IMG/VR virus record: IMGVR_UViG_3300037041_000990
Location: 1-34,755 of that record
Reading direction: 5' to 3' (one strand)
DNA length: 34,755 bases
Origin: a virus
The translations under genes were made by a program, and so were the position numbers. This document shows, one piece after another, positions 1 through 34,755 of the stretch; position 1 is the first letter of the stretch, and the number at the start of each line of letters is the position of its first letter. The notes beneath the pieces are model-generated. The model worked only from the letters and a program-made list of their open reading frames with translations. It was not told where the DNA came from and did not search any database.

Positions 1-150
1 GTCATAGCGCTGTCGGTCTTCTGCGGTTACCTAACTTCTCAGTACTGCCTGAGCACCGGTCATACCGATTTATCACAGATACTTGTGCCGCTAGCCACAC
101 TGTTTGGTGAGAAGTTTATTCAGTACGTCATGGAGAATCATAAGACAATC
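1..150. repeat. Terminal direct repeat, left copy
   Basis: These 150 bases match positions 34606-34755 with one difference, G at 127 against A at 34732. The repeat means the sequence closes into a circle of about 34,605 bp. It is either a real terminal redundancy or the overlap left by assembling a circular or permuted genome; 150 bp is also a common read length, so an assembly overlap is quite possible. Confidence 0.97.
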
Positions 151-186
151 CTAAACAACCTGCTTTCATTGCTAAGGCGCAAATGA
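1..186 (+). CDS. Holin, C-terminal part (continues from 34465)
   Basis: Frame 1 is open from the first base to a TGA at 184-186 and is the continuation of the gene that begins at 34465. Joined across the terminal repeat the protein is 108 residues. This part carries the second hydrophobic segment (VAVIALSVFCGY region), a further semi-hydrophobic stretch (ILVPLATLFGEKF) and a basic C-terminal tail ending LLSLLRRK, which is typical of small phage holins. The stop overlaps the next start by 4 bp (ATGA at 183-186). Its place directly before a second membrane protein and an endolysin supports a role in host lysis. The holin assignment is inferred from size, topology and context. Confidence 0.75.
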   Translation, partial: VIALSVFCGYLTSQYCLSTGHTDLSQILVPLATLFGEKFIQYVMENHKTILNNLLSLLRRK

Positions 187-764
187 GCGACGAGCCAAAA
201 GATAAGCAGCGCCTCGGCGAGAAAATCAAAAACTCGAAGTTCGGGACATTTGTCCGCGACCGGGTAAAGCCTGTCGCTGGCGATATTCTGGAGGTCGTCG
301 GTGACATTACTGGCATACAAGCTATCGAGACGGTTGGCGCACTAATCAATGGCAAAAAAGAGCAGAGTGATGAGGCGGCTAAACTTGCTCAGGATTTTGA
401 GCGGTACAAGCTCGAGTTCACGCTAGAAATGCACAGGCTCGACATACAGGCAGAGCTGGAGGCGTACAAGGCAGAAGTGGAAGATCGCGCAAGCGCCAGA
501 ATCCGCGAGGTCGAATTCACCAAAGCTACCGGGAAGAGGGACTGGCTGATGGGTGCCGTAGTGCTTTCAGGACTTCTGCTTCTGATCGGCGTCGTGCTCT
601 CGCTTATCTTTATCACAATACCACCAGAGAACCAGAGGCTCGCCGACATGACATTCGGAGCTATCATGAGCATCGGAGCAAGTATCTTTAGCTATTACGT
701 CGGAAGCTCCAAGAGCAGCCACATGAAGGATCAAACTATTAAGAGCCTAAGCAATGCCGAGTAG
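183..764 (+). CDS. Two-TM holin-like / lysis-associated membrane protein
   Basis: This 193-residue protein has three parts: a charged N-terminus, a helical, probably coiled-coil stretch at about residues 60-110 rich in Glu, Lys and Arg, and two hydrophobic segments at about residues 123-145 and 157-172. The pattern of a long charged helix, then KATGKRDW, then membrane helices resembles the 3TM holin family seen in gene-transfer agents and many phages. It starts in a 4-bp overlap with the first holin and ends in an 11-bp overlap with the endolysin, so the three form a lysis cassette. It could be a second holin, an antiholin or a spanin-like component; the sequence does not decide which. Confidence 0.55.
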   Translation: MSDEPKDKQRLGEKIKNSKFGTFVRDRVKPVAGDILEVVGDITGIQAIETVGALINGKKEQSDEAAKLAQDFERYKLEFTLEMHRLDIQAELEAYKAEVEDRASARIREVEFTKATGKRDWLMGAVVLSGLLLLIGVVLSLIFITIPPENQRLADMTFGAIMSIGASIFSYYVGSSKSSHMKDQTIKSLSNAE

Positions 765-1137
765 AGATATACAAGACTGCACAGAATTACTGCAGCTCGT
801 ATGGTTGCAGGCAGCAAAAGTATACGCAGAGAAGTATGCCGATATGCCTCAGCCGTTTTTGACTTGCACTTTTAGAACTAACGAGGAGCAAAAGGAGCTA
901 TATGCCAAGGGTCGAACTAAGCCCGGTAAGATTGTAACACACATCCGCGAGAACGGCAAGCATAACACACACCCAGCAAAAGCTTTTGATATAGCGTTCA
1001 AAAAGCAGGGAGGTCTTGACTGGTCGCCTATACACTTCAAACGATTTGCAAAAATAGTTAGCGAGCTTAGTGATGGCGTGGAATGGGGAGGAGACTGGAG
1101 TAGATTTAAAGACTTGCCTCACTTTGAGGTAAAATAA
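754..1137 (+). CDS. M15-family peptidase endolysin
   Basis: A 127-residue protein resembling phage L-alanyl-D-glutamate or D-Ala-D-Ala peptidases of the M15 (VanY-like) family, which cut the peptide stems of peptidoglycan. Visible signature residues are a TCTFRTNEEQKELYAKG segment near residue 37, a GKHN-x2-P-x2-AFD motif giving probable zinc ligands His70 and Asp79, an acidic Glu110 before WGGDW, and a C-terminal HFE with His123 as the third ligand. The length fits single-domain phage endolysins. There is no signal peptide, which agrees with release through a holin. It is the last gene before a bidirectional terminator. Confidence 0.8.
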   Translation: MPSRDIQDCTELLQLVWLQAAKVYAEKYADMPQPFLTCTFRTNEEQKELYAKGRTKPGKIVTHIRENGKHNTHPAKAFDIAFKKQGGLDWSPIHFKRFAKIVSELSDGVEWGGDWSRFKDLPHFEVK

Positions 1138-1165
1138 AAAAGAGCCCCATAAAGAGGCTCTTTTT
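1137..1165. terminator. Bidirectional Rho-independent terminator
   Basis: A perfect 10-bp stem pairs 1137-1146 (AAAAAGAGCC) with 1156-1165 (GGCTCTTTTT) around a 9-nt loop. The A-run on one side and T-run on the other make it work in both directions. It sits between the end of the rightward lysis genes and the end of the leftward block, exactly where two convergent transcripts must stop. Confidence 0.92.
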
Positions 1166-1184
1166 AAAATTACGCACCAAGGTG

Positions 1185-1562
1185 TCACCAAAGAAACTTA
1201 ATGCGCTTGTGCCTCCTTGAGACGTGTTCTACAACCACACCTCCACGTTCCTCCAGAATATAAATTAGCTGGTACGGATCTTCGATGCGATGTTTGTGGC
1301 GTAAATTCCTGAATCGTTCAGCTGACGTGTCTATCCAGCTACTGCCATGCGTGCTTCTAAGCTCATCTAGAAACTTGACCGTGTTTTCACGAAATCTTTT
1401 GTAGATGTCCGTGGAAACTGGTTTAGGTTCCGGAAACAGTTCAGCTTGTTTGCTTGCTTTGAGAACTACCGAGATCTCGTCAGCGGAGAGGTGAAGGCAG
1501 ACACCGCCTTCTGAATCGCTTGTGATTTTCATTTGTATGCTGGGTTTTGAGTTATTTGCCAT
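1185..1562 (-). CDS. Hypothetical protein, last gene of the leftward block
   Basis: I do not recognise this 125-residue protein. It has a Lys/Arg-rich C-terminus (RRHKRIKFLW) and a middle part rich in charged residues, with no membrane segment. Two starts are possible. The upstream ATG at 1562 overlaps the preceding 53-residue gene by 34 bp. Met11 at 1532 would give a 4-bp ATGA overlap, the arrangement used by most genes in this block, and so may be the true start. The gene ends just before the bidirectional terminator. Confidence 0.6.
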   Translation of the reverse strand: MANNSKPSIQMKITSDSEGGVCLHLSADEISVVLKASKQAELFPEPKPVSTDIYKRFRENTVKFLDELRSTHGSSWIDTSAERFRNLRHKHRIEDPYQLIYILEERGGVVVEHVSRRHKRIKFLW

Positions 1563-1690
1563 AGTTCGCCATTGATGTTTTTGAGCTTTTTGTGGCTTGA
1601 GCTTCTTGGGTTCTGCTCGCTCAGTAGATGATACCGGAGCTTTCGCAGATGTGCAATACGCTCCACTTCTTGTTCTGTGTATGTTCTCAT
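1529..1690 (-). CDS. Small hypothetical protein (53 aa)
   Basis: A 53-residue frame starts with ATG at 1690 and ends with TGA at 1529. It begins MRTYTEQEVERIAHLRKLRY and is basic and helical in character. Support comes from the neat fit: the start overlaps the preceding stop by 4 bp (ATGA), and it fills what would otherwise be an unexplained gap in a tightly packed operon. The function is unknown. Confidence 0.6.
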   Translation of the reverse strand: MRTYTEQEVERIAHLRKLRYHLLSEQNPRSSSHKKLKNINGELWQITQNPAYK

Positions 1691-1905
1691 GGTGTTAAAA
1701 TTTGAATTTCTGTTTCGACGTCTCTCCAGTACTGGGTCAGCTCATGTCCACAGTGGTTCTGCATCTGCTCGGCAAAAAGAAGAGCGCAGCGCTGGGCGGC
1801 TTCTGACCGGCTACGGCGACCTCGGAGCGACATGTCGGGAACGACATCACTGAGCAGGTCGTAGAACTCATCGTAGATATTCAGCGCGTGGTCTTTAGCT
1901 GTCAT
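1687..1905 (-). CDS. Hypothetical protein (72 aa)
   Basis: A 72-residue soluble protein of unknown function, beginning MTAKDHALNIYDEFYDLL. It is preceded by a strong Shine-Dalgarno sequence, AAGGAGGTGA on the minus strand at about 1908-1918, which is unusual in this genome. The start overlaps the preceding stop by 4 bp. Confidence 0.6.
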   Translation of the reverse strand: MTAKDHALNIYDEFYDLLSDVVPDMSLRGRRSRSEAAQRCALLFAEQMQNHCGHELTQYWRDVETEIQILTP

Positions 1906-2081
1906 TCCTCACCTCCTTCATAAGTTTTATTATAAAAGCCTGTGTCTACACCCTCATCAAACGCTTCTTTAATCTGCTCACGCTCCATTGCTTTGGCTTG
2001 TTCAAAATCTTCTTGTGTCAATTCACCGTTCTTAAAGAAATGTGTTTTGTATAGCCAGTCTACTGCTGTTTGTTTACTCAT
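1902..2081 (-). CDS. Small orphan protein of a Bacteroidetes-phage type (59 aa)
   Basis: A 59-residue frame from ATG at 2081 to TGA at 1902, beginning MSKQTAVDWLYKTHFFKNGE and containing FEQAKAMEREQIKEAFDEG. From memory this pattern (KQTAV-x-WL followed by a QAK-x-MEKEQI helix and a GY/GFYN end) recurs in small proteins of Bacteroidetes phages, with no known function. It has a strong Shine-Dalgarno sequence, and ATGA overlaps on both sides confirm the frame. Its C-terminus EGGEE is encoded by the Shine-Dalgarno sequence of the next gene. Confidence 0.75.
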   Translation of the reverse strand: MSKQTAVDWLYKTHFFKNGELTQEDFEQAKAMEREQIKEAFDEGVDTGFYNKTYEGGEE

Positions 2082-2398
2082 TGCTCACCTCCTTCATGCT
2101 CGTGCGAAGTCTCGCGTGTATGTTCAAACATCAAGTTCATCACTCTATCGAAGTCCTCGCGTGTGGCCTTCTCGAAGTCTGGACGTGTGAGCATCTTTGT
2201 GACTGTCGAGCTGGGAAGATGAGCCATGTCTTCTCGTATGCGTTCAATCTGGACCGATGTGACGACTCTGTTGACGCTGATAAAGATCAAGTTCTCCTTG
2301 AATAGTCCGAGAACGATGTCGTCTTCGTTATGTTTAAAAAAGCTCGGTACCGGTAGCTCGAACTCGAGCTCGTCGGCTTTCATTACTTTGATAGTCAT
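2078..2398 (-). CDS. Orphan protein, member of an in-genome paralogue family
   Basis: A 106-residue protein of unknown function. It aligns along its length with the 105-residue protein at 7978-8295: both have an FEL/VEL-x2-PSF segment, a central IFI/IYI strand, and a C-terminal SS-x4-LT-x2-(D/E)F-x2-T-x3-F-x3-M pattern. This suggests duplication within the phage genome. A Shine-Dalgarno sequence (AAGGAGG) precedes the ATG, and the C-terminus HEGGEQ doubles as the ribosome binding site of the next gene. Confidence 0.65.
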   Translation of the reverse strand: MTIKVMKADELEFELPVPSFFKHNEDDIVLGLFKENLIFISVNRVVTSVQIERIREDMAHLPSSTVTKMLTRPDFEKATREDFDRVMNLMFEHTRETSHEHEGGEQ

Positions 2399-2658
2399 GA
2401 CTTTCCCTCCTTCTCTTGTGGTCTCCAGTTCACCTGCTCTTTTGATAGGTTGGCCAAGATAGTCCTGATCAAAATGTCCCGGTGTGCATCGTTTAGCTCG
2501 TAGCTTGGGTCGATGACGACCTCGTACTTAATGCTGCCGTTTGTGTGTCTGAGCAGCTCAAAGGCGTAGCTTGGCTGCGCATGGTCCGAAAGCGCCAGCG
2601 TAATACTTCCTTGAAAGTGTTCCGTGCGCTTGTGTGGTTTGTTGTCGATTGTAATCAT
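2395..2658 (-). CDS. Hypothetical protein (87 aa)
   Basis: An 87-residue soluble protein beginning MITIDNKPHKRTEHFQGS that I do not recognise. It contains alternating hydrophobic stretches suggesting beta strands (SITLAL, YEVVID) followed by a C-terminal helix. The gene follows directly after the methyltransferase stop and overlaps the next gene by 4 bp. Its C-terminal codons (EKEGKS) carry that gene's Shine-Dalgarno sequence. Confidence 0.6.
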   Translation of the reverse strand: MITIDNKPHKRTEHFQGSITLALSDHAQPSYAFELLRHTNGSIKYEVVIDPSYELNDAHRDILIRTILANLSKEQVNWRPQEKEGKS

Positions 2659-3528
2659 TTATGTATGTTTTAGATTTTGCATTGCTTGTATGGCCTCGAA
2701 TATCGCGAGAGCGACCTGTGGCACGATGGCGTTACCGTAAGCCTTTATTGATTCAAATCTCCATTTTGAAAAGGTAATTCCGTCCAGTTCGGTGGGAAAC
2801 CCATCATCTCTTCCACAAAGCGGGGATTGAGTTGGGAATTCTTGCCATCCTCTACTGAAATATTCATCAAAACTTTTATTTTGGTTTCCATATGCAGTGT
2901 CCGTCGCTTTCTTTCGGCTTGACAATCTTGATTTGTGTCGCTTGTAATTGGCGTCGGTAGCATCCCCTGATTTATTAACGCATTCTTGAGGCACGTACCC
3001 CCCTGAGCAAAGTTCGTGCTTCGGTCCGTTCCCGTTGCGGTCGGTGTAGGCAATAAACCAGATGCGATCTCGTCTGTGCGGAGCGCCGACGGCACAAGCT
3101 GGAAGTAGAAACGGGAGCACTTCGTAGCCGAGAGCCTCCAGGTCAGCTTGCACCTCGTCGAAGACCAGTCCCCCGTTCCAATTAGTAAGGCCGCGAACGT
3201 TTTCGCCCACGACGTAGCTCGGGGAAGTTTCTCGAATGACTCTAAGCATCTCCGGCCAGAGATGGCGCTCGTCTTCCTTCCCCAGTCTTTTACCTGCGCT
3301 GGAGTATGGCTGGCATGGGAAGCCTCCAGTGAGGATATCGATGTCTCCTCTGTGAATAGTGAAGTCTGTTTTTGTGATGTCTTCATAGCTTTTTGATTTA
3401 GGGAAGTGATGTTTTAGTACTTGCTGTCCGAACGGATTCCATTCGCAATGGAAAACGTTTTCCCAACCCATCCACTCGGCCGCGAGGTCGAAGCCTCCGA
3501 TGCCTGAGAAAAGTGATCCATGCCTCAT
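2659..3528 (-). CDS. dcm: DNA (cytosine-5) methyltransferase
   Basis: A 289-residue C5-cytosine methyltransferase that transfers a methyl group from S-adenosylmethionine to cytosine in DNA. The family motifs appear in order: motif I LFSGIGGFDLA at residues 6-16, motif IV GGFPCQPYSSAGKR near residue 69 with the catalytic Cys of PCQ, motif VI ENVRG near residue 109, motif VIII RDRIWF near residue 153, and motif X AYGNAIVPQ near residue 263. The target recognition region between VIII and X is short, about 100 residues, typical of phage enzymes. The stop region overlaps nothing, but the start overlaps the ninG stop by 4 bp. In this genome it may supply 5-methylcytosine to the TET-like enzyme at 15243-16037. 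A long second frame runs through it (see 2745-3386). Confidence 0.95.
   Translation of the reverse strand: MRHGSLFSGIGGFDLAAEWMGWENVFHCEWNPFGQQVLKHHFPKSKSYEDITKTDFTIHRGDIDILTGGFPCQPYSSAGKRLGKEDERHLWPEMLRVIRETSPSYVVGENVRGLTNWNGGLVFDEVQADLEALGYEVLPFLLPACAVGAPHRRDRIWFIAYTDRNGNGPKHELCSGGYVPQECVNKSGDATDANYKRHKSRLSSRKKATDTAYGNQNKSFDEYFSRGWQEFPTQSPLCGRDDGFPTELDGITFSKWRFESIKAYGNAIVPQVALAIFEAIQAMQNLKHT
2745..3386 (-). CDS. Overlapping reading frame inside dcm (213 aa, possibly coding)
   Basis: Within the methyltransferase gene, shifted by one base, is a 213-codon frame with its own ATG. It spans most of the gene between motifs IV and X. Its translation includes SGLLPTPTATG and NPRFVEEMMGFPPNWTELPF. 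From memory, these patterns recur in many phage and prophage proteins annotated as hypothetical or as methylase-related, and they fall in the alternate frame of phage Dcm genes. That recurrence could mean a real dual-coded protein, or only that conserved DNA keeps a similar second frame open. The dcm frame is certainly coding; this one is uncertain. Confidence 0.35.
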   Translation of the reverse strand: MKTSQKQTSLFTEETSISSLEASHASHTPAQVKDWGRKTSAISGRRCLESFEKLPRATSWAKTFAALLIGTGDWSSTRCKLTWRLSATKCSRFYFQLVPSALRTDEIASGLLPTPTATGTDRSTNFAQGGTCLKNALINQGMLPTPITSDTNQDCQAERKRRTLHMETKIKVLMNISVEDGKNSQLNPRFVEEMMGFPPNWTELPFQNGDLNQ

Positions 3529-4058
3529 TGTTTCAATTTTTTGAGTTTTGCCTTGTATATCTTGATTTGCCCCTGTATCTCATCAACTGATAAAGACATC
3601 CGTCCGTTTTTCGCCTCGTGTAGAGCCTCATATTCCTTAATTCCAATCCGGAAAATTAGCTTGGCACCATATTCTATAAGGTTTCCGTGCTTGTGCTGGT
3701 TGCACTCTACGCACTGTCCATGGACGTTCGTTTCGGTAAATCGCAGGTTCGGGTAGCTGCCAACACTAAAGTAGTGCCCGGCGTCGTACTTGCCTCGAAG
3801 TGGCTTTGCGCAACTAATGCAGGTGTACATCTTGTCTCGTTCTCGGATGTATGCGTTAAACACCGTCTGCAGTTCTTTGAGGTAATCCTGTCTGGTCTTG
3901 ATTTTTTGCCTCATCTCTTGAATCTTAAGCCTATTCACTTTTGCGTTCATAGCTTTCGAGTTCTGTAGGATGCAGCTCACCTTTGTGCACGTTACTTGAA
4001 GCGTGCTAATCATAGGCGTAAACTGGTCTTTGCAGATTTTGCACTTTTTAGTTTTCAT
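3525..4058 (-). CDS. ninG: NinG/Rap-like recombination protein
   Basis: A 177-residue protein matching phage lambda NinG (Rap), which acts on recombination intermediates and promotes Holliday-structure processing. Visible features are an N-terminal zinc-ribbon-like CKICKDQF with later Cys residues, a basic helical stretch, then YIRERDK, a C-x2-C motif, and the core DAGHYFSVGSYPNLRF followed by NVHGQCVECNQHKHGN, an HNH-like metal-binding arrangement. I chose the ATG at 4058 rather than an upstream TTG two codons earlier. The stop overlaps the dcm start by 4 bp. It belongs with the recombination genes (SSAP, exonuclease) further upstream in the same transcript. Confidence 0.9.
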   Translation of the reverse strand: MKTKKCKICKDQFTPMISTLQVTCTKVSCILQNSKAMNAKVNRLKIQEMRQKIKTRQDYLKELQTVFNAYIRERDKMYTCISCAKPLRGKYDAGHYFSVGSYPNLRFTETNVHGQCVECNQHKHGNLIEYGAKLIFRIGIKEYEALHEAKNGRMSLSVDEIQGQIKIYKAKLKKLKQ

Positions 4059-4236
4059 ATTCAATAGTATCTATAAGGGCCATGATATGACGGGGTATGC
4101 GTGAGAGCTGCCTGCGGTGGTGCTTCCAGTTGGTCTTAACGTGCCCTATCTTTTTAGCAGAATGCACAATGTGAAAGAGCTCATTTTTTGAGTTAATGAC
4201 GTCGTAGGTGCCGTCGCTGTTTGGGTAAACTTTCAT
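4048..4236 (-). CDS. Hypothetical protein (62 aa)
   Basis: A 62-residue basic protein beginning MKVYPNSDGTYDVINSKNEL. I do not recognise it. The N-terminal half reads like a small beta hairpin, followed by a His/Arg/Lys-rich stretch (KTNWKHHRRQLSRIPRH) that might bind nucleic acid. It lies between the helicase and ninG, 3 bases after the helicase stop, and overlaps ninG by about 11 bp. Confidence 0.6.
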   Translation of the reverse strand: MKVYPNSDGTYDVINSKNELFHIVHSAKKIGHVKTNWKHHRRQLSRIPRHIMALIDTIEYEN

Positions 4237-4239
4237 TTT

Positions 4240-5601
4240 TTAAAATGGTAAGGGTTCATTTTTTATTTGATTGCTGTATTCAATGTATCGCATAACATTT
4301 GGCAAGAAGCGCATTCGTGCGATTCCAGTCGATCCATTTCGCTGTTTGGCAACTATGTACTCGCCAAGACCTTCTACGCTATTGCCTACCTCGTCGGCTA
4401 CCACACCGTAGTACTCAGGCCGGTATAGAAAAACAACAATGTCGGCGTCCTGCTCCAAACTTCCTGATTCACGCAGGTCCGACAGCATAGGTCTTTTCTC
4501 GGCTCGTGCCTCAACCGCTCTTGACAACTGACTTAGAGCAATAACTGGTATGTCACATTCTTTGGCAATTAACTTTAGGTTGCGGCTTATGGTGCTTAGC
4601 TCCTGTTCACGGTTCTGTCCGTGCTTTCTAGTGCCAGAGCTAAGTAGCTGAACGTAATCCACGTAAACTATACTGACCGAGTGCTTTTCAACCATAGTTT
4701 TTACCCGGGTACGAAGGTCAAGTACCGAAAGACCTGCGGTATCGTCAATGTAAATTGGAAGCATGTTCAGGTAATCCTTTTTCGATTGAAAAAGTCGCAG
4801 TTCGTCGGTGTCCAGTTTGTACTTCATCAGTTTCGATCCATCAATTTCGGTCAGCATTGAAAGCAAGCGAAGAATAACCTGCGAGCTCGACATTTCAAGG
4901 CTGAAAAACGCAACTGGCACACCGTGCACCGCCATAGATAGCATTTCGCTCAGGGCCATTGCAGTTTTTCCCATGCCCGGGCGACCTGCCATGTACATTA
5001 GGTCACTTTTTTGATGACCACCAATGATTCGGTCAACCGAATATATACCAGTAGCTAATCCGCTAAAGCCATTTGTGCTTGTTTCCCGTGAAATAACCAT
5101 TTCGGCTATTTTTTCGGTAAACTCGCTTACGTGCGACATTGTTGTTTTGACTGATTTGTTGAAAATCTGTGACATTTGTCCCGTAAAGCGGTCGTAAATT
5201 TCAAATACGTCCGTCGCACCGTCAAAACTTAGGTCGTGAACCTGTGAGCTTATACGCGCAAACTCTCGCTTCATATAGTGCTCGTTCAAAAATAAACACC
5301 ACTGGTCTATGTTTGCAGTCGATGCCACCCGGCTGGTGAGGTTTGCGATGTAGGAAGGTCCTCCGGCTTGGTCGAGAAGGCGCTTTTTGCGCACCGCTTT
5401 GGTCACCGTAAGCAGGTCTATGGGAGAGTTTTGTGTGTATAGCTCAGCCATAGCCTCAAAAATGGTGGCGTTTTTTGGGTCGTAAAAGCGCTCCGGACTA
5501 AGATGAGCCATAACCGACGTCATTGTCCTGCCTTCAAGAAGTATGGCACCTAGTACCAGCTGCTCGAGTTCTGTATCGTGTGAGGGTATGCGTGAAATCA
5601 T
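4240..5601 (-). CDS. dnaB: Replicative DNA helicase, DnaB family
   Basis: A 453-residue replicative helicase of normal family length. The N-terminal DnaB domain (residues 8-110) has the expected LEQLVLGAILLEG start. The RecA-like C-terminal domain carries Walker A GRPGMGKT at residues 206-213, Walker B IVYVDYVQLL, the LSQLSRAVEARAEKRPMLSDL segment, and SLEQDADIVVFLYRPEYY near the C-terminus. It would form a hexamer and unwind DNA at the phage fork. The start overlaps the stop of the preceding replication protein by 4 bp, which suggests that the two act together in initiation. Confidence 0.96.
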   Translation of the reverse strand: MISRIPSHDTELEQLVLGAILLEGRTMTSVMAHLSPERFYDPKNATIFEAMAELYTQNSPIDLLTVTKAVRKKRLLDQAGGPSYIANLTSRVASTANIDQWCLFLNEHYMKREFARISSQVHDLSFDGATDVFEIYDRFTGQMSQIFNKSVKTTMSHVSEFTEKIAEMVISRETSTNGFSGLATGIYSVDRIIGGHQKSDLMYMAGRPGMGKTAMALSEMLSMAVHGVPVAFFSLEMSSSQVILRLLSMLTEIDGSKLMKYKLDTDELRLFQSKKDYLNMLPIYIDDTAGLSVLDLRTRVKTMVEKHSVSIVYVDYVQLLSSGTRKHGQNREQELSTISRNLKLIAKECDIPVIALSQLSRAVEARAEKRPMLSDLRESGSLEQDADIVVFLYRPEYYGVVADEVGNSVEGLGEYIVAKQRNGSTGIARMRFLPNVMRYIEYSNQIKNEPLPF

Positions 5602-6224
5602 ACTGGTCGGTATTTATCTGGTGAGGTGTATACTGCTGGCACGGAACCATTACGAGGGTCATAGGCTCGAACCGGTTGCTGTTTATGTTCTTCGCGGAAC
5701 CATACACCGCGCATCTTCTGTTTCCATGCTCGAACAGGTTCGCCTCGTGAGTCTTTCCAGCCAGCCTCTGCGTAATAATGATATGCCTTAGTTGCTACTT
5801 CTACGCTATAACCATTGTCCTTAAAAAAGGCCTGCACCTCCTCAACCGTAGGTGCGGAAAGAGAGCGCTTTCCTTTTACCTTATCATTCTCCTTATCATT
5901 ATCATTCTCCTTATCCTTTTCCTTCTCGGCTTTTTTGGGTTTATCCGGGTTCTCTTGGGTTCCCAAAATACCCACTGGGTTCTTTGGCCTGCCACCTTTA
6001 AGTCCATTGAGTCGATTACGCTCGCAGACTTTCTCAAACTGAACAAGGTCACGCTTCCATTGATTAACGAAGGGAACAAGCGCAAGCCTAATAAGCAGCT
6101 CTGATGGCAAGACACCCGTCTCGTGATAGGAGCGCATAGCTCTAAAAAGTTGGCCGGCTTGCTCATCAGTTAGCGAGTCCAGAACTGACAGGCTATCGCA
6201 GTGTATTAGAAATGAGTTTTTCAT
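5598..6224 (-). CDS. Replication initiation / helicase-loader-like protein (DUF6291-like N-terminus)
   Basis: A 208-residue protein. The N-terminus (FLIHCDSLSVLDSLTDEQAG, then LFRAMRSY) resembles the DUF6291 domain found in replication regions of Bacteroidetes phages and mobile elements. A low-complexity charged linker of Lys, Glu, Asp and Asn repeats lies at about residues 95-118. The C-terminal helical domain (PTVEEVQAFF, then AYHYYAEAGWKDSRGEPV and WKQKMRGVWF) is like the C-terminal part of replisome organisers. Its direct 4-bp coupling to dnaB supports a role in loading the helicase. I preferred the ATG at 6224 over a TTG one codon upstream. The function is inferred. Confidence 0.7.
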   Translation of the reverse strand: MKNSFLIHCDSLSVLDSLTDEQAGQLFRAMRSYHETGVLPSELLIRLALVPFVNQWKRDLVQFEKVCERNRLNGLKGGRPKNPVGILGTQENPDKPKKAEKEKDKENDNDKENDKVKGKRSLSAPTVEEVQAFFKDNGYSVEVATKAYHYYAEAGWKDSRGEPVRAWKQKMRGVWFREEHKQQPVRAYDPRNGSVPAVYTSPDKYRPV

Positions 6225-6228
6225 CAAC

Positions 6229-6987
6229 TTATAGGTTCATTCCATCACGATTTGCCCATGCATTATCCACAGCGCCACTCCATTCTTTAATATAGCGCTG
6301 CTTTATAGCTTCGGCACGCTCTATACGCTCACAGAGAAGCTGTAGCGATACGATGTCAGCTTCGATACGTGCGTAGTGAAGACGACGGTGCTCTGGTTGT
6401 CTCGGGTCGTAGCTGGCAAAGTAGGCAGCAGTTGTCTGATGCACCAACATGTTCATTTGAACCTGCCAGTAGTAGTCCTCGTTTATTTCTTGAAGACTTA
6501 GTCCACCGGTAACTCTGGAATGCATAAAATGGGTCACGCTGTTGTATGGGCACTTTATCTCAACGATAAGCAGTGGGTCCATTTCACGGTCGTATATTAT
6601 GGCGTCGGAAGAGCAGCCAGCGTAATCGTTCCATAATTTGAACGCCGGCTTCATAACCATTCGCACCTCACCGCGTGATTCAAACTCAAGACGTTTGTGC
6701 AGTTCGTTCAAGGCGTGTTCTTCCCACTCATTTCCCCAATCAATCGCTCTGCCGTAGGCATCCTCCTGCGACTCACCCGTTATGACCTCCATGGCCTTCT
6801 GAATGACGTATTTGTCAGCGCTCTGCGATAGTCTGCCAGCCTCCCTGTCTGCTTTGCTTCTTGGGTCATTCATTAGGTGGTGGACGGTGGATGCGGTAAA
6901 CTTGCCAAGGCGAATCTTGTCCCATGCCTCGGACTGTTGACGGATTTCTTGTGCGTGCTGAAGCACGTCTGCAGTGTATTTATTCAT
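6229..6987 (-). CDS. YqaJ-like recombination exonuclease
   Basis: A 252-residue PD-(D/E)XK nuclease of the YqaJ / lambda exonuclease type, which digests one strand of duplex DNA so that an annealing protein can coat the other. The N-terminus has the typical W-x-KIRLGKFTAST start. The catalytic core is visible as CSSDAII, with its metal-binding Asp, then LLIVEIKCPY with the E-x-K pair, and later a DYYWQVQMNMLV helix with the conserved Gln. It overlaps the annealing protein gene by 4 bp, making the usual two-component recombination pair. Confidence 0.92.
   Translation of the reverse strand: MNKYTADVLQHAQEIRQQSEAWDKIRLGKFTASTVHHLMNDPRSKADREAGRLSQSADKYVIQKAMEVITGESQEDAYGRAIDWGNEWEEHALNELHKRLEFESRGEVRMVMKPAFKLWNDYAGCSSDAIIYDREMDPLLIVEIKCPYNSVTHFMHSRVTGGLSLQEINEDYYWQVQMNMLVHQTTAAYFASYDPRQPEHRRLHYARIEADIVSLQLLCERIERAEAIKQRYIKEWSGAVDNAWANRDGMNL
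6263..6271 (+). other. Perfect DnaA-box consensus
   Basis: The 9-mer TTATCCACA lies within the C-terminal codons of the YqaJ exonuclease gene. It matches the bacterial DnaA-box consensus exactly, and this phage encodes a DnaA domain IV-like protein. I saw no second perfect copy nearby, so it may be chance. Confidence 0.25.
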
Positions 6988-7667
6988 GATTTATTGCTTA
7001 ATAGGTTTTCGATGTGGGCTTTTTGTTCTGGGGTAATTAGCTCGGCAAGCTCCTCCATGGCCTGACGAATTTCAAACTCGTCCTCTCCCTTTTGGATGCT
7101 TTGTTCAATAAGCGCCATCGTGTGCTCTGGCAACTTTGCGATGGGCACATCTTTGCGCGTAATCTTGTAGGGCTTATAGGTGTCCTTGTTTTTTCTATTC
7201 AGGTCACGCCCAAACACCTTACCGAGGCTTTGTGCAGCGTTTTTTAGGCACTCAGCCTTTAGCTTTGGAAAGGCCATATCGAGGGCATTCGGCTTCTTGT
7301 TTGATGGCGATAAAGCCCACTGATTACGCAGCTGTGGGTCGTCTTTAATAGAGTCCGGCACGCGGTCAACCATGATAACCACCGAGGCGGCACCGGTACG
7401 TCGAATCTCAAATCCTGTGACCGGGTGAACTACCACGAGCTCAAGAGAAGCCTGCACCTCGTTGGCTATTGTGTGCCACTTGAAGTTCTCGGTTTTCCAC
7501 TGCCCGAAGAACATCTCGTCCAGCGTCATCTCGATGTGGCTGATGACTACGGTCTTCGCTTTTTTGTCTGGAGTAGATTCAGTCGACTCCTCTGTCGGCT
7601 CTTTATTGAGCTGTTGCTGAAATTTCTGGAGCGCGTCAATATTGACTTCTTGAATTGGATATCTCAT
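6984..7667 (-). CDS. Single-strand annealing protein (Rad52/Sak-like)
   Basis: A 227-residue protein that probably pairs complementary single strands made by the adjacent exonuclease. After a disordered, charged N-terminus (residues 18-38) comes a domain with VISHIEMTLDEMFFGQW, a beta-rich ELVVVHPVTGFEIRRTGAAS stretch, and the helix FPKLKAECLKNAAQSLGKVF. That arrangement is like the A-x-K-x-A-(L)-x-FG-x-FG helix of Rad52-type annealing proteins. The Rad52-like call is from pattern and context; an ERF or other SSAP clan assignment is possible. Confidence 0.72.
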   Translation of the reverse strand: MRYPIQEVNIDALQKFQQQLNKEPTEESTESTPDKKAKTVVISHIEMTLDEMFFGQWKTENFKWHTIANEVQASLELVVVHPVTGFEIRRTGAASVVIMVDRVPDSIKDDPQLRNQWALSPSNKKPNALDMAFPKLKAECLKNAAQSLGKVFGRDLNRKNKDTYKPYKITRKDVPIAKLPEHTMALIEQSIQKGEDEFEIRQAMEELAELITPEQKAHIENLLSNKS

Positions 7668-7981
7668 TTCATTGGAGTTTTTTCGTAGTTTGACATTGTG
7701 AACTTAACGGCCTCATCAAGGTAAAAATTAAACTGCATAGCAGTAATTGGATGATACCGGTCGGTGTAGGACTGATGTATCGGATGCTCAAAAGGCAGCG
7801 GCTCATTTGGATCATAGGCAAAGCGCTCAATCTTGCACCACTCTGCCGTCTGATAATCTCGCTGCATTCGCACGTAGTGGCCTTGGTAAATTGCAATGTA
7901 GGTTCTCGACCCACTTGCACGGTAAATTGGCGCATCTATCTCGTGACGGATAACTGTTCCGGACCAAGTTTGGAGAATCAT
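7664..7981 (-). CDS. Orphan protein, divergent paralogue-family member (105 aa)
   Basis: A 105-residue protein with no function I can name. It shares a spaced pattern with the next gene upstream (7978-8295): a P-(S/I)-(F/Y)-R start, then AI-(F/Y)-x2-HY, then Y-x3-W-x2-I. It is preceded by a strong Shine-Dalgarno sequence (AAAGGAGGTG on the minus strand), and its start overlaps the upstream stop by 4 bp. It is aromatic-rich and probably a small beta-sheet domain. Confidence 0.6.
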   Translation of the reverse strand: MILQTWSGTVIRHEIDAPIYRASGSRTYIAIYQGHYVRMQRDYQTAEWCKIERFAYDPNEPLPFEHPIHQSYTDRYHPITAMQFNFYLDEAVKFTMSNYEKTPMK

Positions 7982-8295
7982 GGCTGCACCTCCTTTCTAA
8001 ATGTGGTCATGTCAGCAATAACCTGTGCCATCTTTGCCTCAAATCGTCCCTGAGTGGAATCGATGAACTCGTCACTAGTCAACACTTGACCAAAAGAGCT
8101 ATAAGCCTCAAATACTTCTTCCGGCTTTATCTCCTGCATCTTGATGTAGCTCCAGCTTTTGTTGTAGGACTCGTAGATGTAAATGTAGTGGTCCTCAAAG
8201 ATGGCGCAGAATACATTTCCGTCTACGTTCTCGCGGAAGGAAGGAGCGACGAGCTCAACCGATGTCGTCGTCCGATTAGTGAAGCTGATATTCAT
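7978..8295 (-). CDS. Orphan protein, paralogue of 2078-2398
   Basis: A 105-residue protein of unknown function. It aligns with the 106-residue product of 2078-2398 over most of its length, including VELVAPSF against FELPVPSF and SSFGQVLTSDEF against SSTVTKMLTRPDF. The pattern also matches its neighbour at 7664-7981 more loosely. A Shine-Dalgarno sequence (GAGGAGGT) precedes the start. Two copies lie 5.6 kb apart in the same transcript. Confidence 0.65.
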   Translation of the reverse strand: MNISFTNRTTTSVELVAPSFRENVDGNVFCAIFEDHYIYIYESYNKSWSYIKMQEIKPEEVFEAYSSFGQVLTSDEFIDSTQGRFEAKMAQVIADMTTFRKEVQP

Positions 8296-8543
8296 GACAC
8301 TACCTCCTCATCTTCGTTAATTAAAAAAGCAAAGTTTGAGTGCGAGAGCTCAATACGATAATCGTTAGCAACGCCGCAAGAGCTCATTAGTGCAATGCCA
8401 TCCGGCAGCTCAGTGTAATCGTAGCCAAGCTCTTGGCATCGCTTAAGGAAAGCGGCGTGAGCTTCTACAAAGTTTGGAAAAAAGTGCACAGCGTGGCTTT
8501 TTGGCTGGCCATTCAGCTGTTCGATTGTGATACAGTACTTCAT
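8292..8543 (-). CDS. Hypothetical protein (83 aa)
   Basis: An 83-residue protein beginning MKYCITIEQLNGQPKSHAVH, not recognised. Its pattern of short strands around a helix (PNFVEAHAAFLKRCQELGY) suggests a small alpha/beta fold. The leader before the ATG is a run of CACACACA with no Shine-Dalgarno sequence, like that of the DUF932 gene upstream. It overlaps the next gene by 4 bp. Confidence 0.6.
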   Translation of the reverse strand: MKYCITIEQLNGQPKSHAVHFFPNFVEAHAAFLKRCQELGYDYTELPDGIALMSSCGVANDYRIELSHSNFAFLINEDEEVVS

Positions 8544-8567
8544 GTGTGTGTGTTTTTATTAGTAAAG

Positions 8568-8591
8568 ACTACGGGAGCTTGCTCCCATAGT
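8568..8591 (-). terminator. Intergenic hairpin after the DUF932 gene
   Basis: An imperfect inverted repeat pairs ACTA-C-GGGAG with CTCCC-A-TAGT around a 4-nt loop, about 25 bases after the DUF932 stop on the minus strand. No strong T-run follows, so it may be a weak terminator, a processing site or a 3' stabiliser that sets different levels for the genes before and after it. Confidence 0.45.
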
Positions 8592-8615
8592 TTCGGCTAT
8601 TCAAGCCTCATCAGT

Positions 8616-9536
8616 TTACCTTACGATGGCAGCTAGTATATCAAAAGCCTGCGCGTCCATTGCCCCAGCAGCACCGGTCATTTTTGCTTCTACACGTCCA
8701 TTTTCACGCTTGGGTGCGCTAGCCTTATGAGTGGTGTAGTGTGTAACGCCGCTCATCAATCCCCATAGCGAACCGCCTTTGTACGCAGTCTCGCTGCGAA
8801 TGCTATCAAGCAAATCAGAGGCTATGTTGTACTTACGCGCACTGTGGTCAGCACGAATAGCAGCCGGCGTCTTGCTAGTATCAACATCCGTCAGCTGTTG
8901 CACGACATTGCGCACAATCTCAGGAGTCATTGGAGCGTCGGCCATTTTCATGAACATATCATACAAGCTCTTGTCGGCTTCCACAATACCCAGTATTTGA
9001 TGTTTTGCCGCTTCGATGCGATCGCGCATACTAGCAGTGTGACGAACCCGGCTCATTGCCTTGTCACGAGCTGCCTTGTAAAAAGTGTTCTGACAGCTTA
9101 TAGTGTACCCTAGGCTGCCGAAGCAAACGCTGCTGCTACCGTCAAATGAGTTAAGAGCAGTCACGTACTTTTCTATTCGGTCGTAGTTGTCACCGATACC
9201 AGTTACGCTACCTGCTGAAAGCTGCAAGAATACTTTCTTGCCACCATTGAGAATGCCACCTTTGTGAATTGTGTATCCGAACTCACCAGCAATCGCCTCG
9301 CAAAGCTCGGCAAGCTCCTCGTTCTGAAATACTGAGTAATGCTCGGACATTACACCGAGGATGTCGCCGTTGTCGGCACGCTGGTTAGCGTAGTAGTCCA
9401 CCGGGGTGCCGTCAGGAGTGCAGAGCTGCACCTTGTTTACCTGCCAGTCAAGACCAGTAGACTGCAAGGTTTCGATTGTTTTTGCACCCGAGGTGATGTT
9501 TGAAAGCATGCTTTCGATGTTAAGTGTGTTGTTCAT
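8616..9536 (-). CDS. DUF932 family protein
   Basis: A 306-residue protein of the DUF932 (phage/plasmid-like) family, common in phages and conjugative elements but without a proven function. Recognisable stretches are DILGVMSEHYSVFQNEELAE near residue 60, a central SFDGSSSVCFGSLGYTISCQN segment, and a helical C-terminal half. The leader is AT-rich with CACACACAT before the ATG. A hairpin lies after the stop, so this gene may be expressed apart from the small genes downstream. Confidence 0.85.
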   Translation of the reverse strand: MNNTLNIESMLSNITSGAKTIETLQSTGLDWQVNKVQLCTPDGTPVDYYANQRADNGDILGVMSEHYSVFQNEELAELCEAIAGEFGYTIHKGGILNGGKKVFLQLSAGSVTGIGDNYDRIEKYVTALNSFDGSSSVCFGSLGYTISCQNTFYKAARDKAMSRVRHTASMRDRIEAAKHQILGIVEADKSLYDMFMKMADAPMTPEIVRNVVQQLTDVDTSKTPAAIRADHSARKYNIASDLLDSIRSETAYKGGSLWGLMSGVTHYTTHKASAPKRENGRVEAKMTGAAGAMDAQAFDILAAIVR

Positions 9537-9571
9537 ATGTGTGTGGTTTTAAATATTTATTTTTTTGAATT

Positions 9572-9757
9572 TTAAACTACTTTTCCAAAACGCTTTTTCA
9601 TGTAAATTGTAATGACTTTTCCAATAAGTAAGCGAAGCTTTAATTTTTGTTCATAAGGCATGTTTGACATCATAGCTTCCTCAAGCTGGTCAATTAAGAT
9701 TGCAACCTGTTCCATTGAAAGTTGCTTTACTGAAATAAGGTTAATTTCGAAATTCAT
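9572..9757 (-). CDS. Small hypothetical protein (61 aa)
   Basis: A 61-residue protein beginning MNFEINLISVKQLSMEQVAI, largely helical and ending in a basic stretch (IYMKKRFGKVV). It follows a 141-bp non-coding, AT-rich gap and precedes the DUF932 gene. No family is recognised. Good codon structure and its place in the operon support coding. Confidence 0.55.
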   Translation of the reverse strand: MNFEINLISVKQLSMEQVAILIDQLEEAMMSNMPYEQKLKLRLLIGKVITIYMKKRFGKVV

Positions 9758-9898
9758 AACTTTGGGTTGTTTTTAAATTACCCGACAATGTTAAGTGGCT
9801 TTTTTGCTACATTCCAAAAAAAAAATACAAAAGTTTCAACAATTTGTTGTTAAAAGAACATAACACACTAATTTACAGGTAAAAAGGATTGTTAAAAA
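9758..9898. other. AT-rich non-coding gap after terL
   Basis: A non-coding stretch of 141 bases, the longest gap within the leftward block. It holds a run of ten A's (9816-9825), a short perfect inverted repeat at 9837-9849, and several TTG triplets upstream of a T-rich tract on the minus strand. It could hold a promoter for the DUF932-to-orphan part of the block, an operator, or an origin. No element is clear enough to name. Confidence 0.4.
9837..9849. repeat. Short inverted repeat CAACAA-T-TTGTTG
   Basis: Six-base arms are perfectly complementary around one central base. It lies in the AT-rich gap beside the A-run, where an operator would be expected. Its shortness means that it could arise by chance. 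Confidence 0.4.
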
Positions 9899-11200
9899 CT
9901 ATCCAAACTGGTATTTGCCATAGTTGGGCCGCAGTTCAAAAAACATGCGCATCATGATAGCGTCGGCGTAGTCAGGCGAAACACCGTGCATTCGGCTTAT
10001 TTCCTCCTTTGAGGTAACCGATAGCTTACCGTCAGCCTCTGGCCTGCGACGCTTAATCATATCCAGCTCCCTACTAATAGTGTCCCTATGCGTACGTGGA
10101 AGCACAAGCGCACGCTTCTCTATCAGTTCGGCCAGCTTATAGTAGCACTCGCTTTTGAGGTGCACAAATCTGTCCGGGTGTATGGCTCGCGATCCATTCA
10201 TAAACTCGCGGCATCGGAGCACATCGCACAGACCACCACCAACACCGTCCGCATCGGCTATCACCTGACCCATTTTAATAGTGTTCTTGGCTGCTATTTC
10301 ACGAATTACGCGCACGACCTCGTCTACCCTTTGCTTACGTAGCTCGTGAATCTCAACACACTGGAGTCCTCGCCATACAGCAATAACCGTCCTGTCCTTG
10401 CCAAGCCGGGCAACGTCGGCTGTGATATACATTTCTCCACCTAGCTGCTCGTCCCTAAAGCAGGCGCTAACGTCATCGTACTTAAAGAGAGCGTCATTAC
10501 TTTCGTCGTACTCCCAAACACCCTGCAGCAAGCGTTGGCGGTCAACCTCATTAAGGGCATCAAGCGTGGCAACATAGCTTTCAGGCAGGTGTGGGTTGTC
10601 ATAGGCAAGGGACTGCACAAACGCACGCTCATCCGGCATGACGGCATCCCTCCATGGCAGATAGAACTCATGGTATAGCCATCCTTTATGAGGATTACAG
10701 GTCAGCAGTATTTTTGGTGGCAAATCATACTCACGCATTTTATATCGAAGGCAGCTGGACAAAATCTCAACCGCACGACGAGACACCTGCGCTGCTTCAT
10801 CGACCCACGCATCAGTCAACTCAAGACCTTGCAGCTGCTGGAACTCCGGGTCTGAGGGATAGGCAAAGAGGTCCTTGAGCAGGATTTCGCTCCCGTTCTT
10901 AAATGTAATCACGTTCAGCTGGGCATTAAATGTAAAATGCTTCTCAGCTTGCAGGCCGTAAAGTGTGGCAACCTCAAAGAACGTCTTGAGCGTAGTCTTT
11001 TTGAGCGTGTCGAGCTTCGATCGACCTATCAGCCCACGCGTGCCCGGATACTTTAACCTGCGCTGTATTTGCCAAACGCAGCCAGTAAATGACTTTGCCC
11101 CACCACGACCTCCTCCAAAGAGCACCCACTTTGCCGGGCTGTCTACGGTTAGTGCTTTAAAGCACTCGTATTGCTTCGGCAGGAACTCTATCTTTGACAT
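9899..11200 (-). CDS. terL: Terminase large subunit
   Basis: A 433-residue packaging ATPase and nuclease of usual length. Walker A is GGGRGGAKS at residues 29-37, and Walker B is AWVDEAAQ near residues 131-138. The coupling motif region LLTCNPHKGWLYHEF follows, and the nuclease domain has ITADVARLGKDRTVIAVWRG, then IADADGVGGG and the C-terminal DYADAIMMRM with metal-binding Asp residues. It drives DNA into the prohead through the portal (32003-33802). It is encoded on the minus strand with replication genes, about 6 kb from the putative small subunit and on the opposite strand, which is unusual. Its ATG overlaps the preceding stop by one base (TAATG). Confidence 0.96.
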   Translation of the reverse strand: MSKIEFLPKQYECFKALTVDSPAKWVLFGGGRGGAKSFTGCVWQIQRRLKYPGTRGLIGRSKLDTLKKTTLKTFFEVATLYGLQAEKHFTFNAQLNVITFKNGSEILLKDLFAYPSDPEFQQLQGLELTDAWVDEAAQVSRRAVEILSSCLRYKMREYDLPPKILLTCNPHKGWLYHEFYLPWRDAVMPDERAFVQSLAYDNPHLPESYVATLDALNEVDRQRLLQGVWEYDESNDALFKYDDVSACFRDEQLGGEMYITADVARLGKDRTVIAVWRGLQCVEIHELRKQRVDEVVRVIREIAAKNTIKMGQVIADADGVGGGLCDVLRCREFMNGSRAIHPDRFVHLKSECYYKLAELIEKRALVLPRTHRDTISRELDMIKRRRPEADGKLSVTSKEEISRMHGVSPDYADAIMMRMFFELRPNYGKYQFG

Positions 11201-11454
11201 TAGAAAGGGAGGTCGTCGTCGTCGGTCTTTTCAGTTTTAGGCGCTGCAGCTGGAGCTTCTTGCTTTGGTGCCTCGACAGGTGTAAACGATAGGGATGAAT
11301 ACTTCTCGCCATTTTTCTCCTTTGTCCAGCCAGAAATGCGATAACTCTTACCACCGATAAGGCATGTGCCATTTGTGTCTGGGTGCGTGTCCTTCTCCTT
11401 TCGCTTGTTTTTAAATAGTACGCCGGTATTCGGCTTCTGTTCGTATTTGCTCAT
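11200..11454 (-). CDS. Small SSB-like protein with acidic tail
   Basis: An 84-residue protein with a compact N-terminal domain (NTGVLFKNKRKEKDTHPD, then ISGWTKEKNGEKYSSLSF), a Pro/Ala linker, and the C-terminal tail TDDDDLPF. That tail is the hallmark of bacterial single-stranded DNA-binding proteins, used to bind partner enzymes. The N-terminal domain resembles the short DUF736-like beta domains of phages and plasmids. I infer a phage single-strand binding or replication accessory protein. It overlaps terL by one base and the preceding gene by 4 bp. Confidence 0.6.
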   Translation of the reverse strand: MSKYEQKPNTGVLFKNKRKEKDTHPDTNGTCLIGGKSYRISGWTKEKNGEKYSSLSFTPVEAPKQEAPAAAPKTEKTDDDDLPF

Positions 11455-11606
11455 AATTTGTAATTTTCGTCTCTAGTTAGCTTGTAAAGCTCAGTCATAA
11501 CCGACCACATCCGGGCATTTTCCTTTAAGCAAGGCCTAAGCGACCTGCGTGCCATTAATGCAAACAGCTCTTGCTTAAGTTCTTTTATGCGCTCGGCGTC
11601 TTCCAT
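11451..11606 (-). CDS. Small hypothetical protein (51 aa)
   Basis: A 51-residue frame from ATG at 11606 to TGA at 11451, beginning MEDAERIKELKQELFALMAR, and helical. It ends in an ATGA overlap with the SSB-like gene and starts inside the last 22 bases of the DnaA-like gene, so it fills the gap between them. The function is unknown. Confidence 0.6.
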   Translation of the reverse strand: MEDAERIKELKQELFALMARRSLRPCLKENARMWSVMTELYKLTRDENYKL

Positions 11607-12163
11607 AGTGGTTCGATGCTGTTAATCTTTGCGGCTGCTTTCCAGTGCCCGTATGTCGCAAGCATGTTTGTAATTGCAATAAGCTGCTTGCGCATGAACT
11701 GGTCACTAGCCAAGTATCCCTCAATCATGTGTCGAGCGTGAATGATACTGGCGTGGTGTATTTTGCCGTCAAACATTTTTTGTATATCTCGGTACGTTAT
11801 GCGTCCTATGCTGTGAAGCTCCTCGCACATAATAAACAGCACAAAGTACCGGGCATGCACCTCGGGTGCTCGTCGGCTTCTAATTTTGCCGACTGTCTTT
11901 ATGCCGGTAATCTCGCTAACGCAATAGCAGACAATAGCAAAGAGCTGGTCCGGATCGCGCTCAATAGCCTGCATAAGGTTGTCGCAGTGTGAATCATACT
12001 GCTCTGGCATTAGGTTTACGATAGCTGTGTTAACATCATATAGGTGCCGGTCGGCAATAAGAGGCTGCAACTTGAGAAGAACTTGAAGCGCTAAGTCCCT
12101 GTTAAGAATACTTCCGAGTTCCGCGAGAAGGTGCTGGGCCGTATGTGATAATCGTGTTGACAT
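11585..12163 (-). CDS. DnaA domain IV-like DNA-binding protein
   Basis: A 192-residue protein. Its C-terminal half (about residues 80-165) follows the layout of DnaA domain IV, the helix-turn-helix that reads DnaA boxes: VSEITGIKTVGKIRSRRAPE, then ARYFVLFIMCEEL, ITYRDIQKMF, and HHASIIHARHMIEG, which parallels the DnaA signature with its HST-x-hA core. There is no AAA+ ATPase domain, so it is not a full initiator. It probably binds DNA for replication or regulation. The start overlaps the preceding HTH gene by about 60 bp; an internal start such as Met52 is possible but would cut into the less conserved part only. Confidence 0.7.
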   Translation of the reverse strand: MSTRLSHTAQHLLAELGSILNRDLALQVLLKLQPLIADRHLYDVNTAIVNLMPEQYDSHCDNLMQAIERDPDQLFAIVCYCVSEITGIKTVGKIRSRRAPEVHARYFVLFIMCEELHSIGRITYRDIQKMFDGKIHHASIIHARHMIEGYLASDQFMRKQLIAITNMLATYGHWKAAAKINSIEPLWKTPSA

Positions 12164-12326
12164 CCGTATTAGTTATTTGCGCTAGCTTTTTGTAATACCT
12201 AAGTTGTATGTTGTCCGGATCTTTAAGCCAGCGGTACATAGTCCAGCGTGCTATCTTGAGCCGGCGTGCTGCTAGCTCCTTAGTTCCGAATTGATCGAGA
12301 ATAAATGCTTCAAGGGTCATGTTCAT
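12102..12326 (-). CDS. Small HTH regulator (Cro/YdaS-like)
   Basis: A 74-residue protein with a helix-turn-helix of the lambda-repressor fold: LEAFILDQFGTKELAARRLK, then TMYRWLKDPDNIQLRY. An upstream ATG at 12389 exists, but it would lie before the start site of the leftward promoter at 12376-12402, so I place the start at 12326 (Met) or 12320. It is the first gene of the leftward block, beside the divergent promoters, where a Cro-like regulator of both directions would be expected. Target and sense of control are inference. Confidence 0.65.
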   Translation of the reverse strand: MNMTLEAFILDQFGTKELAARRLKIARWTMYRWLKDPDNIQLRYYKKLAQITNTDVNTIITYGPAPSRGTRKYS

Positions 12327-12346
12327 AATTTGCACGGTCAGAAGTG

Positions 12347-12375
12347 TTGAGCGACCTGTCCCGTCAATATCTTTG
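12347..12375 (+). promoter_or_regulatory. Rightward Bacteroidetes-type promoter
   Basis: The -7 element TATCTTTG at 12368-12375 matches the Bacteroidetes consensus TAnnTTTG exactly. A -33 TTG at 12347-12349 lies 18 bases upstream, close to the usual spacing. It would start transcripts near 12382, just before the sigma-like gene, and drive the rightward block. Confidence 0.75.
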
Positions 12376-12402
12376 CAAATATATGACACAAAAGTGCAAC
12401 AA
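12376..12402 (-). promoter_or_regulatory. Leftward Bacteroidetes-type promoter
   Basis: On the minus strand, TATATTTG (12383 down to 12376) matches TAnnTTTG exactly. The nearest TTG triplets give spacings of 16 or 13 bases, shorter than ideal. It directly abuts the rightward -7 element, so the two share the palindrome TTTGCAAA (12372-12379). It would serve the leftward block starting with the HTH gene. Confidence 0.6.
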
Positions 12403-12945
12403 GGCGACGAACTTAATGTCGAGGTAGAAAAAAGATACTCACACTGGCGTAAAATGGCTATTGGCCTTGAGCGCGATATAGTGCGAGGTGAGGACCTGCT
12501 TAGTGAAACACTGCTAAAGATATACGACCGTCACCGAGAAGCGGCACTAGATGTGGCAAGGAGAGGTAAACTAGATGAGTACGTCAGACGGTCAATGTTT
12601 CTCATGAAGATTGGCCGCTACACAAAGTACGCAATTAAATACAAGCGATTTGCGTCGATGTGGAGCTGCGAGGTCAGCGCTGACAATATAGAACCTGAGG
12701 TGCCTTTCATTGGTGCAAGATTGGATAATGAATACGTCGACGCGTATATAAGTATGATGCCAGAGCTTGATGCTGTTGTCCTTAGGCTGTACGCCATGCA
12801 GGACTTTAAGTACGACGTTGTAGCAAAGGAAACAGGCATACCGAAAAAAGTGCTATACAAACTGGTCGAGAAGGCCATAAAAAAAATAAGAGACAATGTT
12901 CAAGCTCAACGTCCCAGCGAGAGTCCGGATGGCCCGGATGAATGA
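12394..12945 (+). CDS. Sigma-70-like RNA polymerase sigma factor
   Basis: A protein of about 183 residues with the two parts of a small sigma factor. The N-terminal part (RYSHWRKMAIGLERDIVRGE, then DLLSETLLKIYDRH) has the layout of region 2, with the E-DLL-x-ET-x-L-KIY core. The C-terminal part (PELDAVVLRLYAMQDFKYDV, then VAKETGIPKKVLYKLVEKAI) is a region 4-like helix-turn-helix. An upstream ATG at 12319 lies before the promoter and cannot be used from it, so I favour the GTG at 12394; Met at 12454 would lose part of region 2. It may direct host polymerase to phage late genes. It could instead be a sigma-like DNA-binding protein without polymerase activity. Confidence 0.65.
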   Translation: MQQGDELNVEVEKRYSHWRKMAIGLERDIVRGEDLLSETLLKIYDRHREAALDVARRGKLDEYVRRSMFLMKIGRYTKYAIKYKRFASMWSCEVSADNIEPEVPFIGARLDNEYVDAYISMMPELDAVVLRLYAMQDFKYDVVAKETGIPKKVLYKLVEKAIKKIRDNVQAQRPSESPDGPDE

Positions 12946-13402
12946 ATGTGGCAAATGCAAGTTCTACAAAGCAGAAACTAGCAGCTGCGGAACACCCATG
13001 AATCTTAAAGGTCTAGTGACCGGCACGCATGGTGGTCTGGTCGAACCGGAGGAGGTTGATGTAGACACTGAGGTTCAAGACCTGAACTTGGTAAAGTACT
13101 ACAAGAAAAAAGTGAGGCTGTGCGGATGCCCTATTCCAGAAAAGACCAAGTGGAGCTTTGAGTCCTGTCCGATTGGGCGGTGGGGTAAGTATAGACTAAC
13201 GGATACCGAAACCAACATGCTCGAGGAATTTATCAACTCGCTACCGAAAGTTGGCACGCTATCCAGCCAGCAGGTTGACAATGTAATCAAATGGTTTGAG
13301 CGAGTCAGCGGTCGCCCTATGAGGCGCTGTGATAACTGCGTAAGGGTGGTCATCAAGGAACTGCAGCTTCAAATAGGCAAAAAGCAAGACGTCCAGATAT
13401 GA
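12938..13402 (+). CDS. Cysteine-rich hypothetical protein
   Basis: A 154-residue protein starting at an ATG that overlaps the sigma-like stop by 8 bp. Met codons at 12896 and 12929 are also in frame, but the first would overlap the sigma gene by 50 bp. It has Cys pairs at the start (ECGKCKFYKAETSSCG), in the middle (LCGCPIPEKTKWSFESCPIG) and near the end (RRCDNC), suggesting bound zinc or another metal. The function is unknown; DNA or protein binding is plausible. Confidence 0.65.
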   Translation: MNECGKCKFYKAETSSCGTPMNLKGLVTGTHGGLVEPEEVDVDTEVQDLNLVKYYKKKVRLCGCPIPEKTKWSFESCPIGRWGKYRLTDTETNMLEEFINSLPKVGTLSSQQVDNVIKWFERVSGRPMRRCDNCVRVVIKELQLQIGKKQDVQI

Positions 13403-13695
13403 GACACAACGGCCACCGCATATACGTGGAGAACAACACCCTGTTTGCTATCTCCCTTCTAGAGAAGGAGGACACAGACTTCGACGAAATAACAGACAAG
13501 GTGCTTCGGGATTTGGCAATACACCGCCCGAAACAGTACAGTGAGCACCGCATCGCACTCAGACTGGAGCACGTCGTCGGAGTATACGAGAGCGGAAATG
13601 ACGACATCACCATGATTGAGTTATCAAACGGATATGTTCACCGGCTGAAAGCGCAGTACGAATACGTCGAAGCTCTAATTTCATACAAGGCATAA
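13399..13695 (+). CDS. Hypothetical protein (98 aa)
   Basis: A 98-residue soluble protein beginning MRHNGHRIYVENNTLFAISL, with no family recognised. The start overlaps the preceding stop by 4 bp. Helical stretches rich in Arg and Glu alternate with short strands near the C-terminus (DITMIELSNGYVHRL). Confidence 0.6.
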   Translation: MRHNGHRIYVENNTLFAISLLEKEDTDFDEITDKVLRDLAIHRPKQYSEHRIALRLEHVVGVYESGNDDITMIELSNGYVHRLKAQYEYVEALISYKA

Positions 13696-13698
13696 CCC

Positions 13699-13800
13699 AT
13701 GTGGAAGCTCTACATCGTATATGTTCTATGGATTGCGATCGCAACTGTCGTAGTTATGTCGCTCATGGACCTATTTAATCAAACCAAAAAACGCAAATAA
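13699..13800 (+). CDS. Single-TM micropeptide (33 aa)
   Basis: A 33-codon frame encodes one hydrophobic helix (YIVYVLWIAIATVVVMSLMD) and a basic tail (QTKKRK), the usual layout of a small membrane protein with its tail in the cytoplasm. It starts 3 bases after the previous stop, and its TAA overlaps the next ATG (TAATG). The role is unknown; superinfection exclusion or lysis timing are possibilities only. Confidence 0.5.
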   Translation: MWKLYIVYVLWIAIATVVVMSLMDLFNQTKKRK

Positions 13801-13943
13801 TGCCAATACCCACACCCAAACCTGAGGAGAAGCGCGAGGACTTTATGGCTCGCTGCATGTCCGACTCAAAAATGCTGACAGAGTATTCTGATGCAAGCCA
13901 GCGCTACGCAATATGCATAACCAAATTTAAGGAAGCCAAATGA
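13800..13943 (+). CDS. Stand-alone CMSD/YAIC-motif protein (47 aa)
   Basis: A 47-residue protein with the core EDFMARCMSD, then YSDASQRYAICITKF. From memory this short motif (KDFI-x2-CMS, then YP-x3-QR-x-AVC) is known as a small domain often found at the start of phage maturation proteases or next to them. Here it stands alone, far from the protease at 28661. It overlaps neighbours at both ends (TAATG and ATGA), which supports coding. The function is unknown. Confidence 0.65.
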   Translation: MPIPTPKPEEKREDFMARCMSDSKMLTEYSDASQRYAICITKFKEAK

Positions 13944-14518
13944 AAACACAAAAAATGAAGCTGTCGGCCATTAAGCCGAATCCGTCAAACCCACGAACCA
14001 TCAAGGACGGCAAGTTTAATCGCCTTGTAGAAAGCATTAAAGCATTCCCACAAATGCTTGACATTCGCCCCATTGTCGTCAATAGTGACATGATTGTACT
14101 TGGCGGCAATATGCGCCTCAAAGCCTGCAAGGAGGCTGGTCTTAAAGAGGTGCCGGTTATTGTTGCTGAGGACTTTAGCCCAGAGCAGGAGCGTGAATTT
14201 ATTATTAAAGACAACGTCGGCTTTGGAGAGTGGGACTGGGAAATGATAGCCAATGAGTGGAACACCGAGGAGCTTGTAGATTGGGGACTGGATGTGTGGC
14301 AAGCACCAGCCGAGGTAGATTACTCAATACTCGACGGTTCGGACCTAGATAATAAAATTGATGACATGTCCGGCGATGTCAAAAAAGCTATACAGATTGA
14401 GTTTGAGCAGGAGCACTACGAGGAGGCGTTTGCACTGGTTAAGTTTTGGCGAGAGCAGGATGCCTATGTCGGCAAGATGATTCTTGATTTCTTAAAGCAG
14501 GAAAAGGAAAAACTATGA
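13940..14518 (+). CDS. ParB-N (sulfiredoxin-fold) domain protein
   Basis: A 192-residue protein with an N-terminal ParB-like nuclease/NTPase domain at residues 5-110. The pattern is LSAIKPNPSNPRTI, then VESIKAFPQM, RPIVVNSDMIVLGGN, and MRLKACKEAGLKEVPV, the GG-x-R-x2-A-x2-A-G core of this fold. Phage proteins of this type are often found beside DNA-modifying enzymes. Here it overlaps the glycosyltransferase gene by 4 bp, which is in turn coupled to the TET-like gene, so I place it in the DNA-modification cassette. Its exact activity (CTP binding, nuclease or recognition) is not visible. Confidence 0.85.
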   Translation: MKTQKMKLSAIKPNPSNPRTIKDGKFNRLVESIKAFPQMLDIRPIVVNSDMIVLGGNMRLKACKEAGLKEVPVIVAEDFSPEQEREFIIKDNVGFGEWDWEMIANEWNTEELVDWGLDVWQAPAEVDYSILDGSDLDNKIDDMSGDVKKAIQIEFEQEHYEEAFALVKFWREQDAYVGKMILDFLKQEKEKL

Positions 14519-15246
14519 TAGCTTGCATACCAACAAAAGGAAGACCACAGACAAAAACCTATCGGCTATTTGAGGAGGTCGGCATTCAGGTGTTTCACTT
14601 TGTAGAACCTCAGGAGTATGACGCATACGATGTGCCGAACAAGGTAAGCATTCAGCAAAACAGCCAAGGCATAGGTTACGTGCGAAACTTCATGCTGAGC
14701 TGGGCCCGGGAAAATAAGCAGGAATGGATTATTATGTGCGATGATGACGTCACATCTTTTGGAATATACAACGGCAAGACCGTAAAGAAGGATGCGTCAA
14801 TATGGAAGGACATATACGCAAAGGCAAAGAGTTTACCGTTTGAGCTCATTGGTATTAACTACACGCAGCATGCTTGGCACGAAAAGACAAGCTACTCAAT
14901 AAACAAGAAGTTTGCTGAGGTCTGCGTTCTAATTAATGTCGGCAACATACACTGGGATTACAGGCCGGAGTTTAACCTAAAGGAGGACAGAGACTTTGCG
15001 CTGCAGACAATTCAAAGAGGCCATGGCATTCTCCGCTTTAACCACTACTGGTTCAGTTGCCCAGATGTCGGCACAAACAAAGGAGGTCTGCAAGATGAGT
15101 ACAAGGCAAAGAAAGATGAGGCGTCTGCAGCAAAGATGGCATCGGAGTGGCATCCTTTCGTCACACTGCAAAAGAAAGGCACACGAGTAGATATGAAAAC
15201 TGATATCAAAGCATTGGCAACTCACTACAAAAGACAGGTAAAATGA
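14515..15246 (+). CDS. DNA-base glycosyltransferase, TET-associated (TAGT) type
   Basis: A 243-residue GT-A fold glycosyltransferase. The start IACIPTKGRPQTKTYRLFEE is the nucleotide-sugar-binding strand and loop of this family. GIGYVRNF follows at residues 52-59, then the metal-binding WIIMCDDDV at residues 71-79, and later NLKEDRDFALQTIQRGHG with a probable catalytic Glu-Asp at 157-158 and a C-terminal TNKGGL. It closely follows the pattern I recall for TET-associated glycosyltransferases of phages, proposed to add sugars to oxidised 5-methylpyrimidines in DNA. Direct 4-bp overlaps with the ParB-N and TET-like genes support this. Confidence 0.8.
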   Translation: MIACIPTKGRPQTKTYRLFEEVGIQVFHFVEPQEYDAYDVPNKVSIQQNSQGIGYVRNFMLSWARENKQEWIIMCDDDVTSFGIYNGKTVKKDASIWKDIYAKAKSLPFELIGINYTQHAWHEKTSYSINKKFAEVCVLINVGNIHWDYRPEFNLKEDRDFALQTIQRGHGILRFNHYWFSCPDVGTNKGGLQDEYKAKKDEASAAKMASEWHPFVTLQKKGTRVDMKTDIKALATHYKRQVK

Positions 15247-16037
15247 AGCGAATTGATCTAGTAAAAGTGGAGCACGGCGTCAAGATTGGCGATGTGTGCG
15301 AGTACAAAGAACCAAACGTAACAGAGGATTGCATTTTTTATGCCGACGGCGAGCCCATTGGTTTCTACTTGTCAAAGATGCCCGAGAAGATGTGTAAGCT
15401 GGCAAACCTAGCGAATGCCGAGTTTCGTAGCAAAAATGTACCGAAGCAAAAGCTCCTGCGACAAAACACAGACGGATACGATGAGGTCAACAAAAGGTAC
15501 AAGTACAAGGACAAGGTAGAGCAGCTCAGCACAATCATAGGTAGCATCCCACCGGCCGCACAAAGAGGGCGACCCTACGCTAATCTGCACAGCAACCACA
15601 GCGTCAAGTCAGCAGGCACATTTATCAAAGCAATGATAATGCTCGGCTTGGAGGCAGAAAAACTCGTGCAGGAGCACCTACCCAAGCAGTATGAAAACCA
15701 GCTTAAAATATACAAGGGAACGTCAAAAAAATGGATGCTGACGAATATGTTTACAAGCTCAATATCCAATTACAACATATCAGCTGGCTTTCACATAGAC
15801 TCCAAAAACGCAAAGAACACGGTGAACGTCATCATCTGTAAAAAGCTAAACGCCAAGGGAGGTGACCTACACATACCAGACTACAACGCTACCATAGGTC
15901 AGCAAGACAATTCCATTCTAGTTTACCCGGCGTGGCGCAACGTGCACGGTGTAACACCAATAACTCCAACGCATGATGGCGGATACAGAAACTCACTAGT
16001 ATTCTATCCGCTCAAAGCATTTGTTGATTTGCAGTAG
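15243..16037 (+). CDS. TET/JBP-like 2OG-Fe(II) dioxygenase
   Basis: A 264-residue protein whose C-terminal half is the double-stranded beta-helix of 2-oxoglutarate, iron-dependent dioxygenases. The iron ligands are His184 and Asp186 in AGFHIDSKNAKNT, and His235 in WRNVHGVTP. Arg249 in GGYRNSLVFY would bind 2-oxoglutarate. The GGDLHIPDY turn at residues 206-214 is typical of the TET/JBP branch that oxidises 5-methylpyrimidines in DNA. The N-terminal 100 residues are less clear. With a C5 methyltransferase and an adjoining glycosyltransferase in the genome, the likely reaction is 5mC to 5hmC, the site for sugar attachment. Substrate choice (5mC or a thymine) is inference. Confidence 0.85.
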   Translation: MKRIDLVKVEHGVKIGDVCEYKEPNVTEDCIFYADGEPIGFYLSKMPEKMCKLANLANAEFRSKNVPKQKLLRQNTDGYDEVNKRYKYKDKVEQLSTIIGSIPPAAQRGRPYANLHSNHSVKSAGTFIKAMIMLGLEAEKLVQEHLPKQYENQLKIYKGTSKKWMLTNMFTSSISNYNISAGFHIDSKNAKNTVNVIICKKLNAKGGDLHIPDYNATIGQQDNSILVYPAWRNVHGVTPITPTHDGGYRNSLVFYPLKAFVDLQ

Positions 16038-16067
16038 CAAAAAAAACACACTTCATGATAAATTTTT

Positions 16068-16098
16068 TTGCACACCCGGTAAAAAAGATTCATTTTTG
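16068..16098 (+). promoter_or_regulatory. Candidate Bacteroidetes-type promoter
   Basis: A TTG at 16068-16070 and CATTTTTG at 16091-16098 (7 of 8 bases of TAnnTTTG) are separated by 20 bases, in the 86-bp gap before the gene at 16124. It would allow the small genes, small terminase and tail genes to be transcribed apart from the modification cassette. Confidence 0.45.
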
Positions 16099-16123
16099 GT
16101 CTATTCAATAAAGCACAAGTAAA

Positions 16124-16810
16124 ATGAAAACGAAACAGCAGCTTAGAGAAATGCTAGCACAAAATACGCAGCTGACGGAAATTCCAAGCGACGGAAATAT
16201 GTACTATGGCATATACGATGACGTCGTTGCTGCTAATAAAGCGGCCATATACAGAATTACAAAGCCACAAGATTGGAGTCTGCTTTATGATGGCAGTAAA
16301 TTCATGATAGCACGCGATAAGAACGTGAAGGAAATAATGCAAAAATACAAAAGCTGGAAGCTGGTTGGCGCCTACGATTCAGAGGCATTTATTAAAAAGA
16401 AACTAATCGATGTCAACAATCTATCAAAACACCACAAAGTAAAAACCAGCAAGGAACTAGCTCAGCTGCTCGCCGCTGACTTTGCTAATCCAAAGTTTGA
16501 CGAATCAGTAGTCAAGGAAGTAAAGAAGCAGCTTAAGTCGCTCACTCCTCAACTTATGAAAGCCACCGGCAACAAGATGAACTTCACAACCTTCAACCTC
16601 CCAAAGGATGGTGGACAGGTTCGGGTGAGCGTTCACGTCGAAGATGGTCCCAACGAGGATGCAGGCTCAATCAATACAACGGTCCGAGCAAATGGAGCCG
16701 GGCTGCTCAGCGATAAGAACATGTACGCCTATGTCGAACCACTCAAACCAAGCCAGCGCATGGGGAGCGAGTTCTACCATATGGCAGTAACTATATTTAA
16801 AAACAAATAA
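16124..16810 (+). CDS. Hypothetical protein (228 aa)
   Basis: A 228-residue soluble protein that I do not recognise. The first helix (MKTKQQLREMLAQNTQLTEI) resembles the first helices of the next two genes, and a related KTSKELAQLLAADF stretch recurs near residue 106. The C-terminal half has alternating strands (QVRVSVHVEDG, SINTTVRANG, MYAYVEPL). It is the first gene after a candidate promoter, and the base composition matches its neighbours. It might be a virion or morphogenesis accessory protein, judged only from position. Confidence 0.6.
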   Translation: MKTKQQLREMLAQNTQLTEIPSDGNMYYGIYDDVVAANKAAIYRITKPQDWSLLYDGSKFMIARDKNVKEIMQKYKSWKLVGAYDSEAFIKKKLIDVNNLSKHHKVKTSKELAQLLAADFANPKFDESVVKEVKKQLKSLTPQLMKATGNKMNFTTFNLPKDGGQVRVSVHVEDGPNEDAGSINTTVRANGAGLLSDKNMYAYVEPLKPSQRMGSEFYHMAVTIFKNK

Positions 16811-16811
16811 T

Positions 16812-17072
16812 ATGAAAAACCAACCAGAACTCATCACCAAAATGCAGGAGAAGGTCGAAGAGATCCGTCTTGCTCAAGAGGTCAGCCAGCAAGTTGAGCT
16901 TGCGGTTGACTACGCGAAGTATAAAAAGAACGCAGTAGGGATTAAACTAATTATTAAACAAGTCACAGGGTTTGAGTATGACATGGACCCACTTGAAGAC
17001 ATCCCAGAAATAGTAGCGGCCATCAACAGCCTGAAAGCATTTGAAAAGAAAGTAGCCAGCGCTAAAGGATAA
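16812..17072 (+). CDS. Small paralogue A (86 aa)
   Basis: An 86-residue helical protein. It shares the N-terminal pattern MK-x-Q-x-EL, then KVEEI, then SQQVELA with the next gene, with a 3-residue insertion, so the two are tandem paralogues. The remainder is a mixed helical domain ending in basic residues. The function is unknown. Confidence 0.6.
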   Translation: MKNQPELITKMQEKVEEIRLAQEVSQQVELAVDYAKYKKNAVGIKLIIKQVTGFEYDMDPLEDIPEIVAAINSLKAFEKKVASAKG

Positions 17073-17076
17073 CAAC

Positions 17077-17331
17077 ATGAAAACACAGAAAGAACTCACA
17101 CAGCTCCTCAGCCAGAAGGTTGAGGAGATTAACCTAAGCCAGCAGGTTGAGCTCGCTGCTTTAACTCCAGAACAATCAAAAACTTTCATTGCAAGCATTA
17201 ACAAGATCGTAGGAGAATTGTCAAATATAGATTTTGAAGTAAACAAAGCCTCCGGGAAAGACCTAACTGAATTTGAGTCTGCTATGAAGCTGCTGGACGC
17301 TGCAATAAAAAAGATCCGATCTATTAAGTGA
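17077..17331 (+). CDS. Small paralogue B (84 aa)
   Basis: An 84-residue helical protein, tandem paralogue of the preceding gene. The shared parts are KVEEINL against KVEEIRL and SQQVELA in both. The C-terminal half is a likely helical hairpin (FIASINKIVGELSNIDFE, then LLDAAIKKIRSIK). Its stop overlaps the GTG start of the small terminase gene by 3 bases within GTGA. Confidence 0.6.
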   Translation: MKTQKELTQLLSQKVEEINLSQQVELAALTPEQSKTFIASINKIVGELSNIDFEVNKASGKDLTEFESAMKLLDAAIKKIRSIK

Positions 17332-17672
17332 GTCGGCCTACCGACATAACGACATCCAAAAAGACCATGCTTGAGAACCTCGAAAAGGCTCTCGGCGTGG
17401 TCACTGTCGCTGCGCACAACACTGGCATTCACAGGGACACCCATTACCGCTGGATGAAGGAGGACGAGGATTACAAAGTTAAGGTTAGCAGCCTCAAAGA
17501 AGTAACCATAGACTTTGCCGAGGCCCAGCTCCACAAGCTCATCAAAGAAGGCAACGTCGCCGCTACAATATTTTTCCTAAAGACCCAAGGCAAGAACAGA
17601 GGGTACATTGAACGTCAGGAAGTCACCGGGGCCGATGGCGCTCCGATTATCGAAATCATTGGGAACATATAA
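17328..17672 (+). CDS. terS: Small terminase subunit-like HTH protein
   Basis: A 114-residue protein beginning with GTG (the GTGA overlap mirrors the ATGA overlaps used elsewhere). The N-terminal helix-turn-helix (LENLEKALGVVTVAAHNTGI, then HRDTHYRWMKEDEDY) and the following FAEAQLHKLIKEGNVAATIF, then FLKTQGKNRGYIERQ, match the small terminase or terminase-associated HTH proteins of Bacteroidetes phages. The small subunit recognises the packaging site and regulates TerL. Its partner gene lies on the other strand about 6 kb away. A plain regulator is an alternative. Confidence 0.75.
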   Translation: MSRPTDITTSKKTMLENLEKALGVVTVAAHNTGIHRDTHYRWMKEDEDYKVKVSSLKEVTIDFAEAQLHKLIKEGNVAATIFFLKTQGKNRGYIERQEVTGADGAPIIEIIGNI

Positions 17673-17694
17673 CCCAAAAAAGTCAATTTAGTAT

Positions 17695-18267
17695 ATGAGA
17701 GTTGAGATACCAAAGACTCTGGACGATGTCACGCTCCGGACCTATATCGCGTATATGAACGCGAAGTCGGAGGTGGAGCGCATCAGCGCGTACACTGGAA
17801 TTAAGAAGACTGTGGTCGAGCACTGGACGGTGGAAGCCGTCAACAAGACAATCGAATTGATTGATAGAAGTGTTGCCGACTGCACTCCAATTCATCTTGC
17901 AACTTTCAGGCTTGATGGGAAACTCTACGGATTCATACCGGACATGGACCTAATCACTATGCGTGAGCACGTAGACGCTGAGTCATGGGCCGGTGAGATA
18001 TGGAAGGGCACGACGGTCAACTGGAGCTTTATGCCACAGCTTATGGCGGTGCTCTTTCGTCCCATCACGGCACAACTCGGCGAGCACTACGAGATTAAGA
18101 AGTATTCGATGGAGGATGCCAAGCGCCAAGTGGAAACGATGAAGGGCATGAGTATGAGCCAAGTGCAAGGGGCACTGGTTTTTTTTTCGACTATCGCGCG
18201 AGACTGCGTGACAAGTACTCTCGAGGACCAGCTGACGGAAGCGATGATGGAGATGAAGGCGAAATAG
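17695..18267 (+). CDS. Tail assembly chaperone, short form (gpG-like)
   Basis: A 190-residue protein from the normal reading frame. Stretches such as MPQLMAVLFRPI, then HYEIKKYS and QGALVFF resemble a family of tail chaperone-like proteins in Bacteroidetes phages. The frame ends at TAG 18267. Just before its last quarter is a run of nine T's at which ribosomes can shift to the -1 frame and make the longer form. Such chaperones coat the tape measure protein before the tail tube is built. The tape measure lies about 8 kb downstream here rather than next door. Confidence 0.75.
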   Translation: MRVEIPKTLDDVTLRTYIAYMNAKSEVERISAYTGIKKTVVEHWTVEAVNKTIELIDRSVADCTPIHLATFRLDGKLYGFIPDMDLITMREHVDAESWAGEIWKGTTVNWSFMPQLMAVLFRPITAQLGEHYEIKKYSMEDAKRQVETMKGMSMSQVQGALVFFSTIARDCVTSTLEDQLTEAMMEMKAK

Positions 18268-18461
18268 ACCTGACACCCGATGGACTTGATCGGTATGGGT
18301 GGTTGCATATCTTGGAAATCCTGAGTGGCAACGATGTGACAAAGTTTGACGCGGTGCTTGACCGAAACATATACGAGATTTACACGCACCTCAGCTATAT
18401 GCGAGACTACAACGCAGAAAAGCTAAGAATGCTTAAACGAATAAAGAAAGGACATGTTTAA
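17695..18461 (+). CDS. Tail assembly chaperone, -1 frameshift form (gpGT-like, about 255 aa)
   Basis: If the ribosome slips back one base after codon 164 (TTT ending at 18186), reading continues for 91 more codons to TAA at 18459-18461. The added part has a charged acidic linker and then GLDRYGWLHILEILSGNDVT, KFDAVLDRN and YTHLSYMRDYNAEK, which matches the T part of lambda G/GT-type chaperones (a GWY/GWL, GD-x-TK-x-(D/E), L-x-Y pattern). There is no ATG near the start of this extension, its codon use is clean and it ends 8 bp inside the next gene, so a frameshift product is the best reading. Confidence 0.75.
18179..18187 (+). other. Slippery site for programmed -1 frameshift (T9)
   Basis: Nine consecutive T's read GTT TTT TTT TCG in the zero frame. 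Both decoding tRNAs can re-pair after slipping one base back, giving TTC GAC TAT. Runs of this length also allow polymerase slippage, so either mechanism may make the fusion. No strong stimulatory hairpin was obvious downstream. Confidence 0.75.
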
Positions 18462-20715
18462 CAACATCAGCTACAACGTCGTCGTCGAGCGCTTCAAAGC
18501 GTTTGCAGACGGTCACTTCCTCATCAAAAGGTTTACTCATGGGCAGGTTGACCAAACGGACCTAGACAAGGACCAGCTTTTTCCTTGGATGCACGTCGCA
18601 CCGGTCGAGGTAAGAGCGGCAACAGGTGCTCGCATCTTCACTTTTGATGTCATCTTCGCGGACATACCTCGCGACAAGGAGGACAAGACCGACTACCAGA
18701 AGGAAAGCATCAGCGATTGCATCCGTCTGGCTGAGGACCTGCTGAGTGAAATACAAAACGGACAGGTCGTGTTTAGCAGCTTGGTCGAGGTAGAGGGTGA
18801 AAGCTCAATTACTCCTTTTATTGAAGAGTGGACTCACACGCTCAGCGGCTGCACGCTGGCGCTAACTATATCCGTACCCAATGACTACAACGCATGCGAC
18901 ATACCTGCGGACTGGAGCATTGGCGGCGGTGGTAGCTCAACTCCTCCTTCGCCTTTTCCTTCGTTGATTTTGAAGGTGAACAACGAGGACAATGTTGTGC
19001 AGAACGTGCTCGACCTTGTTGATGGCGAGAACACCACTATCGAAGACCTTGGAGACGGTCGTGTCCGGATCAACTCAACAGGCGGTGGCGGAGGTGGATC
19101 AGTGGCATGGGGTGCTATCACGGGAACGCTCTCGAGTCAGACTGATCTACAGACGGCTCTAAACCTCAAGGCGAATATCACAAGCCTCGGAGCTGCAGCT
19201 TTCTCAAACGACTACAACGACCTTGACAACCTACCATCCATACCATCCATCGATGGACTGGTGCCATACACGGGAGCCTCGCAGAACGTAAACCTTGGAG
19301 AGCAAAAGCTCAAGACTGAATCAGCAACGGACTTCACAGAGATAGCTCCTTCGTATGTGACAGCGCGCAACGCTGACTCTACGAAGTACTCCAACATCGA
19401 GAGCACTGGAGTCACTGTGGTCGATAACCCAGCTGGCGACACGATGAACATGAACGCAGGCGGACTGACTTTCCCAGACGCTTCGAGTCAATACACTGCG
19501 GCCGTGAACGCGGACTGGAATGCGACGAGCGGACTGGCTGAGATCCTAAACAAGCCGACCTTCCCTCCCGTGATCGGTGACATGCTCAAAAGCGTCTACG
19601 ACACCGACAACGATGGCATCGTGGACTTCGCGGAGTCGATGAAGACAGAAGTCAGAAACTCGACCGGAGCGCCGCTATACAAGGGCCACATCGTATACCT
19701 CAGCGGCAGCACTGGCAACCTGCCGAACGCAGTCTATGCCCAGGCAAACAACGACGCAAACAGCGCCCAGACCTTCGGAGTGGTCTATGCCGACATCGCG
19801 AACAACAGCGACGGCTACGTCATCACGCTCGGACAGATCAACACGCTCGACACCCGGAGCACTGCACCGAACGCCTTCACATCGGACACCCTGGTCGATG
19901 GCGACGTGATATACCTCTCGCCAACCACACCCGGACACGTGACGCGCATCAAGCCATCCGCTCCTCAGCACATTGTTTATGTGGGCATGGTCGTGCGCAC
20001 TTCACCGACGAACGGGACGATCCAGTACCGGATCCAGAACGGCTACGAACTGGACGAGCTTCACAACGTGGTCGCCACTTCACCGGCGGACAACGACTAC
20101 ATGTACTACGACGCCTCGACGTCGCTTTATCGTTTGAGACAGTTAACAGCCGCACGCATCACGGACTCGACCACCGTCGGCCAGAGCATGATGAAGCTCA
20201 CAAACCCGAGCGCAATCAGTTATCTGCGAATAAACGCTGACAATTCAGTTTCAGCATTGTCGCTTGCTCAATTAAAAACAGAGCTTGGAGGAATACAAAT
20301 TGCTTTCAAGTCAACAGACCAGTCAAGTAACGTGCTTGCATACGCCGACATTGCTGATCTTTCATTTTCTGTTGTTGCTGGTCGCACATATAAATTTAGA
20401 ATTGTTTGCCAGTATGACGTGACCAACACTTCAACAGGTACACGTTGGGCGGTTAATGGACCAGCCTTTACTCGTTTATTGTATAACGTTCTTTGGTCAA
20501 GTGGTGCTGGATTGCAATCAAACACCGCATACAATACTTATGACGCACCCACTTCGACACTGAATACAAACTTCACAACCCAAAACTGCGCGGTTGTAGA
20601 AGGAATCGTTGTACCATCAGCAAATGGAACATTGAATGCTCGTTTTGCTTGTGAATTGACTATTACAAGTGTTACGTGTAAGGCTGGGTCTTACATTGAA
20701 TGGGAGGAAATCTAA
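18454..20715 (+). CDS. Tail fibre / receptor-binding protein with tail-terminator-like N-terminal domain
   Basis: A 753-residue multi-domain tail protein. Residues 1-150 resemble the tail-terminator or completion proteins of Bacteroidetes phages (FPWMHVAPVEVRA, TFDVIFADIPRDKED, then ITPFIEEWTHTLSGC). A Gly/Ser/Pro linker follows (GGGGSSTPPSP), then a domain with a second Gly run, the fibre repeats NDYNDLDNLPSIP and NATSGLAEILNKPTFP, and a middle domain (STGAPLYKGHIVYLSGSTG to IQNGYELDELHNV) common in phage fibres. The last 140 residues (TYKFRIVCQYDVTNTSTGTR to SYIEWEEI) are a widespread C-terminal receptor-binding module. From about 20210 the codons become clearly more AT-rich, suggesting that this tip was acquired separately. 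Confidence 0.75.
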   Translation: MFNNISYNVVVERFKAFADGHFLIKRFTHGQVDQTDLDKDQLFPWMHVAPVEVRAATGARIFTFDVIFADIPRDKEDKTDYQKESISDCIRLAEDLLSEIQNGQVVFSSLVEVEGESSITPFIEEWTHTLSGCTLALTISVPNDYNACDIPADWSIGGGGSSTPPSPFPSLILKVNNEDNVVQNVLDLVDGENTTIEDLGDGRVRINSTGGGGGGSVAWGAITGTLSSQTDLQTALNLKANITSLGAAAFSNDYNDLDNLPSIPSIDGLVPYTGASQNVNLGEQKLKTESATDFTEIAPSYVTARNADSTKYSNIESTGVTVVDNPAGDTMNMNAGGLTFPDASSQYTAAVNADWNATSGLAEILNKPTFPPVIGDMLKSVYDTDNDGIVDFAESMKTEVRNSTGAPLYKGHIVYLSGSTGNLPNAVYAQANNDANSAQTFGVVYADIANNSDGYVITLGQINTLDTRSTAPNAFTSDTLVDGDVIYLSPTTPGHVTRIKPSAPQHIVYVGMVVRTSPTNGTIQYRIQNGYELDELHNVVATSPADNDYMYYDASTSLYRLRQLTAARITDSTTVGQSMMKLTNPSAISYLRINADNSVSALSLAQLKTELGGIQIAFKSTDQSSNVLAYADIADLSFSVVAGRTYKFRIVCQYDVTNTSTGTRWAVNGPAFTRLLYNVLWSSGAGLQSNTAYNTYDAPTSTLNTNFTTQNCAVVEGIVVPSANGTLNARFACELTITSVTCKAGSYIEWEEI

Positions 20716-21356
20716 TGGCGAGGCCCGTCGAATATCAGAAGCTCTACGACCTGCTTGACGACTTCGGACGTGGAGTGGTGGAGAACGCCGTCTCGAACAT
20801 CCGAATCATTCGCAAGATAGGCGGCAAGAACAGACGACGAAACGCTTCCGGAACGCTGGCCAAGAACCTGCGCTTCGATCGAAAGCTCACTGGCCGGAGT
20901 TCTTACCTGTTCTTCTATGCAGGAGGCGAAGCTGAGAAGTACGGGGACTTCATTGAGCAGGGTGTGAACGGAACAGAGAAGAATTGGGGAAGCCCATACT
21001 CCTTCCGAGGTGGCAAGATACCCATCAGCCCAATCTTGAAGTGGATTAAGCAGAAGGGCATCAAGCCGCGCAACGTCGACGACGAGAACAGAATGAAGCG
21101 CTCGCAGTTCACATCGGCAGAGCGCGAGAGCAAGAAGACTGGCAAAGAGATAACGATGGAGAAGCTGTACCTGCGCATGGCAGCACGCATGGCAAAAAGC
21201 ATTAGCAAGAAGGGCATCGAGCCCATTTTCTATTTTAGAGACGCTATTGAAACAGAGCTGGAGAAACGAGACGACGACTTTCTTGCTGCGCTGGAGCAGG
21301 CTATAAGCATTAGAGTGGATACAGCATTCAATACAAAGAAAAAATTCAAGACCTAA
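20715..21356 (+). CDS. Head-tail / neck protein, HK97 gp10-like
   Basis: A 213-residue basic protein. The pattern YGDFIEQGVNGTEKNWGSPY, then GGKIPISPILKWIKQKGI, then the C-terminal SKKGIEPIFYFRDAI is like the HK97 gp10 or tail-completion family of Bacteroidetes phages, which join head and tail. The start is the ATG overlapping the fibre stop by one base (TAATG), with a GGGAGG sequence 7 bases upstream. An upstream in-frame ATG at 20700 is less likely. Confidence 0.65.
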   Translation: MARPVEYQKLYDLLDDFGRGVVENAVSNIRIIRKIGGKNRRRNASGTLAKNLRFDRKLTGRSSYLFFYAGGEAEKYGDFIEQGVNGTEKNWGSPYSFRGGKIPISPILKWIKQKGIKPRNVDDENRMKRSQFTSAERESKKTGKEITMEKLYLRMAARMAKSISKKGIEPIFYFRDAIETELEKRDDDFLAALEQAISIRVDTAFNTKKKFKT

Positions 21357-21359
21357 AAC

Positions 21360-22655
21360 ATGGCCATCACAATATCAGACCAGCCGAACACATGGAGCCC
21401 AAGAGGACAGCGCTTGCTTTTCTACTTGACAAGCACACAGACTGCGCAGCCGGGATTCCGGATTCGTGCTGAGGTAACCGTCAACTCTACTGGAGATATC
21501 TACGCCTTCATGCTTAGCGTAGATCCGTACGGAGGTATTATTTACGACCTGGGCAGCCTGGTGACACTTCGCAACTACGAAGATGACCCGAACCTCCATG
21601 CTTTAACTGGAGAAGCTGAGGAGCCTCAAGGCAGTGGCTACGATCGCTACCAGGTGACTTTCCAGGAGTACTGGACCGTCGGCGGTGTGCTCACTCCTCA
21701 AGGCTCGGCAACAACACCCGTGCAGATACTTGTCGTGAACGGATACTACCAGATGAGCGACGGATACAAGCCGAACGCGAACATCGGAAGCATCGACGTG
21801 AAGTATGCGCTCAGCTCAGCAGCGAACTCTCGTGCCATGAGTGACCGCTTCTCGAACACTCACAGCTGGACGAAGCTCTACTCCGCATACGTCGGCACTC
21901 CTTTTCCGGGCAGCATCTACATCCCAGTCCGCGAGGCTGACTTCGGTCAGCTCGTCGTTCCGGGCGGCAGCAGCTACCTCACTAGCAACGCCATTGACGC
22001 TTGGCGCATTAGTCTCGTCGATAGTGCTGGTGCGGCACACACGTGGACAAGTGGATCACTATCGGGCTATCCAGTGACAACTCTTGGAGTGTACCCTGCG
22101 AACCTAAACGCGGACCCAGCAGTTACGGAAAAGCCTATGGACTATCCTCAGTGGAGGTATTACGTGCTGAGCTTGCTAAATGCCGGCGGTTCTGCCGTAG
22201 CCGCTCGATACGTTTTCTACAACGCCGAGGAGTGGGGACAATGGGACTGCCGATATTCGCCAGTGCGCCTTGCTTGGGTGAATAGTCGTGGTGGCTGGGA
22301 CTACTTCAACTTTATAAAGAAAAACGAAATCACGGACGCAATCGAGCGCAAGCAATACAAGCAGACGCGCTGGAGAAGCAGCTCACCGTTTTACCTATCA
22401 AGTGATAGGGTGCTGACAGACCGGGAGACCCTTGTCACTCAGACCTTGAGTGTTACCTCAGACTGGGTTCAGGAAGAGGAGTACGTCTTCTTGCGCGGGC
22501 TGTTGGTATCAAACCAAGTGCATATCGTAAACGACGATGGTACCTTTACGCCATGCAGCATTGAGGACACGAGCTTTCTGGAACGTCGCGAGCGAAATGG
22601 TAAGCTCTATAACATTGCTCTTCAGGTTAAATACTCACAAGACTACTGGACATGA
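21360..22655 (+). CDS. Minor tail / baseplate protein
   Basis: A 431-residue beta-rich protein. The first part (residues 1-110) reads like a beta-sandwich (FRIRAEVTVNSTGDIYAFML). The middle has VRLAWVNSRGGWDYFNFIKK, a stretch I recall from distal-tail proteins of Bacteroidetes phages. It overlaps the 1,073-residue baseplate gene by 4 bp, and the two probably form the tail tip together. Specific enzymatic activity is not visible. Confidence 0.65.
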   Translation: MAITISDQPNTWSPRGQRLLFYLTSTQTAQPGFRIRAEVTVNSTGDIYAFMLSVDPYGGIIYDLGSLVTLRNYEDDPNLHALTGEAEEPQGSGYDRYQVTFQEYWTVGGVLTPQGSATTPVQILVVNGYYQMSDGYKPNANIGSIDVKYALSSAANSRAMSDRFSNTHSWTKLYSAYVGTPFPGSIYIPVREADFGQLVVPGGSSYLTSNAIDAWRISLVDSAGAAHTWTSGSLSGYPVTTLGVYPANLNADPAVTEKPMDYPQWRYYVLSLLNAGGSAVAARYVFYNAEEWGQWDCRYSPVRLAWVNSRGGWDYFNFIKKNEITDAIERKQYKQTRWRSSSPFYLSSDRVLTDRETLVTQTLSVTSDWVQEEEYVFLRGLLVSNQVHIVNDDGTFTPCSIEDTSFLERRERNGKLYNIALQVKYSQDYWT

Positions 22656-25600
22656 ACAACGACGTCGAGCTCATAGTAACCACAGGTGGAATTGAATCCA
22701 TCGCAAGCATCAGCAACAACCCGAGCTTAATGGGCATAGGTGTGCTATCTCGTTACGTTGCGACGAGCACGCCTGCAGTAGACGCGATGACCATTGGCAC
22801 GGTCGTAACTATTCGGAACGCGGCAGGCCAGAGCGTGGTGAAAACTTTGCAAGATGCGCCCATTCTTGATTCGCCCGTGCCTGGTCAGACTCGTCTCAAC
22901 TTTGCTGGCTCATGGGCACAGGACTACTCTGCCGCAGCCGGAGGTTACTTTCTTTTAGGTGCAACTGCATCTCATTCACTTGAGCTGTATCTCAACGAAA
23001 CAATATCTCAAAACTGGCGCTTCTCGGATCTTCAAACCTTTGAAGCGCTCGGATCATTCTCCAGGGAGTTTCGCATTCCTGCCACACAAAGTAACTGCGA
23101 GGCTATCGGCTATCTTACGGACGTCAACATTGATCCGGACACTAACTATTTACAAGTGAAGCTCCCGGCTGAGCTACGCGTACAAACACTACCTATTGCC
23201 TCTGGCTATATTCGGGTGATGCGCGTAATCACGCAGGCAGGAAAGCTCGCAGACTTTGAGGTGACCTTCTACGCCGAGAGTCCTGACCTGTTTAATAAGA
23301 TCAGCGGCAAGAAGCTCAAGGACATCGAGGCGCTTGCAGACCTTAATGTTGTTCTTGATTACGATGAGGTTCTCGCAGCCTCCGGTTATCCATATTTGTA
23401 CTCGCTGACAGACTATGGTCAGAAGTGGGACCAAACGGGAGCTCTTGGTTCGAGAAGTATTTACGATGAGACGGTTACTGGCTGTGTTCGTGCTGGAGAC
23501 TTGACTCCGTCGCTATGCTGGCAGTGGATATTTGAAAAGATAATTACAGAGGCAGGATTTACCTACACGGCTTCAAACCTTGAAACTGCCCTTTACAGAT
23601 ACTATGCTCCATGGATAAACTCCAAGAGTCTTCAATTTGAGGTAAGCGCTGACTCGGCCTTGTTTAGATACTACCTAAGCAGCAATCAAAGTCTGCTTTA
23701 CACCTATGTTGGGCTAACGCCAATTACCGAGCAGTTTGATAATGGTAGTAATTTGTTGTCAACGGTCTACACAGCACCTACCGATGGAGTGTACTATTTC
23801 CGAATTTGGTTTACTGGCTTCATCAATGCTTTTGGTGGAGTTCTTATCCGTGGCAACAACCTCACGACCGGTACAATCATAACTCTTTACCAGCAGGGCA
23901 ATTTCCTTAATGCCCCTACTCATTATGACAGTGCTAACTCCCTCTTTGGGATTCAGTTGTCTGCTGGTGACCAGTTTGAAATCCAGTGGAGAGCATCAGG
24001 TGGTGCTAGCAGCATTGATTTATACGCAGGATCTAGCTATGATACTGGAACTGGAGTAGAGTTGTACATGGTTGACATACGCGATGTGGCAACATTAAAT
24101 TGGTCGGCAAATTCTCCGGATGTAAGTCAGGCTGATTTTTTAAGAGACGTGCTGAACATGCATTGCTGTGTATTAATTCCCGATAGAACTATACCTAATA
24201 ATCTAGTCATTGAGCCAATTAAAAACTACATAGGCTCTGGTTCAGATAGAGACTGGAGCAAGAAGCTCGATATCTCAAAGGACATTGTGCTTAGTAATAC
24301 AAGTGATTTTCAAAATAAGCGCCTAACTTTTACCTATAGTGAGGGTGAGGACGCTGGTTCAAAAATATATTCAGAGGTCGGACGAATATATGGGGACTAT
24401 AAAATTGAGAACTACACGGTTAGTGAGGACGACGTGCCAAACGATTTTGCACGTGATAGCGAGCAGAAAGTGCAGCTTACTACGCAGTCCACACCATGTA
24501 ATTATATTAGAGGCACAAGCATCGTAATTCCTAAATTCATAAGCTCCGATGAGGGTAATTTTGTTAACCCAAAGCTGCGCTGTCTATTTTACGCCGGTGA
24601 CGTCGAAATGACTTTATGGAATAGTGCTGGCAATTTTCCCGACCCTACGTATGTAGCTCCAATACTTAACCACTACGAATTTATTCAGCCTCTGTTCTCG
24701 TCGCTCGACCTAAACTGGGCACCTGAGGTTCCGCTTTATATTCAGGGAATTAATCCAGTGAACAACCTGTTCAATGTGTACTGGCGAGACTATCTGAATC
24801 AACTTTATTCTCCGAGCGCTCGTATTATGGAGTGCTACCTTGCACTCGACCTATCAGACATTTTGAACTTTACCTTCGCGGACCGCATATGGATTGGTAC
24901 AGCGTGGTGGCGCATATTAGAGATTAGCGACTACAAGGTTGGAAGCTCCGAGGTCACAAAAGTGACACTTCTTAAACTTGTGGATGCAGTGCCAGAAACA
25001 AGTGTAGTGCCAGTTGACACGACTCCGGGTGGCGTTGTTCTTTTTGAAAATCGGTCGGGAGCATCTGCACCGGGCACACAGTCAGCCTGCGAGCGCTTCG
25101 GTTACACATGGGACCCAATTACTAATTCGTGCTATGCGTTTACATCGCAGCCCCAAAACACGCAGATTGCGATAGGTGCAAAGTCAGTTGGCATTAGCAC
25201 ACGGCAAATAAGCAATGCTGACAGCACTATTGTGATGGCCGACAAATTAAATAATGACCCACTGAACATATACACCGTAGCAGTTGGGGCTGATATTACA
25301 ATCGAAGCCAACAACCAGCAGAGCGTAGCCATCGGCGAGAGACTGACTAAACAAGGTGAGGGAGGAGTTGTGATGTATGGCAAAAACGTCCTGACAAGCA
25401 TGCCGGGTATCCACTACGGTGGAGGTTATCGCGGAGGAGACCCAGCCAGCACGTATGTCGGATGGGCACAGAGCGGCATCATTGTGCTGCAGGACGAGGC
25501 AAGTATCCTCGCCAGCGGTGATATCATGGAGCTATTTGTCGACGGAGTGCCTGGCACATATCTAACGCTCCCACCGGACGCAGTGTGGAGCTGCTTGCTC

Positions 25601-25873
25601 AACTACACAGTGCAAGACAAGACACTTGCTGGCAACTACGAGACCGGACAGCTCAGCTTCGCACTGGTCAATGTAGCCAGCACAGCCTCGGCTTCTCCCG
25701 TGGTCGTGATCAACACGAACGGCGGCTTTGGTGGCTATGTCTTCACCTTCGATGTCGACGTCGTTACTGATCCGGCACAGCCACGCGTCACGGTGCAGGT
25801 CACAGGCGGCACGTTTTCGGCGACCTTTGTCGTCACAGCCTCACTCTATTACCAACAATCACAAATCAACTGA
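22652..25873 (+). CDS. Large tail-tip / baseplate protein
   Basis: A 1,073-residue tail protein. The N-terminal region has ELYLNETISQNWRFSDLQTF, then GSFSREFRIPATQSN, and is followed by the KLADFEVTFYAESPDLF segment, typical of Bacteroidetes phage tail proteins lying between tape measure and fibres. The middle (about residues 340-470) is carbohydrate-binding-like and AT-richer. The last 200 residues, rich in Gly, Val and Thr beta stretches, use more GC-rich codons. It probably forms the baseplate hub or a receptor-contact structure. It starts in a 4-bp overlap with the gene before it. Confidence 0.7.
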   Translation: MNNDVELIVTTGGIESIASISNNPSLMGIGVLSRYVATSTPAVDAMTIGTVVTIRNAAGQSVVKTLQDAPILDSPVPGQTRLNFAGSWAQDYSAAAGGYFLLGATASHSLELYLNETISQNWRFSDLQTFEALGSFSREFRIPATQSNCEAIGYLTDVNIDPDTNYLQVKLPAELRVQTLPIASGYIRVMRVITQAGKLADFEVTFYAESPDLFNKISGKKLKDIEALADLNVVLDYDEVLAASGYPYLYSLTDYGQKWDQTGALGSRSIYDETVTGCVRAGDLTPSLCWQWIFEKIITEAGFTYTASNLETALYRYYAPWINSKSLQFEVSADSALFRYYLSSNQSLLYTYVGLTPITEQFDNGSNLLSTVYTAPTDGVYYFRIWFTGFINAFGGVLIRGNNLTTGTIITLYQQGNFLNAPTHYDSANSLFGIQLSAGDQFEIQWRASGGASSIDLYAGSSYDTGTGVELYMVDIRDVATLNWSANSPDVSQADFLRDVLNMHCCVLIPDRTIPNNLVIEPIKNYIGSGSDRDWSKKLDISKDIVLSNTSDFQNKRLTFTYSEGEDAGSKIYSEVGRIYGDYKIENYTVSEDDVPNDFARDSEQKVQLTTQSTPCNYIRGTSIVIPKFISSDEGNFVNPKLRCLFYAGDVEMTLWNSAGNFPDPTYVAPILNHYEFIQPLFSSLDLNWAPEVPLYIQGINPVNNLFNVYWRDYLNQLYSPSARIMECYLALDLSDILNFTFADRIWIGTAWWRILEISDYKVGSSEVTKVTLLKLVDAVPETSVVPVDTTPGGVVLFENRSGASAPGTQSACERFGYTWDPITNSCYAFTSQPQNTQIAIGAKSVGISTRQISNADSTIVMADKLNNDPLNIYTVAVGADITIEANNQQSVAIGERLTKQGEGGVVMYGKNVLTSMPGIHYGGGYRGGDPASTYVGWAQSGIIVLQDEASILASGDIMELFVDGVPGTYLTLPPDAVWSCLLNYTVQDKTLAGNYETGQLSFALVNVASTASASPVVVINTNGGFGGYVFTFDVDVVTDPAQPRVTVQVTGGTFSATFVVTASLYYQQSQIN

Positions 25874-26049
25874 TGAACCATAACACAATTACTCCGCTCC
25901 TACACCTGATCAAAGCAGGTTATAAAACCAACACCGGCCAGCGCCACTTAAAAGGTCGACGCATGGTTCTTTTCTACCTAGTGAGGTGGTGTATTGTAGT
26001 TGGGGCTTGGGCACTTCTTTCATTAATCGCTTACCTAATACTCGCATAG
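25873..26049 (+). CDS. Small single-TM protein (58 aa) before the tape measure
   Basis: A 58-residue frame starts at the ATG overlapping the previous stop (TGATG) and ends one base before the tape measure ATG. The N-terminal half is basic (YKTNTGQRHLKGRR). The C-terminal half is one hydrophobic helix (WCIVVGAWALLSLIAYLILA). Exact packing between two large genes supports coding. The function is unknown. Confidence 0.65.
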   Translation: MNHNTITPLLHLIKAGYKTNTGQRHLKGRRMVLFYLVRWCIVVGAWALLSLIAYLILA

Positions 26050-26050
26050 A

Positions 26051-28555
26051 ATGGCAAAGAAATATGTAATCGAACTTGAAACCAAAGCAGACGGGACTAT
26101 CGGCACGCTAAACGACGTTGCCAAGGGGCTGGAGGCTGTAGCAAGTGCCGAAAAGAAAGTAGCTTCCAATACAGAAGATGTTACGGAGCAGCTTGCCAAG
26201 TTGCGCGAGCAGCTACAGAACACCGATGTCAAAAGTGACCAGTACAAAGAGCTCAGTGAGCAGTATAAGAAACTTGGTGGCACTTTAGAAGACCTCGTTC
26301 CAAAGACCGCCAATCTGAAGCAAGAGCAACGTGATCTCAAAAAAGCGTTACTGGCTGGACAGGAAGCGCTCGGCTTGGAGAAGTACACGCAGCTTACTCA
26401 GCGCCTCGGTGAGGTCAATGATCAGCTCAAAGACATCGCAGAAAGCGCAGGACAGAATGCAGGACCACCGCTTGAGAACCTGAGCAACATTGCTGGTGGT
26501 TTGCAGTATCGTTTAGAGAGTCTTGACTTTGACGGATTGAATCAGGACATCCGAAACGTCGCAGGGAACATTAAGAACTTCTCCTTAAAGGGAATCATAG
26601 ATGGAGTCAAGGGTCTGGGTGGAGCTTTCTCGGCATTAGGCAAAGCTCTGCTTGCAAATCCTATCTTTGCTATTGCCGCAGCTATTGTTGCGGTAGGTTT
26701 GGCGATTTCGTCATTTTTATCAAGTCAGCAAGAGGCCATCGAGAAGCAGAACGCTGCGATTGACAAAAATACAGAACGCCGCAAAGACAACGAGCGCTTG
26801 GCTTTTGCCCAAGCAGAAGGCAACAATAGAAAGTTGACTGAGCTCAGACTTGAGTCCAATAAAAAGGACATGCAAGGCACTCAGAAAAAAATTGACAACA
26901 TTCTTGGATATCAAAGACGCTACGGCTATCTGACTAAGGAGCAGGAGCAGGAGCTCGCTGATTTGCGTGATAAGTTTAGAACGCAGGAGGTTGACCGGGA
27001 AATTATAAAAATCGAAAGGATCAATCAGTTGAACCAATCTCGCTTTGACTTAGAGCGTAAATTTAATCAGCTCGGGCTTACTGATAGACAAAAAGCCCAG
27101 CAGAACATTGAGTTTGCGCGTATCGAAGAGAAGAAGCGACTTGCACAGCTCGGTGCCAGTGCTGAAGATGTTAAAAAGAGTGACGAGATTTTTCGCGAAC
27201 AGCGTAGAAAGCTTGACGAAGACTACACTAAGGAGGACGCTGCAAATGCAAAGTCACGAGCAGATACGGCTAAGCAAGAGGCTGACGAAAAGATTGCATT
27301 GCAAACAGAAGCATTGGAGGCTATCAAGTCAGCACAGGATGAATTTAACCTTTCCGGAAAAACTGAACAAGACAAGGAGCTGGCAGCAGTTGCAGAAAAG
27401 TACAAGGCTCTTAAAGAACAAGCAGAAAAAGCAAAGGTCGACACGAAACAGATTGTCGAGCTGCAAGGTAAAGAGGAGCTTGCCATTCGCCAGAAATATG
27501 CCCAGATGCTGATCGAAATAACTAAGCAGGCACAGGAGGAGCAGCAAGCGGTTATTGACGGACTGGTGGAGGAGAATCTCACCGCTCAAAAAAGCGCACA
27601 GCAACAGGAACTGGATGCGCTGGGAGAGGTCTACTTTGAAAAGATAACACAGCTCGAAGATGCAGAACAGGATGCCAGCGCACTCCGAGCCGAATGGGAA
27701 GCGAAGCGTAAAGCCATCACCGACAAGTACGCACAAGAGGACGTCGAGAAAGAGAAGGAAAGACAGCAGGCCGTTCTTGCTGCGCAGACCGCCGGGCTTA
27801 CCACAAGGCAACAAGCTCTCGCCAATGAACTCGCGGCTATTAAAGCGGATTATGAGCTTCGCATTGCATTGGCCAGAAAGTATGGTGAAGACACCGCAGC
27901 ACTTGAAGAAGAGTTTGCCAACAAGCAGAAGGAGGCTCGCATCAAAGCATCACTTGAGACGGTTCAGATGTGGGCGGACACTGCTTCGCAAGCACTGGAC
28001 GCACTTACCTCATTAAACGAAGCCAAGAGCGCTGAGCTTGGAGAGAAACTCAGTACGATTGACAAACAGATTGAAGAAGCGAGAACAGCACAGCAGCGAG
28101 CGGACCTAATTAAGCGTCGAAATATTGTCGAAGCAGAACAGAGGAAAGCGTTTGAGAAAAACAAAAAAATGCAAATCGCGTCGGCCACTGTTAACACAAT
28201 CGCATCTGCAATTGCTGCCTTTGGTTCGCAACTAATAGTAGGTGACCCTACCAGTCTGGTTCGAGGCGGAATCGCTGCTGCTGCTGCTGCTGCGTCAGGG
28301 GCACTTCAAATAGCAAAAATCAAAAACACGCAGTTCGAAAGCAGCACACCGCCCACGAGCTCAAATATACCTGACGCTGGTGGTGGAGGTGATGGTGGTG
28401 GCGCTGAGCCAACCACGCCAGCCTTTAATCCGCTAGTGCTTGACTTCTTGAACAATCGCCCGGATCAACAAACGCCTCGCGCCTACGTGCTTTCTGGCGA
28501 TGTGGAGAAGGCTGCAAATGCACGGGAACGCGTTGAGGAGCTGGCCCGACTTTAA
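26051..28555 (+). CDS. Tape measure protein
   Basis: An 834-residue protein that sets tail length. Almost the whole sequence is coiled-coil, rich in Gln, Glu, Lys and Ala, with an N-terminal helical region (DVKSDQYKELSEQYKKLGG) and a hydrophobic segment at about residues 200-223 (LGKALLANPIFAIAAAIVAV) of the kind thought to cross the host membrane. A second hydrophobic stretch (TVNTIASAIAAFGSQLIVG, then GIAAAAAAASGAL) precedes a Gly/Pro-rich C-terminus. By the usual rule of about 0.15 nm per residue it predicts a tail of about 125 nm. There is no peptidase motif. Confidence 0.9.
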   Translation: MAKKYVIELETKADGTIGTLNDVAKGLEAVASAEKKVASNTEDVTEQLAKLREQLQNTDVKSDQYKELSEQYKKLGGTLEDLVPKTANLKQEQRDLKKALLAGQEALGLEKYTQLTQRLGEVNDQLKDIAESAGQNAGPPLENLSNIAGGLQYRLESLDFDGLNQDIRNVAGNIKNFSLKGIIDGVKGLGGAFSALGKALLANPIFAIAAAIVAVGLAISSFLSSQQEAIEKQNAAIDKNTERRKDNERLAFAQAEGNNRKLTELRLESNKKDMQGTQKKIDNILGYQRRYGYLTKEQEQELADLRDKFRTQEVDREIIKIERINQLNQSRFDLERKFNQLGLTDRQKAQQNIEFARIEEKKRLAQLGASAEDVKKSDEIFREQRRKLDEDYTKEDAANAKSRADTAKQEADEKIALQTEALEAIKSAQDEFNLSGKTEQDKELAAVAEKYKALKEQAEKAKVDTKQIVELQGKEELAIRQKYAQMLIEITKQAQEEQQAVIDGLVEENLTAQKSAQQQELDALGEVYFEKITQLEDAEQDASALRAEWEAKRKAITDKYAQEDVEKEKERQQAVLAAQTAGLTTRQQALANELAAIKADYELRIALARKYGEDTAALEEEFANKQKEARIKASLETVQMWADTASQALDALTSLNEAKSAELGEKLSTIDKQIEEARTAQQRADLIKRRNIVEAEQRKAFEKNKKMQIASATVNTIASAIAAFGSQLIVGDPTSLVRGGIAAAAAAASGALQIAKIKNTQFESSTPPTSSNIPDAGGGGDGGGAEPTTPAFNPLVLDFLNNRPDQQTPRAYVLSGDVEKAANARERVEELARL

Positions 28556-28561
28556 ATGAAA

Positions 28562-28587
28562 AGGGCCATCCTCGTTAGGACGGCCCT
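28562..28587 (+). terminator. Hairpin after the tape measure gene
   Basis: An 11-position stem (AGGGCC-A-TCCT with AGGA-C-GGCCCT, one mismatch) closes a CGTT loop just after the tape measure stop. No T-run follows, so it may be a 3' stabiliser or a weak terminator that separates tail genes from head genes. Confidence 0.55.
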
Positions 28588-28660
28588 CCCACTCACACCT
28601 TTGCTGCTATCTGCTAAGGATTAACCGACACCAAAATATATACAAGAAAAATTGCCAAAC

Positions 28661-29236
28661 ATGGAAAAGAAAAAAGTTATGAAATGCGTCGTTGACGATA
28701 ACATGAAGCTCGGCGTTCAGGCTATAAGCCTTGTCGAGTTTCCGGCCATCGAGACCAACTGGGTCGCATTGAACGAAGTTAAGCTAAGCGCACTCAGCGA
28801 GGAGCGCCGAATGCTGTACGGGCCTGCGCTAATACCGGAGAAGTACATTCTGCGCATAGACAAAAAAACTGGTGAAGAGTATTACATCTATTTTGAAAAG
28901 GAAACCGTCTATAAATGTGCTCACCAGTTCATGATGCAAAACCTACATCATAACCACACCCTAGAGCACGAGCAATCGGTTAAAGGGTGTACAGTTGTAG
29001 AGACTTGGTACAAGGAAAGCGAACAAGACAAGAGCGTGCACCTTGGCATCGATGTGCCGGTCGGAACATGGATGGTGGGAAGCTACGTACAAAATGATGA
29101 GCTATGGGAAGAAGTTAAGCTCGGCAAGGTAAAGGGTTTTAGCATTGAAGGAATCTTTGACCACATGGTTGCTGAACTAAGCAGTACGCACGAGGACCTT
29201 TTTGTTGAGGCATTACTTGCTGCTTTGAGCTCATAA
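28661..29236 (+). CDS. Prohead maturation protease, XkdF-like
   Basis: A 191-residue protein of the XkdF-like family of capsid maturation proteases. Typical segments are GPALIPEKYILRID, then EYYIYFEKETVYKCAHQF, HHNHTLEHEQSVKGC with the conserved His residues, VVETWYKESEQDKSVHLG, VPVGTWMVGSYVQNDELW and KVKGFSIEGIF with a Ser. It would cut the scaffold and capsid proteins during head maturation. I use the ATG at 28661 and not a TTG nine bases upstream. It is followed by a terminator-like hairpin and then scaffold and capsid genes. Confidence 0.88.
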   Translation: MEKKKVMKCVVDDNMKLGVQAISLVEFPAIETNWVALNEVKLSALSEERRMLYGPALIPEKYILRIDKKTGEEYYIYFEKETVYKCAHQFMMQNLHHNHTLEHEQSVKGCTVVETWYKESEQDKSVHLGIDVPVGTWMVGSYVQNDELWEEVKLGKVKGFSIEGIFDHMVAELSSTHEDLFVEALLAALSS

Positions 29237-29239
29237 AAA

Positions 29240-29268
29240 AAAAGGGACGCACTATGGCGTACCCTTTT
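29240..29268 (+). terminator. Terminator-like hairpin after the protease gene
   Basis: AAAAGGG-ACGC pairs with GCGT-A-CCCTTTT (one bulged A) around a 6-nt loop, directly after the protease stop, with a run of A's before it and four T's at the end. It has good stem strength but a short T-run. It lies upstream of the scaffold and capsid genes, so those may be expressed from their own start. Confidence 0.65.
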
Positions 29269-29298
29269 CAAACATTACACACACCACACACACTGTGG

Positions 29299-29328
29299 TT
29301 GAACGAAGCAAAAGTCGTCACAAAATTG
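29299..29328 (+). promoter_or_regulatory. Weak candidate promoter for scaffold and capsid genes
   Basis: TTG at 29299-29301 and CAAAATTG at 29321-29328 (6 of 8 bases of TAnnTTTG) are 19 bases apart, the favoured spacing. It lies between a terminator and the scaffold ATG at 29383 in a stretch I consider non-coding. The match is imperfect. Confidence 0.3.
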
Positions 29329-29382
29329 ATACAAAGCGGTGAAAGTTTTCGACATCGAGTCAATTTAGAAAATAGTAATAAA

Positions 29383-30003
29383 ATGAAAGGACAGATAGCT
29401 CAAAAAGTGCGCGATATCTTTCAGAGTTTTAAAATCGACCCTAAGGACATTTTTCTTGAGGAAGAAGTTAATCTGGAGATTGAGGCTAAGCTGGCAGACG
29501 GCACAAGCATTTTCACCAGCGCTGCTGAATGGGGTGCGACCGCAGACGTTTACATGAAGGATGAAAGCGGCGTTAGCACACCACTACAGGCCGGTGACTA
29601 CCAACTAGAAGACGGCCGCATGATGGTTGTTGGTGAAGATTCCAAAGTAGTTGAAATCAAGGAAATGGAAGTAGAGGAAGAAATAGAAGATGAAATGTCA
29701 AGCGAAGACTTGATTAAAACTATTGAAAGTTTGGGTGCGCGAATTGCTGCGCTCGAAGGTGAAAACGCCGAGCTTTTAAGCCAGATAAGCAATGCTCAAG
29801 TAGAAAACATCAGCAAAGGAGCTGAGCTATCTTCTGTAAAGCAAGAATTGCAAAGCATTAAAAAATTACCAGCAGTAGAAAGCGTTAAAGCAAAGCGCAC
29901 TGAGGTATCTCTTGCTCGTAATCAAAAAGAAATAAAGGAAAAAACGTACTCTGCCATGACCGTGCAGGAGCGCGTGAATCAATATCTATCAAAAATTAAA
30001 TAA
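29383..30003 (+). CDS. Capsid scaffold protein
   Basis: A 206-residue acidic protein. The first 85 residues (KGQIAQKVRDIFQSFKIDPK to ADVYMKDESGV) form a small beta-rich domain, followed by a strongly acidic stretch (KEMEVEEEIEDEMSSED) and a coiled coil (IKTIESLGARIAALEGENAE), then a basic C-terminus (QERVNQYLSKIK). This is the layout of phage scaffolds cleaved by the maturation protease. An upstream in-frame ATG at 29254 lies inside the terminator hairpin loop and would add 43 residues of poor coding character, so I use 29383. It lies directly before the major capsid gene. Confidence 0.75.
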   Translation: MKGQIAQKVRDIFQSFKIDPKDIFLEEEVNLEIEAKLADGTSIFTSAAEWGATADVYMKDESGVSTPLQAGDYQLEDGRMMVVGEDSKVVEIKEMEVEEEIEDEMSSEDLIKTIESLGARIAALEGENAELLSQISNAQVENISKGAELSSVKQELQSIKKLPAVESVKAKRTEVSLARNQKEIKEKTYSAMTVQERVNQYLSKIK

Positions 30004-30006
30004 GAC

Positions 30007-30912
30007 ATGGCAACAACCGTAGACAACACAACCAACTATTCCGGTAAATTTGCCGGGGAGTACATCAAAGCTGCATTTTATGCAAATGACAGCTTGCAGG
30101 AAATCACCGTTAAGGAGAACATCGAGTATCGTGCAGTCGTTAAAAAGATTGTAGATAACGTGGTGTTTGCAGATGCGACTTGTGCGTTTGCTCCAACCGG
30201 TACAATTACAATTAACGAGCGTTATCTTACACTCAAGAAGCTACAATTCCAGCAGGAGGTGTGCAAAAATGAATTCCTTAATGACTACATCGCAAAGGAC
30301 ATTCAAAATGGTTCGCTTGGTAGCGGCTTGAACGAGGCTATCATGAGCACTATGCTTGCTGGTATTTCTCAGAACAATGAGAACTTGATCTGGACTGGTA
30401 GCGGTGCAAACGCTGGCGAGTACGACGGACTTCTCCAGTTGATTGGTACAGACGCTGATGGCGACATCAACTTTGTGGCTACTCCGGTTGCCATTACAAG
30501 TGGAAACGTGATATCAAAAGTACAAGCTCTTATTGCAGAGCTTCCACTTGCAGTTAAGAAAGCGTCTGAGAAGCCAGTAATTTACATGAGCTACGACGTA
30601 TGGGAAAACTATATGTACGCACAGCTTGGCACTGGATATGCTACCTATTTGACGACTGGCCCGGAGGTTCAAAAGACATTCATGGGCTTGTTCAAAATTG
30701 CAGTGTGCCCGGGCATGCCAGCAAGCACAATGATTATGTCCCAGCCATCAAACCTTTGGTTTGGCACTAACCTCGTTAGCGACTGGAATAACGTTCAGGT
30801 TGTTGACATGGGTCAGTGGGCAGAGGACAACGTGCGCTTCTCTGCGAAGTTCTTTGCAGGTACTCAGTATGGCGTAGGTGCAGACATTGCAGCATACTCG
30901 ACTTGGTTCTAA
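30007..30912 (+). CDS. Major capsid protein, HK97-fold
   Basis: A 301-residue protein in the position and size of a major capsid protein, following scaffold and protease. Supporting features include an N-terminal helical arm region (KFAGEYIKAAFYANDSLQEI), the segment WTGSGANAGEYDGLLQLI, the A-domain-like MSYDVWENYMYAQLG, and the C-terminal DNVRFSAKFFAGTQYGVGAD. The leader (AAATTAAATAAGAC) is A-rich without a Shine-Dalgarno sequence, typical of highly expressed Bacteroidetes genes. A strong UUCG hairpin follows the stop. Confidence 0.88.
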   Translation: MATTVDNTTNYSGKFAGEYIKAAFYANDSLQEITVKENIEYRAVVKKIVDNVVFADATCAFAPTGTITINERYLTLKKLQFQQEVCKNEFLNDYIAKDIQNGSLGSGLNEAIMSTMLAGISQNNENLIWTGSGANAGEYDGLLQLIGTDADGDINFVATPVAITSGNVISKVQALIAELPLAVKKASEKPVIYMSYDVWENYMYAQLGTGYATYLTTGPEVQKTFMGLFKIAVCPGMPASTMIMSQPSNLWFGTNLVSDWNNVQVVDMGQWAEDNVRFSAKFFAGTQYGVGADIAAYSTWF

Positions 30913-30918
30913 AATCAC

Positions 30919-30942
30919 AGGGGAGGACTTCGGTTCTCCCCT
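30919..30942 (+). terminator. UUCG-capped hairpin after the major capsid gene
   Basis: A 10-bp stem (AGGGGAGGAC with GTTCTCCCCT, one G-T pair) is closed by the very stable TTCG tetraloop, seven bases after the capsid stop codon. No T-run follows. It probably protects the 3' end of the capsid mRNA, or slows polymerase. Confidence 0.7.
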
Positions 30943-30971
30943 ACTTCATAAAACTAAATACTTATAAATAA

Positions 30972-31535
30972 ATGGCTTGTGTCCTTTCTACGGGCTTTTT
31001 GCTCGATTGTAACGAGGGAGTCGGTGGCGTAAAGGAAATCTTTATCGCTAAATGGAACCTATTCTCTGCCGGCGTCACTCAGGATGCGGACGGCATTATT
31101 ACTGGGTTCACGGTAGCTTCACCAGTTACTGTGTTCCGCTACCAGCCGAACCGTAACACTGGTGCTGTAACTATTACACCAACAGCGTCTCTCGAAAACG
31201 GGACGCTCTATTTCGTGCAAGCTGTCGAGCTGACTCTCGGCAAGCTGGATAACGACAAGCGCAAAGAACTCGAGGAGCTCTCGAAGGCTAAGGTTGCTGT
31301 GTTCGTTCGCCTGTACGATGACCAAATCATGATGTGCGGAACTACCGATGGCTGCTTCTTAACTGCTGGTACCTACCAGTCAGGAAAGGCAAAAGGGGAC
31401 CTTAATGGCTACACGCTCACTCTCACAGCAGAGGAGCCAACTCAGCCACTGTTCCTTGAGCAGTACACCGCAGGAGACACTCCTTTCAGCAACTTCTCGC
31501 CAGACATCGTAGTAGATCCTGCCTACCCTGTGTAG
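30972..31535 (+). CDS. Major tail tube protein
   Basis: A 187-residue protein like the major tail proteins of Bacteroidetes phages. The N-terminus (LLDCNEGVGGVKEIFIAKWN), middle (YFVQAVELTLGKLDNDKRKE followed by LEELSKAKVAVFVRL) and C-terminal stretch (GKAKGDLNGYTLTLTAEEP) have the tube-subunit pattern of an exposed loop, a helix and a closing strand. It has an A-rich leader and lies between two strong hairpins, as expected for a product needed in many copies. It lies with the head genes and far from the chaperone. Confidence 0.75.
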   Translation: MACVLSTGFLLDCNEGVGGVKEIFIAKWNLFSAGVTQDADGIITGFTVASPVTVFRYQPNRNTGAVTITPTASLENGTLYFVQAVELTLGKLDNDKRKELEELSKAKVAVFVRLYDDQIMMCGTTDGCFLTAGTYQSGKAKGDLNGYTLTLTAEEPTQPLFLEQYTAGDTPFSNFSPDIVVDPAYPV

Positions 31536-31564
31536 TGATTCATTGTATGTTTTTGTAAATTGGG

Positions 31565-31601
31565 ACGGCGTGGCTCTATGGGTTACGCCGTTTTTTTTTT
31601 T
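31565..31601 (+). terminator. Rho-independent terminator after the tail tube gene
   Basis: A 7-bp perfect stem (ACGGCGT at 31565-31571 with ACGCCGT at 31585-31591) is followed by eleven T's (31591-31601). It lies 30 bases after the tail tube stop. It is the clearest terminator in the rightward block and should lower transcription into the portal genes. Confidence 0.92.
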
Positions 31602-31608
31602 GATTAGT

Positions 31609-31998
31609 ATGATTTACCTACAAGCCAACACACTAAATCAGTCCTTATACTTGTCACTCGACGAGGCACGTCAATACTTCTCGACTTCATTCACGCACTA
31701 CTTGTTCATACTTCGACACGAGGAGAACAGCGCGGCTGGAGTATATTTGGCTCAGGTGCTTCAAGTAGTTAGTGAGTCTCAGCGCGTTACGCAGGTGCTT
31801 GTTGACACAACGGGACTCACACAGATCGGACGCTATCGCTATGCGGTATACGGCCAAAACTCAAGCACCAATGTAAATCCTGCCAACGCTTCTGTAGTGG
31901 GAGAGTGTGAGCAGGGACTATGCACCTTAACCGATGGCACGCAGTATTTTGATGTGCCTCAAATAAATATAGACGACGATGTCATCTACAACGGGTAA
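31609..31998 (+). CDS. Hypothetical head/tail accessory protein (129 aa)
   Basis: A 129-residue protein beginning MIYLQANTLNQSLYLSLDEA. From memory this beta-rich pattern (a strand rich in SLYLSL, then YLFILRHEE, then GRYRYAVYGQNS) recurs in small virion-region proteins of Bacteroidetes phages between the tail tube and portal genes. An in-frame ATG at 31543 lies upstream of the terminator hairpin and would read through it, so I use 31609. The precise role is unknown. Confidence 0.65.
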   Translation: MIYLQANTLNQSLYLSLDEARQYFSTSFTHYLFILRHEENSAAGVYLAQVLQVVSESQRVTQVLVDTTGLTQIGRYRYAVYGQNSSTNVNPANASVVGECEQGLCTLTDGTQYFDVPQINIDDDVIYNG

Positions 31999-32002
31999 TT
32001 TT

Positions 32003-33802
32003 ATGAAGCTGGACCTTAGCCAGTACACACCGGTTAGCGCTGCCGAAAAACTGGACCGTGCTGGCTGGGTGACTTTTGGTGTGGACAACCTGTTCCCAGT
32101 ATACATTACTGAACTTGCACAAAGTTCTCCAATTCATGGTGCGTTGTGTATTTCGATTAGTGATATGGTAGCCGGAAAAGGATTGAAGGCCGGTCAGTAT
32201 CAGGACAGAATCGATGCTCTTGATGTTTATACCGCATTTCAAGGGTGTGCGCGTGACTTGAAGCTATACGGTGGCTTTTACTTGGAGGTTATCTACACTG
32301 TAGACCGCAAGGGGCTGGCAAAAATAAATCACATTCCATTTGAGGAGTGTAGAATTGCAGTAACAGGTGAGGACGAGGAGCAATTTGGCGTTTACCATAG
32401 TCCAGATTGGTCGAACACTCGCAAGAAAAAAAACAAGCCTGTTTTTATTCCTGAGTTTAACGTTAACACCGCCATAGATGAGCCTCGTCAGGTGTACTGG
32501 TGCTTTGATTATACCGGTTCTCAAACCTATCCGAAGCCAGACTACTGGAGTGCGGTCAACTATATTGAGCTCAGTCGCCAAATAGGTATTTTTCACGTGT
32601 CAAACATTCTAAATGGAATGTTTCCGTCAACCATTATTTCATTTTTTAATGGTGAGCAGGACGCTGACTCTATTCGCAAACTGCGCAATGAGTATAACAC
32701 GTATCTTGGCACAGCACACAACAGCGGCAAGACTTTATTTTTGTTCAACGAACCCGGTGCCCAGCCTCCAAAAATTGAGGCATACCCACTTAGCGATGCT
32801 GATAAGCAGTATGAGTACCTAACCAACACCTCTCGCACGGAGGTTATGCTGGCACACCGTGTAACAACGCCGCTTTTGTTTGGTATCCGTGGTGAGGGAG
32901 GAGGATTTGGTAGCAACAAGGATGAAATGGTTGTAGGGCTGGAGATATTCACAAAGCAGGTCATTGAACCAAAGCAAAGAAAGTTATCGGACGCGTTCGA
33001 GGAGATACTTAATTTTGAAATGCAAGGCATTGAGATTGCCGTTGTGCCCAACACGCCAATTATGACGGATAATGGCGCTACTGCAACCGATGTTCAAGCT
33101 CCAAGCCCACAACAGGCACCAGCCGCTCCGGTTCCTGTAGCCCAATCGCTCGAAAAAAAAAAGTTAGTACAGTCTGAGGAGGTAGATATGACTGCCGACG
33201 ACGAGCAGTACTGGCGTGATCGACTTAAGGACCGCGGCGAAGTGATCGACCTGGACGAGTGGGAGCTGGTGCACGAAGGTGAAGCGCTACGTGATGCCGA
33301 CATCGAGCGTCAGTTCTGCGAGAATCTTCAGGAGTACCAGCTCCAGAGTCTCGAAGGCTACGCGGAACCAGAGAAAAAAAGCGCTTGGGGAGATCGCGGC
33401 CTGTACAAGCTCCGCTATGCATACAGCCAGAACCTCACACGCGGCGAGAACGGCGAGACAAAGAGCCGGGAGTTCTGCGTCGACATGGTCGGACTATCGA
33501 AGGGAGGCACAGTGTACCGCTACGAAGACATCCAGCTCATGAGTGAGGCTGGAATCAATGGCCAATTTGCACCAACAGGCAAAACTCAGTACGATTTGTT
33601 TAAGTATGTCGGCGGCTGCTTTTGTCATCATCACTGGAAGCGCCAGATATACTTTAGAAAACGTCAGAACAGCAAGTTTCTCCCTAACAAGGGTCTTGAC
33701 AATGATGTGCGCGTGGGAAATGTACCATATGTAAAGCAAAAAGGCATCGAAGGCATAGCGCCTAACGACAGACCGGGTAGAGGATCACTTAAATACGGAT
33801 AA
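32003..33802 (+). CDS. Portal protein
   Basis: A 599-residue portal protein, which forms the ring at one vertex through which DNA enters. The first 350 residues have a portal-like layout (TFGVDNLFPVYITELAQSSP, FQGCARDLKLYGGFYLEVIY, then LAHRVTTPLLFGIRGEGGGF). The last 240 residues form an extra domain with a Pro/Gln-rich linker, YWRDRLKDRGEVIDLDEWEL, then REFCVDMVGLSKGGTVYRYE, and a basic end (FRKRQNSKFLPNKGLDNDVR). This extension is known in Bacteroidetes phage portals. An upstream ATG at 31979 would overlap the previous gene by 20 bp; I favour 32003. The gene follows the tail tube genes rather than terminase. Confidence 0.85.
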   Translation: MKLDLSQYTPVSAAEKLDRAGWVTFGVDNLFPVYITELAQSSPIHGALCISISDMVAGKGLKAGQYQDRIDALDVYTAFQGCARDLKLYGGFYLEVIYTVDRKGLAKINHIPFEECRIAVTGEDEEQFGVYHSPDWSNTRKKKNKPVFIPEFNVNTAIDEPRQVYWCFDYTGSQTYPKPDYWSAVNYIELSRQIGIFHVSNILNGMFPSTIISFFNGEQDADSIRKLRNEYNTYLGTAHNSGKTLFLFNEPGAQPPKIEAYPLSDADKQYEYLTNTSRTEVMLAHRVTTPLLFGIRGEGGGFGSNKDEMVVGLEIFTKQVIEPKQRKLSDAFEEILNFEMQGIEIAVVPNTPIMTDNGATATDVQAPSPQQAPAAPVPVAQSLEKKKLVQSEEVDMTADDEQYWRDRLKDRGEVIDLDEWELVHEGEALRDADIERQFCENLQEYQLQSLEGYAEPEKKSAWGDRGLYKLRYAYSQNLTRGENGETKSREFCVDMVGLSKGGTVYRYEDIQLMSEAGINGQFAPTGKTQYDLFKYVGGCFCHHHWKRQIYFRKRQNSKFLPNKGLDNDVRVGNVPYVKQKGIEGIAPNDRPGRGSLKYG

Positions 33803-33813
33803 AACTAAAACAC

Positions 33814-34374
33814 ATGGCAGAAGTACTTTTTATATCAGACGTGTACATCAAGAAGTACACACAAGTCAATGGTGCAGTGGACTCTAATTTACTATATCCA
33901 AGCGTTTACTTGGCACAGGATAAGTATCTAAGCCCATGGCTAGGTGCGAATCTTTACTCAAAAATTAAGGAGGACATAGCAAATAACACGCTCACCGGTG
34001 CATATCAGACACTTGTAGATGACTATTGTCGCAAGGTTGTCCTCTGGTGGACCATGGTTGAGGCTCTGCCGTCGCTTGTCTATAAGCTCGACAACGGAAC
34101 GTATGCTCAGCGCACGTCCGATGACTCAAATCCCATGAGTAACGAGGTCATGAATGACATGATTCTCCGCACAAGAAACAACGCAGAGTACTATACAGGG
34201 CTGCTTTTTGATTATTTATGTGCCAACAGCACACTTTTTCCGGAGTATTCTACTAATGTATGGCCACAACGCCCACCGTTGCAGAGGCGTCAGCCATTTG
34301 GTTATGAGTTTAGCTTTAATAATGGCGTGAACGGACCAGCACCTGAGCCGCGTCCTTTAAATTTTATTCCATGA
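33814..34374 (+). CDS. Head-tail connector-like protein (DUF6712-like)
   Basis: A 186-residue helical protein. The pattern FISDVYIKKYTQVNGAVDSN, then YLAQDKYLSPWLGANLYSKI, then a long helical middle is like the small connector or head-completion family (gp6-like; DUF6712 in Bacteroidetes phages) that sits under the portal. The C-terminal 25 residues are Pro/Arg-rich. The gene follows the portal by 11 bases and ends in an ATGA overlap with the next small gene. Confidence 0.7.
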   Translation: MAEVLFISDVYIKKYTQVNGAVDSNLLYPSVYLAQDKYLSPWLGANLYSKIKEDIANNTLTGAYQTLVDDYCRKVVLWWTMVEALPSLVYKLDNGTYAQRTSDDSNPMSNEVMNDMILRTRNNAEYYTGLLFDYLCANSTLFPEYSTNVWPQRPPLQRRQPFGYEFSFNNGVNGPAPEPRPLNFIP

Positions 34375-34493
34375 CCGAAAAAAAGAACGAGAAACGAGTC
34401 TATTTAGAGAAGCTCAAGCGCTATGAAAAAGAGCTGCTGAGCCAACTGAAAAAACTACCACAAAATGAAGGCAATCTGGGCAGAGGTCGGTGA
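34371..34493 (+). CDS. Small charged helical protein (40 aa)
   Basis: A 40-codon frame from an ATG overlapping the connector stop by 4 bp to TGA at 34493. It is a very charged helix (KRVYLEKLKRYEKELLSQLK) overlapping the holin start by 29 bp. It may regulate or couple translation of the holin, or be a short virion component. The evidence is only the tight fit and helical character. Confidence 0.5.
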   Translation: MTEKKNEKRVYLEKLKRYEKELLSQLKKLPQNEGNLGRGR

Positions 34494-34755
34494 GCTATTT
34501 CACCACACACACACATACGTCGTCGGCATCGGAGTCGGCTTACTCGCAAAAATATCTTACGACATATACATGAAACGGACACTCTCATTTTTTCAGTGGG
34601 TCGCAGTCATAGCGCTGTCGGTCTTCTGCGGTTACCTAACTTCTCAGTACTGCCTGAGCACCGGTCATACCGATTTATCACAGATACTTGTGCCGCTAGC
34701 CACACTGTTTGGTGAGAAGTTTATTCAGTACATCATGGAGAATCATAAGACAATC
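34465..34755 (+). CDS. Holin, N-terminal part (continues at 1-186 on the circle)
   Basis: The ATG at 34465 opens a frame that runs off the end of the window and continues in frame at position 151 after the terminal repeat. The product is a 108-residue protein with a short N-terminus, a hydrophobic segment around residues 17-30 (TYVVGIGVGLLAKI) and a second around residues 44-62. Size, two or three membrane segments and a charged tail match small phage holins that form lesions in the inner membrane so that the endolysin can reach peptidoglycan. It overlaps the preceding 40-residue gene by 29 bp, and the endolysin lies two genes downstream on the circle. Confidence 0.75.
   Translation, partial: MKAIWAEVGELFHHTHTYVVGIGVGLLAKISYDIYMKRTLSFFQWVAVIALSVFCGYLTSQYCLSTGHTDLSQILVPLATLFGEKFIQYIMENHKTI
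34606..34755. repeat. Terminal direct repeat, right copy
   Basis: This is the second copy of positions 1-150. The single mismatch, A at 34732 for G at 127, changes codon GTC to ATC (Val to Ile) in the holin gene that spans the join. The conservative change fits natural variation within the phage population better than random error, but sequencing error cannot be excluded. Confidence 0.97.

Follow-up and report, generated by a model that had tools for sequence, protein, structure and literature searches.

In tail assembly chaperones of the lambda type, G binds the tape measure protein, T binds the tail tube and neither is found in virions, and the gene usually lies between those for the major tail protein and the tape measure. 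At stem-assisted slippage sites, a stem ends just before the run. When a tailed phage encodes a frame-shifted pair, this is classically the chaperone (PMC5009743). Programmed transcriptional slippage sites have been described in Thermus dnaX (A9), in IS elements (9A/9T) and in Shigella type III genes (PMC1088944, PMC5009743). The RNA polymerase of E. coli slips at about 5% on T7 and about 10% on T8 (PMC6260861), and many bacteria are said to avoid A/T runs of nine within their genes (PMC1088944).

Here, we analyzed a window of 34,755 nt, covering positions 1 to 34,755 of the IMG/VR virus record IMGVR_UViG_3300037041_000990. We consider it rather probable that a gene of its tail module yields G and a minority of GT via a T9 run, chiefly by RNA polymerase slippage, and that both products act like lambda gpG/gpGT. 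Most of the product would be G, read in frame 0. At the T9 run, a minority of products would gain one nucleotide (U10 in the mRNA, by RNA polymerase slippage), or the ribosome would step back by one; 91 further codons would then be read in the −1 frame to give GT, which would have its first 164 residues in common with G. Both routes would yield the identical GT protein, and both may act. Among the open-licence papers searched, none described slippage at a T9 run in phage genes of this kind. The features of the locus are as follows.

17328..17672, + strand: small terminase subunit-like gene, directly 5′ of G (phrog_309, 6.4e-07)
17695..18267, + strand: G, the frame-0 product, 190 aa (phrog_32199, a PHROG of unknown function)
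18179..18187, + strand: candidate T9 slippage run, frame-0 register GTT TTT TTT TCG, invariant among relatives
18186..18461, + strand: T extension in the −1 frame, 91 codons plus TAA (18459-18461); codons 1-164 of G plus the extension give GT, 255 aa
18188..18267, + strand: frame-0 tail of G overlapping the T extension, dual-coded
18454..20715, + strand: gene of 753 aa after G/GT, whose N-terminal part of about 150 aa is a separate gene (phrog_30964) in many relatives
20700..21356, + strand: gene of 218 aa, conserved module (phrog_29822)
21360..22655, + strand: gene of 431 aa, conserved module
22652..25873, + strand: gene of 1073 aa, conserved module
26051..28555, + strand: probable tape measure protein, 834 aa, with a weak match in the window (phrog_339, E 0.93)

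These frame coordinates confirm the preliminary description, which had proposed a shift at the nine T's from a product of 190 to one of about 255 residues. It had also described the extension as having no nearby start, and this holds as well: the −1 frame of the window is free of stops from 18099 onward, and its earliest ATG, GTG or TTG lies at 18303 or later, within the conserved part. From base composition, 0.09 runs of at least nine T's are expected on this strand of the window, compared with two observed. A single T9 is thus not very rare by composition; what goes beyond chance is its conservation.

Relatives were collected in several scans. Scanning first with G yielded 20 loci, and a search with one distant G yielded 63; further scans were run with L015, with the T part of L025 (41 loci) and with a Galbibacter G (26 loci), and a genome scan added records of Winogradskyella, Pricia, Flavobacterium and Galbibacter. 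Those relatives that carry a name are Flavobacteriaceae phages or prophages. Search patterns that contained the FF residues were back-translated degenerately, permitting TTC (distant G, genome and L025 scans). An additional T-alignment scan used a pattern corresponding to one motif inside the T part and hence did not select for the run; it returned at least 402 relatives, and all of the 80 that were kept have at least nine T's in the same register. Profiles for both parts recovered 239 G ORFs and 230 T ORFs; the nine G ORFs lacking a T either run off their contig (eight) or represent a short second fragment in L127. In each of the 230 G-T pairs the T extension lies in the −1 frame, and in none of them did it appear as a gene of its own with its own start, an arrangement that had been named beforehand as refuting the frameshift. 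The run is T9 in 200 pairs and T10 in 30, with the same frame-0 and −1 registers in both, and is never shorter. Exact de-duplication reduced the 230 to 192 sequences, and greedy clustering gave 54, 35 and 22 clusters at 90, 70 and 50% identity. In the 35 representatives at 70% identity, all nine T positions are invariant and the flanks are variable: the preceding base is G in 19, C in 12, A in two and T in two, and the base following the nine T's is A in 19, G in nine, C in six and T in one. Throughout the 192 sequences, the frame-0 residue after FF is Y, S, W, F or C, with codons that always begin with T.

Substitution phase was determined from 800 pairs of relatives, which share sequences and are therefore not independent. 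Position 3 of frame 0 takes 67% of the substitutions in the G region, while the share at the third position of the −1 frame is 45% for the overlap and 59% for the T-only part. From this switch of the third-position peak from frame 0 to −1 across the run it follows, as far as substitution patterns can tell, that the extension is translated. Changes per site are lowest in the overlap (0.098, versus 0.158 and 0.129 in the G and T-only regions). Past the run, the frame-0 tail of the 35 representatives has 16-84 codons (median 59) and the −1 frame has 74-92 codons, with a median of two for the +1 frame. Across clades, F, R, G, W, D and L positions of the T part are invariant or nearly so. Together, the 230 uniform pairs and the phase switch at the run strongly support the two-product gene that had been proposed.

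Homopolymers are mutable and error-prone, and the T9 run might hence be a sequencing or assembly error or a phase-variable contingency tract. We reject both, as hardly credible, because all 230 pairs are out of frame in one direction, none being fused in the DNA, across many assemblies that include named isolates, and because both frames are constrained in the overlap. A far more serious alternative, although on balance we doubt it, is that the ribosome alone is responsible, shifting by −1 at U_UU.U_UU.U as it does in lambda-type G/GT genes, and that the encoded amino acids fix the additional T's. This in-frame X_XX.Z_ZZ.N heptamer is present in all relatives. In E. coli, U_UU.U_UU.U is listed among the heptamers that exceed 0.10% without stimulators (PMC4066793), and tail chaperone frameshifts of 6-7% have been measured elsewhere (PMC3711429). 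Moreover, hydrophobic residues of one frame or the other partly dictate the outer T's, at positions 1 and 9, a point against the slippage explanation. However, a heptamer of the type U_UU.U_UU.N uses just positions 2-7 of the run, and T7 or T8 occurs in none of the 230 pairs. The −1 shift codon is Leu in 28 of the 35 representatives, so that a C at position 8, where the second TTT ends, would be silent, leaving Phe in frame 0 and Leu in the −1 frame unchanged. Yet position 8 is T in all 28 of these representatives, although U_UU.U_UU.C is reported to rank with U_UU.U_UU.U among the efficient ribosomal heptamers of E. coli (PMC4066793), and although elsewhere in G 565 of 1524 Phe codons, pooled over sequences, are TTC, and 157 of 257 Leu codons in the −1 frame are CTN. 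Nor was a conserved downstream stimulating structure found in three windows of the 35 representatives (mean z −0.29, 0.06 and 0.02). The constant T at position 8, the invariant run and the lack of RNA structure point to selection on run length, which on these sequence grounds favors RNA polymerase slippage over a purely ribosomal heptamer, in keeping with the suggestion of the preliminary description that transcriptional slippage could contribute. A hairpin upstream of the run was considered and rejected as a family feature: in the window, a stem AGTGC/GCACT ends two bases before the T9, and across the 35 representatives upstream folding was no better than in shuffled sequences (mean z 0.16, one of 35 below −2).

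Whichever machine slips, the two products might also have a role other than that of a tail chaperone, and that of a neck or connector protein ending in either of two C-termini would be an unlikely but conceivable one. The gene follows the terminase, precedes phrog_30964 and phrog_29822 and is separated from the tape measure by four genes, unlike the usual lambda-type chaperone gene; furthermore, its long frame-0 tail shows some constraint, unlike a plain early stop. Against a neck or connector role stand the classical identity of frame-shifted pairs cited above, the ORF list, in which inspection found no other such pair near the tape measure, and one fold neighbor named as a tail assembly chaperone. 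We regard the tail chaperone role of G/GT as likely, based on architecture and gene position and not on homology. G and GT would coat the tape measure protein and recruit tail tube subunits in a fixed ratio, like lambda gpG/gpGT. The G/GT chaperone label given at the outset stands as plausible, but neither a chaperone family nor a solved structure matched, and the tape measure is not adjacent. Searches against Pfam and NCBIfam matched no chaperone family, and when the T part of one relative was compared with annotated phages by tblastn, no match was obtained. The predicted G fold is confident (pLDDT 84.3, pTM 0.76); against solved structures, Foldseek gave no match below E 1 and VIA a best Z of 2.6, an absence that was not counted as evidence. 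A viral model library gave 39 matches at E 0.001 or lower, all of them lacking a functional name; the model at rank 41, itself a prediction, is the one named tail assembly chaperone protein, with weak similarity (E 6.9e-3, prob 0.98, TM 0.40). The T model is helical and of low confidence (pLDDT 60).

G/GT opens the tail module. In relatives, the order of genes is terminase, G/GT, phrog_30964-like, phrog_29822-like, two large genes, tape measure, protease and capsid; it could be followed up to the capsid in L090 and L092. Proteins at the place of the probable tape measure match tape measure PHROGs in L092 (2.3e-07) and L090 (6.7e-05). The large terminase gene of the window (PF04466, 9899-11200, minus) is on the opposite strand, 6 kb from the small terminase, and lies directly before G in several relatives. 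Genes for a protease (28652-29236) and a scaffold-like protein (29254-30003) are separate in the window, and both match parts of PHROG 24921; an A9 run at 29235-29243 begins within the protease stop codon. Elsewhere, a TET-associated glycosyltransferase gene (PF20691, 14515-15246) adjoins a TET/JBP oxygenase gene (PF12851, 15243-16037), which suggests hypermodified phage DNA.

A candidate for a second slippage site was found in the portal gene:

33153..33162, + strand: A10 run that would lead to a truncated portal, inside the portal gene (31979-33802)

The run lies in the linker that joins the portal core to a C-terminal domain of about 210 residues; by eye this domain resembles MuF, but it gave no match to Pfam. 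The same linker has 9-11 A's in 49 of 52 related loci, the contigs of the remaining three ending short of it. Lys elsewhere in these portal genes is AAG in 1047 and AAA in 860 cases. Among the seven distant records with a portal match, the linker contains A10 in two (L293, L297); it is absent from L294, L295, L296, L298 and L299, and also from P12024S. Off-frame readings past the A run stop early (median of six codons for the longer of the two), although a random place in the same genes equals or beats this in 18% on average, which makes the stops alone weak evidence. Near the 3′ end of L292, the portal ORF has an A9 in place of the A10 of close relatives, closing the frame, either as a variant or as a homopolymer error. 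Since a heptamer A_AA.A_AA.G is in frame within the A10, a ribosomal shift may act here in place of RNA polymerase. The model for our reading of the site is Thermus dnaX, where slippage produces two subunits from one gene. The conserved A10 suggests the same slippage trick used twice. We may thus speculate, tentatively and with slightly more doubt than confidence, that polymerase slippage sets virion ratios in this phage lineage, the T9 adding a C-terminal domain to some G and the A10 removing one from some portal proteins.

If polymerase slippage sets the G:GT ratio, the phage would fix this ratio already at transcription, and the T9 family, with hundreds of homologs, would offer a clean natural test; with the portal A10, a second structural ratio would come under the same idea. 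In addition, PHROGs 32199 and 38404, both of unknown function, receive a proposed function, and annotations that split the G/GT gene are corrected. Such a split is found in the Nonlabens phages P12024S and P12024L, whose pair (P12024S_38, _39) belongs to the same gene family, with a tblastn match to G at 24% identity and a T9 in the same register. P12024S_38 and _39 are annotated as two separate hypothetical proteins, unlike our two-product reading, yet in P12024S an open and conserved −1 frame reaches back as far as the T9. Flavobacterium phage 6H (L173), a fold neighbor, was rejected as sharing the site: the gene picked for its length, 191 aa, lacks a T9, and its −1 frame runs into a stop after the FF codons. 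This probable G fold neighbor (10352-10927, minus strand) is followed by a T-like ORF in a different frame.

Compared with lambda G/GT, the locus has in common two products with one N-terminus, a −1 C-terminal extension and a place in the tail module (PMC5009743), the shift itself being predicted here. It differs in its homopolymer of at least nine T's, where lambda has a mixed heptamer, in lying apart from the tape measure, in having no detectable family match, and in the length of the dual-coded overlap, whose median of 59 codons contrasts with an average distance from site to stop of 26 nt given for SEA-PHAGES data (PMC10885494). From programmed transcriptional slippage sites, it is set apart as a gene of a phage structural module whose run doubles as a ribosomal heptamer. 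It resembles them in that nine identical A or T residues are kept across homologs and would give access to a second frame.
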